From the NCBI RefSeq assembly GCF_030268045.1, contig NZ_BSDC01000001.1:434001-498000 (forward strand): 64,000 bases of DNA, written 5' to 3'. The position numbers and the translations under genes are program-made. Positions 1 to 64,000 of the stretch are shown in pieces. Every line of letters starts with the position of its first letter. Position 1 is the stretch's first letter. The notes under the pieces are model-generated. The model saw nothing but the letters and a program-made list of their open reading frames with translations, did not search any database and was not told where the DNA came from. This DNA comes from Geothrix edaphica. GTDB lineage: Bacteria; Acidobacteriota; Holophagae; Holophagales; Holophagaceae.

Positions 1-1569
1 TTCCTCCCGGAACCTCTGGGCGCAGTCGGGGCAGACACCGTGGGTGAAGGTGGCCTCCGTGTGCTCGGACAGGTAGGTCTCGATCTGGCTCCAGTAGCCG
101 TGGTCGTCGCGCACCTTCTTGCAGCTGCTGCAGATGGGGAGCATGCCGCTGAGCTGCTTCACATCGGCCAGGGCCTGGGTCAGGCTCTGGATCAGCCGCT
201 CCCGCTCCACTTCCAGCCGCTTGCGCGCGGTGATGTCCCGGGTGACCCCCTGGAAGCCGAGTAGGCGGCCATCCTCGCCCCACACCAGCCGCCACTGGGC
301 CTCAATCTGGAGCTCCCGGCCATCCTTGTCCTTCACGGTGGCCTGGAGCAGGTCGCCCTCGAAGGGCTGGGAGCCGGGAGGGAGCTGGCGGGCCTTCTCC
401 ATGCGCTCCCGGAACATTTCATTGCCCTTCCTGGAGAGGGCCCGATCCTCCGGGCTCAAGGCCATGAACTCCTCGGGGGTCCAGCCGCGCTGGCGGAGGA
501 TGGAGGGGCTGATGTAGGTGAGCCGGCCATCGGGATCCATGGACCAGATGACGTCCGTGGCGTTCTCCGCCAGCAGGCGGTACCTCGCCTCCTGGGCGGC
601 CAGGCGCTCCTGATCCGCCATCTGGCGGATCCACGAGGCCCGGGCCTGCCAGCCCAGGGCCAGGGTCAGCGCGGCGAGCCCCAGCACCGCCGCGATGGCG
701 AAGGCGACCTGATGGCGCCAGGCCTGGAGGTACTCCCGCTGGGCCAGGCCCACCAGGATGTAGAACGGGGGGTGATCGGTCTTCCGCAGGCTGTAGGTGC
801 GCCGGAGACCGTCGACGACCGAAGTCTCCGTGAACTGCACTGAGGCGCGGTTGGACCGGACCGCCTCCAGGTAGGCGCCGGCGACGCGGGTGTCGCCGGT
901 CAGCCGCTGGCGGCCCACGAAGTCGGGGTAGCGGACGAGCAGGCTCAGGTCCGTGCCCCGCAGGGACACGGAGCCCCAGCGGCCCACGTCCACCTGGGAC
1001 ATGGTCCGGGCCAGCTGTTCGGTGGGAAGGAGGGCGAAGACCGCGCCGGCGAACCCGCCTCCGGTGCGTTCCAGCCTGCGGGCCAGGATGAGATGCCAGG
1101 TTCCGTCCGGGCTCCGGACGGGCCTGGAGATGAGCAGATCCGGCGCAGGGTTGGCTTGCAGCTGGTGGAAGAAACCCTGATCGGCCACGCTCGGGTCGGT
1201 GGGGGCCGGGGCGGCGTGGAGGATTCTTCCCGAGGCATCGGCGACCTGGAGGGAGGCCAGGATCTCGGCCCGCTGGAACTGCAGCCGGACGAGGTTGCCG
1301 AGGCGGCCCTGGGAGTCGTGGCCGGCTTCATCCTGGATCGACTGGATGGTCAGATCGATCCTCTGGATCGTGTCCTCCACGCTGCCTTCCAGCACCTGGG
1401 CCAGATTCTGGGTGGCCGATTCAGCCCGCTCCACATAGTGGCGGCGGCTGAGGGCCAGGACCCAGATGGCGGCGACCACCAACACCAGGTTGAACAGGAC
1501 CAGCAGCGCCCCCATCGCCTTGATGAAGGTAGACGGCGTGGCGCGCAGGAATCGGCGGGCGTCGTTCAT
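1..1569 (-). CDS. Membrane sensor protein with extracytoplasmic CACHE-like and PAS domains (3' end outside window)
   Basis: I translated this directly: the frame is open from an ATG at 1569 to the left edge, about 523 residues, with the stop beyond the window. Residues about 17-38 are a membrane segment, about 45-275 an extracytoplasmic region of dCACHE type, and about 283-300 a second membrane segment. A PAS domain follows (about 320-445; motif WSMDPDGRLTYISPS), ending in the usual GFQGVTRDITARK. The tail carries CSSCKKVRDDHGYW and then HGVCPDCA, a cysteine-rich motif seen at the C terminus of many PAS or receiver proteins. No histidine kinase or GGDEF output is seen before the edge. It starts 7 bp after the gpmI stop, so it probably ends the pyr-gpmI operon. 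The ligand is unknown. Confidence 0.85.
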   Translation of the reverse strand, partial: MNDARRFLRATPSTFIKAMGALLVLFNLVLVVAAIWVLALSRRHYVERAESATQNLAQVLEGSVEDTIQRIDLTIQSIQDEAGHDSQGRLGNLVRLQFQRAEILASLQVADASGRILHAAPAPTDPSVADQGFFHQLQANPAPDLLISRPVRSPDGTWHLILARRLERTGGGFAGAVFALLPTEQLARTMSQVDVGRWGSVSLRGTDLSLLVRYPDFVGRQRLTGDTRVAGAYLEAVRSNRASVQFTETSVVDGLRRTYSLRKTDHPPFYILVGLAQREYLQAWRHQVAFAIAAVLGLAALTLALGWQARASWIRQMADQERLAAQEARYRLLAENATDVIWSMDPDGRLTYISPSILRQRGWTPEEFMALSPEDRALSRKGNEMFRERMEKARQLPPGSQPFEGDLLQATVKDKDGRELQIEAQWRLVWGEDGRLLGFQGVTRDITARKRLEVERERLIQSLTQALADVKQLSGMLPICSSCKKVRDDHGYWSQIETYLSEHTEATFTHGVCPDCAQRFREE

Positions 1570-1576
1570 GGCGGCG

Positions 1577-3112
1577 TCAGAGGAGGCTCTTCCCGTCCAT
1601 GGCCTCGGGCTGGGGCAGGCCGAGCAGCTTCAGGAGGGTGGGCGCCACGTCGCTGAGGGCGCCGCCGCCGCGGAGCTGATGGGCCTCGAAGCCCCGGGCC
1701 ACGAGGACCGCGGGTACGGGATTCAGGGTGTGCGAGGTGTGGGGGTTGCCCCCCTCGTCCCGCATGCACTCGCAGTTGCCGTGGTCCGCGGTGATGAAGA
1801 GGGCGCCGCCCATGGCCAGGGTGGCGTCGGCGATGCGGCCCACGGCGGCATCGATGGCCTCGCAGGCGGTGATGGCGGCGCCCAGGTCGCCGGTGTGGCC
1901 GATCATGTCGGGGTTGGCCAGGTTGCAGACCAGCAGGCGGTAGCGATCCGAGCGGATGGCGTCCTCCAGGCCCGCGCTCACGTCGGGCAGGCTCATCTCC
2001 GGCTGCAGGTCGTAGGTGGCCACCTTGGGGGAGGGCACCAGGCGGCGCTCCTCGCCCTCGAAGGGCGCCTCCCGCCCGCCGTTGAAGAAGTAGGTGACGT
2101 GGGCGTACTTCTCCGTCTCGGCCGTGCGGAACTGCCGCCAGCCCTGCGCGCTGATGAGCTCGCCCAGGATGTGGTCGAGGCTCTGGGGTGGATAGGCCAC
2201 GGACACGAAGGGATCCAACTCCGCGTCGTAGGCCGTGAACGTGAGGAGTTTTACAGCGGGACGCTTTTTCTGGGTGAATCCGGCGAAAGCCGGATTCACC
2301 AGGGCGTGGCACATCTGGCGGGCCCGGTCCGCCCGGAAGTTGAACCACAGCACGCCGTCGCCATCCGCGATGGGGTGGAAGGCGTCGAGCCTGGTCGGGG
2401 CCACGAACTCGTCCGTCTCGCCCCGGGCATAGGCGGCGGCGATGGCCGCCAGGGCGTCCGCGGCCTGCTGCGGGGCGTCACCGTCCACGTAGAGCTTCCA
2501 GGCCTGCTCGGTGCGCTCCCAGCGCTTGTCCCGGTCCATGGCTGTGTAGCGCCCGCAGACCGAGCCGATGGTCACCAGAGGGGTGTTCCGCAGCTGGAAG
2601 GTGTGCCACTGGAGGTAGCCGTCGGCGCTCTTCTGGCCCGTGTCGCGGCCGTCCGTGATGGCGTGGATGGTGGTGGGCACGCCCTCGGCCTGGGCCCACT
2701 GGGCCAGGGCCGCGAGGTGGCTCTGGTGGCTGTGGACGCCGCCGTCGCTCACCAGCCCCATCAGGTGCAGGCGCTTGCCCGAGGCCTTGAGTTCCGCCAG
2801 CAGGGCACCCATGGCGGCGTTCTCGCGGAAGGTGCCGCGCCGGATGGCGGCGTCGATGCGGGTGAGCTCCTGCCAGACCACGCGTCCCGCCCCGAGGTTC
2901 ATGTGGCCTACTTCGGAATTGCCGAACTGGCCCTCCGGCAGGCCCACGGCTTCACCGCTGGTGAGCAGCTGGGTGGCGGCGTAGGTCTTCCGCAGCGCAT
3001 TGAAGCGCGGCATGGCGGCCATGAAGGTGGCATCGAAGGCGTTCCGGGGGCCGTCGCCGAAGCCATCGAGGATGAGGAGCGTGATGGGGCCAGGGATCGT
3101 GGCGGGAGTCAT
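1577..3112 (-). CDS. gpmI: 2,3-bisphosphoglycerate-independent phosphoglycerate mutase
   Basis: Interconverts 3- and 2-phosphoglycerate in glycolysis and gluconeogenesis, in the cytoplasm, using two metal ions. The predicted 511 residues match the usual length of about 510. Family motifs are visible: LLILDGFGDGP at the N terminus, NSEVGHMNLGAGR with the catalytic serine, ITDGRDTGQKSADGYLQ, the arginine-rich FNFRADRARQM, and TADHGNCE near the C terminus. The start at 3112 is preceded by AGAAGAG and overlaps the upstream ORF6N gene by ATGA. An in-frame extension further upstream lies inside the preceding gene and is not coding. A glycolytic gene translationally coupled behind pyrB is an unusual arrangement. 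Confidence 0.95.
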   Translation of the reverse strand: MTPATIPGPITLLILDGFGDGPRNAFDATFMAAMPRFNALRKTYAATQLLTSGEAVGLPEGQFGNSEVGHMNLGAGRVVWQELTRIDAAIRRGTFRENAAMGALLAELKASGKRLHLMGLVSDGGVHSHQSHLAALAQWAQAEGVPTTIHAITDGRDTGQKSADGYLQWHTFQLRNTPLVTIGSVCGRYTAMDRDKRWERTEQAWKLYVDGDAPQQAADALAAIAAAYARGETDEFVAPTRLDAFHPIADGDGVLWFNFRADRARQMCHALVNPAFAGFTQKKRPAVKLLTFTAYDAELDPFVSVAYPPQSLDHILGELISAQGWRQFRTAETEKYAHVTYFFNGGREAPFEGEERRLVPSPKVATYDLQPEMSLPDVSAGLEDAIRSDRYRLLVCNLANPDMIGHTGDLGAAITACEAIDAAVGRIADATLAMGGALFITADHGNCECMRDEGGNPHTSHTLNPVPAVLVARGFEAHQLRGGGALSDVAPTLLKLLGLPQPEAMDGKSLL

Positions 3113-3602
3113 CTCTTCTTCTCGCCGTGCTGCTGGGTCTTCAGGCCCTTGGGGAGGTCCTCTTCGGTGACGAATCCGATGTGGCGTTCCTTCGGGGCGC
3201 CTTCGACCTCCTCGCCCTGGATGAGCTTCAGGACCATGTCCAGCTTCTGCTCCAGGGCCGCCACCCGGAGGGACAGCTCGGCCTGGGCCGTGATCACGTG
3301 CCGGGCTTCGGCGAAGGCCGGAAGGAGCGTGAGCAGGGCCGGCTCGTGGCCGGGCACCAGGCCGGTCAGCAGGGCGGCTCCGGCCTCGGTGAAGGCCAGC
3401 ACGGGTGCGTCGGGAATTCGCTGGCGCTCTTCGGCCGTCAGGTGGAAGACCAGCGTCTCCGGGAAGCGATCGGGATGGGCCTGGATGATGGCCGCCAGGT
3501 CCCGGGGCTCCAGCCCCAGCTGGTCCGCCAGGGCCTTGTCCGGCAGGGCCGCAGCATCCCTGATCCAGAGCAGGCGGGACAGGATTTCGACGGGAGCGGC
3601 CA

Positions 3603-3603
<1 letters not shown>
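3109..3603 (-). CDS. ORF6N-domain protein in the pyr operon
   Basis: 164 residues, function unknown. The N-terminal half resembles the ORF6N DNA-binding domain known from phage and KilA-N-type proteins: LADQLGLEPRDLAAIIQAHP, then DRFPETLVFHLTAEE, then APVLAFTEAGAALLTGLVP. These match the family pattern of NPERFPEDFMFQLT followed by AFTEQGVAML. Residues about 100-130 form a predicted coiled coil (ITAQAELSLRVAALEQKLD), and the tail is charged and lysine-rich. The start codon shares a base with the pyrB stop (TGATG) and the stop overlaps gpmI by ATGA, so translation is coupled on both sides. A chromosomal DNA-binding or regulatory role is inference. Confidence 0.75.
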
Positions 3604-4561
<958 letters not shown>

Positions 4562-4562
<1 letters not shown>

Positions 4563-5104
4563 CAGCAGGTCTCCACGGTGACGCCATCTTCGCCGTCGAT
4601 TTCCTTCAGGCGCACCGCCACCCGGTGGCCCGGGGGCACCTCCACCCGCAGCCCGGCGAGGTCGGCCTGGATGGGCAGCTCCCGGCCGCTGCGATCGGCC
4701 ATGACCAGGAGCATCACCCGGCGGGGGCGGCCGTGGTCCAGCAGGGCGTCCAGCGCGGCCCGGACCGTGCGGCCCGTGTAGAGCACATCGTCCACCAGCA
4801 CCACGGTCCGCTCCTTCAGGGTGAAGGGGATCTCCGTGGGCCTGACGATGGGACTGCCCACCATCTCGGTGAGGTCGTCCCGGTAGAGGGTGATGTCCAG
4901 GGAGCCCACGGGCACTGCCGCCCCGGTGGCGGCGCGGAGGAACGTGGCCAGGCGCTCGGCCAGGGGCAGGCCCCGGGAGCGGATGCCGAGGAGGACGACC
5001 TCCTCCTCGGGCCGGAGGCGGGCCACCAGATCAGCAGCCAGGCGCCGGAGAGCCGCTTCCATCTGGCCGGGGTCCATGGGACAGGGACCTAGGGCTTCGG
5101 GCAT
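4562..5104 (-). CDS. pyrR: PyrR bifunctional pyrimidine operon regulator / uracil phosphoribosyltransferase
   Basis: 180 residues of the PRTase type I fold. The PRPP-binding loop is VLVDDVLYTGRTVRAALDAL. Family segments LGIRSRGLPLAERLA and GSLDITLYRDDLTE are present. PyrR senses UMP and binds pyr mRNA leaders, and it keeps weak uracil phosphoribosyltransferase activity. The start at 5104 is preceded by GGAGG at 5 nt. It is first in the pyrR-pyrB operon, as in many bacteria, which supports autoregulation. A GC-rich hairpin lies directly ahead of its ribosome-binding site. Confidence 0.93.
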
Positions 5105-5118
5105 GGAACCTCCGGGGT

Positions 5119-5135
5119 GCGCCCCCGCGGGGCGC
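5119..5135 (-). promoter_or_regulatory. GC hairpin in the pyrR leader
   Basis: GCGCCCC and GGGGCGC form a perfect 7-bp stem with a 3-nt loop, 15 bp ahead of the pyrR start and next to its GGAGG. There is no U-tract, so it is not an intrinsic terminator. A role in PyrR-dependent translational control is inference from position only. Confidence 0.3.
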
Positions 5136-5311
5136 GCGCGCGGTCTCAAGTCTAGCCGAGGCCGGACCCGGGTCGGGGGCCCCAGGGCGCCAGATTTCAA
5201 GCCGTTCCCAATCCGCCGCCGTGAGGCGACAATTCGTAAGCATTCCCGTCCTACCCCTCGCCGGGGTGGCACCGCCACTCCGGCGACCCAGCCCCCCTTC
5301 CTGGAGACCCC

Positions 5312-5668
5312 GTGAAAATCCTCGTGGTGGACGATTCCCCGACGATGCGGCGCATCATCATCGGCAATCTCCTCCGCATGGGCCACCCGGACGCGGTGGA
5401 GGGCGAGAACGGCCGGGTCGGATTGGAAAAGCTCGCCCAGGGCGGGGTGGACCTGATCATCACCGACTGGGACATGCCGGAGATGAACGGGCTGGAGTTC
5501 GTCCGGGCGGTGCGGAGCCAGGACACCGCCCTCCCCATCCTCATGGTGACCACCCACGCGGCCACGGAGGACATCCTCCAGGCCCTCCAGGCCGGCGTGA
5601 ACAACTACGTGGTGAAGCCGTTCACCCTGGAGGGGCTCCAGGCGAAGATCAACTCGCTCTTCGAGTAG
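5312..5668 (+). CDS. Single-domain response regulator (CheY-like)
   Basis: 118 residues, a receiver domain with no output domain. Acidic pocket DD at residues 7-8, phosphoacceptor Asp52 in TDWDMPEMNG, a conserved Thr in MVTTHA, and Lys in VVKPF near the C terminus. It starts with GTG at 5312, with GGAG 5-8 bp upstream. The TDWDMPEMNG and NNYVVKPFT segments are close to chemotaxis CheY, so a motility or chemotaxis role is plausible, but no chemotaxis genes lie nearby. It is divergent from pyrR. Confidence 0.92.
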   Translation: MKILVVDDSPTMRRIIIGNLLRMGHPDAVEGENGRVGLEKLAQGGVDLIITDWDMPEMNGLEFVRAVRSQDTALPILMVTTHAATEDILQALQAGVNNYVVKPFTLEGLQAKINSLFE

Positions 5669-5670
5669 GG

Positions 5671-5729
5671 GGCGGGTCCAGGGGCCAGGCTCAGCCCTCC
5701 GGAGCGACGGGCCCTGGAGCCGACCCGCC
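5671..5729 (+). terminator. Imperfect long hairpin after the response regulator
   Basis: GGCGGGTC at 5671-5678 pairs with GACCCGCC at 5722-5729, and inner segments around CAGGGGCC and GGGCCCTG also pair. There is no U-tract. It may be a factor-independent stop or only local structure between this gene and asnS. Confidence 0.3.
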
Positions 5730-5766
5730 GCTCCGGGCACAATAGAGGTTTGGCCCTGGAGTCCCC

Positions 5767-7068
5767 GTGAGCAGCCAGCCCTTCACCGAAGTCCGATTCC
5801 TCGCCGGCCAGGTCGGCGAGACCGTCCGGCTGCGGGGCTGGGTCCGCAATGCCCGCACCAGCAAGACCCGCTTCATCGAGCTGCGGGACGGCTCGGGCTT
5901 CGTGCAGTGCGTGGTCGGCGCTGCCGAGGCCGATCCCGAGAGCTACGAGCTGGCCGGGAAGCTCACCCAGGAAGCCGCCATCACCGTGACGGGCGTGGTG
6001 CAGCAGCACCCCAAGACCGGCCAGCCCGAGCTCCTGGTGAAGTCGCTGGAGCTGGTGGGGGGCAGCACGGACTTCCCCATCACGCCCAAGGAGCACGGCA
6101 CCGAGTTCCTCATGGAGAACCGCCACCTCTGGCTGCGCAGCAAGCGCCAGTGGGCAATCCTCCGCATCCGCCACACCCTGGTGAAGGGCATCCGCGACTT
6201 CTTCGACGGCGACGGCTTCACGCTGCTGGACGCGCCCATCCTCACGCCCAGCGCCTGCGAGGGCACCAGCACCCTGTTCGGCACCGAGTACTTCCACGAG
6301 GGCATGGCGTTCCTCAGTCAGTCGGGCCAGCTCTACCAGGAACCGGGCATCGCCGCCTTCGGCAAGACCTACTGCTTCGGGCCCACCTTCCGCGCCGAGA
6401 AGAGCAAGACCCGCCGCCACCTCACGGAGTTCTGGATGGTGGAGCCGGAAGTGGCCTTCGCCCACCTGGACGACGTGATGGTCCTGGGCGAGCGCATGAC
6501 CAAGTTCCTCATCCAGCGCGTGCTGGAAAGTCGCCAGGAGGAACTGAAGATCCTCGAGCGCGACACCGCGCCCCTGGAGACCGCCCTCAATACCACCTTC
6601 GACCGCATGACCTACACCGAGGCCGTGGAGAAGCTGAAGACGCTCGGCAGCGACATCAACTGGGGCGAGGACTTCGGCAATGACGACGAGACCATGCTCA
6701 TGAACGCCACGGACAAGCCGCTGTGGGTGCACCGCTTCCCTAAGGCGTTCAAGGCCTTCTACATGGAGCCCGATCCTCAGGATCCCCGCCTGGCCCTGGG
6801 CGCCGACCTGCTGGCCCCCGAGGGCTACGGCGAGGTCATCGGGGGCGGCGAGCGCGCCTCCAGCCTCCAGTACCTCCTGGACCAGATCGAGCATGAAGGC
6901 CTCAGCCGCGCCGACTACGAGTGGTACCTCGACGTCCGCAAGTACGGCAGCGTCCCCCACGCCGGCTTCGGCATGGGCCTCGAGCGCGCCGTGGCGTGGA
7001 TCTGCAAGCTGCCGCATGTCCGCGAAACCATCCCGTACCCCCGCATGATGGGGACGCTCAGACCGTAG
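5767..7068 (+). CDS. asnS: Asparaginyl-tRNA synthetase
   Basis: Charges tRNA-Asn with asparagine; class IIb synthetase of 433 residues. An N-terminal OB-fold anticodon-binding domain ([20 protein letters not shown]) is followed by the class II core. This contains motif 2 ([20 protein letters not shown]), [12 protein letters not shown], and motif 3 ([15 protein letters not shown]). The start is GTG at 5767. A CACAAT hexamer at 5738-5743 could be a -10 element. The last 19 codons plus stop are repeated downstream as a 58-bp direct repeat. The gene itself is intact to the normal ending. With AsnRS present, the AspRS here can be of the discriminating kind. Confidence 0.97.
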
Positions 7069-7266
7069 CACTCGGCCACGACACCGCTCCCGCTGCGCGA
7101 TCGCGGGCGGCAGCCTCCGCAGGGCTGCGCCCTGCTCCGACTCGGGCCGGCGGGGCCCCGCGCCGCGGGCTGCCGATGCAGCCCGCTCTGCGACCCGCAT
7201 CGTCCCTCGCCGCATGTCCGCGAAACCATCCCGTACCCCCGCATGATGGGGACGCTCAGACCGTAG
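7011..7266. repeat. 58-bp direct repeat of the asnS 3' end (7011-7068 and 7209-7266)
   Basis: The final 58 bp of asnS, including the TAG stop, recur exactly at an offset of 198 bp. The 140 bp between the copies (7069-7208) hold no convincing gene and several GC-rich palindromes, for example GCAGGGC-TGC-GCCCTGC at 7119-7135. The arrangement looks like a tandem duplication or like the direct repeats left by an element that used the gene end as its target. Confidence 0.9.
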
Positions 7267-7287
7267 GGTTCGGGCAGAAAAACAAAA

Positions 7288-7389
7288 ACTCTCGCGGAGG
7301 GTCGCGGAGAAAGTGGAGTTTCGCAGAGGAAAGCTTCTCTATGGCCTTGCTCTGCATTCTCTGTTGCCTCAGCGTCCCTCTGGGAGAGT
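7288..7389. repeat. Imperfect inverted repeat, about 40-nt arms
   Basis: The left arm, 7288-7328, begins ACTCTCGCGGAGGGTCGCGG and ends GCAGAG. The right arm, 7350-7389, read in reverse complement begins ACTCTCCCAGAGGGACGCTG and also ends GCAGAG. The outer 25 nt match well and the inner part is degenerate. It fills the gap between the duplicated asnS tail and the convergent DUF493 gene. It looks like a small non-coding dispersed repeat. Confidence 0.7.
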
Positions 7390-7417
7390 CGTGTCTTTTC
7401 GACCAGTCTGGCGGGCC

Positions 7418-7696
7418 CTACAGCTGCATCACCACGCCCGGCAGTTTCTGGATGGCTTCCCGCAGCGGCGTCTCCTTGGTGGCATCTGGCAGGGTGACCC
7501 AGAAGGTGTAGCTGATGAAGGAGCCCTTGCAGTTGGCCGAGTGCTGCTCGTCGCCTTCGGCCTGGGGGCCCAGGTGGGCGAGGATCAGCTCCATGACCAT
7601 GTCCGGGCGCAGCTCCTCCTGGCGCCCGATGATCTTCATGGGGATGCGGGTGGGGTAGGTGATCTCGGGGCGGGGGCAGGCTTCCATGGCTTCCAT
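7418..7696 (-). CDS. DUF493 (YbeD-like) family protein
   Basis: 92 residues. The C-terminal half shows the ferredoxin-like DUF493 pattern: SANCKGSFISYTFWVTLPD, then LREAIQKLPGVVMQL. The N-terminal part holds PTRIPMKIIGRQ. These small proteins are often near lipoate genes and resemble ACT-type regulatory domains; their role is unsettled. Two in-frame ATGs, at 7696 and 7687, are both possible and neither has a strong ribosome-binding site. It is divergent from the PLP decarboxylase, with a 36-bp gap. Confidence 0.75.
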   Translation of the reverse strand: MEAMEACPRPEITYPTRIPMKIIGRQEELRPDMVMELILAHLGPQAEGDEQHSANCKGSFISYTFWVTLPDATKETPLREAIQKLPGVVMQL

Positions 7697-7732
7697 CTTA
7701 CCGTTTGCTAGGCTGGAGGGTCGGAGGGCCCC

Positions 7733-9169
7733 GTGCCGGAGCGTCTGAAGGACCTGGAAACCTTGTCCCGCGGGCTGGATCCCGGCGCGGAGGACCGGGC
7801 CGCGCTGTGGGAGGCCACCCGGGCCTACAGCGAGGGTTTCCTCGGAGCCCTGCCGGAGGCCCCGGCCTTCGTGCTGAAGGACCGGCCCGGATCGGGCCTG
7901 GCGGACTTTCCCATCTCCGAGGCGGGGCGGCCCTTCCCCCAGGTGCTGGGCACCCTGGCCGAGCATGTGGATGGCGTGGGGGCCAACGGAGCCTCGGGGC
8001 GGCACCTGGCCTTCATTCCGCCCTCGTCGCTCTTCGCGGGAGCTCTGGGCGACCTGCTGGCGGCGATCACCAACCGCTACGCCGCCTATTTCTTCGCCGG
8101 CCCCGGCGCCGTGCGGATGGAGAACCAGGTCCTCGGCTGGCTGGCCCGGGAGCTGGGCCTGCCCGAGGGCAGCTCGGGCAACCTGGCGGCCGGCGGCAGC
8201 ATGGCCCACCTGGTGGGCATCTGTACGGCCCGGGAGGCCGCGGGCCTCAAGGCGGCGGATTATCCGAGAGCCTGCGTGTACCTGTCGGACCAGGCCCACC
8301 ACTGCCTCGTGAAGGCCCTCCGGGTGGCCGGCATGTGCGAGGCGCCCGTGCGGGAGATCCCCACGGATGTCGATTTCCGGATGCGGCCCGAGGCGCTGGA
8401 GGCGGCCATCCTGGCGGACCTCCGCGCGGGCCTGCGCCCCTGGCTGCTGGTGCCCACGGCCGGCACCACCAATACCGGGGCCGTGGATCCCTTGGAGGCC
8501 TGTGCCGACCTGGCCGGGCGCCATGGCCTGTGGCTGCACACGGACGGCGCCTACGGGGCCTCCTTCGCCCTGACGGGCCTGGGGAAGGCCGCGCTCCGGG
8601 GGCTGGAAGGCAGCGACAGCCTGGTGCTGGATCCCCACAAGGGGCTCTTCGCGCCCCTGGGCCTGGGAGTCCTGCTGACGCGCCACCTGGAGCCCCTGCG
8701 GAAGGCCCACGCCTTCCAGGCCGACTACCTGCCTTCGCCGCCGGAGGACCTCGAGGAGCTGAGCCCCTCGGAGACCACCCTGGAATTCAGCAAGCACGCC
8801 CGGGCCCTGCGCCTTTGGCTGCCCCTGCAGCTCCACGGCGTGGCGGCCTTCCGGGCGGCCCTGGAGGAGAAGCTGCTCCTGGCCCGGTACGCCCACCAAC
8901 GGCTCCAGGCGATGCCCGGCGTGGACCCGGGCCCGGTGCCCCAGCTCAGCGTCCTGGCCTTCCGCTTCCTGCCCAGGGCTGGCGACGCGGACGCCTTCAA
9001 CCAGGCCCTGCTGCAGCGCCTGACGGCCCAAGGCCGGGTCTTCCTCAGCGGCACCAAGCTGAACGGGGCCTTCCACCTGCGCCTGGCCATCCTCGCCGCC
9101 CGCACCCACAAGGACCAGGTGGACGAAGCACTGGAGCGCCTCCAATCGGAAGCGGCCAAGCTGGCCTGA
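7733..9169 (+). CDS. PLP-dependent group II decarboxylase (amino acid decarboxylase family)
   Basis: 478 residues of fold-type I PLP enzyme, related to aromatic-L-amino-acid, glutamate and histidine decarboxylases. The cofactor lysine lies in DSLVLDPHKGLFAPLG. The upstream TAGTTNTGAVDPL and HTDGAYGASFAL segments are the usual PLP-phosphate and Asp-binding strands. LAAGGSMAHLVGI matches the N-terminal substrate-domain signature. It starts with GTG at 7733. Substrate cannot be told from sequence alone. It ends just before a strong hairpin, convergent with the HU gene. Confidence 0.88.
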   Translation: MPERLKDLETLSRGLDPGAEDRAALWEATRAYSEGFLGALPEAPAFVLKDRPGSGLADFPISEAGRPFPQVLGTLAEHVDGVGANGASGRHLAFIPPSSLFAGALGDLLAAITNRYAAYFFAGPGAVRMENQVLGWLARELGLPEGSSGNLAAGGSMAHLVGICTAREAAGLKAADYPRACVYLSDQAHHCLVKALRVAGMCEAPVREIPTDVDFRMRPEALEAAILADLRAGLRPWLLVPTAGTTNTGAVDPLEACADLAGRHGLWLHTDGAYGASFALTGLGKAALRGLEGSDSLVLDPHKGLFAPLGLGVLLTRHLEPLRKAHAFQADYLPSPPEDLEELSPSETTLEFSKHARALRLWLPLQLHGVAAFRAALEEKLLLARYAHQRLQAMPGVDPGPVPQLSVLAFRFLPRAGDADAFNQALLQRLTAQGRVFLSGTKLNGAFHLRLAILAARTHKDQVDEALERLQSEAAKLA

Positions 9170-9185
9170 TCACAGCCTATTCCAC

Positions 9186-9209
9186 CGCGCAACGCGCGAG
9201 CGTTGCGCG
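9186..9209. terminator. Perfect 10-bp hairpin between convergent genes
   Basis: CGCGCAACGC and GCGTTGCGCG pair without mismatch around a GCGA tetraloop. It sits between the decarboxylase stop (9169) and the HU stop (9214) and could serve both. There is no U-run on either side. It shares the CGCAACG/CGTTGCG core with the hairpin at 57291-57314. Confidence 0.5.
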
Positions 9210-9213
9210 CGGG

Positions 9214-9489
9214 CTACGCGACCTCGATCTCCCGCAGGTCCTTCCCCGGCTTGAAGCGGATGCTCTTGCCCTTGGGGATCTGGACGCTGGCGCCGGTCTT
9301 GATGTTGCGGCCCATGCCGCGCTTGCGGGGGCGGGGCTCGAAGACGCCGAAGCCGCGGATCTCGATGCGGTGGCCGTTCAGGAGGGCGTCCTTGAGGCGC
9401 TCCGTGAGGAGGTCCACCACCTGGAGGGCGGTGGCGCGGGAGCAGGGGTGGACTTTCATCAGCGAATTGGCGATGTCGATCTTGATCAT
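9214..9489 (-). CDS. HU/IHF-family nucleoid DNA-binding protein
   Basis: 91 residues, the normal size. It contains VDLLTERLKDALLNGHRIEI, the family signature GFGVFEPRPRKRGMGRNIKT, and the arm motif IPKGKSIRFKPGKDL. It binds and bends DNA as a dimer. The start at 9489 (MIKIDIAN) is preceded by GAGG; an in-frame extension to 9534 lacks conservation. The N-terminal helix is closer to IHF-like members, but the alpha/beta subtype is not decidable here. Confidence 0.93.
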   Translation of the reverse strand: MIKIDIANSLMKVHPCSRATALQVVDLLTERLKDALLNGHRIEIRGFGVFEPRPRKRGMGRNIKTGASVQIPKGKSIRFKPGKDLREIEVA

Positions 9490-9540
9490 CGGCGACCTCG
9501 GGCCTTGGGAGTGGGAGAGCCAGGATAAGGGCAAGAGCGG

Positions 9541-10782
9541 CTAGCGTGCCAGGGTGATTTTCACGTCCGTGGACGGGGGCATGGCCATGGGCATGCCCGG
9601 AGCGGGGGGGTGGACCTGGGGGGGTGTCTGGCCTCCCCCGCCTTCCCGGCCGCTGCCCTGGGCGATGGACATGCTGCGTTCCATGTTGGCCTTGGCCATG
9701 TCGGAGGAGCCCATCACGCCTTCGAGGCGCAGCTTGAACTCGCCCACGTTGGTGGCGCGGAGCAGGGCCTCCTCTTCGGTGATGAGTCCCTGCTTGAGCA
9801 GGAAGTAGAGGCTCTGGTCGAAGGTCTGCATGCCGTACTGGGCAGTGCCCTGGGCGATGACGTCCTTCAGCATCTTGGTCTTGTCCTTGTCCTCGATGCA
9901 GGTGCGGACGGTCTCTGTGGCCACCATGACCTCCACGGCCGGGACGCGGCCCTGGCCGTCGGCCCGGGGCACCAGGCGCTGGGAGATGATGCCCTTGAGC
10001 ACGGCCGCCATCTGGAGGCGGATCTGCTTCTGGTGGTGGGGCGGGAACACGGAGATCACGCGGTTGATGGTCTCGGTGGCGTCCAGGGTGTGCAGGGTGC
10101 TGAAGACCAGGTGGCCGGTCTCGGCGGCGTGCAGCGCCGTCTCGATGGTCTCCAGGTCGCGCATCTCGCCCACGAGGATCACGTCGGGATCCTGGCGGAG
10201 GGCGGCGCGCAGCGCCGTGGCGAAGGTCTTGCAGTCCGCCTCCACCTCGCGCTGGTTCACGATGCTGAGGTTGTCCCGGTGCAGGTACTCGATGGGGTCC
10301 TCGATGGTGAGGATGTGCTCGGACCGGGTGGCGTTGATGAGGTCGATCATCGCGGCGAGGGTCGTGGACTTGCCCGAGCCTGTGGTGCCCGTCACCAGCA
10401 CGAGGCCGCGCTGCTCCTGGCAGATATTCTTCAGCACCTTGGGGAGCATCAGGTCGTCGATGGTGTAGATCTTCCGCGGGATCACGCGGAGCACCAGGCC
10501 CACCGTGCCGCGCTGGTTGAAGATGTTGCAGCGGAAGCGGCCCAGGCTGGGCACCGAATAGGCGATGTCGAGGTCCAGGTTCTCCTTGAACTTCACCTTC
10601 TGCTTGTCGCTGGCCATGATGGCGTAGGCCATGGCGATGGTGTCCTCCTGCACCAGGCGCTTGAACTGCGTCATGGGCGTGAGTTTCCCCTTGATGCGGG
10701 CGATGGGGTGGTTGCCGACCTTGAGGTGGAGGTCGCTGGCGCCCTGCTCGCAGACCACGGTGAGCAGTTCGTTGATATGCAT
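9541..10782 (-). CDS. pilT: Type IV pilus retraction ATPase, PilT family
   Basis: Hexameric ATPase that powers pilus retraction and twitching. 413 residues: an N-terminal PAS-like domain (GASDLHLKVGNHPIARIKGK), Walker A GTTGSGKSTT, Asp box ILTIEDPIEYLH, Walker B LRQDPDVILVGEMRD, and the His box GHLVFSTLHTLDATETINR. The PilT C-terminal segment is present (YGMQTFDQSLYFLLKQGLIT). A glycine- and proline-rich tail of about 45 residues (GREGGGGQTPPQVHPP) extends beyond the usual end. No other pilus genes are in the window, which is common for pilT. Confidence 0.93.
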   Translation of the reverse strand: MHINELLTVVCEQGASDLHLKVGNHPIARIKGKLTPMTQFKRLVQEDTIAMAYAIMASDKQKVKFKENLDLDIAYSVPSLGRFRCNIFNQRGTVGLVLRVIPRKIYTIDDLMLPKVLKNICQEQRGLVLVTGTTGSGKSTTLAAMIDLINATRSEHILTIEDPIEYLHRDNLSIVNQREVEADCKTFATALRAALRQDPDVILVGEMRDLETIETALHAAETGHLVFSTLHTLDATETINRVISVFPPHHQKQIRLQMAAVLKGIISQRLVPRADGQGRVPAVEVMVATETVRTCIEDKDKTKMLKDVIAQGTAQYGMQTFDQSLYFLLKQGLITEEEALLRATNVGEFKLRLEGVMGSSDMAKANMERSMSIAQGSGREGGGGQTPPQVHPPAPGMPMAMPPSTDVKITLAR

Positions 10783-10873
10783 GGGGTTCCCCCGGTGAGA
10801 GTGGGCTTATCTTAGACCTCTGGCGCGACAATGGAAGGGGTTGCAATCAATGCTCGGAAATCGGCCCAGCATC

Positions 10874-10882
10874 TGGTAAAAT
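10874..10882 (+). promoter_or_regulatory. Extended -10 promoter candidate for typA
   Basis: TGGTAAAAT fits an extended -10 (TG, one base, TAAAAT). It lies about 44 bp before the typA start, in a short AT-richer stretch. No convincing -35 is seen. Confidence 0.4.
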
Positions 10883-10925
10883 CGAAGGTTCTGCCTGGCT
10901 TGTGCCCGGGCTGCCCGGGAGCAAG

Positions 10926-12752
10926 ATGACCCCCCTCGAGAAGATCCGCAACATCGCCATCATCGCCCACGTCGACCATGGCAAGACCACCCTCGTGGAC
11001 GCCCTGTTCAAGGGCGCGCACATGTTCCGGGACAACCAGCGGGTCCAGGAACGGGCCATGGACAGCAACGACCAGGAGCGCGAGCGCGGCATCACCATCC
11101 TGGCCAAGACGACCTCCCTGCACTGGGGCGGCTACCGCTTCAACATCGTGGACACCCCCGGCCACGCCGACTTCGGCGGCGAGGTGGAGCGCGTCCTGAG
11201 CATGGTGGATTCCGTGCTGCTGGTGGTGGACGCCTTCGACGGCCCCATGCCCCAGACCAAGTTCGTCACCCGCAAGGCCCTGGCCCTGGGCCTGCGGCCC
11301 ATCGTGGTCATCAACAAGGTGGACCGCCCCGGCGCCCGCCCCGTGTGGTCCCAGGACCAGGTCTTCGACCTGCTCATCGAGCTGGGCGCCACCGAGGAGC
11401 AGCTGGACTTCCCCTGCGTCTTCGCCAGCGCCAAGCTGGGCTACGCCATGCTGGACATGAACGAGGCCAGCGACAGCCTGGATCCCCTCTTCGACACCAT
11501 CGTGAAGCACTGCCCCCATCCCACCGGGAGACCCGACGCGCCCCTCCAGATGCTCGTGACCCTCATGGACTGGAGTGATTTCGTCGGCCAGATCGGCATC
11601 GGCCGCATCGTCAACGGCCGCATCAAGGTGGGCGAGACGGTCGGCCTGGTGAAGCGCGACGGCAGCATCCAGCAGCACAAGGTCACCCAGCTCTACGGCT
11701 TCGAGGGCCTGTCCCGCATCCAGCAGACGGAAGCCAGCGCCGGCGAGATCGTGGCCATCGCGGGCATCGCGGACATCCGGGTGGGCGAGACCATCGCCGA
11801 CGCGTCCACTCCCGTGGCCCTCGAGTACGTGGACATCGACGAGCCCACCATCTCCATGATGTTCATGGTGAATGCCGGGCCTTTCGCCGGCCAGGACGGC
11901 AAGCTCATCCAGAGCCGCCGCATCCGCGAGCGCCTCCAGAAGGAGCTCCAGCACAACGTGGCCCTGCGCGTGGAGGACACGGACAGCCCCGATTCCTTCA
12001 AGGTGAGCGGCCGCGGCGAGCTGCACCTCTCGGTGCTCATCGAGACCATGCGCCGCGAGGGCTTCGAGCTCTGCGTGAGCCGTCCGGAGGTGATCCTGCA
12101 CATCGATCCCGTCACAGGCGAGAAGCTGGAACCCTACGAGGACGTGACCATCGACATCCCCGAGGCCTACATGGGCGTGACCATGGAGCACATGGGCAAC
12201 CGCAAGGCCGAGATGCAGGACATGGGCAACGAGGGCGGCCGCCTGCGCCTGCACTTCAAGATCCCCAGCCGCGGCCTGATCGGGTTCCGCAACGAGTTCA
12301 TGACCGACACCCGGGGCGAAGGCCTCATCCACAGCCTCTTCAGCCACTACGGCCCCCACAAGGGCGACCTGGTGGGCCGCAAGAACGGCGTGCTCATCAG
12401 CATGGACCAGTGCGAGGCCGTGGGCTTCGCCCTCATGAACCTGGAGGAGCGCGGCGTCATCTTCATCCAGCCCGGGACCAAGTGCTACGAGGGCATGATC
12501 GTGGGTGAGCACGCCCGCGAGAACGACCTGGTGGTGAATGTGGCCAAGGCCAAGAAGCTGTCGAACATGCGCTCCAGCGGCAGCGACGAGGCCACCCGCA
12601 TCACCCCGCCCCGGGAGCACACCCTGGAGCAGGCCCTGGAGTACATCGAGAGCGACGAGCTGGTGGAAGTCACGCCCAACTTCATCCGCATGCGCAAGCG
12701 CGTGCTGGACACCAACGAACGGAAGAAGTCGGAAAAGCGGTCCGACGCCTGA
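10926..12752 (+). CDS. typA: Ribosome-associated GTPase TypA/BipA
   Basis: Translational GTPase that binds the 70S ribosome and helps 50S assembly and stress adaptation. 608 residues, as expected. G1 [15 protein letters not shown], switch regions [13 protein letters not shown] and [16 protein letters not shown], and NKVD are clear. EF-G-like domains III and V follow, then the TypA-specific C-terminal domain, ending [19 protein letters not shown]. The ATG at 10926 has GGGAG 5 nt ahead. An alternative GTG 24 bp upstream lies before that ribosome-binding site and is less likely. Confidence 0.96.
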
Positions 12753-12768
12753 TGGCCTGAGCCAGCCC

Positions 12769-13464
12769 GTGCCCAAGACCTTCCACGCCCCGCCCCGCGC
12801 CAGCTTCCTGCAGAAGCTTGGTCCCGGCGGGGCGTCTTCGCTGGGCCTGGCCCTGGCCTCCGCGCTGGGGCTGCTGCTGGTGCCGGTGGGGTTCAGACTG
12901 CCGCAGGTGCTGAGGGGTGCCGAGGGCGACCCGCTCGAACCGGCGGACGCCATCCTGGTGCTGGGGCGGCGGCTGGAGGGAGACTGTCTCACCCCCGTGT
13001 TCGAGGCCCGGCTGGCCCATGCTGAAAAGCTGTGGCGGCAGGGCCTCGCGCCCCGGATTTTCGTGTCCGGCGGCACCACCGGAAGCGCCACCCGCAGCGA
13101 GGCCGAGGCCGGGCGGGACTGGCTGCTGGCCCGGGGGGTCCCCCTGGAGAACATCCTGCTGGAGGACCGCAGCCAGCACACCCTGGAGAACCTCTTCAAC
13201 GTGCGAACCCACCTGCGCGCCGAAGGCTGGCGCACGCTGCTGCTGGTCTCCGACCCCCTGCACCTGGCCCGCGCCCGCGCCACGGCCCTGGGCCTGGGCC
13301 TGGAGGTGCGCTGCAGCGCCGCCCCCGGTTGCCTCCCGGCCTCAGGCAGCCTGGCCTGGTGGCGGCGGGCCGCCGTCGAGGCCTTCTTCCTGCACTGGTA
13401 CCACACCGGCCTGCTCTACAGCCGGTTGATCCGCAGCGAGCGGCAGCTGGAGCGGGTGACATGA
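12769..13464 (+). CDS. YdcF-like DUF218 membrane-anchored protein
   Basis: 231 residues from a GTG at 12769. The start is not certain because no other good start lies after the typA stop. One N-terminal membrane segment (about residues 24-42, LGLALASALGLLLVPVG) precedes a DUF218 domain. Domain signatures are ADAILVLGRRLEG, RIFVSGGTTGSATRSEAEA, ILLEDRSQHTLENLFN and LLLVSDPLHLARARATA. Family members (YdcF, SanA, ElyC) act in envelope or cell-wall maintenance or bind S-adenosylmethionine; the exact role is unknown. It follows typA by 16 bp. Confidence 0.8.
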   Translation: MPKTFHAPPRASFLQKLGPGGASSLGLALASALGLLLVPVGFRLPQVLRGAEGDPLEPADAILVLGRRLEGDCLTPVFEARLAHAEKLWRQGLAPRIFVSGGTTGSATRSEAEAGRDWLLARGVPLENILLEDRSQHTLENLFNVRTHLRAEGWRTLLLVSDPLHLARARATALGLGLEVRCSAAPGCLPASGSLAWWRRAAVEAFFLHWYHTGLLYSRLIRSERQLERVT

Positions 13465-13488
13465 ATCCAGGCCGCAAGCCTGAACATC

Positions 13489-13500
13489 ATGTAGCTACAT
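13489..13500. promoter_or_regulatory. 12-bp perfect palindrome, possible operator
   Basis: ATGTAGCTACAT is a perfect dyad in the AT-richer gap before the secreted-protein gene at 13578. A TTAAAAAACAGATCATATT stretch follows it. It could be a repressor site; no cognate regulator can be named. Confidence 0.3.
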
Positions 13501-13577
13501 ACGTCAGGTCTTAAAAAACAGATCATATTCCTGTCCGAATCGGCGTAGCCTCAGGGGCCTCACTCAAGGAGGAGCCT

Positions 13578-14414
13578 ATGGATACGCGAATCCTGCTTTG
13601 CCTCTCCCTCGGCGCCACCCTGGTGGCCGGCGAGCCGCCGGTCCCGAGCTGGCCCAAGGTCCTGCGCATCGGCGTGGAGGACGTGAAACCCGGCCGGGAG
13701 GCGGCCCACCAGAAGAACGAGTTCGCCTGGTCCAAGGTCTTTGTCCAGGCGAAGAGCCCCTACCACTACCTGGGCCTGGTGCCGGTGGTCGGCGCGAACC
13801 AGGCCACATGGGTGTGGTTCTACGACTCCCTGGCCGGGATGGAGGCGCAGCAGGCCTACATGGAGAAGAACCCCGCCCTCAAGGCACAGGTCGAGGCCTT
13901 GGCTCTGAAGGATGCCGATTACATCACGAACTACAGCAGCGTGGCCTATGTGCTGCGCGCGGACCTCAGCCGCGAGATCGGGAACATGGCGCCCCGCTTC
14001 TACTGGACCTCCACGATCCAGGTGAAGCCGGGCCATGACGCCGAGTTCACGGCCGGCGCGAAGAAATACGCCGAACTCTATGAGAAGGCCGGCCTGAAGC
14101 CCCGGTGGGGCGTGTACCAGGCCGTGGCCGGTACCGCCAATCCCACCTTCCTCTGGGTGGTGCCGCTGCACAGCCTGGCGGATGCGGATGCCACCATGGC
14201 CGACGACGAGAAGATGGCCAAATCCGCTGGCCCCGAGGAGCTCAAGGGCATTTCGAAGTTCATCGCCGACTGCTTTCTGCGGGAGGACGCCCAGCTGCTG
14301 GCGGTGGATCCAAAGATGAGCTACCCGCCCGCCGACGATATCGCCGCGGACCCCGAGTTCTGGAAGGTCTGGACGGCCAAGCCCGCCGCAAAGGCCCCGG
14401 CGCCTTCAAAGTAG
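13578..14414 (+). CDS. Secreted protein of unknown function with two internal repeats
   Basis: 278 residues with a short signal peptide (MDTRILLCLSLGATLVAGE), so probably periplasmic. The start is set by AGGAGG 6 bp upstream. Two related segments are visible: VKPGREAAHQKNEFAWSKVF at about residue 36 and VKPGHDAEFTAGAKKYAELY at about residue 153. Each is followed by a PVV/VVP strand and an F/W-rich stretch. This suggests two tandem ferredoxin-like (dimeric alpha-beta barrel type) domains. The tail is alanine- and lysine-rich. I do not recognise a named family. A GC hairpin follows at 14450-14476. Confidence 0.8.
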   Translation: MDTRILLCLSLGATLVAGEPPVPSWPKVLRIGVEDVKPGREAAHQKNEFAWSKVFVQAKSPYHYLGLVPVVGANQATWVWFYDSLAGMEAQQAYMEKNPALKAQVEALALKDADYITNYSSVAYVLRADLSREIGNMAPRFYWTSTIQVKPGHDAEFTAGAKKYAELYEKAGLKPRWGVYQAVAGTANPTFLWVVPLHSLADADATMADDEKMAKSAGPEELKGISKFIADCFLREDAQLLAVDPKMSYPPADDIAADPEFWKVWTAKPAAKAPAPSK

Positions 14415-14449
14415 GGACTCCGGGCCCCGGTCGGGACTACGGGGGAGAC

Positions 14450-14476
14450 CGGGCCGGGGTCAACCACCCCGGCCCG
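14450..14476 (+). terminator. GC-rich hairpin after the secreted-protein gene
   Basis: CGGGCCGGGGT and ACCCCGGCCCG form an 11-bp perfect stem with a CAACC loop, 36 bp after the stop. There is no U-run, so intrinsic termination is only possible. Confidence 0.45.
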
Positions 14477-14544
14477 TGGCTGAATTGAACTTGGATTCCT
14501 CGGTGCCGATAGGAGGGGATCACCTGGCACCCAAGGGAGGGTTC

Positions 14545-15060
14545 ATGAACCGCTGGATCGCCACCATCGCTTGCGCAGCCCTGGTTCTGGGAGGTTCCGC
14601 CGAGTTGCCGGCCGCCCCGCCCGTCCAGGAGGCGCCCCAGCCGGCGCTCCCTGCCGTCGGCCAATCCCTTACGGACGCCACGCTGCTCCAGCTGCTCGAT
14701 GGCCTGGGCTACGCCCCGAAGAAGCTCTCCAAGGGGTACCTCATCGCGATCCAGCGGGAGAGCTGGACCTACTACGTGCAGCTGGTGCTGAGCCCCGATC
14801 AGACCAAGCTCGGGATGAACGCCAACCTGGCGACCTCGGCCAACCCGGCCGCCCTCCCAGCTTCCGTGTGGCTGGCTCTGCTCCAGGACAACGAGGATGT
14901 GGATCCGTCCTGCTTCTACTTCAATCGGAAGCAGAACAAGCTCTATCTCCATCGCGTCCTGGACAATCACGCCATCACATCGGCATTTCTGCGCGAGCAG
15001 ATCGACAAGTTCTGCCAGAACGTCAAGAGCTCCGCCGACGATTGGGGGGCGGTGAAGTAG
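14545..15060 (+). CDS. Exported YbjN-like protein
   Basis: 171 residues, start fixed by GGGAGG 4 bp before the ATG at 14545. A signal peptide of about 24 residues (IATIACAALVLGGSAELPAA) is followed by one domain. In it, LLQLLDGLGYAPKKLSKGYL, YYVQLVLSPDQTKLGMNANL and FLREQIDKFCQNVKSSADDW resemble the YbjN / type III secretion chaperone-like fold. Members with signal peptides are common and uncharacterised. It is probably a periplasmic binding or chaperone-like protein (inference). Confidence 0.75.
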   Translation: MNRWIATIACAALVLGGSAELPAAPPVQEAPQPALPAVGQSLTDATLLQLLDGLGYAPKKLSKGYLIAIQRESWTYYVQLVLSPDQTKLGMNANLATSANPAALPASVWLALLQDNEDVDPSCFYFNRKQNKLYLHRVLDNHAITSAFLREQIDKFCQNVKSSADDWGAVK

Positions 15061-15119
15061 GTTCCGACTCCGTTCCAGGAATGCCCCGTGCCGCCTTCCC
15101 GTGGGGGCTGCCAGACTGG

Positions 15120-15977
15120 ATGGATATGGCTGGCCATCTGATCCTCGTCCCCACGCCCATCGGCAACCTCGGCGACCTCACCGACCGCGCGAAGGAGGCG
15201 CTGGGGTCGGCCGACCTGGTGGCCTGCGAGGACACGCGCCGCACGGGCGGCCTGCTCAAGCACCTGGGCATCGACAAACCCCTGCTGCGCTTCGACGACC
15301 ACGCCGGAGCGGCGGCCTACGAACGCATCGGGCTGGAGCTGGCCTCGGGCCGCACCGTGGCCTACTGCAGCGACGCGGGGATGCCCGGCATCAACGATCC
15401 CGGCTTCGAGATCGCCCGGGCCGCCCGGGCCGCCGGGGCGAAGGTCACCGTGCTGCCGGGGGCCTCGGCCGTGCTGCTGGCGGTGGTGGCCTCGGGCCTG
15501 CCCAGCCATGCCTTCAGCTTCTGGGGCTACCTGCCCAACCGCGGCGAGCCGCGGCGCACCCTGCTGAAGAAGCTGGGCGCCGAGGAGGAGACCGTCGTCG
15601 TCTTCGAGACGCCCCACCGCATCCACGAGACTCTTTCCGATCTGGCGGAGCTCCTGCCGGATCGCGAGATCGCCCTGGGCCGGGAGCTGACCAAGCTGCA
15701 CGAGACCTGGTACCGCGGCACGCCCGCCCAGGTGACGGTGCAGCTGGGCCGGGAGGACCGCGGTGAGATGGTGCTGGTACTGGCGGGGGCGGGGGCCAAG
15801 CGGCTGGTCACCGAATCCACCGCCGCGCTGGAAGGGGGCACGCTGCCGGACTGGGCCAAGGCCTACCTCGCCGCCGCCCGGGAAGGCGGCATGACCCTCC
15901 GCGAAGCCGTGAAGCCCCTGGCCAAGCACCTGGGCGTGTCCGCCTCCGAGCTCTACCGCATGGCCACCGAGGTCTGA
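15120..15977 (+). CDS. rsmI: 16S rRNA (cytidine-1402-2'-O)-methyltransferase
   Basis: SAM-dependent methylation of C1402 in the decoding centre of 16S rRNA. 285 residues against about 285 in the family. The N-terminal signature ILVPTPIGNLGDLTDRAKE is exact for RsmI, and VACEDTRRTGGLLKHLGI, YCSDAGMPGINDPG and FWGYLPNRGEPRR follow. The ATG at 15120 gives a family-typical start. Another ATG lies 6 bp downstream, and an upstream one at 15081 is less likely. It ends 6 bp before the MFS gene and is probably cotranscribed with it. Confidence 0.95.
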   Translation: MDMAGHLILVPTPIGNLGDLTDRAKEALGSADLVACEDTRRTGGLLKHLGIDKPLLRFDDHAGAAAYERIGLELASGRTVAYCSDAGMPGINDPGFEIARAARAAGAKVTVLPGASAVLLAVVASGLPSHAFSFWGYLPNRGEPRRTLLKKLGAEEETVVVFETPHRIHETLSDLAELLPDREIALGRELTKLHETWYRGTPAQVTVQLGREDRGEMVLVLAGAGAKRLVTESTAALEGGTLPDWAKAYLAAAREGGMTLREAVKPLAKHLGVSASELYRMATEV

Positions 15978-15983
15978 CGGCCC

Positions 15984-17180
15984 ATGCCCCGCGACCCGCT
16001 GTCCCGCCTGCAATGGCTGGTCTTCGCGCTGGTCAGTGCGGTGTTCACCACGGTCTACATCCCCCAACCCGTGCTCCCCGTGCTGCGCCAGACTTTCGGC
16101 GTGGGCGAGGGCACGGCTTCGCTGACGGTATCGGCCGTGGTGCTGGGCATCGCCCTGGCGAACCTGCCCTTCGGCGCCCTGGCCGACCGCATGGCCATCC
16201 GGCCCATCCTGCTGACGGGCGGGTTGGTGGTGGCCGCGGCGGGCGTGGTCTCGGCCCTGGCACCGACGCTGCCGCTGCTGGTGGGGGCCCGGTTCGTCCA
16301 GGGGCTCTTCGTGCCGGCCCTCACCACCTGCCTGGCCGCCTACCTGGCGAAGGTGATGCCGGCCGAGCGGCTCAACGTGGTGATGGGCTCCTATGTCTCC
16401 GCCACGGTGGTGGGTGGGCTGTCGGGCCGCCTGCTGGGCGGCTTCGTCTTTCCTCCCGGCCATTGGCGCTGGGCCTTCCTGGTGGCCGCGGCTCTGCTGC
16501 TGGCGGCCACCCTGGCGGCCTACGTGGGGTTGCCGGTGGAGGATCACGAGAAGGCGCGTCAGGCCGAAGGCGTGCGCTTCCGCGATGTGCTGTTCCGGCA
16601 CGATCTGTTCCGCATCTACTGCGTGAGCGCCGGCGGCTTCTTCGTGTTCTCGTCTGTCTTCAACTACATGCCCTTCTACCTGCACGGGGCGCCCTTCCAC
16701 TGGTCCACCCGGGCCGTGACCCTGCTCTACCTGTCCTACATCGTGGGCGTGGTGGCGGGGCCCCTGGCGGGGCGCCTCAGCAACCGCATCGGCAACGGCG
16801 CGGCCATGGTGGTCGGCTCCCTGGTGTTCGGGGCGGGCCTCGCGGTCACCCTAATCCCGCAGGGCTGGGCCATGGCGCTGGCCCTGGCCCTGGTCTGCGC
16901 GGGCTTCTTCACCATCCACGCGTCGGCGGCCGGCGCCCTGAACCGCAAGCTCAGCACCGGCCGCGGCCGCGCCAATGCCTTCTACACCCTGTTCTACTAT
17001 CTGGGCGGGACGGCGGGCATCACGCTCAGCGGCCATGCCTACCACCTCGCGGGCTGGCATGGGGTGGTGGCGCTGGCGGCGGGCGTGCTGCTGGTGCCCC
17101 TGAGCACCGGCTTGGTGGAGATGCGCCTGGCTCAGCGGGACGGATCGGCCACCAGATCCTCGGTGGCGCGGGCGAGGTAG
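15984..17180 (+). CDS. MFS transporter (YnfM-like)
   Basis: 398 residues, about 12 membrane segments, so an inner-membrane permease of the major facilitator superfamily. The loop motif after TM2 is FGALADRMAIRPILLTGG, a motif A variant, and MPAERLNVVMGSYVSATVVG matches the YnfM/drug-exporter branch. The substrate is unknown. The 3' end overlaps hydC on the other strand by 49 bp, and the C-terminal residues (about SATRSSVARAR) are encoded in this overlap. Confidence 0.87.
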   Translation: MPRDPLSRLQWLVFALVSAVFTTVYIPQPVLPVLRQTFGVGEGTASLTVSAVVLGIALANLPFGALADRMAIRPILLTGGLVVAAAGVVSALAPTLPLLVGARFVQGLFVPALTTCLAAYLAKVMPAERLNVVMGSYVSATVVGGLSGRLLGGFVFPPGHWRWAFLVAAALLLAATLAAYVGLPVEDHEKARQAEGVRFRDVLFRHDLFRIYCVSAGGFFVFSSVFNYMPFYLHGAPFHWSTRAVTLLYLSYIVGVVAGPLAGRLSNRIGNGAAMVVGSLVFGAGLAVTLIPQGWAMALALALVCAGFFTIHASAAGALNRKLSTGRGRANAFYTLFYYLGGTAGITLSGHAYHLAGWHGVVALAAGVLLVPLSTGLVEMRLAQRDGSATRSSVARAR

Positions 17181-17695
17181 CTTTCCAGCAGGGCGGGGAC
17201 CAGGCTGGGCGTGAGCGGGCCGTGGACCTCGTCGCCGATCATCACCACGGGCGCCAGGCCGCAGGTGCCGACGCAGCGGGTGCTCTCGAGGCTGAAGATG
17301 CCGTCCTTGCTGGTCTCGCCGAAGCGGATGCCCAGCTCGTCCTGGAGCTTCTGGGCCACCTTCTCCGCGCCCTTCACATAGCAGGCCGTGCCGAGGCAGA
17401 CGTTGATGAGGTACCTGCCGCGGGGCTGGAGCCGGAAGTAGTGGTAGAAGGTGGCGACCCCCGTGACCTTGGCCAGGGGGATCTGCATGAGCTGGGCCAC
17501 GGCTTCGAGGTGGCCGGGGCCCAGGTGCCCGAAGTGGGCCTGCACCTGGTGGAGCGTGGCGATGAGCATGCTCTCGCTGCGCTCCTGGTGCCGGTGGGCA
17601 TCGATGAAGGCGAGGATGTCCTCGGGCAGCATGGCGCGGTAGCCGCGCTCCAGTTCGGGCCAGTTGTCGGTGGAGCAGGGGCAGCAGCCGTTCAT
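17132..17695 (-). CDS. hydC: [FeFe] hydrogenase gamma subunit (NuoE-like, HydC/HndA)
   Basis: 187 residues, thioredoxin-like [2Fe-2S] subunit of a trimeric hydrogenase. The cluster ligands are C100-x4-C105 (CLGTAC) and C141-x3-C145 (CVGTC). The helical NuoE N-terminal domain includes ATLHQVQAHFGHLGPGHLEA and TGVATFYHYFRLQPRGRY. An extra Cys-rich N terminus (MNGCCPCS) precedes it. The start overlaps the hydA stop by ATGA. The tail overlaps the MFS gene. In the complex it passes electrons near the NAD-binding HydB. Confidence 0.93.
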   Translation of the reverse strand: MNGCCPCSTDNWPELERGYRAMLPEDILAFIDAHRHQERSESMLIATLHQVQAHFGHLGPGHLEAVAQLMQIPLAKVTGVATFYHYFRLQPRGRYLINVCLGTACYVKGAEKVAQKLQDELGIRFGETSKDGIFSLESTRCVGTCGLAPVVMIGDEVHGPLTPSLVPALLESYLARATEDLVADPSR

Positions 17696-19455
17696 CGGAT
17701 CCCCCGGGGCGTGCGGGCGGTGTAGTGGGTGTGGAGCAGCTCGTGGGCCCGGTGGCTGAGGGGCTCGCCGAGGAAGTCGGCGTAGAGCTTCTGCACATCG
17801 GGGTTGTCGTGGCTGCAGCGCAGGGTCTTGGCGGAATCGATGCTGTAGAGGGCCTTGGCGCGGGCCCGGGCCAGGTCGTGGTTCATGGTGTAGGTGCCGA
17901 TGGGCGGGTAGGGCTGGCCGCCTCCGCAGATGCAGCCGCCGGGACAGGCCATGATCTCGATGAGGTGGTAGTCCTTCTCGCCGCGCTGCACGGCCTCCAG
18001 GAGGACCTTGGCATTCTGGAGGCCGTTGGCCACGGCCACATTCAGGGTCCTCCCGGCCAGGGTCACAGAGGCCTCCCGGATCTCGCCGGTGACGCCGCGG
18101 ACTTCGGTCAGCTCCAGGTTGCCGAGGTTCTTCCCGGTCAGCTTGAAGGCCGCCGTGCGCAGGGCGGCCTCCATCACGCCGCCGGTGGCGCCGAAGATGT
18201 CGCCGGCGCCCGACGAGGTTCCCAGCGGGTGGTCGAAGTCGCTGTCCGGCAGGCGGGTGAAGTCGATGCCGTAGGACTTGATCATCTGGGCCAGCTCGCG
18301 GGTGGTGATGACCGCGTCCGTGGTGGGGCACCCGTCGAGCACATGCTCGGGGCGGGCGGCCTCGAACTTCTTGGCCACGCAGGGCATGACGGACACCACA
18401 TAGATGTCCTTGGGATCCAGCCCCTTCTGCTGCGCGTAGTAGGTCTTGATGAGGGTGGACTGCATCTGCATCGGGCTCTTGCAGCTCGACATGTGGGGAA
18501 TCAGCTCGGGATAGAACTTCTCCAGGAAGCTCACCCACCCGGGGCTGCAGGAGGTGAGCAGGGGCAGGGGGCCGCCGCCCTCCAGGCGCTTCAGCAGCTC
18601 GTGGGCCTCTTCCATGATGGTGAGGTCGGCGCTGAAGTTGACATCGAAGATGGCGTCGAAGCCCATGCGGCGCAGGGCCGTGACCATCTTCCCGGTGACC
18701 GGAGTGCCCATGGGCAGGCCGAAGGCCTCGCCGAGGGCGGCCCGGATGGCGGGCGCGGTGGTGACCACGACATGCTTTTCCGTCCGGGGGAACCCGAGCG
18801 CCTTCCAGACGCGCTCGGTGTGGTCCTGTTCGAGGAAGGCGGCGGTGGGGCACACGCTCACGCACTGGCCGCACTGGATGCAGGCGCTCTCGTCCATGGG
18901 CGCCAGGTTGGCGGGGCCCACCACGGTGGTGAAGCCCCGGCCGTGCTGGCTGAGGTTGAACACGCACTGCACCTCGCCGCAGACGCGGATGCAGCGGCCG
19001 CAGAGGATGCACTTCTCCGCATTGCGCACCACGGAGGCCCCCGCGTCGTCGATGGGGAACTGCTTCCGTCTGCCCTCAAAGTGCCGCTCGCGCACGCCCA
19101 TGCGGTAGGCCAGGTTCTGCAGCTCGCAGATGCCGTCGCGGTCGCAGGTCTGGCAGTCCTTGGGGTGGTTGTCCAGCAGCAGCTCCACGATGTCACGGCG
19201 GGCCTCGCGGATGACGGGGCTGTTGGTCTGGACCTCCATGCCCTCCCAGGCCGTGGTGGCGCAGGAGGCCAGGCAGTGGTCGAAGCCCTCCACCTGCACC
19301 ACGCAGACCCGGCAGCTGCCCTCGAGGCTGAGCTCAGGGTGGTAGCAGAGGCGGGGGATGTGGATGCCGAGCGTTTCCGCCGCGTCCATGACCGTGGTGC
19401 CGGCCGGGACGAGGATGGGCTCGCCGTCGATCTTGAGGCTGATCATCTGGGACAT
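17692..19455 (-). CDS. hydA: [FeFe] hydrogenase catalytic subunit (HydA/HndD)
   Basis: 587 residues; reversibly reduces protons to H2. Order: [2Fe-2S] domain (C37, C48, C51, C65), His-Cys [4Fe-4S] site (H97, C101, C104, C110), two ferredoxin [4Fe-4S] clusters (C149/152/155 and C192/195/198/202 with partners), then the H-cluster domain. H-cluster cysteines are C303 (LTSCSPGW), C359 (VMPCVAKKFE), C504 and C508 (IMACPGGCICGGGQP). A small-subunit-like region ends the chain. At the position of the proton-relay cysteine of Clostridium CpI (TSCCPGW) this protein has Ser304. It follows hydB by 9 bp. Confidence 0.97.
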   Translation of the reverse strand: MSQMISLKIDGEPILVPAGTTVMDAAETLGIHIPRLCYHPELSLEGSCRVCVVQVEGFDHCLASCATTAWEGMEVQTNSPVIREARRDIVELLLDNHPKDCQTCDRDGICELQNLAYRMGVRERHFEGRRKQFPIDDAGASVVRNAEKCILCGRCIRVCGEVQCVFNLSQHGRGFTTVVGPANLAPMDESACIQCGQCVSVCPTAAFLEQDHTERVWKALGFPRTEKHVVVTTAPAIRAALGEAFGLPMGTPVTGKMVTALRRMGFDAIFDVNFSADLTIMEEAHELLKRLEGGGPLPLLTSCSPGWVSFLEKFYPELIPHMSSCKSPMQMQSTLIKTYYAQQKGLDPKDIYVVSVMPCVAKKFEAARPEHVLDGCPTTDAVITTRELAQMIKSYGIDFTRLPDSDFDHPLGTSSGAGDIFGATGGVMEAALRTAAFKLTGKNLGNLELTEVRGVTGEIREASVTLAGRTLNVAVANGLQNAKVLLEAVQRGEKDYHLIEIMACPGGCICGGGQPYPPIGTYTMNHDLARARAKALYSIDSAKTLRCSHDNPDVQKLYADFLGEPLSHRAHELLHTHYTARTPRGIR

Positions 19456-19464
19456 GGCGCGCTC

Positions 19465-21642
19465 CTACACCCGATCAATGGCGGCGAACTTGCAGACATC
19501 GAAGCAATTGCCGCACTTGATGCAGGCGGCCTGATCGATCCCATGGGCCTCCTTGCGGGCGCCGGAGATGCACTCCACGGGGCAGTTCCGGGCGCAGATG
19601 GTGCAGCCGATGCACTTCTCCGGATTGATCTCGTAGCGGATCAGGGCCACGCACTTCTTCGCGGGGCAGTGCTTGTCCTGGATGTGGGCCAGGAACTCCT
19701 CCCGGAAGTGCTTGAGGCTGGAGAGCACGGGGTTCGGCGCGGCGCGGCCCAGGCCGCAGAGGCTGGTGCGCTGGCAGAGGCGGGACAGGCGCTCGAGCTT
19801 GTCCAGGTCGGCCAGCTCTCCCTTGCCCAGGGTGATGCGCTCCAGGATCTCGAGGATGCGCGTGGTGCCCTCCCGGCAGGGCGTGCACTTCCCGCAGCTC
19901 TCCTCCTGGCTGAAGGCCATGTAGAACTTCGCGATGTCGACCATGCAGTCGTCCTCGCTCAGGACGATCATGCCGCCGGAGCCCATGATGGAGCCGGCCT
20001 TCTGCAGCGGCTCGAAGTCCACCTCCATGCCCTGCATGGCCGCGGGGATGAAGCCGCCCGCGGGGCCGCCGGTCTGGATGGCCTTGAGCTGCCTGCCGCC
20101 GGAGACGCCGCCGCCGATGTCGTTCACCACGCGGGAGAGCGTGGTGCCCAGGGGCACTTCCACCAGGCCCGTGTGCCGCACCTTGCCCGCCAGGGCGAAG
20201 ACCTTGGTCCCGCCGCTCTTCGGGGTGCCGATGCGGGAATACCAGTCGCCGCCGTAGCGCAGGATGGCGGAGACATTGGCGAAGGTCTCCACATTGTTGA
20301 TCACCGTGGGGTGGCCCCACAGGCCGCGATCCGTGGGGTAGGGCGGGCGCACCTTCGGCTGGCCGCGCTCGCCTTCGATGGAGCGGATGAGGGCCGTCTC
20401 CTCGCCGCAGACGAAGGCGCCTGCGCCGAGCCGGATCTCCAGGTCGAAGTCGAAGCCGGAGCCCATGATGTCCCTGCCGAGCAGCCCCTGGGCCCGGCAG
20501 GCGGCGATGGCCTGCTCGATGCGCTTGATGGCCAGCGGGTACTCGGCCCGGATGTAGAAGAACCCCTTCTGCGCGCCGATGGCGAAGCCGCCGATGATCA
20601 TGCCCTCGACGATGTTGAAGGGGTCGCTCTCGAGCATGGAGCGGTCCATGAAGGCGCCCGGGTCGCCCTCGTCGCCGTTGCAGATGATGAAGCGGGTGGT
20701 GTCGGCCTGCTGGCGCGCCAGGGTCCACTTGGTGGCCGTCAGGAAGCCGCCGCCGCCGCGGCCTCGGAGCCGGGCCTTGGTCAGTTCGGAGATCACCCAG
20801 TCGGGCTCGCGGCGTTCCAGGGTGGTGGCCAGGGCCTTGAAGCCGTCGAAGCCGAGGTATTCGTCGAGGTTCTCGGGATCGACGACGCCCGCATTCCGCA
20901 GGGCGATTCGGCTCTGGCGGTTGAAGAACGCCACATCCCCATAGCGCTCCAGGAACTCCAGGGCGATGGGCTCCTCCTGCACCCGCAGGCGGGCGACCAC
21001 CTGGCCTTGGAGGACGTGCTCCTGGAGGATGTCCTCCAGATCAGCTTCCGAGGTCACGCGATAGAGGATCTTCTCGGGGCGGGCCAGGAGGTAGGTGGCG
21101 GCGGAGCCCGCTAGCCCGCAGGCCCCGAAGCAGCTGGTGGTCGCCACGCCCACCCGGTGAGGCTCGACGCCGTGTTCCTCGAGCAGCTCCAGGAACCGGG
21201 CGCGGAGGTCCACGCCGCCCTTCTGGCAGCGGTCCCCTTCGCAGAACAGGAACTCGCGCTCGGGCAGCGCCTCACCGTCATGATCCAGCACGTGCTTCAT
21301 CACCGGCACGCCGCCCTGGATGTGCTCGGTGAAGATGCGGTGGACCAGGTCGCGGTCCACCCGCTCGTACTTGACGGGCAGCTGGCCGGGCAGGCGCACG
21401 CCGAGGATGGGCTCGCGCGAGCAGCGGCCCGTGCAGCCGGTGCGGTGGATGACGATGTCCTTCCGCCCGGAGGCCCGGATGTGCCGGATGAACTCCTCGG
21501 CCACCGCCTGTGATCCCGCCGCGTGCTCGCAGGTGGCGGACCCGACCTGGATGAGGATCCGGTTCTCCAGGTCCCTGTCGGCCAGGGTCCGGACGGCACG
21601 GTCCGCCAGGGACCGGTAGAAGTCGCTCACGGGAAGAGGCAT
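19465..21642 (-). CDS. hydB: [FeFe] hydrogenase beta subunit, NAD/FMN-binding (NuoF-like, HydB/HndC)
   Basis: 725 residues. The N terminus holds two thioredoxin-like segments in tandem. The first has C38, C70 and C74 only; the second has the full set C134-x4-C139 and C171-x3-C175. The FMN/NADH domain follows (RLRGRGGGGF, NGDEGDPGAFMDRSMLESDP), then SLBB (GLVEVPLGTTLSRVVNDIGG), the NuoF [4Fe-4S] site (SCGKCTPCREGT), and a C-terminal two-cluster ferredoxin (CIGCTICARNCP, CIKCGNCFDVC). This architecture is that of electron-bifurcating or NAD(P)-linked hydrogenases. The start at 21642 follows AGGAG; an ATG/GTG further up is less supported. Confidence 0.95.
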   Translation of the reverse strand: MPLPVSDFYRSLADRAVRTLADRDLENRILIQVGSATCEHAAGSQAVAEEFIRHIRASGRKDIVIHRTGCTGRCSREPILGVRLPGQLPVKYERVDRDLVHRIFTEHIQGGVPVMKHVLDHDGEALPEREFLFCEGDRCQKGGVDLRARFLELLEEHGVEPHRVGVATTSCFGACGLAGSAATYLLARPEKILYRVTSEADLEDILQEHVLQGQVVARLRVQEEPIALEFLERYGDVAFFNRQSRIALRNAGVVDPENLDEYLGFDGFKALATTLERREPDWVISELTKARLRGRGGGGFLTATKWTLARQQADTTRFIICNGDEGDPGAFMDRSMLESDPFNIVEGMIIGGFAIGAQKGFFYIRAEYPLAIKRIEQAIAACRAQGLLGRDIMGSGFDFDLEIRLGAGAFVCGEETALIRSIEGERGQPKVRPPYPTDRGLWGHPTVINNVETFANVSAILRYGGDWYSRIGTPKSGGTKVFALAGKVRHTGLVEVPLGTTLSRVVNDIGGGVSGGRQLKAIQTGGPAGGFIPAAMQGMEVDFEPLQKAGSIMGSGGMIVLSEDDCMVDIAKFYMAFSQEESCGKCTPCREGTTRILEILERITLGKGELADLDKLERLSRLCQRTSLCGLGRAAPNPVLSSLKHFREEFLAHIQDKHCPAKKCVALIRYEINPEKCIGCTICARNCPVECISGARKEAHGIDQAACIKCGNCFDVCKFAAIDRV

Positions 21643-21768
21643 GAACTCTCCTGCCACCCGCTGGGGACGGGTGGATTCAAAGATGTGGAGGACGGCGGAG
21701 AGGAGGGACCCAGCACCGCGGACCGGCCATCAGCTGCACAGGGAGTCTGCTCATTGATGACCTATAGA

Positions 21769-22851
21769 TCAGTGATGGAAGTCACATCCGGCTAAATCTT
21801 TACACTCTGTTCTGAGGCGGCCTCCAGGGCCCCTGCCGATCTGCCTTCCCAGGGCGCGGAGGCGGGTCTCCAGGCAGCCCTGGCAGGCCGCGGCCGTCTC
21901 GCCCACGCAGGCCTTGCCGGGGTAGATCTCGTAGCGGACGCGATAGCCCACGGGCGTCACATTGGGCATCAGCACGTTGGCCCCGCGCCTCAGCGCCAGC
22001 TCGCGCCCCTGAGCGCGGTCGAGGGTGGCGAGGGCGGTGGTGCCGGGGATGTTGGCCTCGGGGCAGAGCCGGCGCGTCAGGGCCACGGCCTTGAGGGTGG
22101 TGAGCTCGTCGTTGGGGACCTGATCCCGCAGAGCCAGGTAGGACGGGGCATCCGGCCCGCCCATGGGCGTCCGGGGGCTGGGCAGGAAGGGGCCGATCCC
22201 GAGCATGTCCATGTCGAATTCGCGGAAGCGGAGCAGGTCGGCGGCGAGGATGTCCCAGGTCTGGCCCGGAATGCCCACCATCACGCCGGTGCCGATCTCG
22301 TAGCCCATGTCCCGCATGCGGCGGAGCTGGGCCAGGCGGTCGCTGGGCCGGCCCGGCAGGTCCGGATGGATGAGGTGGTACAGCTCCGGGTCGCCGGTCT
22401 CGAAGCGCAGCAGGTAGCGATCCGCGCCCGCGGCCCTCCAGGCGGCCAGGTCCCCGTCGCTCCGCTCCCCCAGGGAAAGCGTGACGGCCAGGGGCGTGTC
22501 GGCCTTGATGGCCCGCACCGCCTCTGCGATGAGGGCCCGGTCGAGGCCCGGGTCCTCTCCGGCCTGGATGACCACGCTGCCGTAGCCGAGGCGGTGGGCC
22601 TCCCGGGCCGCGTCGAGGATCTCCTCCCCCGTCATGCGGTAGCGGTCCAGGCCCCGGGCGGGGGCCCGCAGCCCGCAGTAGTGGCATGCACGCACGCAGA
22701 AGCTGGAGGCTTCGATGAGGCCGCGCAGGTGGACCTCGTCGCCGACCCGGGCCCGGCGCACCGCATCCGCCTCGGCCCAGAGGCGCTCGAGGGCGGCGGG
22801 GTCCTCTTCCCGGAGCCAGGCCTTCACGCGGCCCTGGTCGAGGTCAGCCAT
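21769..22851 (-). CDS. hydE: [FeFe] hydrogenase H-cluster maturase HydE (radical SAM)
   Basis: 360 residues, radical SAM/BATS fold, needed with HydF and HydG to build the di-iron subcluster. The radical SAM motif is CVRACHYCG (C-x3-C-x2-C). Other family segments are RMTGEEILDAAREAHRLGYG, VIQAGEDP and GTGVMVGIPGQT. The start overlaps the hydF end by 8 bp. A 126-bp gap separates it from hydB and holds an AT-richer stretch around 21755-21785, possibly a secondary promoter. Confidence 0.96.
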   Translation of the reverse strand: MADLDQGRVKAWLREEDPAALERLWAEADAVRRARVGDEVHLRGLIEASSFCVRACHYCGLRAPARGLDRYRMTGEEILDAAREAHRLGYGSVVIQAGEDPGLDRALIAEAVRAIKADTPLAVTLSLGERSDGDLAAWRAAGADRYLLRFETGDPELYHLIHPDLPGRPSDRLAQLRRMRDMGYEIGTGVMVGIPGQTWDILAADLLRFREFDMDMLGIGPFLPSPRTPMGGPDAPSYLALRDQVPNDELTTLKAVALTRRLCPEANIPGTTALATLDRAQGRELALRRGANVLMPNVTPVGYRVRYEIYPGKACVGETAAACQGCLETRLRALGRQIGRGPGGRLRTECKDLAGCDFHH

Positions 22852-24064
22852 GCAGGGCCTCCAGGGCTTCCGGGAAGGGGCGCAGCGCGCGGTCGAGGAT
22901 GCCCTTGGCGCAGGCGATGGCCAGCCCGTAGTTGGTGATGGGAACCCCGGCCTCCTCGCAGCGCTGGATGCGGGACAGCATCTCGCGGCGGTTGCCCATG
23001 CAGTTGCCGCAGTGCACCACCAGGGCGTAGCGCGCGAGATCCATGGGAAAGTCCCGCCCCTGGATGTGCTCGAAGCGCAGCGGCGCTCCCACCCGGGCCT
23101 CGAGCCAGCGGGGGAGCTTCACGCGGCCGATGTCCTCGTCACCGGGGTGATGGGTGCAACCTTCGGCCACCAGGACGCGGTCGCCGCCGCGGAGGCGGTC
23201 GATGGCGGCGGTGCCGCGCACCTGGGCCCGCAGGTCGCCATGGAAGCGGCTCAGCAGGATGCTGAAGGAGGTGAGGGGAACCTCGGCGGGGACCTGCGCA
23301 GCGACGCCCTGGAAGGCCTGGGAGTCGGTGATGACCAGGGCCGGGGGGCGCTTCAGCCCCTCCAGCGCCGCCGGCAGCTCGCGCTCCTGCACCACCAGGG
23401 CCAGACTGTGGCCGTCCAGCAGGTCGCGGATGGCCATGACCTGGGGCAGGATGAGGCGTCCCTTCGGGGCCTCCGAATCGATGGGCATCACCAGGATCGC
23501 CACCTGGCCCGGGGGCACCAGGTCCGCGAGCAGCTGGCGGGAGTCGAGGAATCCGCCGGGCGCAGCCCGGAGCAGGGCCTCCTTCAGCTCTGGCAGGCCC
23601 TCGCCGCTCCGGGCGGAGACGGGCACGCAGGGCGTCCCCAGGGCCTCAATGCGGGCCCGTCCCGAGTCCAGGGGAGCCGCCAGATCCGCCTTGTTCAGGA
23701 CCCCCACGGTGGGGATGTCCCGCTGCTTCAGCTCGGCCAGGAGGGCGTCCTCGAAAGGGCCCCAGGCCCCGGCCTCGGCCACGAGGAGGGCCAGGTCCAC
23801 CCGCTCGAGGACGGCGCGGGTGCGGGCCATGCGCTGACCTCCGAGGGCACCCTCGTCATCCAGACCGGCCGTATCCACGAAGAGCACCGGGCCCAGCGGC
23901 AGCAGCTCCATGGGCTTCTCCACCGGATCCGTGGTGGTGCCCGCCTGCTCGGAGACGAGGGAGACCTGCTGGCGCGTGAGGGCGTTCAGCAGCGAGGACT
24001 TCCCCACGTTGCGGCGCCCGAAGAGGCCGATGTGGAGGCGGAGGGTGCGGGGCGTGGGCTGCAT
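22844..24064 (-). CDS. hydF: [FeFe] hydrogenase H-cluster maturation GTPase HydF
   Basis: 406 residues. The N-terminal GTPase domain has P-loop GRRNVGKSSL, GTTTDP, DTAGLDDEG and NKAD. The C-terminal cluster-binding domain carries CTHHPG and, about 50 residues later, HCGNC, matching the CxHx(46-53)HCxxC signature. HydF is the scaffold that receives the di-iron unit and delivers it to HydA. The ATG at 24064 (MQPTPRTLRLHIGLF) is chosen because the conserved GTPase start follows directly. It is 14 bp after hydG. Confidence 0.96.
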   Translation of the reverse strand: MQPTPRTLRLHIGLFGRRNVGKSSLLNALTRQQVSLVSEQAGTTTDPVEKPMELLPLGPVLFVDTAGLDDEGALGGQRMARTRAVLERVDLALLVAEAGAWGPFEDALLAELKQRDIPTVGVLNKADLAAPLDSGRARIEALGTPCVPVSARSGEGLPELKEALLRAAPGGFLDSRQLLADLVPPGQVAILVMPIDSEAPKGRLILPQVMAIRDLLDGHSLALVVQERELPAALEGLKRPPALVITDSQAFQGVAAQVPAEVPLTSFSILLSRFHGDLRAQVRGTAAIDRLRGGDRVLVAEGCTHHPGDEDIGRVKLPRWLEARVGAPLRFEHIQGRDFPMDLARYALVVHCGNCMGNRREMLSRIQRCEEAGVPITNYGLAIACAKGILDRALRPFPEALEALHG

Positions 24065-24078
24065 GGGATTCCCGGCGC

Positions 24079-25476
24079 TCAGCAGAAGACGTCGCGTTCG
24101 CCGCGCCGCACGCGCGCCACCATGGACTCGGCGCGCGTGCGGGCCCGGTCGTCCATGGCGGCGAGGCTGCCCGCGACCAGGGCTCCGGCCGCGGCGCGGG
24201 TGGCGGGGCCGGCATGGTCCTCCACGAACTCCTGGAGGGTGGCGAGGGCGTTGGGCTGGCAATGGAGCTTGATCTCGCCGGGCCTGGCGAGGTCCATGAA
24301 GTCGGCGCCGGTGCGGCCCAGGCGGTAGCAGCTGGTGCAGAAGCTGGGGATGAAGCCGGACTCCGCCAGGTCGTGCACCACCTCGTCCAGGTCGCGGTGA
24401 TCACCCAGGGAGAACTGGGCGCCGCCGTCGCCGCCGTCCTCTTCGTAGCCGCCGGGGTTGGTGCGGCTCCCCGCGCTGATCTGGCTGATGCCCAGGTGGA
24501 AGACCTCGCGGCGGATCTCCGGGCGTTCGCGGGTGCTGAGGATCAGCCCCGTGTAGGGCACCGCCAGCCGGAGGATGGCGACGAGCTTGCGGAAGTCGGC
24601 GTCGGTCACGGCGAAGGGCGGGGCTTCGCTGGTGGCGGAACCCTCGGCGGGCTCGATGCGCGGCACGCTGATGGTGTGGGGCCCGCACCCGAAGCGGTCT
24701 TCCAGGTGGCGGGCGTGGCGCAGGAGGGCCAGCAGCTCGAAGCGCCAGTCATGGAGGCCGAAGAGGGCGCCGATGCCCACATCCTCGATGCCCGCCTGCA
24801 TGGCCCGGTCCATGCAGCCCAGGCGCCAGTCGTAGTCGGCCTTGAGGCCGCGGGGATGCATCAGCGCGTAGGTGGCCCGGTGGTAGGTTTCCTGGAACAG
24901 CTGATAGGTACCGATCCGGGTTTCCCTGAGGCGCCGGAAGCCCTGGAGGTCCAGGGGGGCGATGTTCACATTCACCCGGCGGATGCTCTCGGTGCCTTCG
25001 CGCGTGGCGTAGACCGTGCGGATGGCCTTCAGGATGTAGTCCAGGCCCTCCTGGGGGTAGGCTTCGCCCGCCACGAGCAGCAGGCGCTTGTGGCCCTGGC
25101 GCAGGAGGTGGCGCACGTCGGCGGCGATCTCCGCCTGGCTCAGCGCGCGGCGGGCCAGGTCGCGGTTGGAGGCCCTGAACGCGCAGTAGAGGCACTCGTT
25201 GCCGCAGAGGTTCGACACATAGAGCGGCGCGAACAGGACGATGCGCCGGCCGTAGATCTCCTCCTTCACCTGCTCGGCCGCGTGGAACAGCTCGTCCAGC
25301 AGCTCGGGCTGCCGGAGGGCCATGAGGATCGGGAGGTCGGCCTCCTCCAGGCCCCCCAGCTCCCGGGCCCGGGCGAGGATGTCGCGAACGCGGACAGGAT
25401 CCTGCGCCGGCGCAGCATCCAACAGCCGGCCCATGGACGCTTCATCCAGGGGGAATGCTTCCGAAGGGCCATGCAT
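24079..25476 (-). CDS. hydG: [FeFe] hydrogenase maturase HydG (tyrosine lyase, radical SAM)
   Basis: 465 residues, the usual length. Cleaves tyrosine to make the CO and CN ligands of the H-cluster. The radical SAM site is LCGNECLYCAF (C-x3-C-x2-C). The C-terminal auxiliary cluster site is CTSC followed after 22 residues by a third Cys (IKLHC), the C-x2-C-x22-C pattern specific to HydG. The start at 25476 is preceded by GGAGG at 8 nt; an in-frame codon at 25515 lacks this. It is the first gene of the hyd operon, 85 bp after the EamA gene. Confidence 0.96.
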   Translation of the reverse strand: MHGPSEAFPLDEASMGRLLDAAPAQDPVRVRDILARARELGGLEEADLPILMALRQPELLDELFHAAEQVKEEIYGRRIVLFAPLYVSNLCGNECLYCAFRASNRDLARRALSQAEIAADVRHLLRQGHKRLLLVAGEAYPQEGLDYILKAIRTVYATREGTESIRRVNVNIAPLDLQGFRRLRETRIGTYQLFQETYHRATYALMHPRGLKADYDWRLGCMDRAMQAGIEDVGIGALFGLHDWRFELLALLRHARHLEDRFGCGPHTISVPRIEPAEGSATSEAPPFAVTDADFRKLVAILRLAVPYTGLILSTRERPEIRREVFHLGISQISAGSRTNPGGYEEDGGDGGAQFSLGDHRDLDEVVHDLAESGFIPSFCTSCYRLGRTGADFMDLARPGEIKLHCQPNALATLQEFVEDHAGPATRAAAGALVAGSLAAMDDRARTRAESMVARVRRGERDVFC

Positions 25477-25561
25477 GGAAAGAACCTCCGCGGGGGAGCG
25501 CTGCTGGCCAAACATAACCCTGAGGTTGTCTTTGATCCAGCCCCGCAGGGGCGGACCTTGG

Positions 25562-26443
25562 TCACAACCGCGCGGGTAGGCGTCTCGAGAGGCGGGGTGG
25601 CAGGCTGTACCAGATGATCGTCCCCAGGATCAGCAGTCCGCCCAGGAGGGCCCAGGCCGAAGGCCGCTCGCCGATCCCGAGGAACACCCAGATGGGATTG
25701 AGGACGGCCTCGAGGGTGCCGGTCACCACGGCGCCGGTGGCGGAGAGGTGCTTCATGCCGGCGTTGAACAGGAGGTAGGCCACGCCGATCTGGAAGACGC
25801 CGAGGTAGAGGAGGATGCCGGTCTGGCTTGGCGTCGGGTGGAAACCCCGCAGGGCCAAGGGCGCGCACAGGAGTGCCACCAGGAAGTTGCCCAGGATGAT
25901 GGAGCTGATGGGATCCACCTCCGGGCGGCGGTCCCGCTGCAGCTTGAGGGAGAGGGAGAAGAGGGCCAGGCAGAGGCCCGAGGCGACGCCGAGGATATTG
26001 CCGGACAGGGTGCCCGCGCCGAGGCGGCCCACGAAGAAGAGCGCCATGGCCCCGAGGCAGACGATCACCGCCGTGAGGTCCCGGGCCGCGACCCGGCGGC
26101 CGGCCAGGCGCGGCTCGAGGAACACCAGGTAGATGGGTGCGGAGAACTGCAGGAAGATCGCGTTCGCCGCGGTGGTGAGCTTGGTGGCGGCCACGAAGAA
26201 CACCAGCACGCCGGCGTACGAGACGGCGCAGGCCAGGGCCAGCGCATCCGGCCGGGGGAAGGGGCGCCCGCCCCGCAGCCGCACCACCAGGGCGATGGTG
26301 AGGGCCGCCACCAGGCTGCGGGCGAAGGCGATCTGCAGTGCGCACAGGGGCAGCACCTTGATGAACAGGCCACTGGAGCTCCAGAGCAGGGCCGCGAGCG
26401 CCACCAGGGCCGCGCCCCGCATGCTGTCGCCATGTCCGGTCAT
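25562..26443 (-). CDS. EamA/DMT-family membrane transporter
   Basis: 293 residues with about ten hydrophobic segments in two EamA halves: ALVALAALLWSSSGLFIKVL begins the first, ILGVASGLCLALFSLSLKL the second. Members export amino acids or metabolites; the substrate here is unknown. The start could be 26443 or an in-frame ATG at 26422, and neither has a clear ribosome-binding site. It may be cotranscribed with hydG downstream. Confidence 0.85.
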   Translation of the reverse strand: MTGHGDSMRGAALVALAALLWSSSGLFIKVLPLCALQIAFARSLVAALTIALVVRLRGGRPFPRPDALALACAVSYAGVLVFFVAATKLTTAANAIFLQFSAPIYLVFLEPRLAGRRVAARDLTAVIVCLGAMALFFVGRLGAGTLSGNILGVASGLCLALFSLSLKLQRDRRPEVDPISSIILGNFLVALLCAPLALRGFHPTPSQTGILLYLGVFQIGVAYLLFNAGMKHLSATGAVVTGTLEAVLNPIWVFLGIGERPSAWALLGGLLILGTIIWYSLPPRLSRRLPARL

Positions 26444-26467
26444 GGAGCCATTGGATCACGGCCGGAT

Positions 26468-26484
26468 CTTCGTGTCCTTCGTGG
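26468..26484. repeat. Short CTTCGTG tandem, possible fragment of a dispersed repeat
   Basis: CTTCGTGTCCTTCGTGG has two near-copies of CTTCGTG in the gap between the EamA gene and the anti-sigma gene. From memory, similar CTTCGTG arrays occur between genes in diverse bacteria. Only one arm is present here. Confidence 0.35.
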
Positions 26485-26517
26485 GGACCCCCAGGCTTTC
26501 CAAAATGAAAAGCTGGA

Positions 26518-27309
26518 TCAGCCCACGGCCCCCAGGATGCGCCGCCAGCCTGCGAAGCGGATGCCGCCTTCGATGCGGAGGAGGGCCCAGCACTCGGCGC
26601 CCGGGCCGGCGGTGGGTCCGTGCTGCTGCCCGGCGCCGCAGGCCAGCCAGTCGCCGGGGCCCAGGTGGGCAGGGCCGTCCTGCAGGGTGCCGGAGAGGAC
26701 CAGGGACAGTTCGGAGCCGCCATGGCCGTGCAGGGGCATGCTCATCCCGCCGGGCATGCGGGCCAGGTTCAGGGTGGCGCCAGTGGCGGGATCCCGCAGG
26801 AGCTGGGCCACGTGGGCGCCGCCCAGGCCGCGACGGGTCCAGCGCCAGTGGTCCTCCGGCGGCAGGTGGGGCCGGAGCAGGCCGAGGGCATCCCCGCCGG
26901 AAGGGCCCGTGGCGGGAATGGCCTCGCCCGCGGGGTGCTGGCTTCGGCAGCTGTCGCAGTGGCCCAGGTGCACCCTCAGCAGCAGGGCCTTGAAGGGATC
27001 GCCGCCGGGTTCCAGCGCCGACCAGGCCTCGTCCTCTGGATGATGTACGGGGCCCCGGGGAATCCGGCCCTGACGCAGGGCGGCGAGGGCGCCGCCCAGG
27101 GCGCGCTCCGCGGCCGGGGCGGGCGGCTCGGGCCAGAGCTTCCTCAGCAGGTCCGGGGTGCGCTCGAAGCTGTCCAGGAAGGCCCGGCAAGGCGGGCAGA
27201 GACTCAGGTGCAACTTGAGGCCGAGCCAGCCGAGGGGCCCCAGGGCGCCCTCTTCGTACTCGGTGAGCAGGCCGACGACTTCGGCGCAGGTGGGCATGAG
27301 CAGCGTCAT
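26518..27309 (-). CDS. ChrR-like zinc-binding cupin anti-sigma factor
   Basis: 263 residues. The N-terminal zinc anti-sigma motif is H34-x3-C38-x2-C41 (LHLSLCPPC). A second copy of the same pattern lies at H114-x3-C118-x2-C121 (VHLGHCDSC). The C-terminal cupin has metal ligands H194, H196, E200 and H230 (LHGHGGSELSLVLSG, GQQHGP), as in ChrR, which senses singlet oxygen and peroxides. The start overlaps the sigma-factor stop by ATGA, the classic pairing. It probably binds and inhibits that sigma factor until oxidative stress. Confidence 0.88.
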   Translation of the reverse strand: MTLLMPTCAEVVGLLTEYEEGALGPLGWLGLKLHLSLCPPCRAFLDSFERTPDLLRKLWPEPPAPAAERALGGALAALRQGRIPRGPVHHPEDEAWSALEPGGDPFKALLLRVHLGHCDSCRSQHPAGEAIPATGPSGGDALGLLRPHLPPEDHWRWTRRGLGGAHVAQLLRDPATGATLNLARMPGGMSMPLHGHGGSELSLVLSGTLQDGPAHLGPGDWLACGAGQQHGPTAGPGAECWALLRIEGGIRFAGWRRILGAVG

Positions 27310-27929
27310 CGGTCCTCCACTGGCCGCGGCGCGAATTCGGGCAGCAGGGCCCGCAGGGCCAGCCGGGCCCGGTGCACGCGCTGGCGCACCAGCTCGCGGG
27401 TGATGCCCAGGTGGCGGCTGATCTCGTCCGTGTCCCAGCCCTCGAGGTCGCGCAGGACGAAGACGGCCCGCTGGTCGTCGGACAGCCGGTCCAGGCCCTG
27501 CCGGACCCTGGCCTTCAGCTCTTCCTGTTCGACCTTCATCAAAGCCTCCGCGTCCTCGCTCCATTCGAGGAGCAGGTCCACCTCCTTGTGATGCCCGTCG
27601 TCACCGAAACGTGGCATCAGATCCTCGATGGCGTCCTCCCGGCGCCGGACCCGCTTCCGCCGGGCCATGAGGGCCTGGTTCACGCAGATGCGGTAGGCCC
27701 AGGTGCTGAACTTGCTGGCGCCCTGGAAGCCCGGCAGCTCCCGGAGGATGGTGAGGAGGGCGTCCTGGAGGGCATCCTGGCTCTCGGCCTCATTGCCGAG
27801 GATGCGGTCGATGACCCGGAAAAGCATGCCCAGGTGCGGGCGGACCAGGGCCTCGAAGGCCTCGGGGTCGCCCCCGGCCGCCGCCTGGACCAGGGCCGCC
27901 TCGGAGGGGCTGGCGGGCGCGGGGCTCAT
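27306..27929 (-). CDS. ECF-family RNA polymerase sigma factor
   Basis: 207 residues with sigma-70 region 2 (ALLTILRELPGFQGASKFST, then WAYRICVNQALMARRK) and region 4 (LDRLSDDQRAVFVLRDLEG, then HLGITRELVRQRVHRARLAL). It resembles RpoE/ECF11-like factors partnered by ChrR-type anti-sigmas. GGAGG lies 4 bp ahead of the ATG at 27929, which overlaps the end of the kinase gene by ATGA. The target promoter set is unknown. Activation upon release by the downstream anti-sigma is inferred. Confidence 0.93.
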   Translation of the reverse strand: MSPAPASPSEAALVQAAAGGDPEAFEALVRPHLGMLFRVIDRILGNEAESQDALQDALLTILRELPGFQGASKFSTWAYRICVNQALMARRKRVRRREDAIEDLMPRFGDDGHHKEVDLLLEWSEDAEALMKVEQEELKARVRQGLDRLSDDQRAVFVLRDLEGWDTDEISRHLGITRELVRQRVHRARLALRALLPEFAPRPVEDR

Positions 27930-29149
27930 GAGGCCTCCGGGACCGCCCGGCGGGGCAGGCGGATGGTGAAGGCGGATCCGAAGCCGGGGCCCCGGCTGGA
28001 CACGCGCACTTCACCCCCGTGGCGGGTCACGATCTCCTTCACGAGGAAGAGGCCCAGCCCGGTGCCGGCCACCTGCCGGGTCATCTCGTCGCCCACCCGG
28101 AAGAAGCGGTGGAAGACCCGGGGCAGGTCCTTGGCGCTGATGCCGTGGCCCTGGTCGCTCACCACCAGGAGCACATCCTCCCCGTCCCCATCGAGGGTCA
28201 CCGTGGTCTGCCGGGGCTCCGAGGCGTACTTGTAGGCGTTGGACAGGAGGTTCTCCACGACGGTGCTCAGGGCCTTGGGGTCCGCGTCCACCCACAGGGG
28301 GTCGGACGAGCACTCCAGCTTCAGCCCCAGGGCTCCCGGGCCCAGGCGATGGTCCATGCCCTCGCAGACCCCGGCCAGCCATGGGCCCAGCTCCAGCGGG
28401 GCGAGGTGGAGGACCAGGCTGCCGGACTCGGCCCTGGCCACGTCCAGCAGGTTGCCCACCAGCTCGTTCAGGCGCTCGAGGTCCTTCTCCATGAGCCCGC
28501 GGATCCGCTGGCGCTGATCCGGGACGAGCTCCCGGGTGAAGAGGGTCTCCGTCCACACCCGCAGGGAGGCGATGGGGGTCTTCAGCTCGTGGGTGACGGC
28601 GGAGGTGAAGTTCCGCTGGCGCAGCTTGAGATCCAGCTCCTCCGAGAGCTTCCGGTAGAGGAGGACGAAGCCGAACAGCACGGCGAATACCATGAAGGCG
28701 CCTTCCGTGCTGGCGCGGAAGACGGCGTGCCAGCGCTCGTCCTCCAGCTCCTTCAGGGGCGCGGGACGCAGCGTGAGGAAGGCGGCCCCGTCCAGCATGA
28801 GGGGATCATCCGGCGCCATGGGCCGGGGCACCAGCTCCACCTGGGGATAGGCCGCCTGGATCATCTGCCGGCGCTCCGCGAGGCTGGGCATGGCCGGGAC
28901 CCGCCCTTCCACGGCTCCGTCGCGCGAGGAGGGATCGGGCTGGGTATGCAGGATGGTGAGCAGTTTCATGCTGTCCATCTGCCAGGCCTGGGCCCGCCCG
29001 GCCCTCAGGGCCTGGGTGCGCGCCTCCAGAAGCCGCCCTGAATCGCGGATCTGCAGCCGGATCCACCAGCCGACCTGGAGGCACAGGACCACGGACACGG
29101 ACAGGAAGATGATCCGTTGCAGCGGGAGGGGCTGGGCGCGAGGGGCCAT
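27926..29149 (-). CDS. Membrane sensor histidine kinase coupled to the sigma/anti-sigma pair
   Basis: 407 residues. TM1 is at about 12-30, followed by a periplasmic sensor of about 100 residues, then TM2 (FMVFAVLFGFVLLYRKL). There is no recognisable HAMP. HisKA (FTSAVTHELKTPIASLRVW) carries the phospho-His. HATPase boxes: VVENLLSNAYKYASEP, VVSDQGHGISAKDLPRVFHR and GTGLGLFLVKEIVTRHGGEV. No response regulator is adjacent; instead the stop overlaps the ECF sigma start by ATGA. The ATG at 29149 has GGAGG only 1 nt away, so a start slightly upstream (29176) cannot be excluded. Confidence 0.9.
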   Translation of the reverse strand: MAPRAQPLPLQRIIFLSVSVVLCLQVGWWIRLQIRDSGRLLEARTQALRAGRAQAWQMDSMKLLTILHTQPDPSSRDGAVEGRVPAMPSLAERRQMIQAAYPQVELVPRPMAPDDPLMLDGAAFLTLRPAPLKELEDERWHAVFRASTEGAFMVFAVLFGFVLLYRKLSEELDLKLRQRNFTSAVTHELKTPIASLRVWTETLFTRELVPDQRQRIRGLMEKDLERLNELVGNLLDVARAESGSLVLHLAPLELGPWLAGVCEGMDHRLGPGALGLKLECSSDPLWVDADPKALSTVVENLLSNAYKYASEPRQTTVTLDGDGEDVLLVVSDQGHGISAKDLPRVFHRFFRVGDEMTRQVAGTGLGLFLVKEIVTRHGGEVRVSSRGPGFGSAFTIRLPRRAVPEAS

Positions 29150-29195
29150 GCCTCCATCTTGGCAGTGTCCCCGCATGAGGCCATCCTGGAGTCCG

Positions 29196-30674
29196 ATGGC
29201 CACCCCCGACTCCCCTTCCGGCCCCAAGCCGATCCCGCCGCCCCCGAAAGCCGACTCCGGTCCGAAGCTGACGGCCGCGGGTGCGAAGGCGGCCTCCGGC
29301 CCCAAGCAGGTGCCGCCGCCGGCCCCGCGGCCCCAGGGCGCGGAGCTGCTGGCGGAGTTGATGCAGGCCCAGCGGCAGTTCACCCAGGCCATGCAGGAGG
29401 TCCGGGATCTGCGCGGCAAGCTGAGCCGCCGGTCCCACCAGATGCAGGTCCTCCAGCACGTGTCCGAGATCCTGGCGGCCACCTCCAAGGGCGGCCAGGT
29501 GGTCAGCGTGGTCCTCGAGGTGCTGGCCCAGGAGTTCCGCTGCCCCCGCGCCGTGGTCTGGACGCTGGAGGACGGCGGCTCGGGCTACGTGCCCAAGGAG
29601 GGCACCGGGCTCACCCGCGCCGAATGGTCCGCCATGCGCCTGCCCGCCCCGAACCCCTTCCCGGAGACCCCCCTGGTGCTGTTCCAGAGCCAGTGGCTGG
29701 ACTCGCCCACCGGCGGTGCGGCCCTCGCGGCGCTGCGGGGGACCGGAGGCGGGAGCCTCTACTTCGTCCCCTTCGAGCACCAGCTGCTCCTCATGGGCTT
29801 CGTGATCCTGGCCATGCCCGCGGACCGGCAGGTGGAGGAGGAGGAGCTGGATTCCATCTCCATCCTCCAGCGGCAGACCGCCATCTCGCTCTACAACGCC
29901 TGGCTGTTCCAGGACCTGTCCGAGCAGCGGGACGCCCTCCAGCGCCAGACCCTCGAGCTGGAGCGCGTGAATGACGCCCTGCGCGAGGCGGACCAGCTCA
30001 AGAGCGAGTTCCTGGCCCTCACCAGCCACGAGCTCCGCACGCCGCTCACGGGCATCCTCGGCTTCACGCGCCTGGTCATGGACGGCCTCTACGACGATGC
30101 CGAGGAGATGCGGTCCATGCTCCAGGACAGCTACACCTCGGGGCAGCACCTGCTGGGACTGCTCAACGACATCCTGGACCTGGCGAAGATCGAATCCGGC
30201 CGCCTGGAAGTCCATTGCGAGCCCACCGGCCTCAGCCAGCTGCTGGAAGAGGTGAAGCCCATCGCCGAGGCCTATCCGCGCCGCCCCGGCGTGGAGCTGG
30301 TCTGGTCCGATGCCGCCGGCATCCCGGAGGTGATGGTGGACTCCAGCCGCCTCAAGCAGGTGCTCCTCAACCTGCTGTCGAACGCCCTGAAGTTCACCAA
30401 GGAGGGGAGCGTCAGCGTGGTGGTGGAGCGGCACCCCGGCATCATCGCCCTGATGGTGGTGGATACCGGCATCGGCGTGAGTCTCGAGGGCCAGGCCCGC
30501 CTCTTCCAGAAGTTCGCCCAGGCCGAAGGCGGCCATGCCCGGGAATATGGCGGCACCGGCCTCGGCCTCGTCATCTGCAAGCACCTCATGAGCATGATGG
30601 GCGGCACCATCAGCCTCCACAGCGAGGGCCTCGGACACGGGAGCACGCTGAAGATCACGATGCCGATCGCGTAG
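29196..30674 (+). CDS. Soluble GAF-domain sensor histidine kinase
   Basis: 492 residues, no membrane segment. A proline- and lysine-rich N terminus of about 50 residues precedes a coiled coil (AQRQFTQAMQEVRDLRGKL). A GAF-like domain follows at about 85-245. The next helix runs into HisKA (FLALTSHELRTPLTGILGFT) and HATPase (LLNLLSNALKFTKEGS, VDTGIGVSLEGQARLFQKF, GTGLGLVICKHL). GGAG 4 bp ahead of the ATG at 29196 sets the start. It is divergent from the membrane kinase with a 46-bp gap. No partner regulator is adjacent; signal unknown. Confidence 0.9.
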   Translation: MATPDSPSGPKPIPPPPKADSGPKLTAAGAKAASGPKQVPPPAPRPQGAELLAELMQAQRQFTQAMQEVRDLRGKLSRRSHQMQVLQHVSEILAATSKGGQVVSVVLEVLAQEFRCPRAVVWTLEDGGSGYVPKEGTGLTRAEWSAMRLPAPNPFPETPLVLFQSQWLDSPTGGAALAALRGTGGGSLYFVPFEHQLLLMGFVILAMPADRQVEEEELDSISILQRQTAISLYNAWLFQDLSEQRDALQRQTLELERVNDALREADQLKSEFLALTSHELRTPLTGILGFTRLVMDGLYDDAEEMRSMLQDSYTSGQHLLGLLNDILDLAKIESGRLEVHCEPTGLSQLLEEVKPIAEAYPRRPGVELVWSDAAGIPEVMVDSSRLKQVLLNLLSNALKFTKEGSVSVVVERHPGIIALMVVDTGIGVSLEGQARLFQKFAQAEGGHAREYGGTGLGLVICKHLMSMMGGTISLHSEGLGHGSTLKITMPIA

Positions 30675-30703
30675 GGCCCGGCAGCGCCGGTGGTCTGTGG
30701 TCG

Positions 30704-30726
30704 ATCGCGGAGCTTCGCTCCGCGAT
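30704..30726. terminator. Perfect 10-bp hairpin with TTC loop
   Basis: ATCGCGGAGC and GCTCCGCGAT pair around TTC, 29 bp after the GAF kinase stop. No U-run follows. It is of the same small-loop style as the other intergenic hairpins in the window. Confidence 0.45.
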
Positions 30727-30759
30727 GTGTGAAAATGATCGCTCGTGCACGGAGCTCCC

Positions 30760-31974
30760 ATGTCCTATGTCCGCCGGACCCACTTCCTGCCCTTCACCCG
30801 CCCCATGGTGGGCGAGGAGGAGATCGCAGAGATGATCGACACGATCCACAGCGGGTGGATCACCACGGGGCCGAAGTCGGCGGCCTTCGAGGAGAAGCTC
30901 AAGGCCTACAACGGCGTGCCCCACTGCCTGGCCATGAACAGCGCCACCACCGCCCAGGAGATCACCATGCAGGTGCTGAACCTGCAGCCCGGCGACGAGG
31001 TCATCACCACCTCGCTGACCTGGGTGAGCACGCTCAGCACCGTGGTGCTGCAAGGCGGCGTTCCGGTGCTGGTGGACATCGACCCGGTGACGCTGAACCT
31101 CGATCCCGCCAAGCTCGAGGCCGCCATCACGCCGCGCACGAAGGGCATCATCCCGGTGCACCTCACGGGCCTGCCGTGCCCCATGGAGGCGATCTGGGCG
31201 GTGGCCGAGAAGCATGGCCTCTGGGTCATCGAGGACGCGGCCCAGGCCATGGGCGCCCACTACAAGGGCACGAAGATCGGCGGCGACCCGCGCTCGATCA
31301 TGAGCGTCTACAGCTTCCACCCGAACAAGAACATGACCACGGGCGAGGGCGGCGCCATCGCCTTCTTCAACGACGACTACGAAAGCCGCATCAAGCGCCT
31401 GCGCTTCCACGGCATCGACCGGGATGCCTGGAAGCGCTTCGCCAAGGAGGGCAGCCCCCACACGGAGGTCTACGAGCCCGCCCGCAAGGCCAACTTCATG
31501 GACCTCCAGGCGGCCATGGGCCTGCACCAGATCGACAAGCTGGACGGCTTCAACGCGCGGCGCGGCGTGCTGTTCCACCGCTACCTCGATCTGATGAAGG
31601 ACATGGACGAAGTGCTGCTGCCCTGGCCCGGCGATGCCGACCACGGCCACTGCTTCCACCTCTTCGTGCTGCGCATCCACCCTGAGAAGGTGGGCCTCGA
31701 TCGCGACGCCTTCGTGGCCGCCCTCAAGGAGGAGAACATCGGCACGGGCATCCACTACCGCCCGGCCCACATCCACCCCTGGTACGGGGACTTCTATGCG
31801 GCGAACCCGCAGCACCTCCCCAAGGACGGCCTGCCCCACACCGAGTGGAGCGGCGAGCGACTCCTGAGCCTGCCCCTGTGGCCAGGCCTCAGCGAAGCCG
31901 ACCAGGATCAGACCGTGGGCGCCATCAAGCACGTGATCGCCCAGGCCAAGGCCCGGAGCCGCGCCACCCGCTGA
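30760..31974 (+). CDS. DegT/DnrJ/EryC1/StrS-family PLP aminotransferase
   Basis: 404 residues of the sugar-nucleotide aminotransferase family (ArnB-like). It includes FTRPMVGEEEIAEMIDTIHS, GWITTGPKSAAFEEKLKAY, the Asp-binding VIEDAAQAMGAHYKGTKIG, and the Schiff-base lysine in SVYSFHPNKNMTTGEGG. Typical substrates are 4-keto sugar nucleotides for LPS or glycan modification. No other sugar genes are nearby, so the exact product is open. GGAG 5 bp upstream supports the ATG at 30760 over a GTG at 30745. Confidence 0.9.
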   Translation: MSYVRRTHFLPFTRPMVGEEEIAEMIDTIHSGWITTGPKSAAFEEKLKAYNGVPHCLAMNSATTAQEITMQVLNLQPGDEVITTSLTWVSTLSTVVLQGGVPVLVDIDPVTLNLDPAKLEAAITPRTKGIIPVHLTGLPCPMEAIWAVAEKHGLWVIEDAAQAMGAHYKGTKIGGDPRSIMSVYSFHPNKNMTTGEGGAIAFFNDDYESRIKRLRFHGIDRDAWKRFAKEGSPHTEVYEPARKANFMDLQAAMGLHQIDKLDGFNARRGVLFHRYLDLMKDMDEVLLPWPGDADHGHCFHLFVLRIHPEKVGLDRDAFVAALKEENIGTGIHYRPAHIHPWYGDFYAANPQHLPKDGLPHTEWSGERLLSLPLWPGLSEADQDQTVGAIKHVIAQAKARSRATR

Positions 31975-31999
31975 GTCCCGGTCCTGGGAGCGGATCGGC

Positions 32000-33472
32000 T
32001 CACATCATCCGTTCGTGGGGCAGGGCGGGCAGCGGCGCGTACACCGTCGCGTGGGGATCATACATGTAGAGGTTGCCCACGCGGCCGGTGTAGGCGCAGG
32101 CGAACTGCTGGATCTGGTCGGCAAAGCGGGTCTGCTCGTCCCGGTCCCGGAACATGGGCCCCCAGGTGGGATTGAAGGCGGCCTCCACGGACTTCGTGAG
32201 GGTGTCCAGCTCCAGGTTCTGCAGCTCCGCCCGCCGCTGGAGGGCCTCGGCGCTGCTGGCCAAGTGGGCGGCCTCGTGGTCCAGGGCGATGGCGGCCTCG
32301 GTGCTGAGGCGGGCCCCCAGCACATGGCGCCGCACCCGGTTGCGCTTCCACTGGTCCATGAGCACCGAGGCCCGGCGGAGGGTGCGGCGGCGGATGGTCT
32401 CGAGGCGCAGCAGGTCGCGCATGTCCTGGTTCCGCGCCTCCAGCAGCTTGATCTCGTGCTCCAGCTCGGGCACCAGCAGCAGGGTCCGCCAGGAGGCGTT
32501 CTTCTTGGACCGGAGCACATCGCCGTAGATGTGGTCGCCCACGTAGAGCACCTGCTCGCCCTCCGCCCCGAGCTGGGCCTCCAGCCAGGCGGCGTGGCCA
32601 CCGGTGAAGCAGCGGGGCCAGCCCTCCAGGGGCACCGGCTCCGGCGTGTCGAGGAAGAACCCGGGCTTGCGGCTGCTGACCACCACCAGGTCGAAGTAGT
32701 CGGTCCAGCGGGGCCGGGCCGGATCCTGCCCATCCAGCAGGTGGCCCAGGACGCCGGCCGTGAAGCTCCACTCGCTGTTGGTGAGGAGGAAGAGCTTCTT
32801 CCCCTCGCGTTTGAGCCGGTCCAGGGCCAGGGCCAGCTGGGGGTCGTGGGGAATGAAGAAGTCCCGGTGCTCCAGGATCTCCATCTTCATCTCGCCGTTG
32901 CGGTGGGTGGTGTCCACGGCCCAGCGCACGTCCCGGAAGAGCTGGAGGTAGTTCTCGGCCTTCAGCCGGCCCTGGTCGAACCCATCCACCATGCGGGCGT
33001 AGAGGTGGCTCTCGGGAATCTCGAAGAGGGTGTCGATGCTGCGGAACCCCTTGGCGGTCGTGGACAGGCGCCGGCGGCTGTAGACCGCGTCCAGGGCGGG
33101 GCGGGGCATCGCGCGGGTGCCATGGCAGGCGCGGACCACCTGGCGCTCGCGGTTGAGCTTGAGCAGGTTGCCCCGCAGGCCATCCAGCACCAGGCCCCGC
33201 ACCGCGAAGGCCGGGTCGTACTCGATCTCCAGGAGCCAGGGCGAGTAGCCGCGGTCGCGTACCAGGAACCGGGCCGCCTTCTTGAAGGCCAGCTCGTCGA
33301 TCTCCGGTGCCCGGTAGCGCGCCAGGGTGTGGTCCATGTCGAAGCCGATGGCCTGGATCTCGCCCAGGGGCAGCGTGCGCAGGGCGAAGAGCTTGCGCTC
33401 CGGCGGCAGCCGGTCCTCTCCGTTCAGCAGCAGCGGCGGCGCGGCGAGCAGGGCGAGGTCCCAGGCGGTCAT
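32000..33472 (-). CDS. HAD-family cytosolic 5'-nucleotidase-like protein (IG type)
   Basis: 490 residues. HAD motif I is FDMDHTLARY (DxD nucleophile region), motif II KLFLLTNSEWSF, motif III near SSRKPGFF, and motif IV YVGDHIYGDVLRSKK. Length and motifs match the HAD-IG purine 5'-nucleotidase family related to eukaryotic cN-II. It probably dephosphorylates IMP/GMP, but bacterial members are poorly studied. It is the last gene of the leftward Memo-AMMECR1 run, 22 bp after the SprT-like gene. Confidence 0.85.
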   Translation of the reverse strand: MTAWDLALLAAPPLLLNGEDRLPPERKLFALRTLPLGEIQAIGFDMDHTLARYRAPEIDELAFKKAARFLVRDRGYSPWLLEIEYDPAFAVRGLVLDGLRGNLLKLNRERQVVRACHGTRAMPRPALDAVYSRRRLSTTAKGFRSIDTLFEIPESHLYARMVDGFDQGRLKAENYLQLFRDVRWAVDTTHRNGEMKMEILEHRDFFIPHDPQLALALDRLKREGKKLFLLTNSEWSFTAGVLGHLLDGQDPARPRWTDYFDLVVVSSRKPGFFLDTPEPVPLEGWPRCFTGGHAAWLEAQLGAEGEQVLYVGDHIYGDVLRSKKNASWRTLLLVPELEHEIKLLEARNQDMRDLLRLETIRRRTLRRASVLMDQWKRNRVRRHVLGARLSTEAAIALDHEAAHLASSAEALQRRAELQNLELDTLTKSVEAAFNPTWGPMFRDRDEQTRFADQIQQFACAYTGRVGNLYMYDPHATVYAPLPALPHERMM

Positions 33473-33494
33473 GGAGCGAGTCTACTCCCGGCGG

Positions 33495-33890
33495 TCACTC
33501 TGGTTCGGTACCGATGCCATGCGTAATGCTCTGGTGCCCGAACACCTCCCAGGCCAGCTGCCGGAACCTCTCGGAGTGGCCCCAGTCCTTCTCCCGGTCC
33601 ATCCAGAGCTTGTAGTGGATCAGCTCGTGCTCCAGGATGCGCCGCTGGATGTCGTCAGGGGTGTGGCAGTTCATCCCGCACACCTGCTGGGGCCAGGGCC
33701 AGTCCCGGCGGCGCAGCAGGGTGATGCTGAGGCGGATCTCCGGGTGCCACTTGCCCCGCGAATCCTTCTCGATCACGAAGAGCCCCGCGCACCGGGCCAT
33801 GCGCGGCGACCAGAGCACCGGGGGCGGCGCGAGGTCCCACCCCGCCTCGCGGAGGATGGCCTGGGCCTTGGCACGCAGGGTGAGGGTCAT
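33495..33890 (-). CDS. SprT-like putative zinc metalloprotein
   Basis: 131 residues. A metallopeptidase-type motif EHELIHYKLWMDREKDWGHS (HExxH, then a downstream H) lies at about residues 85-105, and CGMNCHTPDDIQ precedes it. This is the SprT/Spartan-like zincin core without extra domains. The protein could be a protease or only a metal-binding protein; the function is not known. The ATG at 33890 is preferred; a GTG at 33914 is possible. Confidence 0.72.
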   Translation of the reverse strand: MTLTLRAKAQAILREAGWDLAPPPVLWSPRMARCAGLFVIEKDSRGKWHPEIRLSITLLRRRDWPWPQQVCGMNCHTPDDIQRRILEHELIHYKLWMDREKDWGHSERFRQLAWEVFGHQSITHGIGTEPE

Positions 33891-33931
33891 GGTCCGGGTC
33901 TGGGGCAGTTCCACCAGGGCTCTGGTTCGCC

Positions 33932-34498
33932 CTATTTCCGGGCCTTTTCCTGGGCCTTGTTGTGCTTGTAGGACCCTAGGAGGAGGTTGGGGCCCTGCTC
34001 GGCGACGCCGACGTCCAGGGTCTGGTTGTCGTAATAGAACTGGTGGTTCAGGTAGGAGAGCTGGGGCGTGCCGAGGTCCGAGAGGCTGCGGAGCACCGCG
34101 AAGGCGAAGTGGATCAGCGCATCGTTGGACTGGTACTGCAGGAGGACGGTCCGGTCCAGCAGCAGGTTCTCTTCGTGTCGGTTCAAGGGGCGGGAATAGT
34201 AGATGACCTTGCCGTCGAAGGAGATGTGCGACTCATCGGTGGCGATCGTGTAGGTCTTCCCCTTGTCCGTCACCTCGAACTGATAGGCGGTCCCCTTCTT
34301 GAAGGCCGTCATCAGGCTCTGGAAGCGGGGGTGGTTGAGGTAGGCGGAGCCGTAGATGATCTTTTTCGCGGCCGGCCTCATCTCCCCAGCCGTCGGGCCG
34401 TACATCATGTGGTTGTAGCGCAGGGCCTCGCGACGCTCCTCGGGGGTCTGCCGCTTCTCCTTTTCCTTCTTGGGCGCTTTTCCGGGCGTAGCGTTCAT
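33932..34498 (-). CDS. Conserved-looking protein of unknown function
   Basis: 188 residues, no signal peptide. It starts with a very basic stretch (KAPKKEKEKRQTPEERRE). A beta-rich domain follows: KKIIYGSAYLNHPRFQSLMT, YQFEVTDKGKTYTIATDESH, NLLLDRTVLLQYQSNDALIH and LSYLNHQFYYDNQTLDVGV. I do not recognise the family. AAGGA ahead of the ATG at 34498 fixes the start. It lies 15 bp after the AmmeMemoRadiSam radical SAM gene in the same direction, so it may belong to that operon. Confidence 0.75.
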   Translation of the reverse strand: MNATPGKAPKKEKEKRQTPEERREALRYNHMMYGPTAGEMRPAAKKIIYGSAYLNHPRFQSLMTAFKKGTAYQFEVTDKGKTYTIATDESHISFDGKVIYYSRPLNRHEENLLLDRTVLLQYQSNDALIHFAFAVLRSLSDLGTPQLSYLNHQFYYDNQTLDVGVAEQGPNLLLGSYKHNKAQEKARK

Positions 34499-34513
34499 GG
34501 GGTTCCTTGTCAC

Positions 34514-35590
34514 TCACGGTGTCGGGCTTGATTGTCTCACAGTGCCAGGGGCGGCGCGGACCGCCGGGTCGAAGTCCCCGGGGATCGCCGCACCGCAGTC
34601 GGGGCAGCGGCCGTCCGGCCTGAGGCGGTTGGCGTCGATTCGGAACCAGTCGCGCACGATGAGCACGGCCCGGCAGGCGGGGCAGTAGGTGGTGCCCCCG
34701 GCGGGATCGTGCACATTGCCGGTGTAGACGTAGTGGAGCCCGGCGGCGAGGGCGATCTCCCGCGCCCGGGTGAGGGTGGCCGCGGGTGTCCGGGGAAGGT
34801 CCAGCATCCGGTAGTCCGGGTGGAAGGCGCTGAAGTGCAGGGGGACATCCGGGCCCAGTTCCCCGGCGATCCATTCGGACAGTGCGGTGAGCTCGCCCGT
34901 GCTGTCGTTCTGGCCGGGAATGAGGAGGGTGGTGATCTCGAGCCAGGTGCCGGTCTCGTGCCTGAGGTAGCGGAGAGTGTCCAGGACGGGCTGGAGGTGG
35001 GCCACGGAGAGCCTGGCGTAGAAGGCCTCCGTGAAGGCCTTGAGGTCCACGTTGGCGGCGTCCATCTTCGCGAAGAAGGCGCGCCGGGGCTCGTCATGGA
35101 TGTAGCCGGCGGTCACGGCCACGGTCCGGAGGCCCCGCGCGTGGCAGGCATCCGCCACATCCATGGCGTATTCCGCGAAGATCACCGGGTCGTTGTAGGT
35201 GAAGGCCACGCTCCGGCAGCCCGCGGCCTCGGCGGCATGGGCGATGGCCTCGGGGGAAGCCCGCTCCAGCAGCCGGTCCATGTCCCTGGACTTGCTGATG
35301 TCCCAGTTCTGGCAGAACCTGCACATGAGGTTGCAGCCCGCAGTGCCGAAGGACAGCACCTTCGAGCCCGGCAGGACGTGGTTCAGGGGCTTCTTCTCGA
35401 TGGGATCGATGCCGAAGCCGGAGGAGCGGCCGTACGTGGTCAGGACCATGCCGCCGGCCAGGTTCTGCCTCACGAAGCAGGCGCCCCGCTGACCCTCGCC
35501 CAGCTTGCAGTCCCGGGGGCAGAGGTCGCACTGGAGGCGCCCGTCCCCGAGGCGGTGCCACCAGCGGGCGGGATGGGGGGAACCGTCCAC
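34514..35590 (-). CDS. AmmeMemoRadiSam system radical SAM enzyme
   Basis: 358 residues, GTG start 4 bp after the AMMECR1 stop. Radical SAM site CNLMCRFCQNWDISKSRD (C-x3-C-x2-C). An N-terminal Cys set (CDLCPRDCKLGEGQRGACF) and C-terminal zinc-ribbon-like pairs (YCPAC, CPDC) are typical of this family. It is related to pyruvate formate-lyase activating enzymes, but no glycyl radical partner is present. In many bacteria and archaea it is encoded with Memo and AMMECR1. The reaction remains undefined as far as I know. Confidence 0.93.
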   Translation of the reverse strand: MDGSPHPARWWHRLGDGRLQCDLCPRDCKLGEGQRGACFVRQNLAGGMVLTTYGRSSGFGIDPIEKKPLNHVLPGSKVLSFGTAGCNLMCRFCQNWDISKSRDMDRLLERASPEAIAHAAEAAGCRSVAFTYNDPVIFAEYAMDVADACHARGLRTVAVTAGYIHDEPRRAFFAKMDAANVDLKAFTEAFYARLSVAHLQPVLDTLRYLRHETGTWLEITTLLIPGQNDSTGELTALSEWIAGELGPDVPLHFSAFHPDYRMLDLPRTPAATLTRAREIALAAGLHYVYTGNVHDPAGGTTYCPACRAVLIVRDWFRIDANRLRPDGRCPDCGAAIPGDFDPAVRAAPGTVRQSSPTP

Positions 35591-35594
35591 GGCC

Positions 35595-36176
35595 TCACCC
35601 GGAGCTTCCCACCCCGACCTCTTCCTGGAAGCGGGTCACGGTGAAGCGGGAGAGCCGCATCCCGTCGTTCCAGGCATCCGGGGGCAGCCCGGCCTTCTGG
35701 TTCAGGTGGGCCAGGAAGTCCGCGGGGTCGGGCAGCTGCTCCCAGACCTGCGGCAAGAACGCGCCCCGGTGGCCTTGCCATGTCAGCACCAGGCCATCCT
35801 CGTGGGGCCGGAGCAGCCCCAGCAGCTGGGCCCGGCTTTCAAACGGGATCGGCTCCAGGGGCGACAGGAGGGAGACCTCGAAGCCGGTGTCGGCGTACTC
35901 GCTGCGGGCCAGGGGCGGGAAGCGGGTGTCGTGGAAGGCCGCCTCCCGGGCGTTGGCGGCCACGTCCTCGCCCAGGGGCCGGTGCGGGGAGAGGGTTCCC
36001 ACGCACCCCCGGAGCTGGCCGTGGCGGTGGAGGGTGACGAAGGTCGCTCCGGGCTCTTCGAGCCAGCGGGCCTCGGCACACGGCGGCGCCACCAGGCCCA
36101 GCCGCTCCGCGACGGCTCCCCGGGCGATCGCCAGGAGGGTGGGGCCCCGGTCAGTGAGTGTGGGTGGCTGGGTCAT
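35595..36176 (-). CDS. AMMECR1 family protein (AmmeMemoRadiSam system protein A)
   Basis: 193 residues. The invariant LRGCVGTL motif is present (HGQLRGCVGTLSPHRPLGED), with AFHDTRFPPLARSEYADTGF and LTWQGHRGAFLPQVWEQLPD. GGAGG lies 6 bp ahead of the ATG at 36176. It overlaps the Memo gene by 26 bp and is followed at 4 bp by the radical SAM gene, so the three are translationally linked. The biochemical role is unknown; a human homologue is linked to the AMME syndrome. Confidence 0.93.
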   Translation of the reverse strand: MTQPPTLTDRGPTLLAIARGAVAERLGLVAPPCAEARWLEEPGATFVTLHRHGQLRGCVGTLSPHRPLGEDVAANAREAAFHDTRFPPLARSEYADTGFEVSLLSPLEPIPFESRAQLLGLLRPHEDGLVLTWQGHRGAFLPQVWEQLPDPADFLAHLNQKAGLPPDAWNDGMRLSRFTVTRFQEEVGVGSSG

Positions 36177-36987
36177 GGGCGGCCTCCGGGATGAATGCGA
36201 ACGCGGCGTAGCCCACCACGCGGCCGCGGTCCCCGGCCGTGTCCCCGGAGTTCCGCAGGTCCAGCAGGTGGGGCTCCAGCCGATGGCGCCGGGCGGCCAG
36301 CAGCAGCCCGTTCACCGCCGTGGCGCCGCAGGCCTGGTCGTGGGAGGCCAGGAGGGCCAGGTCCGAGATGTCGGTGCAGGTGCGGCGATCCAGGTCCCGC
36401 GCGTGGTCGTAGGGCAGGTAGTGGGACAGGTCCGAGCTCACGACGATCAGGGTCTCCAGCCCGCCCCAGAGCAGCTCCAGCACCTCGGCCACCGCCTCGG
36501 CGGTGGCCCGGCCCACGGCCAGGGGGACGAGCTGGAAGGCGCCGAGCACCTGCTGGAGGAAGGGCAGCTGCACCTCGATCGAATGCTCGCGCGCATGGGC
36601 CGCCGGGCTGGTGGTCACCATGGACAGGGGGCGGAGGAGGTCCACGGCGGCGCCGTCCACGGGGACCCGGCCCAGGGGCGTGTCGAAGGCCGCAGCCCCG
36701 GGCAGGGCCAGGCCGGAAACAGCCACATGGTGGGCGGGGCCGAGGACCACCACCCGCTGGATGATGCCTCGCAGGCGATCCAGGGGCGCGTAGGCGCTGG
36801 CGGCGATGGGCCCGGAATAGGGGTAGCCGGCATGGGGGACGATCAGGGCCTTGGGGGGGCGGAGCCGGGGATCGCCCCGGGCCGCGTCGGCGAACATCGC
36901 CTGGATGCTGCGGCTCAGCTCACGGCTCTCCCGCGGGTAGAACAGCCCGGCCACCGCGGCCGCACGGACAGCCATCGTCGTGTCCAT
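36151..36987 (-). CDS. Memo family protein (AmmeMemoRadiSam system protein B)
   Basis: 278 residues from the ATG at 36987 (MDTTMAVRAAAVAG). Family segments: GLFYPRESRELSRSIQAMF, IVPHAGYPYSGPIAASAYA, VVLGPAHHVAVSGLALPG, REHSIEVQLPFLQQVL and VVSSDLSHYLPYDHARDLD. The fold is related to class III extradiol dioxygenases, with conserved His residues able to bind a metal. A TTG at 36996 is an alternative start. An intrinsic-type hairpin lies immediately upstream. Confidence 0.92.
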   Translation of the reverse strand: MDTTMAVRAAAVAGLFYPRESRELSRSIQAMFADAARGDPRLRPPKALIVPHAGYPYSGPIAASAYAPLDRLRGIIQRVVVLGPAHHVAVSGLALPGAAAFDTPLGRVPVDGAAVDLLRPLSMVTTSPAAHAREHSIEVQLPFLQQVLGAFQLVPLAVGRATAEAVAEVLELLWGGLETLIVVSSDLSHYLPYDHARDLDRRTCTDISDLALLASHDQACGATAVNGLLLAARRHRLEPHLLDLRNSGDTAGDRGRVVGYAAFAFIPEAAHDPATHTH

Positions 36988-36994
36988 GCCGCCC

Positions 36995-37027
36995 AAAATA
37001 ACCCCCTGGCCGCGCGGGGCCAGGGGG
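36995..37027 (-). terminator. Intrinsic terminator hairpin directly ahead of the Memo gene
   Basis: On the minus strand CCCCCTGGCC and GGCCAGGGGG pair perfectly (10 bp, 6-nt loop) and are followed by TTATTTT. It would end aspS transcription. Because the Memo start is only 7 bp further on, it could instead act as a leader attenuator. Confidence 0.75.
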
Positions 37028-37091
37028 AGGGGCAGATCTGCGGATACCGGATTCCAGCGCGCCGCCGGTGGGGATCAGACGGGGCGGGGGG

Positions 37092-37172
37092 TCAGGGCTT
37101 GGTGAAGGTCGTGACCACGCCGGCGGGGGTCTCGGTCCGCGGCAAGTGGGCGCTCGTCCGGGAAGGTTCCAC
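37092..37172 (-). CDS. Possible 26-codon small ORF between aspS and the terminator
   Basis: A GTG at 37172, 7 bp after the aspS stop, opens 26 codons ending in TGA: MEPSRTSAHLPRT, then ETPAGVVTTFTKP. Six threonines and four prolines make it biased. There is no clear ribosome-binding site other than coupling to aspS. It could be a leader peptide or chance. Confidence 0.22.
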   Translation of the reverse strand: MEPSRTSAHLPRTETPAGVVTTFTKP

Positions 37173-37179
37173 GGGGAGC

Positions 37180-39183
<2,004 letters not shown>

Positions 39184-39256
39184 AGCCCTACAGGATCGCA
39201 TCCCGGGGGCCTTGGGCTCAAGCCAGGAGGCCCGAAACCATTGTTCAAAAGGATTT

Positions 39257-39352
39257 ACCACCAAGGCACCAAGGCACCAAGAAAAGCCACAAAGGCGAGG
39301 CTTCGTTCTGTCTTGGTGCCTTGGTGCCTTGGTGCCTTGGTGTCTTGGTGGT
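39257..39352. repeat. TTGGTGCC-type inverted repeat
   Basis: The left arm 39257-39281 is built from ACCAAGGC units. The right arm 39312-39352 holds five copies of an 8-bp unit, three TTGGTGCC then TTGGTGTC and TTGGTGGT. The arms are complementary and would fold into a long hairpin with a loop of about 30 nt. It lies between the aspS start and the end of the mdtC gene. Similar arrays are, from memory, scattered in many unrelated bacterial genomes. Confidence 0.85.
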
Positions 39353-39394
39353 GATCAGTTCGTTCTTTTTTGGGCTCAGAGTCTTCCACCCAGT

Positions 39395-42300
39395 TCAGTC
39401 CTGCATCAAGGTCTCGACCAGCCCGGCCCTCCCCTTCCGATACCGCTCCCACCGCAAGCGGGCCCGGTCCATGTAGAGGTAGATGACGGGGGTGGTGTAG
39501 AGGGTGAGGAGCTGGCTGAAGAGGAGGCCGCCCACGATGGCGATGCCCAGGGGCTGCCGCAGCTCGGAGCCGGTGCCCATGCCGATGGCCAGGGGCAGGC
39601 CGCCCAGCATGGCGGCCATGGTGGTCATGGTGATGGGCCGGAACCGCAGGAGGCAGGCCTGGAAGATGGATTCCTCGGGGGTCTTGCCCTCCCGGCGCTC
39701 CACCTCGATGGCGAAGTCGATCATGAGGATGGCGTTCTTCTTCACGATGCCGATGAGCAGGATGATGCCGATGAAGGCGATGACGCTCAGCTCCGTGCGG
39801 AAGGCCAGCAGGGCCAGCAGGGCCCCCACGCCCGCGGAGGGCAGGGTGGAGAGGATGGTCAGCGGGTGGATGAGGCTTTCATACAGCACGCCCAGCACGA
39901 TGTAGACCACCAGCAGGGCCGCGGCCAGCAGGAGCGGCTGGTTCGACAGCGAGGCCTTGAAGGCCTGGGCCGTGCCCATGAAGCTGCCGCGGATGGTGCC
40001 GGGCAGGCGGATCTCCTGCTGGGCCTTGTCGATGGCGGCCACCGCATCGCCCAGGGCCACGCCCGGGGGCAGGTTGAAGGACAGGGTCACGGAGGGCTGC
40101 TGGCCCTGGTGGTTCACGGACAGGGCCGTGTTCCGACGCTCCAGGCGCGTGAAGGCGCTGAGGGGCACCAGGTCGCCGGTGGTGGAGCGCACGTAGGTGT
40201 GGCGGAGGCCGTCGGGCGTCTGCATGAAGGGCGTGTCCACCTCCATCACCACGTGGTACTGGTTCAGGGTGGTGTAGATGGTGGACACGAAGCGCTGGCC
40301 GAAGGCGTCGTAGAGGGTGCTGTCGATGGCCTGGGGGGTGATGCCCAGCCGGGAGGCGGTGGCGCGGTCGATGACCAGGGAGGCCTCCAGGCCCTTGTTC
40401 TGCAGGTCCGTATTGGCATCCGCCAGCTGGGGCACTGTGCGGAGCTTCTGGAGTACCCGGGGCGCCCAGTCGAAGAGCTCACGGGCATCGTCGCCCTGGA
40501 GCGTGTACTGGTACTGGGAGCTGGAGGGCCGGCCGCCGATGCGGATGTCCTGGACGGGCTGCATGTAGAGGGTGCCGCCCGGAAGATGGGCCGTCTTCCC
40601 CCGCAGGCGGGCGATGACCTGGTCGGCGGTCTCCTTCCGCTGATCGTTGGGCTTCAGGGAGGCGAACATGCGGCCCGTGTTGCCCCCGCCGATGAAGGCC
40701 GTGACGTTCTCCACGGCGGGATCGGCCTGCACGATGGCCACGTACCCCGTCATCAGCTTCTCCATGCCCGCGAAGGAGATGTCCTGGGCGGCCTGGATGG
40801 AGCCGGTGAGGCGCCCGGTGTCCTGCTGGGGGAAGAAGCCCTTGGGGATGACCACGTAGAGACCCACCGTCGCCAGCATGGTCCCCAGGGCCACACCCAG
40901 CGTGAAGCGCTGGTGCCGCAGCACCCAGGCCAGCGACGTCTCGTAGTGCCGCATGATCCACTGGAAGGCCCGCTCCGTGGCCTGGAAGACCCTGCCATGG
41001 CGCTCCTCGCTGTGGGGGCGGAGCAGGCGGGAGCACATCATGGGCGTGGTGGTGAGGGACACCACCATGGACACCACGATGGCCACGGAGAGCGTCACGG
41101 CGAACTCGCGGAAGAGCCGGCCCACGATGCCGCCCATGAGCAGGATGGGGATGAACACGGCGATGAGCGAGATGCTGATGGAGACCACGGTGAAGCCGAT
41201 CTCCTTGGCGCCATGGAGGGCCGCCTCCATGGGCTGCATGCCGCCCTCGAGGTGGCGCGTGATGTTCTCCACCACCACGATGGCGTCGTCCACCACGAAG
41301 CCCGTGGCCACGGTGAGCGCCATCAGGGACAGGTTGTCGATGGTGTAGCCCAGCATGTACATGGCACCGAAGGTGCCGATGAGCGAGATGGGCACCGCCA
41401 CGCTGGGGATGAGCGTGGAGCGCACGCTGCGGAGGAAGACGAACACCACCAGGATCACCAGGCCGATGGAGATGCTCATGGCCACCTGGACATCCTTCAC
41501 CGAGGCCCGGATGGTGCGGGTGGCATCGATGAGCACTTTCAGCTCGATGGTGGGCGGCAGCGAGGCCTGGAGCTGGGGGAGGATGGCGCGGACCCGGTCC
41601 ACGGTCTCGATGATGTTGGCGTCCGGCTGGCGGAAGATGGGCACGATGATGGCCGGGACGCCGTTGGACAGCCCGCGGTTGCGGACGTTCTCCACGGAAT
41701 CCGTGACCGTGGCCACGTCCGACAGGCGCACGGCATTGCCGTTCCGGTACCGCACAATCAGCGGCTGGTAGTCCGCGGCCTTCATGAGCTGGTCGGTGGT
41801 GGACAGGGACCAGGTGGTGCCGCCGTTGGCGATGTCCCCCTTCGGCCGGTTGATGTTGGCTCCGGCGATGGCCAGGCGGACGTCCTCCAGGGCCATGCCC
41901 TGGGCGTTGAGGACCGCCGGATTCACGTCCACGCGCACGGCGGGCAGGGCGCCGCCCCACACGAAGACCTGGCCCACGCCCTGGATCTGCGACAGCTTCT
42001 GCTGCAGGACCGAGGAAGCGACGTCGTACATGCGCTCCCGGGGGATCAGGTTGGAGGTCAGCGCCAGCATGAGGATGGGCGAGTCCGCGGGGTTCACCTT
42101 CCGGTACGAGGGGTTGTTCGGCAGGTTGGAGGGCAGGTCGCCTCGGGCGGCGTTGATGGCCGCCTGCACGTCGCGGCCCGCGGCATCGATGTTCCGGCTG
42201 AGGTCGAACTGGAGGGTGATGTTGGTCCCCCCCAGGGAGCTGGCCGAGGTCATCTCCGTGATGCCGGCGATGCGCCCGAACTGGCGCTCCAATGGCGTGG

Positions 42301-42490
42301 CCACGGAGGAGGCCATGGTCTCGGGGCTGGCGCCGGGCAGCCCGGCGGAGACCTGGATGGTGGGGAACTCCACCTGGGGCAGGGGCGAGACCGGCAGGAA
42401 GGTGTAGGCGATGGCCCCCAGCAGGGCCAGGGCCACCGTCAGCAGCGTGGTGGCCACCGGCCGGCGGATGAACGGCGCTGAGATGCTCAT
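39395..42490 (-). CDS. mdtC: RND multidrug efflux permease, MdtC-like
   Basis: 1031 residues, proton-driven inner-membrane trimer subunit. It begins [20 protein letters not shown] and has [22 protein letters not shown]4 carries the proton-relay acids in [20 protein letters not shown]. Further RND signatures include [20 protein letters not shown] and [20 protein letters not shown]. It overlaps mdtB by ATGA, giving the paired-permease MdtBC arrangement. Usual substrates are bile salts, novobiocin-like drugs or metals, unproven here. Confidence 0.93.
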
Positions 42491-45400
42491 TCCGAGGGGG
42501 CCCTGCGCAGGCCGCGTACGCGGCGTGCGAGGCGATCAAAGGCCAGGTAGATGACGGGCGTCGTGTAGAGCGTCAGCACCTGGCTGAAGATGAGGCCGCC
42601 CACGATGGCGATGCCCAGGGGGCGGCGCAGCTCGGCGCCCACACCGGTGCCCAGGGCCAGGGGCACGCCGCCCAGCAGGGCCGCCATGGTGGTCATGATG
42701 ATGGGCCGGAACCGCAGCAGGGACGCCTGGTAGATGGCCTCTTCCGGGGGCTTGCCGTCCTTGCGTTCGGCCTCCAGCGCGAAGTCGATCATCATGATGG
42801 CGTTCTTCTCCACGATGCCGATGAGCAGGATGATGCCGATGAGCGCGATGACGCTGAAATCCGTGCGGCAGAGCATGAGCGAGAGCAGGGCGCCCACGCC
42901 GGCCGAGGGCAGGGTGGACAGGATCGTGATGGGGTGGATGTAGCTTTCGTACAGCACGCCCAGCAGGATGTAGACCGTCAGCACCGCGGCGAGGATGAGG
43001 AACGGCGTGTTCGTCAGCGAGGCGCCGAAGGCCTGGGCCGTGCCCTGGAAGCCCGCCTTGATGCTGGGTGGGAGGTCCAGCTCGTTCCGGGCCTTCTGGA
43101 TGGCCTTCACGGCATCGCCCAGGGAGGCGCCGGGGGCCAGGTTGAAGGACACGGTGGCTGTGGGGAACTGGCCCTGGTGGTTCACGGCCAGGGGCGCCGA
43201 GACGGTCTCGATGCGGGTGAAGGCGCTGAGGGGCACCGACCCGCCGGAGGCGGAGCGCACGTAGATGGCCTGGAGGTCCTCGGGCCGCTGGTACTGGCCG
43301 GGGCGGGCCTCCAGCACCACGCGGTACTGGTTCAGCTGCGTGAACATGGTGGAGACCTGCCGCTGGCCGAAGGCGTCATAGAGCGCGTCGTCCAGCATCT
43401 GGGGCGTGATGCCCAGGCGCGAGGCCGTGGCGCGGTCGAGGATGATGCGGATCTGGAGGCCGGCGTTCTGCTGGTCGCTGGCCACGTCCCGCAGCTCGGG
43501 CAGGGCGGAGAGCCGCTCCACGAACCGGGGCACCCACAGCCCCAGCTCCTTCGGATCCGCATCCTCCAGCGTGTACTGGTACTGGGTGCGGCTGACCCGG
43601 TCCTCCACGGTGAGGTCCTGCACGGGCTGGAGGTAGAGGCGGATGCCCTCGACCTTCGCGAGCTGGGGCTGGAGGCGGTGGATGACCTCGATGGCGCTGA
43701 GGCCCCGCTGCTCGAGGGGCTTGAGGTTGATCTGGATGCGGCCGCTGTTGAGCGTGGTGTTGGTGCCGTCGATGCCGATGAACGAGGACAGGCTCTCCAC
43801 GGCCGGATCCTTGAGGATCTCCGCGGCGAGGGCCTGCTGCCGCTCGGCCATGGCGGGGAAGGAGACGGTCTGCGGGGCCTCGGAGATGCCGAGGAGCACG
43901 CCCGTGTCCTGCACGGGGAAGAAGCCCTTGGGGATGACGAGGTAGAGCAGCACCGTGGAGGCCAGGGTGGCCACGGCGACCACCAGAGTGCCGGTCTGGT
44001 GCTTGAGGACCCAGGTGAGCGTGCGGCCGTAGAAGGCGATGATCCGCTGGAACACGCGCTCCGAGGACTGGTAGAAGCGGCCCTGCTCGGCTTCCGGCGT
44101 GTGCTTCAGCAGCTTGGCGCACATCATCGGCGTGAGCGTGAGCGACACCACGGCGGACACCAGGATGGTGACGCTGAGGGTGACGGCGAACTCCCGGAAG
44201 AGGCGCCCGACGATGTCGCCCATGAAGAGCAGGGGGATGAGCACCGCGATGAGCGAGACGGTCAGGGACAGGATGGTGAAGCCGATCTGGCCCGAGCCCT
44301 TCAGCGCCGCCTGGAGGGGCGGCTCGCCCTCCTCGATGTAGCGCATGATGTTCTCGATCATCACGATGGCGTCGTCCACCACGAAGCCGGTGGAGATGGT
44401 GAGGGCCATGAGCGTGAGGTTGTTCAGGCTGTAGCCCAGCAGGTACATCACCCCGAAGGTGCCCACCAGCGAGAGGGGCACCGCCACGCTGGGGATGATG
44501 GTGGCCGCCAGGGTGCGGAGGAACAGGAAGATCACCATGACCACCAGGGCGATGGTGAGCATCAGCTCGAACTCCACGTCCTCCACCGAGGCCCGGATGG
44601 TGACGGTGCGGTCCGTGAGGATGGTGAGCTCCACGGCGGCGGGCAGGGAGGCCCGCAGCTGGGGCATCAGGTCCTTCACCCGGTCCACCACGGCGATGAT
44701 GTTGGCGCCGGGCTGGCGCTGGATGTTGAGGATGACGGCGGGGGTGGTGTTCTTCCAGGCGGCCAGGCGCACGTTCTCCACATCGTCCTGCACGAGCGCC
44801 ACGTCGGACAAGGTCACGGGGGCGCCGTTCCGGTAGGCGATGATGAGGGGCCGGTAGTCCTCGCTGGAGAGCAGCTGGTCGTTGGCGCCGATGGCGTAGG
44901 CCTGGCGAAGGCCGTCGAAGCTGCCCTTGGCCTGGTTCACGTTGCTGGCGGCCACGGCGGTGCGGACGTCGCCCAGGGTGAGGCCCTTGGCGGCGAGATC
45001 CGTGGGGTTGGCCTGGATGCGGACTGCGGGCTTCTGGCCGCCGCTGATGCTGACGAGGCCCACACCGGGCAGCTGCGAGATCTTCTGTGCCAGGCGGGTG
45101 TCCGCGAAGTCCTCCACCTTCGAGAGGGGCAGGGTCTTCGAGGTGAGGGCCAGGGTGAGGATGGGCGCGTCGGCCGGGTTGATCTTGCTGTAGATGGGGG
45201 GATTGGGGAGGTCGCGGGGAAGGTAGGTGCCCGCGGCGTTCACGGCGGCCTGCACCTGCTGCTCGGCCACGTCGATGTTCAGGTCCAGCACGAACTGCAG
45301 GGTGATGATGGAGCTGCCCCCGGAGCTGGAGGAGGACATGCGGTTCAGGCCCGGCAGCTGGCCGAACTGGCGCTCCAGGGGGGCGGTGATGGCCGAGGCC

Positions 45401-45576
45401 ATCACGTCCGGGCTGGCGCCGGGATAGAAGGTGACGACCTGGATGGTGGGGTAGTCCACCTGGGGCAGGGCGGAGACGGGCAGCTGGCGGAAGGCCAGCA
45501 GGCCCACCAGGAGCAGCCCGGCCATCAGCAGCGAGGTCGCGATCGGCCGGAGGATGAAGGGCCGGGATGGGTTCAT
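42487..45576 (-). CDS. mdtB: RND multidrug efflux permease, MdtB-like
   Basis: 1029 residues, paralogue of the next gene. It begins [20 protein letters not shown] and has [20 protein letters not shown], the TM4 acids in [20 protein letters not shown], and [20 protein letters not shown]. In characterised systems MdtB and MdtC form a heterotrimer with MdtA and TolC. It starts 4 bp after the mdtA stop. No outer-membrane TolC-type gene is in the window. Confidence 0.93.
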
Positions 45577-45580
45577 CGGG

Positions 45581-46771
45581 TCAGCCCTTCGCGGCCGGGG
45601 GTTTCGGAAGCAGGACCTTGCTGCCGGGGCGGAGCTTGTCGAGCCCGTCGGTGACCACGGCCTCTCCGGCCGTCACTCCCTGCTTGAGGGCGGTGTCGTC
45701 GCCGTCGGTGGCGAGCACCTCGACCGTGCGCATCTCCGCGGTCCCGTCGGCCTTCACCACGTAGACGAAGGCGCCCTGGGGGCTGTGCTGCACGGCGGCC
45801 GTGGGCACGATGACCACCCGGCGCAGGGTGTCGACCAGCAGACGGGCGTTCACGAACTGGTTGGGGAAGAGGGTGCGGTCGTCGTTGGTGAAGAGGGCCT
45901 TCAGCCGGACCGTGCCGGTGGCGGGATCCACCTGGTTGTCGATGGCCGCAAGGGAACCTGCCGCGAGCCGGCTCTTGAGGTCGCGGTCCCAGGCCTCGAC
46001 GGGCAGCTTCCCGCCCTTGGCCGTCTGCCCCAGCACCTTCTGGATGCTGTCCGCCGGCACCGAGAACACCACGTTGATGGGCTGGACCGGGGCGATGACG
46101 GCCAGGCCGCTGGCATCGCTGGCGCGCACCATGTTGCCCGCGTCCACCTGGCGGAGGCCCACGCGGCCGGCTATGGGGGCGGTGATGCGGCTGTAGGTCA
46201 GGTTCAGCTTGGCGCTCTCCACCTGGGCCTGGTCCGCCTTGAGGGTGGCCTCGTACTGGGCCACGGAGGAGCTCTGGGTGTCCAGCTGCTGCCGGGAGAT
46301 GATGCCTTGCTCCACCAGGCCCTGGAGGCGCTTCAGATCCGCCAGTGCGTTCTGATAGGCCGCCCGGTCCTTGGCCAGCTGGCCCTCAGACTGCATGAGC
46401 TGGACCTGGAAGGGCCTGGGGTCGATCTCCGCCAGCAGGTCGCCCTGGCGCACCATCTGGCCCTCGGTGAAGGCCACGCGCACCAGCTGGCCGTCCACGC
46501 GGCTCTTCACGGTCACGGTGCTCAGGGCGGTGACGGTGCCGAGCCCCGTGAGGCTCACGGGCATGTCGCCCTGGCGGGCCTGGGCGGCCACCACCGGCAC
46601 GGGGCGTCCGCCCGCGGGGTTCGCGCCGGTCTCCTTCTTCCCGCCGCGGCCGAAGAGGGCCAGGGCGAGGATCGCCGCGGCCGCCAGGAGGGCCCAGAGG
46701 CGCCAGCCGCGGAACATAGCGGGGCGCCCGGCGCCGGCTTCAGGGGACTGGATGGGATCGTTGGCGTCCAT
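45581..46771 (-). CDS. mdtA: RND efflux periplasmic adaptor, MdtA-like
   Basis: 396 residues of membrane-fusion protein. A signal/anchor at about 25-42 ([16 protein letters not shown]) is followed by a barrel-sandwich half ([20 protein letters not shown]), a coiled-coil hairpin (about 125-190) and the second half [20 protein letters not shown]. The beta-barrel region ([17 protein letters not shown]) and membrane-proximal domain come last. It links the permeases to an outer-membrane channel. First gene of the pump operon. Confidence 0.93.
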
Positions 46772-46851
46772 GGGGGATCGAGGCCTTTGCGAGCAGATGG
46801 ATCAAATGGGCTTCGGCGCTTGGCACCGGCGGAGCCGGCCCTCAGGTCGGA

Positions 46852-47349
46852 TCAGGGCTGTGGGGCCATGGACTTGGCGGTGCCCTGGGTGAGGGTGGCC
46901 GAGTACATGGCCTCCAGGTTACCGATCATGGTCCGGAGTCCGCTCTGCAGAACATCCTGCTGCGCCTGTGTCAGGCCGGCGGCCATGGACTCATGGAGCT
47001 CCCTGGCCAGGGCCTGGAGCTCGTGGGCCTTGGCGACGGCCCCCGGAGCCAGATCGATGAGGATGCGGCGGCCGTGCCGGGGGTCGGGCCTGGCCGTCAG
47101 CCAGCCGCCCTTCACCATCGCCTTCACCACGCGGCTGGCGGTCGGATCGTCCATCCACACTTGCTGGGCCAGAGGATGCAGCGACGAGGGGCCCTTCTGG
47201 AGGAGCACCAGGATCACCCAGAACTGCTGGGGACTCAGCCCGTAGGGGGTGAGGCGGGCCCAGACGACCTGCTTGAGCGTCCGGCGGACGGCGGCGGCCA
47301 GGGTTCCGAGGCCGGCGTCATGAAGGGGGTCGGGAGCCTGTTCTTGCAT
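46852..47349 (-). CDS. MarR-family transcriptional regulator
   Basis: 165 residues, winged helix. The recognition helix and wing are SSLHPLAQQVWMDDPTASRV, VKAMVKGGWLTARPDPRHGR and RILIDLAPGA. Located 80 bp ahead of mdtA on the same strand, it is likely the local repressor of the pump, released by a small-molecule ligand. The ATG at 47349 is chosen over a TTG two codons upstream. A dyad lies 23-43 bp ahead of the start. Confidence 0.9.
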   Translation of the reverse strand: MQEQAPDPLHDAGLGTLAAAVRRTLKQVVWARLTPYGLSPQQFWVILVLLQKGPSSLHPLAQQVWMDDPTASRVVKAMVKGGWLTARPDPRHGRRILIDLAPGAVAKAHELQALARELHESMAAGLTQAQQDVLQSGLRTMIGNLEAMYSATLTQGTAKSMAPQP

Positions 47350-47372
47350 AAGCAACGAGGCTGCGCTCCGTT

Positions 47373-47392
47373 TACCCTCGTGTCAAGGGGTA
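47373..47392. promoter_or_regulatory. Inverted repeat upstream of marR, possible MarR operator
   Basis: TACCC-N10-GGGTA, a 20-bp dyad just ahead of the MarR gene. A TTGACA hexamer lies inside it on the minus strand, but no matching -10 is found. Autoregulation is inference. Confidence 0.35.
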
Positions 47393-47446
47393 TAGATCGG
47401 CTTATTCCCCCTGGAAGTCGGGAGTTAGGGAGCGGTCGCCGCCGCT

Positions 47447-48748
47447 TCACTTCCCCCGGGAGCTGGGCCGGGCGGGGTGGCGTCCCCGCTCACCCTTGGG
47501 CGCCTGGCCGGAGGAGGGCCGGGCGCTGCTGCGGGCGGGACCGCGGCTGCGGCCACCGCCGCCGCCCTGGCGCCCGGTCTGGATGGGCTCGGCGGGGATG
47601 CTGGGATCGGGGGCGTAGCCCTGGATCACGTCCTTGGGCAGCTCCTTGCGCAGGAGCTTCTCGATGTCCTTGAGCAGCCGGTGTTCGTCCACGCAGACCA
47701 GCGACAGGGCCTCGCCCTCGCTGCCGGCCCGGCCCGTGCGGCCGATGCGGTGGATGTAGTCCTCGGGCACCTGGGGCAGCTCGTAGTTCACCACGTGGGG
47801 CAGCATGTCGATGTCCAGGCCGCGCGCGGCGATGTCCGTGGCCACCAGGACGCGGACGGCGCCCTTCTTGAAATCCTCCAGGGCCTTGATGCGCTGGGGC
47901 TGGCTCTTGTTGCCGTGGATGGCCATGGAGCTGATGCCGTCCTTGTCGAGCTGCTCGGACAGGCGGTTCGCGCCGTGCTTGGTGCGGGTGAAGACCAGCA
48001 CCTGCTCGAGCTTGCGGGACTGGATGATGTGGGCCAGCAGGGCGCGCTTGCGCTCCCGGTCCACGGGATGCACGACCTGGCGGACCAGCTCGGCGGCAGT
48101 GTTCTGGGGCGTGATCTGCACCGAGGCGGGGTTTTTGAGGAACTTGGAGGCCAGCTGCTTGATCTCGTCCGTGAAGGTGGCCGAGAACAGCAGGGTCTGC
48201 CGCTTGACGGGCAGCAGGGCCAGGATCTTCTGGATGTCACGGATGAAGCCCATGTCGAGCATGCGGTCGGCTTCGTCCAGCACCAGGATCTCCAGCTGGC
48301 TGAAGTTGAGGTTGCCCTGGCCCTGGTGATCCAGCAGGCGCCCGGGGGTGGCGACGAGGATCTCGACGCCAGCGCGGAGGGCCTTGGTCTGGGGGTTGAT
48401 GTTCACGCCGCCGAAGATGGTGGTGGAGCGCAGGGGGATGTACTTGCCATAAGTACGGACGCTCTCCTCCACCTGCATGGCCAGCTCGCGGGTGGGCGTG
48501 AGGATGAGGGCGCGGATGGGATGGCGCGCGGGCGAGGCCGAGGTGTTGGCCTGGGGGGCCAGCAGCTGGAGCATGGGCAGGGTGAAGCCGGCGGTCTTAC
48601 CGGTGCCGGTCTGGGCCCGGCCCATGAGGTCGCGGCCCTCCAGCACGAGGGGAATCGCCTGGGTCTGGATGGGGGTGGGGTGTTCGTAGCCCTGCTCGCG
48701 TACGGCGCGCAGCAGCTCGGGCAGCAGCCCGAGGGTATCGAAGGACAT
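47447..48748 (-). CDS. rhlE: DEAD-box ATP-dependent RNA helicase, RhlE-like
   Basis: 433 residues. Q motif [14 protein letters not shown], Walker [23 protein letters not shown] in [17 protein letters not shown] in LFSATF, and motif [17 protein letters not shown]. The C terminus is a disordered Arg/Gly/Ser-rich tail that typically binds RNA. RhlE members act in ribosome assembly and RNA decay. AGGAG 5 nt ahead of the ATG at 48748 sets the start. The 214-bp gap upstream could give a long 5' leader, as seen in cold-shock helicases. Confidence 0.94.
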
Positions 48749-48925
48749 GGTCGCTCCTGAAGGGGCCCGCCCACGGAACATGTCCGGGGGCCCGGTCAGG
48801 GCGAAAAGGGGGATTCGGACTGAGAAGAGGCGGAGACCGGGGGTCGCCTGCGATCACGAAGGGGATAGTCTACCGTCATGGTCAGGATTTGGCGAGACCT
48901 CGATAGGCATCTGCCCCTCGGTCGA

Positions 48926-48934
48926 ATTCTAACA
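48926..48934 (-). promoter_or_regulatory. Extended -10 promoter candidate for rhlE
   Basis: On the minus strand TGTTAGAAT matches an extended -10 in the only AT-rich stretch upstream of rhlE. It implies a leader of about 170 nt. No good -35 is seen. Confidence 0.3.
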
Positions 48935-48962
48935 CCTTTGAAAATAAGAACCTACAGACCCA

Positions 48963-51900
48963 TCAGATGGAGGAGGCGGTGCGGAGCCGGTCGTCCCGGG
49001 AGGCGGGCCGGCGGCTCCGTCGGCGGAGCAGGCGTCGGCGGCGCACCTCGAAGGCGAAGGCGTCCAGGGCCTCGGGATCCGGCGGCTCGCCGTTCAGGGG
49101 CACGGAGAGGATGAGCAGGCCCTCCCGTTCGGTCGCGTGGATGAACTGGGCGTCCGCCAGCTTGGAGGGCATGCACTCCAGAGGCGCCACCAGCACGGCC
49201 GCGTCGATCTCACCCCGGCGCCAGCCCAGCAGGGGGGCGCCGAGGGTGAGCACGGCTTCGCCTTCCAGGGCCTCGCGCAGGTAGGGTGCTGAAGCTTCCA
49301 GGATCCTGGGCAGGGAGCCCCGACGGGGCCAGTCGAGCTCGGTCGTGAGCGTCCCTTCGGCCACGGCCAGGATCCGCTCCCGGACCCACCGCTCCACCCG
49401 GGCGGCTGGGCCGGTCTTGGCACCCTGGGTCCGCGCGGTGTACTCGGAGTATTCGATGAAGTCGGTGGTGGCCTCGATATCCACTCGCAGACCCCGGGCG
49501 GCCAGGGCGCGCGCCATCTGGCCGTTGGCGAAGGGATCGAGCCGCACGTAGATCTCCCCGGTCAGCAGCACCCGGGGCAGGTCGGCCCCGCTGTCCGCCC
49601 GCCGGAGCTCCGCCAGGGCCTGGCGGAGCAGGGCGGGGATGCCGTAGATGCGGCCCGTGGCCACCTCGGAGACCACCCGCGCGGCGCCGAGGTCGCCGGC
49701 GGCCGTGGCTTCGAGATGAGCTGCAATGCGGGCGGCCCACTTGTCCCGGATGGCGTCTGCCGCGCCGGGCGTCCGCTCCGCGGCCCGGATGTGGCAGAGG
49801 GCCCGCTCGAGGGTGCCGAAGGCCGCCATGCCCGCGAGGATGAGGGCCTTGAAGCCCGTGGGCAGGCCGCGGAAATAGTCGCCGTAGGGCGGGGACCAGA
49901 TCCGCACCCGGGCCTCCTCGCCCAGGCGCTTCAGGATCAGCTGGTGCAGGGTGCGGTAGGCCCCCATGCGACAGGGGCCGAAGGCGGCGGGAAGCAGCAG
50001 GACCACGTGTCCGGCCGGGTGGCGCTCCAGGTGGGCGAGGAGCCCGCCCAGCAACAGGGTCATGGGCAGGCACTCCTTTCCGGAGGTCTGCCGGCGGCCG
50101 AGACGCAGGGCGCCCAGGTCCGAAGGCGGCAGGGCCTCGGCCGGCAGACCCAGGCCACGCATGACGGCCGCGACGGCTTCGGGCTCGGGGCCCATGGGCG
50201 GGATCAGCAGGAGCTCCCCCTCGCGGTGGATCTCCTGGAAGGTGCGGGTGCCCACGCAGAGGTCCGCAGCCGGTCGGGGCTCGCACTGGCCTTCCCGCGG
50301 CCGGTCCTCGCGGACGCAGTGGAGGAAGGCCTCCACCCGAGTCTTGGTGCCGGCGTCCCCCGAGTGCCCGTCTGTCTCGATGACGGCGTAGGGGCGCCCC
50401 TCCATGAGCCAGGCGAAGAAGGGGACGGTGAAGCTGTCGGGCCCGCAGGCGTAGTTCGAGCAGAAGACGCTGTAGAGGCCAGGTGTCCGGCGGATCTGCC
50501 AGGCGGCCCGCAGGATGCGCTGGCTGTGGCCCCAGAAGACCTCGTCGAAGGTGGGCACGCCCTCGTCCAGGGGCAGGCAGTCCAGGGGGATGGCGATGGC
50601 GCCCTGCTCCCGGAGGATGGCGGGCACGTTGGAGTTCAGCACATCGTTGTGCAGGGTGTAGCCGCGGCCCAGCAGCACCACGGGCACCAGGTCCCGCTCC
50701 CGGCAGAAGGCCAGGGCCCGGCGGCCCAGCTCTGTCAGCTCCGCCTCGAAGGTCAGCTGGGCGGCCCGGGCCGCCCGCCAGGCGGAGCGCCATTCCGAAG
50801 GCAGGTCCCGGCCCAGGTCCGCGGCCAGGCGCCTGCACACGCGCAGGAAGGCCGGGGAGTCGTAGGCTCCGGGGCCGAAATCCACCACCGGGGAGAGCAC
50901 CTTGGGCGCAGCGGCTCCCAGCTCCAGGCGGAGCACGTCCGGGGCCCCCTGGGAGATGGGGCAGACCACCGCATGGGGCTCTCCGCCCACCCTCGGAAGC
51001 TCCCGCATCATGGGCAGGAACAGGTAGTCAGGCCTCGCATCCGCCATGCCGGCCACGAGGCCGTGGTACTGCTGCATGGGCGCGCAGAAGGGCACCCCCG
51101 CTTCCTCGATGCCCCGCTTCAGCGTGTCGCGCCCCGGCGTGGGGGCCACCTGCAGGTCGAAGCCGAGCTCGTGGAGGAAGGTGGCGAAGAAAGGGAAGGT
51201 GCCTTGCAGCTGGAACTCGCCGCTGATCCCGATGAGGGGCCGGCCCCGCCGCTCCGAGAGGGGCTCGGAGAGGCGGGCCACCAGCTCCCGGCGCTCCCGG
51301 AAGGGGTCGGGGGCCCGGTCCGGCAGCTTGGCCCGCCGGGTGCCCTTGTCCCACAGGGAGCAGCCGCCGCCCCAGGTGAACCTGGTGGTGGTGCCGTCCA
51401 CCCGCGTGGTGAGGCGGTCGATGCGGCACTTGTTCCCGGCGCCGCCGCAGCCCTGCGTGGCGGTGCAGACGAACTGATCCTTGGCGGCCACCTCCGCCTG
51501 GAGGAAGCGCGCCCCATCCAGGTCGTCGGCCTCCTCCCAGGCCAGCTCGCGGGCGGCCAGGAGCGCGATGCCCACCGCGCCCATGAGGCCGGGCTTGGGC
51601 GGCACGATGACCTCGGCCCCGGTCTGGCGGGCCACCGCCGCGGCGAGGGCGTCGGAGGCGAAGGGCATGCCCTGGCAGAAGATCACCTGGCCCACGGAGC
51701 GGCTGCCCTTCACGCGGTTCAGGTAGTTCGCCACCACGGAGTCGTAGATGCCCGCGATGATGGTGGCCTGGGGCACGCCGGCGGCCACGGCCCCGTCGAT
51801 GACCTCAGCCATGAAGATCGAGCAGTGCTGGCCCAGGGAGATGCAGTGGTCCGCGGACAGCGCCACCTCGCCCAGCTGCGCCACGGAGTCGATCCCAGTG

Positions 51901-53273
51901 AAGCGGCGCCCCTGCTCCTCGATGAAGGACCCGGTGCCGGCGGAGCAGGCCTCGTTCATGGCCGCGTCGACCACCTTGCCGCCGGCGAGCCGGATGTATT
52001 TGGCGTCCTGGCCGCCGATCTCGAAGATGGTGTCCACCCGCGGATCGCACTGCAGGGCTCCGGTGGCGTGGGCGGCGATCTCGTTGAGCACGGATACCGC
52101 CTCCCGGCCGTAGCAGACGGAGAGCAGGGAACCCACGATCTCCCGGCCGGACCCAGTCACGCCGAAGCCCCGGATGTGGTGCGCGGCGGCGGTGCCCGCC
52201 AGGAGGTTGCGCATGAGGGCCTGGGCGGCCGCCACCGGCGCGCCGTCCGTGGGCAGGTAGTCCTCCCAGAGCACGGATCCGCTCTCAGGCTCCAGGGCCA
52301 CCGCCTTGGAACCCGTGGAGCCGATGTCGAAGCCGACGATGACCTCGACGGGGACGGCCGCCACGGGGCCCGCGGCCAGAGATTCCGGCGGCCCCTGCAG
52401 GCGGCGGACCCGGTCCAGGTGGAAGGACAGCGGTTCGGAGACCTCCAGCGGCGCCCGATCCGGCGGGCGCAGGAGCGAATCCAGCCCCGGCAGGGCGGCG
52501 GGGGCCTCGGCGGCCAGGATGGCGCAGCCCAGGGCCTCCAGGTAGAGGCGGTCGTCTTCGGAGGCTTCCAGATAGGTCAAGCCATGGGCGGCTGCGTGGC
52601 GGCGGAAGTGGGCCTGGATGCGGGTGGACCTCGCCACGCCGCCGGCGAGCAGCAGGCGCTCCGGGCAGACCTTGGGCTTCAGGAGGGCCTGCACGTTCTC
52701 CGCGATGGCGTCGAGCAGCCCGGCGAGGATGCGCGCGCGGGATTCCCCCTTGTTGGCCAGATGGGTCATGTCCGTCTTGAGGATCACGGGGCAGCGGCCC
52801 GACAGGGGCGCCGGGTCGGCCACACCCTCCGCCAGGGCCGAGGCCTCCTCCACCGTGAGCCCGAACCGCCCCACCAGCTGCTGGAGGAAGTTCCCCGTCC
52901 CCTGGGCGCAGCGGCCATTCTCTCGGTAGATCTCGGTGCCCTTGACCCGGAGCTCCAGCACCGAGAAGCCCCGGCTGCCGATGGAGACCACCGTGGCGGG
53001 CTCCGGTCCATGCCGGAGCCGGAAGCCCGCGGCCAGGGCCTGGCGCCCCGGCACCCGCGGCAGGGCCACCGGCCGTCCCAGGCGACCCGTCACCGCGGCA
53101 CCGGCCACGCCGTCCCAGTCCCAGCCGCGGAGCAGATCCAGGAAGGCCCTCCCGGGGTCCTTCCCGTGGGCCACGCAGGCCCGCCGGGTCCAGGCCCAGC
53201 CGTCTCCCTGCCGCGTCAGCTCCACGGCCTTGAGGGTCTCCGCGCCGAGGTCGAGACCGATGAACCGTGCCAT
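48963..53273 (-). CDS. Fused 2-hydroxyacyl-CoA dehydratase-type activase/reductase protein (BcrAD/BadF family)
   Basis: 1436 residues. Two ASKHA ATPase (BcrA/BadF/HgdC) domains in tandem: the first from IGLDLGAETLKAVEL, with Cys in NGRCAQGTGNFLQ and LSGRCPVILKTD; the second from VIVGFDIGSTGSKAVAL, with Cys in NEACSAGTGSFIEEQ and ADHCISLGQHCSIFMAE. A DUF2229-like part and a long C-terminal region resembling the HgdB/FldB-type component follow (GISGEFQLQGTFPFF, FCAPMQQYHGL, SGKECLPMTLLLGG). Such fusions are thought to drive ATP-dependent low-potential electron transfer, but the acceptor is unknown. AGGAGG lies before the start. Confidence 0.9.
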   Translation of the reverse strand: MARFIGLDLGAETLKAVELTRQGDGWAWTRRACVAHGKDPGRAFLDLLRGWDWDGVAGAAVTGRLGRPVALPRVPGRQALAAGFRLRHGPEPATVVSIGSRGFSVLELRVKGTEIYRENGRCAQGTGNFLQQLVGRFGLTVEEASALAEGVADPAPLSGRCPVILKTDMTHLANKGESRARILAGLLDAIAENVQALLKPKVCPERLLLAGGVARSTRIQAHFRRHAAAHGLTYLEASEDDRLYLEALGCAILAAEAPAALPGLDSLLRPPDRAPLEVSEPLSFHLDRVRRLQGPPESLAAGPVAAVPVEVIVGFDIGSTGSKAVALEPESGSVLWEDYLPTDGAPVAAAQALMRNLLAGTAAAHHIRGFGVTGSGREIVGSLLSVCYGREAVSVLNEIAAHATGALQCDPRVDTIFEIGGQDAKYIRLAGGKVVDAAMNEACSAGTGSFIEEQGRRFTGIDSVAQLGEVALSADHCISLGQHCSIFMAEVIDGAVAAGVPQATIIAGIYDSVVANYLNRVKGSRSVGQVIFCQGMPFASDALAAAVARQTGAEVIVPPKPGLMGAVGIALLAARELAWEEADDLDGARFLQAEVAAKDQFVCTATQGCGGAGNKCRIDRLTTRVDGTTTRFTWGGGCSLWDKGTRRAKLPDRAPDPFRERRELVARLSEPLSERRGRPLIGISGEFQLQGTFPFFATFLHELGFDLQVAPTPGRDTLKRGIEEAGVPFCAPMQQYHGLVAGMADARPDYLFLPMMRELPRVGGEPHAVVCPISQGAPDVLRLELGAAAPKVLSPVVDFGPGAYDSPAFLRVCRRLAADLGRDLPSEWRSAWRAARAAQLTFEAELTELGRRALAFCRERDLVPVVLLGRGYTLHNDVLNSNVPAILREQGAIAIPLDCLPLDEGVPTFDEVFWGHSQRILRAAWQIRRTPGLYSVFCSNYACGPDSFTVPFFAWLMEGRPYAVIETDGHSGDAGTKTRVEAFLHCVREDRPREGQCEPRPAADLCVGTRTFQEIHREGELLLIPPMGPEPEAVAAVMRGLGLPAEALPPSDLGALRLGRRQTSGKECLPMTLLLGGLLAHLERHPAGHVVLLLPAAFGPCRMGAYRTLHQLILKRLGEEARVRIWSPPYGDYFRGLPTGFKALILAGMAAFGTLERALCHIRAAERTPGAADAIRDKWAARIAAHLEATAAGDLGAARVVSEVATGRIYGIPALLRQALAELRRADSGADLPRVLLTGEIYVRLDPFANGQMARALAARGLRVDIEATTDFIEYSEYTARTQGAKTGPAARVERWVRERILAVAEGTLTTELDWPRRGSLPRILEASAPYLREALEGEAVLTLGAPLLGWRRGEIDAAVLVAPLECMPSKLADAQFIHATEREGLLILSVPLNGEPPDPEALDAFAFEVRRRRLLRRRSRRPASRDDRLRTASSI

Positions 53274-53463
53274 GGTGCCTCCTATCCGGGGCCTCCCGGA
53301 AGCTGGATTCAGAAGCGGCAGATGAAGCTTGCGCCGGCCCGGGTCAGGAGGACACCCATAACTCGAGCCGCCAGGCTGCTTTCGAATCTCAGGTCCCCAG
53401 GTGCTTCAAGACTGAGACTGCAGAGCAGAATGAACGGATTCCGCCGAAGGGGCAGGGATATGA

Positions 53464-53616
53464 AGGGCTCCCGGGTTGGGCTTGGAGGAACGCTGCGAGT
53501 ACCTGATCTACCTCGAGTGCGAACCCATGGTCGGCCCTATCCGGAAGGACCCCCGGTTCAAGGCCCTCCTGAAGTCGGTCCGTTCCTGGTTTTTTCGAGT
53601 CATTTCAGCCGCGTGA
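53464..53616 (+). pseudogene. Remnant of a TPR-type protein C terminus
   Basis: In the 326-bp gap before hisS one frame reads LEERCEYLIYLECEP, then MVGPIRKDPRFKALLKSV, and a TGA at 53614. The PxRxDPRFxALLxxV pattern is typical of the end of large TPR-containing kinases and cyclases. No start or upstream domain remains; a stop lies just before 53464. It also runs 17 bp into the end of hisS. The rest of the gap (53274-53463) shows nothing recognisable. Confidence 0.4.
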
Positions 53617-54841
53617 ACACTTCGCCCATCGACCAGCTCTCCTGCTCGCCGGTCGCCATGTGCTTGACGGTGATGGTGCCGCCGTCCAGTTCGCCGTCGC
53701 CCAGGATGAGCACCGTCTGAATGCCCGTGCGGTTGGCGGTGGCCATGGCCTTCTTGAGGGCGCCACCGCGGGTCTCCAGCTGCAGGGCGATGCCGGCATC
53801 CCAGAGCCCGCGCGCCAGCTTGAAGGCCTCGGTGGCGGCCCGCTCGCCCAGGGGGATGAGCAGGGCGGGGGCGACCTGGGGGGCCTCGCCGTGGATCTGC
53901 TGCAGCACCATGGCCAGGCGGTCCAGGCCGATGGCCCAGCCGAAGGCCGGCACGTCGGGGCCACCCAGGTGCTTCACGAGCAGGTCGTAGCGGCCGCCGC
54001 CCAGCAGGGCGCTCTGGGCGCCCAGGTCGGAGCTGAGCAGCTCGAAGGCCGTGCGGGTGTAGTAGTCCAGGCCGCGCACGAGCCGCGGATTCTCTTCGTA
54101 GGGGATGTCCAGGTCTGTGAGAAGAGCCTTGAGCCGGGCGTGGTGCTTCGCCGAGGCCTCGTCCAGGTAGTCCGTGATCACCGGATGTCCTTCGAGCGCC
54201 GCCTGGCAGGTTTCGTTCTTGCAGTCCAAGACGCGCAGCGGGTTGGACTCGATGCGCCGGTGGCAGTCGGAACAGAACTGCTCCTGCCGCGCCGCGAAAA
54301 AGGCGCGGAAGGCCGTGTAGAAGGCGGGGCGCGACTCGGGAGTGCCGACGCTGTTGATGGAGAAGACCATCTGCTTGAGTCCCAGCTCCTTCAGGAAGCT
54401 GTGGAGCATGAGCAGGCTCTCGGCCTCGCTCTCGGGGCTGGCCACGCCAAAGCTCTCGGCGCCGATCTGCCAGAACTGGCGGTACCGGCCGGTCTGCATG
54501 CGCTCGTAGCGGAACTGCTGGCCGATGTAATAGAACAGGACGGGATCACTGGAGGCCAGCAGCTTGTGCTGGATGGCCGCCCGCACCACGCCGGCGGTGT
54601 TCTCGGGGCGCATCACGACTTCGCGGCCGCCCTTGTCCGTGAACTGGTACATCTCCTTGTTCACGATGTCGGAACTCTCCCCGACGCTGCGCTTGAAGAC
54701 GTCCAGCTCCTCGAGGATGGGGGTGCGGATCTCGCCGTAGCCATGGCGGCCGAACACGCGGCGGGCGGTTTCTTCGATATGCTGGAACCAGCGCAGCTCC
54801 GCCCCGAACAGATCCCGCATGCCTTTCACCGATTGGGCCAT
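53600..54841 (-). CDS. hisS: Histidyl-tRNA synthetase
   Basis: 413 residues, class II. Motif 1 region KGMRDLFGAELRWFQHIEET, motif 2 (MRPENTAGVVRA, QQFRYERMQTGRYRQFWQIG), the His-specific RGLDYYTRTAFEL and LLGGGRYDLLVKHLGG, and motif 3 AFGWAIGLDRLAM. The C-terminal anticodon-binding domain is complete. GGGAG 7 nt ahead supports the ATG at 54841. Its start codon overlaps, on the opposite strand, the start codon of the amidase gene. Confidence 0.95.
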   Translation of the reverse strand: MAQSVKGMRDLFGAELRWFQHIEETARRVFGRHGYGEIRTPILEELDVFKRSVGESSDIVNKEMYQFTDKGGREVVMRPENTAGVVRAAIQHKLLASSDPVLFYYIGQQFRYERMQTGRYRQFWQIGAESFGVASPESEAESLLMLHSFLKELGLKQMVFSINSVGTPESRPAFYTAFRAFFAARQEQFCSDCHRRIESNPLRVLDCKNETCQAALEGHPVITDYLDEASAKHHARLKALLTDLDIPYEENPRLVRGLDYYTRTAFELLSSDLGAQSALLGGGRYDLLVKHLGGPDVPAFGWAIGLDRLAMVLQQIHGEAPQVAPALLIPLGERAATEAFKLARGLWDAGIALQLETRGGALKKAMATANRTGIQTVLILGDGELDGGTITVKHMATGEQESWSMGEVFTRLK

Positions 54842-55625
54842 GATCCGACTCCCGAGCCTCCTGCTCACCTTCAGCCTACTGTCTTGGGCCCAGACCCCCA
54901 AACCCACCGGCCCTCCGGTCCATCCGCCGCGCCTGAAGGTCATGGTGGATCCGGGGCACGGCGGGGACGATGGCGGGGCCAAGGGGCCCAGGGGCCTGAA
55001 GGAGAAGGCCGCCGCCCTGGAGATCGGCCAGGCCGTGGCCGCCAAGCTGGAAGCCGCCGGGTTCGAGGCGGTGTTCACCCGGGACGATGACACCTTCATC
55101 CCCCTCTGGGATCGGGCCCGGGCCGCCAATGCCCAGGGGGCGGACCTCTTCATCAGCCTCCACCTGAACGCCGCCCGGACCCGTGCCGCTCGGGGCTCCG
55201 AAGTCTACTTCCTGAGCCTGGGCAAGGGCGACGACGACGAGGTGGTGGCCGCCGAGAACGCCGGCGCCGGGACCGCCCCGACCAGCGCAGACAGCGTGGT
55301 GGCGAGCATCCTGGATGACCTGGCCCAGAAGGCCTTCCTCCAGGATTCCGAGCGCCTGGCCGTGGCCATCCAGGGCCAGCTGAACCGCCTGGCGGGCATC
55401 AAGGAACGCGGCGTCAAGCAGGCGCCCTTCATTGTCCTGCGCGGCGCGGCCATGCCCGCCGTCCTGGTGGAGGTGGCCTTCATCTCCAACCCGAAAGAGG
55501 AGGAGAAGCTCAAGGACGCCGCCTTCCGCGCCAAGGTGGCCGACGCCATCACCCGCGGGGTGCGCCGCTACTTCGCCCAGGCCAACGGCAGCGTGCGGCG
55601 CCGGACCGTGGCCGGACCCGGCTGA
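54840..55625 (+). CDS. N-acetylmuramoyl-L-alanine amidase (Amidase_3, AmiC-like)
   Basis: 261 residues, exported by a signal peptide (MIRLPSLLLTFSLLSWAQ). Cleaves the amide between MurNAc and the stem peptide, probably in cell separation. Zinc ligands and catalytic acid: His in DPGHGGDDGGAKG, Glu in LKEKAAALEI, His in FISLHLNAA, and Glu in VLVEVAFISN. The signal peptide argues for the ATG at 54840, which lies on the same CATG as the hisS start. An upstream in-frame ATG at 54819 would put non-hydrophobic residues in front. Confidence 0.9.
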   Translation: MIRLPSLLLTFSLLSWAQTPKPTGPPVHPPRLKVMVDPGHGGDDGGAKGPRGLKEKAAALEIGQAVAAKLEAAGFEAVFTRDDDTFIPLWDRARAANAQGADLFISLHLNAARTRAARGSEVYFLSLGKGDDDEVVAAENAGAGTAPTSADSVVASILDDLAQKAFLQDSERLAVAIQGQLNRLAGIKERGVKQAPFIVLRGAAMPAVLVEVAFISNPKEEEKLKDAAFRAKVADAITRGVRRYFAQANGSVRRRTVAGPG

Positions 55626-55627
55626 GG

Positions 55628-55652
55628 GAGCGTTGGCCTCCGAAGCCAAAGG
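55628..55652 (+). repeat. 25-bp partial copy of the tRNA-Arg anticodon arm
   Basis: The 25 bp beginning GAGCGTTGGCCTCCG and ending AAGCCAAAGG repeat positions 55746-55770 of the tRNA gene exactly, just after the amidase stop and 118 bp upstream. It lacks the acceptor and T arms, so it is not a working tRNA. Confidence 0.85.
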
Positions 55653-55723
55653 CCATGCGCGCCCCGGTGCCGAAGCCTCAGCCTTGAATGAAAAGCCGAT
55701 CGAAGCCATGATGAGAGGTCGTA

Positions 55724-55800
55724 GTACCCGTAGCTCAGTTGGATAGAGCGTTGGCCTCCGAAGCCAAAGGTCGCTGGTTCGATTCCAGTCGGGTGCACCA
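55724..55800 (+). tRNA. tRNA-Arg (anticodon CCG)
   Basis: 77 nt with encoded CCA. The acceptor GTACCCG pairs with CGGGTGC (one T-G pair). D arm TAGCTCAGTTGGATAGAGC. The anticodon stem TTGGC/GCCAA encloses loop CTCCGAA, giving anticodon CCG for codon CGG. T arm CTGGTTCGATTCCAG. A perfect terminator hairpin begins at the terminal A. Confidence 0.97.
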
Positions 55801-55838
55801 ACAAAGCCAGGGGGGCCTTTGGCCCCCCTGGCTTTGTT
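55800..55838 (+). terminator. Terminator of the tRNA-Arg gene
   Basis: An 18-bp perfect stem (AACAAAGCCAGGGGGGCC with its complement) around a TTT loop, ending in GCTTTGTT. It begins at the last base of the tRNA. Confidence 0.75.
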
Positions 55839-56010
55839 GACGTTTCTGGAATCGAACCAGCGAGTGGATCGCCCAAGGCGGCACTAGATGTGCCGCCGAC
55901 GCGAGCCGAGGGCGGCGCAGCCGCACGGTTCGATTCCCGACGGGGGACCAGTGGCCCCCCCTGGCTTTGTTGACGCTCCTGGAATCGAGCCAGCGAGCGG
56001 GATCACCCAG
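55821..56010. repeat. Duplicated terminator-half and inverted T-arm copies downstream of tRNA-Arg
   Basis: GGCCCCCCTGGCTTTGTTGA at 55821-55840 recurs nearly unchanged at 55953-55972. After each copy comes a reverse-complement T arm of the tRNA: CTGGAATCGAACCAGCGA at 55845-55862 and CTGGAATCGAGCCAGCGA at 55979-55996. A further plus-strand T-arm and CCA-like piece (GGTTCGATTCCCGACGGGGG, then ACCA) ends at 55950. No gene lies here. Confidence 0.75.
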
Positions 56011-56121
56011 GTTTTTCCGGGTCGCGGCAGGGCCCTCCGGGTGGAGCCGCGGGGGCCGACCAGGCCAGGCTCCATGCAGCCTGATTCCCTTGAACCAAAA
56101 GGAATTTTCAATCCCGCGGCC

Positions 56122-56150
56122 TTGACGGACCTCATTTTGCGAGGCACAAT
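56122..56150 (+). promoter_or_regulatory. Sigma-70-type promoter of the PadR gene
   Basis: TTGACG, 17 bp, CACAAT. The -10 covers the first possible ATG of the frame (56149), which argues that translation starts further down at the GTG at 56176. Confidence 0.55.
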
Positions 56151-56175
56151 GAAACAGCCTAAACCGGAGGACCCT

Positions 56176-56502
56176 GTGGATCGTGAACTGCTGAAGGGCA
56201 GCACACCCCTGCTGCTGCTGTCGCTGCTCTGCGAGGGGCCCATGTATGGCTACCAGATCATCGAGACGGTCCGCCAGCGCACCGGGGGATCGTACACGCT
56301 GAAGGAAGGGGCCCTCTATCCGGCCCTCCACAAGCTGGAGGCCACGGAGTTCATCACCTCGTACTGGGAAACCCAGGAGAATGGCCGGGAGCGCCGCTAC
56401 TACTCGATCCAGCCCGCCGGACAGGCCTTCCTCTCCGCCAAGAAGAAGGAGTGGAACCAGTTCGTGGACATGGTCCAGGCCTTCGTCGGGCCCCGAGGCT
56501 GA
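56176..56502 (+). CDS. PadR-family transcriptional regulator
   Basis: 108 residues from a GTG at 56176 with GGAGG 5 bp upstream, the normal length for short PadR proteins. Winged-helix signature: LLLLSLLCEGPMYGYQIIET, KEGALYPALHKLEATEFITS and RERRYYSIQPAGQAFL. An ATG at 56149 in frame overlaps the promoter -10. It is followed at 12 bp by a membrane protein with a HAAS-like N terminus, the common PadR partner, and probably controls that gene. Confidence 0.9.
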   Translation: MDRELLKGSTPLLLLSLLCEGPMYGYQIIETVRQRTGGSYTLKEGALYPALHKLEATEFITSYWETQENGRERRYYSIQPAGQAFLSAKKKEWNQFVDMVQAFVGPRG

Positions 56503-56514
56503 GGGTTCGCTTCC

Positions 56515-57273
56515 ATGTCCCGGGCCCTTGACGGCTACCTCTCCCAAGTGGCTGCCGGCCTGAGGGGAGTGTCCCGCCGGCGGCGGCTCATGCTGCTGCG
56601 GGAGCTGGAGGCCCACCTGCTGGACGAGGCCGAGGCCCGGGGCATCCAGGGCGAGTCGGCCATGTCGGCCCTGCTCGCCGAAAAGGAGCGGCCCGGCCGG
56701 CTGGCCGAGGAACTCGCGGCCGGAGAAGGCCAGGACGCCAATCACCGCGGCGGCACGGCCCTGGCGGCGGGCATGATCATCGGGGCGGCGACGGGCAGCC
56801 ACATGTGGTTCGAGGGCTGGCGCTGGTACATCTGCGTGGCCTTCGCCGCGGCCCAGGGTCTGGCTGTGGGCGCCGGCTACTTCTGGGCCCGGCGGTACTG
56901 GCTCCGGCTTGACCCCTGGGCGCGGACGGCCGTGGCCGTCCTGCTCACCTCGCTGCTCTCCATCCCCCTCGGATTCACCACATCCCACGGGTTCAAGCCG
57001 ACCCGCCTGCTCTACGGGGCCTACACCGGCTTCCTGCTGGAGCGGCACAGCCAGGAACGCCCGCTCTGGCAGACCCTCCTCGAGCCCGTCCTCTTCACGG
57101 CCTTCATGTTCGCCGTGGAGACGGGGTTCCTGGGCCGGATCCGGTTCCAGTGGTGGCAGGTGCCCCTGGAGCTCAGCTTCAACGCCACTCTGCTGATCAG
57201 CGTGATGCTGGCTCTGAAGCTCCGGCGCGTCCTGGCCGAACGCTGGGTGTTGATGCCCCAGGAGCAGGGGTGA
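56515..57273 (+). CDS. Membrane protein with HAAS-like N-terminal domain, PadR partner
   Basis: 252 residues. The first 70 residues are helical and charged (SRRRRLMLLRELEAHLLDEA), like the HAAS/DUF1700 domain found with PadR genes. About five membrane segments follow (for example GTALAAGMIIGAATG, TAVAVLLTSLLSIPLGFTTS, FNATLLISVMLALKL). Function unknown; PadR-HAAS pairs are thought to sense envelope or lipid states. Confidence 0.75.
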   Translation: MSRALDGYLSQVAAGLRGVSRRRRLMLLRELEAHLLDEAEARGIQGESAMSALLAEKERPGRLAEELAAGEGQDANHRGGTALAAGMIIGAATGSHMWFEGWRWYICVAFAAAQGLAVGAGYFWARRYWLRLDPWARTAVAVLLTSLLSIPLGFTTSHGFKPTRLLYGAYTGFLLERHSQERPLWQTLLEPVLFTAFMFAVETGFLGRIRFQWWQVPLELSFNATLLISVMLALKLRRVLAERWVLMPQEQG

Positions 57274-57290
57274 ATGCTGTCCGGGGGGTC

Positions 57291-57363
57291 CCTCGCAACG
57301 TATGCGTTGCGAGGATCTAAGGGCGCGCTGCGCGCCTCCATGTGACACGACGCTTCGCGTCGT
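57291..57363. repeat. Cluster of three small hairpins
   Basis: CCTCGCAACG-TATG-CGTTGCGAGG (57291-57314), GGCGCG-CTG-CGCGCC (57322-57336) and ACGACGC-TTC-GCGTCGT (57347-57363) follow one another after the HAAS gene. The first resembles 9186-9209 and the third the style of 30704-30726. The remaining gap to rpmE holds only the promoter below. Confidence 0.7.
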
Positions 57364-57434
57364 TCCCACTCGCCTCTGGCTCCTGGACATGGAGCCTCCC
57401 CCCGGGCCCCCACGCCGGATCCCGGGAATCCCCC

Positions 57435-57463
57435 TTGAGTCAGGGGCGTTCCAGCGATAAACT
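57435..57463 (+). promoter_or_regulatory. Promoter candidate for rpmE
   Basis: TTGAGT, 17 bp, TAAACT, about 75 bp before the rpmE start. Confidence 0.5.
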
Positions 57464-57537
57464 GTTCGTCTTGCGTGGACAAGCCGCGTGCATTCACCCC
57501 GCCCATGGGGGCATCCGGTCGGTCCCAGGAGGAAGAG

Positions 57538-57798
57538 ATGAAGGAAAAGATCCACCCCGAGCTTCACGACGTGAAGGTCCACTGCGCCTGCGGCAACGAG
57601 TTCATGACGCGCTCCACCAAGAAGGAGCTGCGCGTGGAAATCTGCTCCAACTGCCACCCGTTCTTCACGGGCAAGCAGCGCCTGATGGACACCGAAGGCC
57701 GCGTGGAGAAGTTCAACAAGAAGTATGCGAAGAAGGAGGCCCCTGCGGCCCCCGCCGAAGCTGCTGTCGAGACTGCACCCGAGACCACCGAAGCCTAG
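57538..57798 (+). CDS. rpmE: 50S ribosomal protein L31
   Basis: 86 residues with AGGAGG before the ATG. It begins [20 protein letters not shown] and has zinc-ligand cysteines CAC and CSNC ([15 protein letters not shown]), so it is the zinc-binding form. An alanine/glutamate-rich tail of about 20 residues ([18 protein letters not shown]) extends past the usual end of about 66-70. Followed by a strong terminator. Confidence 0.95.
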
Positions 57799-57813
57799 CT
57801 GTGATGTTCCAAA

Positions 57814-57849
57814 GAACGGGCCGAGCTCCTCGGCCCGTTCTTCTTTTTT
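57814..57849 (+). terminator. Intrinsic terminator after rpmE
   Basis: GAACGGGCCGAG-CTC-CTCGGCCCGTTC followed by TTCTTTTTT: 12-bp perfect stem, 3-nt loop, U-run. Confidence 0.92.
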
Positions 57850-57854
57850 GTGTG

Positions 57855-57885
57855 CTCCAGATCCCGGCGCAGCCGGGATCTGGAG
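57855..57885 (+). repeat. Perfect 14-bp hairpin ahead of prfA
   Basis: CTCCAGATCCCGGC-GCA-GCCGGGATCTGGAG, 5 bp after the rpmE terminator and 19 bp before the prfA start. There is no U-run. If transcribed it lies in the prfA leader. Confidence 0.75.
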
Positions 57886-57904
57886 ATAGCTGAAAAGGTG
57901 GATC

Positions 57905-58978
57905 ATGCTCGACCAATTAGAAGCCGTCGAAGCCCGCTTCCAGGAAGTGGAGGCGCAGCTGCAGGATCCGGCCGTGGTGTCGGATCCCAAGCGCCTGCGT
58001 GAGCTGGCGAAGCTCCGCGCGGAGCTGGAGCCGGTGGTGCTGGCCTTCCAGACCCAGCGCACCCGCATGAGGCAGCTGGAGGAGGCGGAGCTCATCCTGG
58101 GCGACAAGACCATGGATGCGGAACTCCGCGAGATGGCGGAAATGGAGATTCCCGACCTGAAGAAGGCCATCGCCGAGGGCGAGGCCGAGATCAAGCGGCT
58201 GCTCATTCCCAAGGATCCCGCCGACGCCAAGAACGTCATCCTCGAAGTCCGTGCCGGCACCGGCGGCGAGGAGGCCGCGCTGTTCGCCGCAGAGCTGTTC
58301 CGCATGTACATCCGCTTCGCAGAGCGCCGGGGCTTCAAGGTGTCGGTGCTGGACGAGAGCGATGCGGACGCGGGTGGGCTCAAGGAGGCCACCGCCGAGA
58401 TCCAGGGGGACGGGGCCTACAGCCTCTTCCGCTTCGAGAGCGGCGTGCACCGCGTGCAGCGGGTGCCCAAGACCGAGACCCAGGGCCGCATCCACACTTC
58501 CGCCGCCACCGTGGCCGTCATGCCCGAGGCCGAGGAGGTGGACATCGAGATCCACCCGAAGGACCTCCGCATCGACACCTTCTGCTCCGGCGGCAAGGGG
58601 GGGCAGAGCGTGAACACCACCTACTCCGCCGTGCGCCTCACCCACCTGCCCACGAACACCGTGGTCAGCTGCCAGGACGAGCGCAGCCAGATCAAGAACA
58701 TGGCCAAGGCCATGACCGTGCTCCGCAGCCGCCTCCTCCAGAAGGCCCAGGACGAGGCCGACGCGGCCCACTCCGCCCTCCGCAAGTCCCAGGTGGGCAG
58801 CGGTGACCGCAGCGAGAAGATCCGCACCTACAACTTCCCCCAGGGCCGCGTCACCGACCACCGCATCGGCGTCACCATCCACCAGATCGACAGCTTCATG
58901 TCCGGCCAGATCGAGCCGATCATCGAACCTCTGCGGGCGGCGTTCGAGGCCGAGCGGCTGCAGGCGCTGGAGGCGTGA
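57905..58978 (+). CDS. prfA: Peptide chain release factor 1
   Basis: 357 residues; ends translation at UAA and UAG. The codon-recognition PxT motif reads RVPKTETQGRIHTSA (PKT in place of the common PAT). The peptidyl-hydrolysis GGQ lies in CSGGKGGQSVNTTYSAVRLT. The N-terminal helical domain and the C-terminal GQIEPIIEPL end are normal. AAGGTGG precedes the ATG. prmC does not follow; a terminator does. Confidence 0.95.
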   Translation: MLDQLEAVEARFQEVEAQLQDPAVVSDPKRLRELAKLRAELEPVVLAFQTQRTRMRQLEEAELILGDKTMDAELREMAEMEIPDLKKAIAEGEAEIKRLLIPKDPADAKNVILEVRAGTGGEEAALFAAELFRMYIRFAERRGFKVSVLDESDADAGGLKEATAEIQGDGAYSLFRFESGVHRVQRVPKTETQGRIHTSAATVAVMPEAEEVDIEIHPKDLRIDTFCSGGKGGQSVNTTYSAVRLTHLPTNTVVSCQDERSQIKNMAKAMTVLRSRLLQKAQDEADAAHSALRKSQVGSGDRSEKIRTYNFPQGRVTDHRIGVTIHQIDSFMSGQIEPIIEPLRAAFEAERLQALEA

Positions 58979-58988
58979 GTGGGCTGTC

Positions 58989-59084
58989 AGCTATCAGCTG
59001 TCAGCTCTCCGTAAAAGCAGAAGCGGGAGGCATGCCTCCCGCTTCCTTTTTTGGCTGATTGCCGATAGCTGACAGCTGAAAGCT
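58989..59084. repeat. AGCTGAC-type inverted repeat flanking a terminator
   Basis: AGCTATCAGCTGTCAGCT at 58989-59006 is complementary at 17 of 18 positions to AGCTGACAGCTGAAAGCT at 59067-59084. They bracket the hairpin at 59020-59045, and the right arm includes part of the stop codon of the convergent lipoprotein gene. Confidence 0.8.
59020..59052 (+). terminator. Intrinsic terminator after prfA
   Basis: GAAGCGGGAGG-CATG-CCTCCCGCTTC then CTTTTTT. The minus-strand side is followed by CTTTTAC, so it may also serve the convergent lipoprotein gene. Confidence 0.88.
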
Positions 59085-59925
59085 ACTTCTTCAGCGTCAC
59101 CCTCTCCGGTGAGGTCAGGCTGAAGGCCACGGGCTTGGTGGCGGGGATGCGGATCACGGTGTCGGCGGTGCCGGCGGCCACGGCGGTGCCGGCGGCGGCC
59201 CCGACGGCCGCGCCGCCGAGGGCGTGGTCGCCCTGGTTCTTCTTGTCGGTGAGGAGGCCGACCAGGGCGCCGAGGGCCGCACCGCCGCCGATGTACTTGG
59301 CGTTGCGCTCACCCCGGGCGCTGGCCACGACCACGTGGGTGTCCGTATCGATGCCGACCCCGGCGATCTCGGTGAGCCGGATGCCCAGGGCACCCTTGCC
59401 ATTGCTGAGGCGGCCCGCGGCGGCGCTCTGGGTGACGACGCCCCGGGCGGAGCTGCCAGCGCTCCAGACCAGCTTGCCGTCCACCACCACGTCGGAGGCC
59501 AGGGAGCCTTCCCAGGCATCACCGGGCTGGTCTTTGTCCGTGGCCAGCTCGCGGGCCAGGGTGATCTCCAGCTTGGTGCCGGTGGGCACGTCCACCACCA
59601 CGGGCTTGGGCGCTTCCTTGGCGGCAGGTGCGGAGGCGAGGACGACGGCCTCCTGCTTCTTGGCCTCGGCCCGCCGCTTCGCATCGGCCACCTGGCGCTC
59701 CAGGGCCTTGACCTGGGACTTGGTCACCTGCTGGACGGTCTCGGCATCGCCGCCGGCCACCTTGCCGGCCTTGGCTTCGGCCAGCTGCTGCTCAAGCTGG
59801 GCAACCTTGGCCTCGGCGGCCTTGGCGGCCTCATCGGCCTGGATGGAGGCTTCACTCTTGCGGTTGCAGCCCACGGCCAGGACGAGGGCCGCAGCGAGGG
59901 AAAGGCGGGTCAAGGTGGTGCGCAT
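59083..59925 (-). CDS. Lipoprotein with coiled coil and glycine-zipper region, function unknown
   Basis: 280 residues, GGAGG 4 bp before the ATG at 59925. A lipobox (LVLAVGC) ends the signal peptide, so it is a lipoprotein. A coiled coil follows (AAEAKVAQLEQQLAEAKAGK). A beta-rich central part (VPTGTKLEITLARELATDKD, DVVVDGKLVWSAGSSARGVV) comes next, then a Gly/Ala-rich zipper (YIGGGAALGALVGLL, HALGGAAVGAAAGTAVAAGT). The central part resembles pilus/Bpr-type TrbI-like or conjugative lipoprotein beta modules only weakly. Role unknown. Confidence 0.8.
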   Translation of the reverse strand: MRTTLTRLSLAAALVLAVGCNRKSEASIQADEAAKAAEAKVAQLEQQLAEAKAGKVAGGDAETVQQVTKSQVKALERQVADAKRRAEAKKQEAVVLASAPAAKEAPKPVVVDVPTGTKLEITLARELATDKDQPGDAWEGSLASDVVVDGKLVWSAGSSARGVVTQSAAAGRLSNGKGALGIRLTEIAGVGIDTDTHVVVASARGERNAKYIGGGAALGALVGLLTDKKNQGDHALGGAAVGAAAGTAVAAGTADTVIRIPATKPVAFSLTSPERVTLKK

Positions 59926-59943
59926 GGGACCTCCGTTGGGGGG

Positions 59944-59956
59944 GTATATAGTATGA
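59944..59956. promoter_or_regulatory. AT-rich -10-like stretch in the hrcA/lipoprotein divergent gap
   Basis: GTATATAGTATGA is the only AT-rich stretch in this 53-bp gap and could supply a -10 in either direction. No CIRCE (TTAGCACTC-N9-GAGTGCTAA) is present. Confidence 0.3.
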
Positions 59957-59978
59957 CAGCCCGACAAAGTTTACCCAC

Positions 59979-61034
59979 ATGGCCACCCCCACCCCCAACC
60001 TCAACCCCCGCGGCGAATCCGTGCTCCGGACCCTCATCGAGGCCTACCTCGAGGCGGGGGAGCCGGTGGGGTCGCGGCTGCTGGCCAAGCGGTTCCCCGA
60101 GCCCCTCTCCAGCGCCACCATCCGGAACGTGCTGTCGGATCTGGAGGACGAGTCCATGGTGGCGCAGCCGCACACCTCCGCGGGACGGGTGCCCACAGAG
60201 CGGGCCTACCGCTACTACGTGGACCGCTGGCTGAAGGCCCAGGCCCCGGATCCCGAGCTGGAGGGCCGCCTCGCCGCGGCGCTGGACGGTCTGGAGCTGG
60301 ATCCCGAATCCTGGGCCCGCCACGCCAGCCGGACGCTGGCCGAGGTGATGGGCGGGGTCTGCGTGGCCCTGCCGCTGCCCCTGACGCAGAGCCGCCTGGT
60401 GCGCCTGGAGTTCGTGCCGGTCGGGCCCGGCCGCCTGGTGGCGATCTGGGTGGGGAGCTTGGGCGAGGTGGACCACCGCCTCATGGACAACCCCTGGAAC
60501 TATGCCGATACCGTCCTCACGGAGCTGGGGAACTACGCCACCGCCCAGTTCGCGGGCCTCACGCTGGCCGAGATGCGGTCGAAGCTCCTGGCGGCCCTCC
60601 AGGCCGGGGCGGTGGAGGGCGAGACCCTCCGGACCCGGCTCCAGGAGTTGGCCTCCCGGTGGCCCGAGGAGGGGCCTGCCGGCGACCCCCCGGTGCTGGT
60701 GTCCGGCCTGGGCCGCCTGGGCGGCCTGCCCGAATTCTAGGATGTCGCACGGTTCCGGGGGCTGGTGGCGGCCTTCGAGGAGCGGGGCCGCCTGGCCCGC
60801 CTCCTGAACGCCTTCGCCGACCGCGCCTCGCAGGACATCCAGCTGCTGCTGGGCTCCGAGAACCCCTACCTGGATGGCTGGCCCCTGGCCACGGCGGTCC
60901 GGACCGTGGGCCTGGGCCCCGCCGGCTACGTGACCTTCGCCCTGGTGGGGCCCCTCCGCATGGACTACAGCCGGGTCATGGGCGGCCTGCGCTGGTGGTC
61001 CCGGCAGATCCAGCGGCGCCAGGGCGGATCCTGA
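59979..61034 (+). pseudogene. hrcA: Heat-inducible transcription repressor HrcA, interrupted by an in-frame TAG
   Basis: Reading through, the frame gives about 350 residues, full HrcA length. The winged-helix N terminus is intact (LIEAYLEAGEPVGSRLLAKR, LSSATIRNVLSDLEDESMVA, PHTSAGRVPTERAYRYYVDR). After LGGLPEF comes TAG at 60738-60740, and the same frame continues DVARFRGLVAAFEERGRL to the normal ending GPLRMDYSRVMGG. As written the product is a 253-residue protein lacking its C-terminal 97 residues. An in-frame GTG at 60765 could start the rest separately. It may be a nonsense mutation or a sequencing error. Confidence 0.85.
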
Positions 61035-61059
61035 CGTCCTGTTCCGGACTGCGTATACT
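61031..61059 (+). promoter_or_regulatory. Promoter at the grpE start
   Basis: CTGACG, 17 bp, TATACT. The expected transcription start falls on or next to the grpE ATG at 61066. The -35 overlaps the end of hrcA. Confidence 0.55.
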
Positions 61060-61065
61060 GCTGCG

Positions 61066-61755
61066 ATGACCACCGGCACCCCCCGCGAGCCCCATGACAA
61101 GCCAGCTCCGCCCACCGGAGAGCCGGAGGACGTGGTGGACCTCAGCCTGGACGATGCCCTGGACGGGGATCTCCAGTCCGTGGCCGACGAGGTGGCTTCG
61201 GAATATCCGGCCCCGGCCGGGGAGGAAGCCGATCCCATGGACCGCGGGGAGCCCCGGGTGGACCTGGAATCGGCCCTCACCGAGGCCGAGGGGCAGATGG
61301 AGGAGATGCTGAGGCGCGAGGGCGAGCTGATGGATCAGCACCGCCGCCTCGCGGCGGACTTCAACAACTTCCGCAACCGGGCCCAGCGGGACATCGCCAT
61401 GGCCGTGGAGCAGGCCGAGCGGAAGATCCTCCTCGAGATGCTGCCCGTCCTCGACAACTTCGAGCGGGGTCTCAGCGCCTCCTACCAGGATGTCGAATCC
61501 TTCCGCGCCGGTGTGGAGCTGATCCAGAAGCAGTTCCTGGAGGCCCTCCGCCGCATGAACGTCGAGCCCCTCCCCCTCAAGGTCGGCGAGGCCTTCGATG
61601 CCCTTCACGCCGAGGCGCTCACCACCTTCAGCGACCCGAACCTGCCTGATGGCGCCGTGGCTGCGGTCTACGAGCGCGGCTACAAGCTCAAGGGGCAGCT
61701 CCTCCGCCCCGCCCGCGTGGTGGTGAACCGGCTGCAGGACTCGGGAAAGTCCTAG
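61066..61755 (+). CDS. grpE: Nucleotide exchange factor GrpE
   Basis: 229 residues; releases ADP from DnaK. An acidic, disordered N terminus of about 80 residues (EDVVDLSLDDALDGDLQSVA) precedes the long helix (MLRREGELMDQHRRLAADFN) and the family signature FNNFRNRAQRDIAMAVEQAE, then LEMLPVLDNFERGL. The beta domain ends GYKLKGQLLRPARVVVNR. No ribosome-binding site precedes the ATG, which lies 7 bp after a TATACT box, so the mRNA may be leaderless. Confidence 0.94.
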   Translation: MTTGTPREPHDKPAPPTGEPEDVVDLSLDDALDGDLQSVADEVASEYPAPAGEEADPMDRGEPRVDLESALTEAEGQMEEMLRREGELMDQHRRLAADFNNFRNRAQRDIAMAVEQAERKILLEMLPVLDNFERGLSASYQDVESFRAGVELIQKQFLEALRRMNVEPLPLKVGEAFDALHAEALTTFSDPNLPDGAVAAVYERGYKLKGQLLRPARVVVNRLQDSGKS

Positions 61756-61832
61756 CCGGGCCCAGCACCAGCACTGGATGACGCCCAGAATTCCTTTTAT
61801 GATGAAGCCGATTCCCCCCCGGAGTTCCACCC

Positions 61833-63695
61833 ATGGCAGGCAAACTGATCGGCATTGATCTGGGTACGACGAACAGTTGCGTCTGCGTGATGGAGAGCGG
61901 GGACTCGCGGGTGATCCCCAATCGGGAGGGAAGCCGCACCACGCCTTCGGTGGTGGCCTTCACGGACAAGGGGGATGTGCTGGTGGGCCACATCGCCAAG
62001 CGGCAGGCCGTCACGAACCCCCAGCGCACCCTGTTCGCCGTGAAGCGGCTCATCGGGCAGCGGTTCCAGGCTCCCAAGGTCCAGGAAGCGGTCAACCGGC
62101 TGCCCTTCCCGGTGGTGTCCGCGCCCAACGGCGACGCCTGGCTGCGGGTGGGCGAGCGGGACTACGCGCCGCCTGAAGTGACGGCCATCGTCCTCCGGTC
62201 CCTGAAGCAGGCCGCCGAGGCCTTCCTCCACGAGGAGGTGACGGACGCCGTCATCACGGTGCCCGCCTACTTCGACGATGCCCAGCGCCAGGCCACCAAG
62301 GACGCCGGCAAGATCGCGGGCCTGAACGTGCAGCGCATCATCAACGAGCCCACGGCGGCGGCCCTGGCCTACGGGTTCAACAAGAAGGGCCTCAAGCAGA
62401 TCCTGGCCATCTACGACTTCGGCGGCGGCACCTTCGACTTCACCCTGATGGAGATGAACGACGGCGTCTTCGAGGTGCTGGCCACCAGCGGCGACACCTT
62501 CCTCGGAGGCGAGGACATCGACCTGGCCATCCAGAACTGGCTGGTGGAGCAGTTCCGCGAGAAGACCGGCATCGACCTGTCCTCGGACCGCATGGCCCTC
62601 CAGCGGCTGAAGGAGGCCAGCGAGAAGGCCAAGTGCGAGCTGTCCACCCTGGATCGCGTCGAGATCCGCCTGCCCTTCATCGCCCAGGCTCCCGGCGGCC
62701 CTCAGCACCTCGAAGCCACCCTCACCCGCGAGCAGCTCGAGGGGATGGCCCGGGGGCTGGTGGAGCAGACCCTGGTTCCCATCAAGGACGCGCTCGAGCA
62801 GGGCGGCAAGACGCCGCGGCAGATTGACGAGGTGATCCTCGTGGGCGGGCAGACCCGCATGCCGCTGGTGCAGCGGCTGGTGAAGGACTTCTTCGGCAAG
62901 GAACCCAACCGGAGCATCAACCCCGACGAGGTGGTGGCCACGGGCGCGTCCATCCAGGGCGCCGTGCTCAAGGGCGATATCAAGGACCTGGTGCTGCTGG
63001 ACGTCACGCCGCTCTCCCTCGGCATCGAGACCCAGGGCGGCGGCTTCGTGAAGATCATCCAGCGCAACGCCACCATCCCCACCCGGGACTCCCGCACCTT
63101 CACCACGGTCACGGACAACCAGAACCGGGTGGAGATCCACGTTCTGCAGGGCGAGCGCGAGCTGGCCGAGCACAACAAGAGCCTGGGCCGCTTCGACCTC
63201 ATCAACCTGCCGCCCCTGCCCAAGGGCGTGCCGCAAATTGAAGTCGCCTTCGACATCGACTCCAACGGCATCGTGAAGGTGTCAGCCCGCGATCTCATGA
63301 CTGGCCTGGAGCAGGGCCTGAGCATCCGCCCCAGCTCCGGCCTCTCCGAGCTGGAGATCCAGCGCATGATCCGCGAGGCCCTGGCCAACGCCGAGACCGA
63401 CGTGAAGAAGCGCGACGCGCTGAAGTACATCGCCTCGGCCGAGGGGCTGATCTTCTCCTGTGACAAGAGCTTCGCCGAATGCGGCAAGTACCTCCCCGAG
63501 GACCAGCAGATCATGATCCGGGACGTGCTCACCCGGGCCCGGCAGGCCGTGGCCGCCCAGGATCCCGCCGCCCTGCGCGCCTGCGAGGGGCAGCTGCTGG
63601 AGGCCCAGAACCTGCTGACCGATGCCGTCCTGGCCGCCAGTGAGGCCATGATGGCGTCCCTGGACGGCGAGGACGAGGGCGCGGGACCCAACTAG
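61833..63695 (+). CDS. dnaK: Chaperone protein DnaK (Hsp70)
   Basis: 620 residues. N-terminal [20 protein letters not shown], phosphate 2 loop [14 protein letters not shown] (Phe in place of the usual Val/Leu at two sites), adenosine region [20 protein letters not shown], and the substrate-binding domain from [20 protein letters not shown]. The C-terminal lid is present, with a short acidic tail ([10 protein letters not shown]). CGGAG lies about 9 bp before the ATG. A TATGAT at 61798-61803 could be a weak internal -10. Confidence 0.96.
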
Positions 63696-63711
63696 GCCCG
63701 AGCTATCGGCT

Positions 63712-63728
63712 ATCCTGGAACCCAGGAT
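63712..63728 (+). promoter_or_regulatory. Small hairpin covering the dnaJ ribosome-binding site
   Basis: ATCCTGG-AAC-CCAGGAT; the AGGA of the right arm lies 7 bp before the dnaJ ATG. Whether it controls translation is inference. Confidence 0.4.
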
Positions 63729-63734
63729 GGGTGC

Positions 63735-64000
63735 ATGAAGCGTGACTACTACGAAGTGCTCGGCGTGTCGAAGGAAGCCGGGGCGGATGAACTGAAGAAG
63801 GCCTATCGCAAGCTGGCCATGGAGCTGCATCCCGACCGCAATCCCGGGAACAAGGAGGCGGAGGAGAAGTTCAAGGAGGCCGCCGAGGCCTACAGCGTGC
63901 TGTCGGACCCCGAGAAGCGGAAGGCCTACGATCAGTACGGCCACGCCGGCCTGGGCGGGGCGGGCGGCGGCCAGCAGTTCCAGTTCGACCCCAACCAGTT
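63735..64000 (+). CDS. dnaJ: Chaperone protein DnaJ (Hsp40), 3' part outside window
   Basis: The first 88 codons are present and run off the right edge. J domain: [38 protein letters not shown] with the HPD triad that stimulates DnaK ATPase, and [20 protein letters not shown]. The beginning of the Gly/Phe-rich linker is seen ([15 protein letters not shown]). It is 39 bp after dnaK. Confidence 0.95.

Follow-up and report, generated by a model that had tools for sequence, protein, structure and literature searches.

Why should a tRNA gene be surrounded by pieces of its own sequence? This question arises at the tRNA-Arg(CCG) gene of Geothrix edaphica, which lies in a stretch of 64,000 nucleotides that was analysed as a whole and is called the window in the following (positions 434,001 to 498,000 of contig NZ_BSDC01000001.1). 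The host genome comprises 3.16 Mb, and its nearest relatives are Geothrix. An earlier note on this DNA had described an anticodon-arm copy upstream of the tRNA as well as inverted T-arm copies, half-terminators and a CCA-ended T-arm piece downstream of it, and had taken these for the scar of repeated integration and excision at the tRNA, or of terminator-mediated rearrangement. ARAGORN, Rfam and a repeat search recovered every fragment that it listed, at the right coordinates (Table 1). The feature as a whole reaches from 55628 to about 56013 and begins just past the stop codon of an amidase gene, which is found 5' of tRNA-Arg(CCG) in most sister loci as well. The terminator palindrome is predicted, on paper, to work in both directions. 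The T-arm-like piece at the right end of the first unit, here called T+, is able to pair with the inverted T-arm, here called anti-T, in a constrained fold, and the second inverted T-arm carries one interior mismatch, A to G, which is a G.U wobble if read as RNA. Chance as the origin of the repeats is excluded by exact matches of 18 and 25 nt inside a few hundred bases, and also by the inverted T-arm matches among the 46 host flanks, which reach 12-23 nt whereas shuffling of the flanks among the tRNAs usually gives 5-9 nt. Of the 46 host tRNAs, 11 have such a match of 12 nt or more no farther than 60 nt away.

Table 1. Features of the tRNA-Arg(CCG) locus in window coordinates.
Feature	Position	Strand	Basis and remarks
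N-acetylmuramoyl-L-alanine amidase gene	54819..55625	+	Pfam Amidase_3 E 1.2e-53; left neighbour, synteny conserved
Anticodon-arm copy, 25 nt, exact	55628..55652	+	Repeat search
tRNA-Arg(CCG), CCA encoded	55724..55800	+	ARAGORN; Rfam RF00005 68.6 bits
Perfect palindrome, 19 bp, intrinsic-terminator-like on both strands	55799..55839	+	Repeat search
Anti-T, start of unit 1, exact 18-nt inverted T-arm (complement of 55771-55788)	55846..55863	-	Repeat search
Unit 1 core	55864..55926	+	Covariance model R1 81.5 bits, E 5.6e-15, whole genome; fold
Unit 1 core helix	55869-55872/55901-55904	+	Fold
Unit 1 core hairpin	55877-55884/55890-55897	+	Fold
Unit 1 core hairpin	55912-55916/55920-55924	+	Fold
T+, direct T-arm-like piece with CCA end, right end of unit 1	55927..55950	+	Repeat search
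Half-terminator, right half of the palindrome; begins a degenerate second unit	55953..55972	+	Repeat search
Second inverted T-arm	55979..55996	-	Repeat search
Second core, truncated start	55997..56013	+	Sequence
PadR-family regulator gene	56176..56502	+	Pfam PadR E 5.7e-23; right neighbour

The repeat unit and its distribution

The fragments downstream of the tRNA follow a fixed order of terminator, anti-T, a core of about 65 nt and T+. Such units often stand in tandem, and the later units of an array frequently lack the anti-T. The core is predicted to fold into two helices that covary and contain tandem G.A internal loops. Alignment of 18 units and folding with RNAalifold gave 14 pairs, 11 of them changed on both sides, and the covariance model R1. 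R1 has 11 matches in the host genome, which adjoin the tRNAs Pro(CGG), Pro(TGG), fMet, His, Thr(CGT) and Arg(CCG); two host units beside a broken tRNA-Pro 3' end are additional to the set at intact tRNAs. Across 77 genomes of the family, R1 is present in 45 of the 47 Geothrix genomes and in both genomes of a neighbouring genus, with 7 copies in one and 11 in the other. Three further genera contribute a few genomes with one or two matches each, some of them weak. None of 23 genomes from other genera of the class and phylum has R1. A search of 84,980 genomes for the exact core pattern returned 13 stretches, all labelled Geothrix, Holophagaceae or Acidobacteria.

Across the genus the unit was found behind at least eight tRNA types, and the arrangement at tRNA-Arg(CCG) is shared at the orthologous tRNA of G007, G006, G017, G008 and G013, with related units behind other tRNAs. 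In the fetched loci, 100 of the 113 strong units follow an intact tRNA in the same orientation, namely Pro, Thr, His, fMet, Arg(TCT) or Arg(CCG). Of the remaining 13, several follow a Thr, fMet or His tRNA of which the 3' half is left, a picture that would be expected if an island had interrupted the tRNA and the unit had stayed with the chromosome. At locus L138 of G009 (G009:C40:17800-19000, 426-701), two identical units with one terminator between them form a perfect inverted pair with no tRNA; this palindrome could reflect an inverted duplication or an error of assembly. The nearest relative of a core stands behind the same tRNA in another genome in 51 of 87 cases, which disfavours active jumping between loci, and tandem units within one array are most like each other.

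In the window region and seven related loci, the tRNA was the only feature above the Rfam gathering score, and the remaining matches were hairpin look-alikes under the cut-off. As the titles and abstracts that literature searches listed contained no description of the element either, it is apparently an undescribed structured repeat family linked to tRNA tails.

Besides the R1 type, the host has a second core type behind the tRNAs Arg(TCT), Val(GAC) and elongator Met (L174, L197, L201), with the pattern GAARCA..GGCCAGCC and unchanged anti-T and T-arm ends. It stands in tandem in two of the three cases, and by eye its closing stem seems to covary. A short core type follows three Ser tRNAs and one Glu tRNA, and another core type lies behind Asp. 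In G093, which belongs to another genus of the same family, 20-nt inverted 3' ends lie behind tRNA-Asn and tRNA-Gln (L220, L264), and none of the 27 tRNAs of G074 has an inverted 3' end. The inverted copy at tRNA-Asn of G093 is followed by a different, long hairpin core, and an ATCAC-type junction similar to that of G093 is also seen behind the Ser and Glu tRNAs of the host. At tRNA-Arg(TCT) of G009, the anti-T has no separate hairpin ahead of it.

Fold, strand and match to the tRNA

The common fold is marked by compensatory base-pair changes. In 127 distinct units, 92.6% of the cells are paired and 388 have changed on both sides, compared with 73.3% and 125 in shuffles, counts that are not to be read as probabilities because the units share ancestry. 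The covariation score is 0.534 and drops to at most 0.098 when the partner is slid by 1-3 columns. A hand parse of 64 distinct cores gave 93% pairing for the 4-bp helix (75% shuffled) and 97.9% for the 8-bp hairpin 1 (69.3% shuffled). All eight pairs of hairpin 1 are formed in 60 of the 64 cores with some 16 different stems, and half-changed stems are nearly absent. The 4-bp helix and hairpin 1 are joined by internal loops of the GA/GA and GGA/GGA type, and folding energies are predicted to be lower on the tRNA strand for 85 of 90 units. Covarying fold, G.A loops and strand energies together speak for a single-stranded molecule with the sense of the tRNA. The minus strand as a cloverleaf-like form was dropped as a candidate, since by eye no acceptor pairing was seen.

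The anti-T tracks the tRNA that it follows. In 48 of 65 cases the anti-T of the first unit fits its own tRNA more closely than it fits tRNAs of other amino acids, and in 7 the fit is poorer; compared with other alleles of the own isoacceptor it matches better in 93 flanks, equally in 7 and worse in 3. For tRNA-Pro(TGG) there are three T-arm alleles, each with its own anti-T. Within the inverted copy the acceptor part has diverged, whereas the T-arm part is still exact. Interior differences of the anti-T kept a G.U pair on the tRNA strand in 33 events compared with 10 for the equivalent on the opposite strand, a bias that weakens to a one-sided p of about 0.02 after correction for base composition, although the events are not phylogenetically independent.

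Islands at tRNA genes and the origin of the fragments

Comparison with sister strains, which the earlier note had proposed as a way to find islands, did reveal them. In G008, two copies of tRNA-Arg(CCG) enclose a segment of about 12 kb that encodes a tyrosine integrase (Phage_integrase, E 1.1e-19), and the distal copy is followed by repeat units. G002 has a segment of 3.4 kb at the same tRNA, whose integrase is shortened. In both genomes padR is found past the insertion. These segments identify tRNA-Arg(CCG) as an integration site in the genus, so that this part of the scar reading holds. The segment of G008 (L038 1880-13834) also encodes a protein with a protein-kinase domain and a protein of 969 aa without Pfam match.

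As the source of the fragments, however, integration and excision are not supported. In G007, G006 and G017 the amidase gene, the tRNA, the repeat units and padR follow each other in a row, with no space for an island; the earlier note had named the same arrangement in relatives without an island as the finding that would speak against a scar, and this is nearly what these three loci present. Nor are the fragments limited to island sites, as units occur at these island-free loci and behind many other tRNAs. Since a unit with a conserved non-tRNA core stands behind Pro, His, Thr, fMet and Arg(TCT) tRNAs, the fragments are, as judged from sequence comparison, members of a small folded repeat family and not the scar of a lost island. 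A tyrosine-integrase scar, in which the unit would be the terminal part of an element since lost, or else a very small non-autonomous element bounded by direct repeats of the T-arm, is thus an unlikely origin, although it would fit the integrase-bearing segments of G008 and G002, the T-arm direct repeats that flank each unit, and the tRNA 3' halves that mark insertions at other loci. Its expected product is direct repeats, which leaves the inverted T-arm and the covarying stems unexplained, as it does the descent locus by locus of one core behind many tRNA types. Moreover, on island insertion the units stay with the chromosomal tRNA 3' end, as is seen in G008 and behind the Thr, fMet and His 3' halves. 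They are therefore older than the insertions, and by this comparison the repeat units predate, and do not depend on, the islands of G008 and G002. The second process in the earlier proposal, terminator-mediated rearrangement, may still account for the origin of the first inverted copy.

The upstream anticodon-arm copy can be assigned a different history. Degenerate copies of the anticodon arm are located at the same place in G007, G008, G006 and G017, and G009 has truncated tRNA 5' copies in tandem with promoters upstream. From these orthologues and tandem copies, an origin in tRNA duplication is likeliest, and the upstream copy is probably a relic of an old duplication of the tRNA.

Truncated 5' copies upstream of tRNA-Arg(CCG) were seen in G005 as well as in G009 (L044 reverse strand 1-360, L053, L055, L050). 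They are cut in the D-arm by a GC-rich insert of about 80 bp, and related inserts are present in G014 and G015. An insert similar to these, in the opposite orientation, extends hairpin 1 of units in G008 and G017.

A putative two-state RNA and its alternatives

The structure of the unit, its linkage to tRNA genes and the tracking of the own tRNA by the anti-T are shown. What the unit does is a more tentative matter, and cis-acting two-state control of read-through tRNA precursors is a proposal to which we give somewhat less than even confidence. We infer that the unit would act as RNA once transcription passes the tRNA terminator. In one state, the anti-T would pair with the T-arm of the tRNA into a long hairpin that blocks the cloverleaf; in the other, it would pair with its own T+ into a three-way junction that leaves the tRNA free. 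The proposal builds on predicted folds of the window precursor RNA. With the anti-T included, the free fold, which uses the pairing of T-arm and anti-T, lies 12.6 to 15.9 kcal/mol below the fold in which the cloverleaf is forced, energies that leave aside tRNA modification and folding during transcription. When the cloverleaf is forced, the anti-T pairs with T+. Since most units lie behind a strong terminator, they would be part of read-through RNA only. The units may multiply by tandem duplication between T-arm copies and would be inherited mostly locus by locus. That they form a cis-acting RNA class, in which a tRNA gene comes with an arm antisense to itself and with a built-in T-arm decoy that holds this arm, and in which the tail unfolds or spares the read-through tRNA and so tunes supply gene by gene, seems doubtful at present.

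Palindrome correction during replication could also keep the anti-T and hairpin 1 matched, which the near absence of half-changed hairpin 1 stems would fit. A repeat that keeps its structure without any function is a serious candidate, if a somewhat less likely one than the two-state RNA: the inverted T-arm would have been made by fold-back DNA synthesis at the terminator, the core would hitch-hike, unequal recombination between T-arm copies would multiply the units, and palindrome correction would match the arms. Palindromes centred on terminators, stems that are nearly always perfect with few half-changed intermediates, the one perfect inverted pair at L138 and the likeness of units within a tandem array all agree with such a process. 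It accounts poorly for the G.A internal loops and the wobble bias, which indicate one strand, for an inverted copy whose acceptor part has diverged beside an exact T-arm part, and for conservation in nearly every Geothrix genome. Far less credible is a REP-like mobile element, a palindromic repeat dispersed by a RAYT (Y1) transposase. Like REP/BIME and other short palindromic repeats, the units are small, structured, intergenic and present in several copies, and hairpin 2 with its triloop resembles REP-like hairpins, but they lie nearly always behind a tRNA, in one orientation and with tRNA-specific ends. Moreover, the Y1 transposase domain PF01797 is absent from the host genome and from 23 of the 25 Geothrix genomes searched, and a RAYT-driven REP was rejected for this reason.

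The tandem repeats of E. coli tyrT, from which the structured rtT RNA (Rfam RF00391) was proposed, lie directly behind the tRNA, each with a copy of the tRNA 3' end. The T+ pieces of Geothrix repeat the tRNA 3' end as well, and the units are in tandem in several arrays. However, the Geothrix units of about 130 bp have an inverted T-arm and a covarying core and follow many tRNA types instead of one operon, and a scan of the window region and the seven related loci, with a limit of E 1, gave no rtT match. Islands at tRNA sites leave tRNA fragments in attL and attR, and here, too, fragments adjoin a tRNA that is used by islands in sister species; in contrast, the Geothrix units are gene-free, are present where there is no island, descend with the chromosome and include inverted T-arms. 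RNAs are also made from the sequence behind tRNAs, as in the 3' external transcribed spacer RNAs such as the 3'ETS-leuZ sponge. The Geothrix tail would be a putative RNA of the same position, which differs by a conserved fold and by complementarity to its own tRNA.

If the two-state proposal holds and the tail is an RNA, it would represent a structured family outside Rfam that is complementary to the tRNA it follows, and a new control of tRNA maturation; the other core types of the host and the inverted 3' ends in another genus would make the tail element a family-wide system. If it is not an RNA, inverted tRNA ends kept matched across a genus would be useful for the study of templated palindrome correction. 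Either way, the locus corrects the habit of taking tRNA fragments beside a tRNA for island scars, and it helps to clear spurious antisense-tRNA proteins from annotation. Long open frames run antisense through the tRNA and the inverted copies (window 55735-58392 and 55568-55876, both on the minus strand). Their translations include motifs such as RLESNQRPLASEANALS and GIEPATFGFGGQRSIQLSYG and are examples of the spurious proteins with which databases become contaminated. ARAGORN also called a tRNA-Arg(gcg) at window 7082-7156 on the minus strand, which is probably a false positive, since the whole-genome listing of the Rfam tRNA model has no match there.
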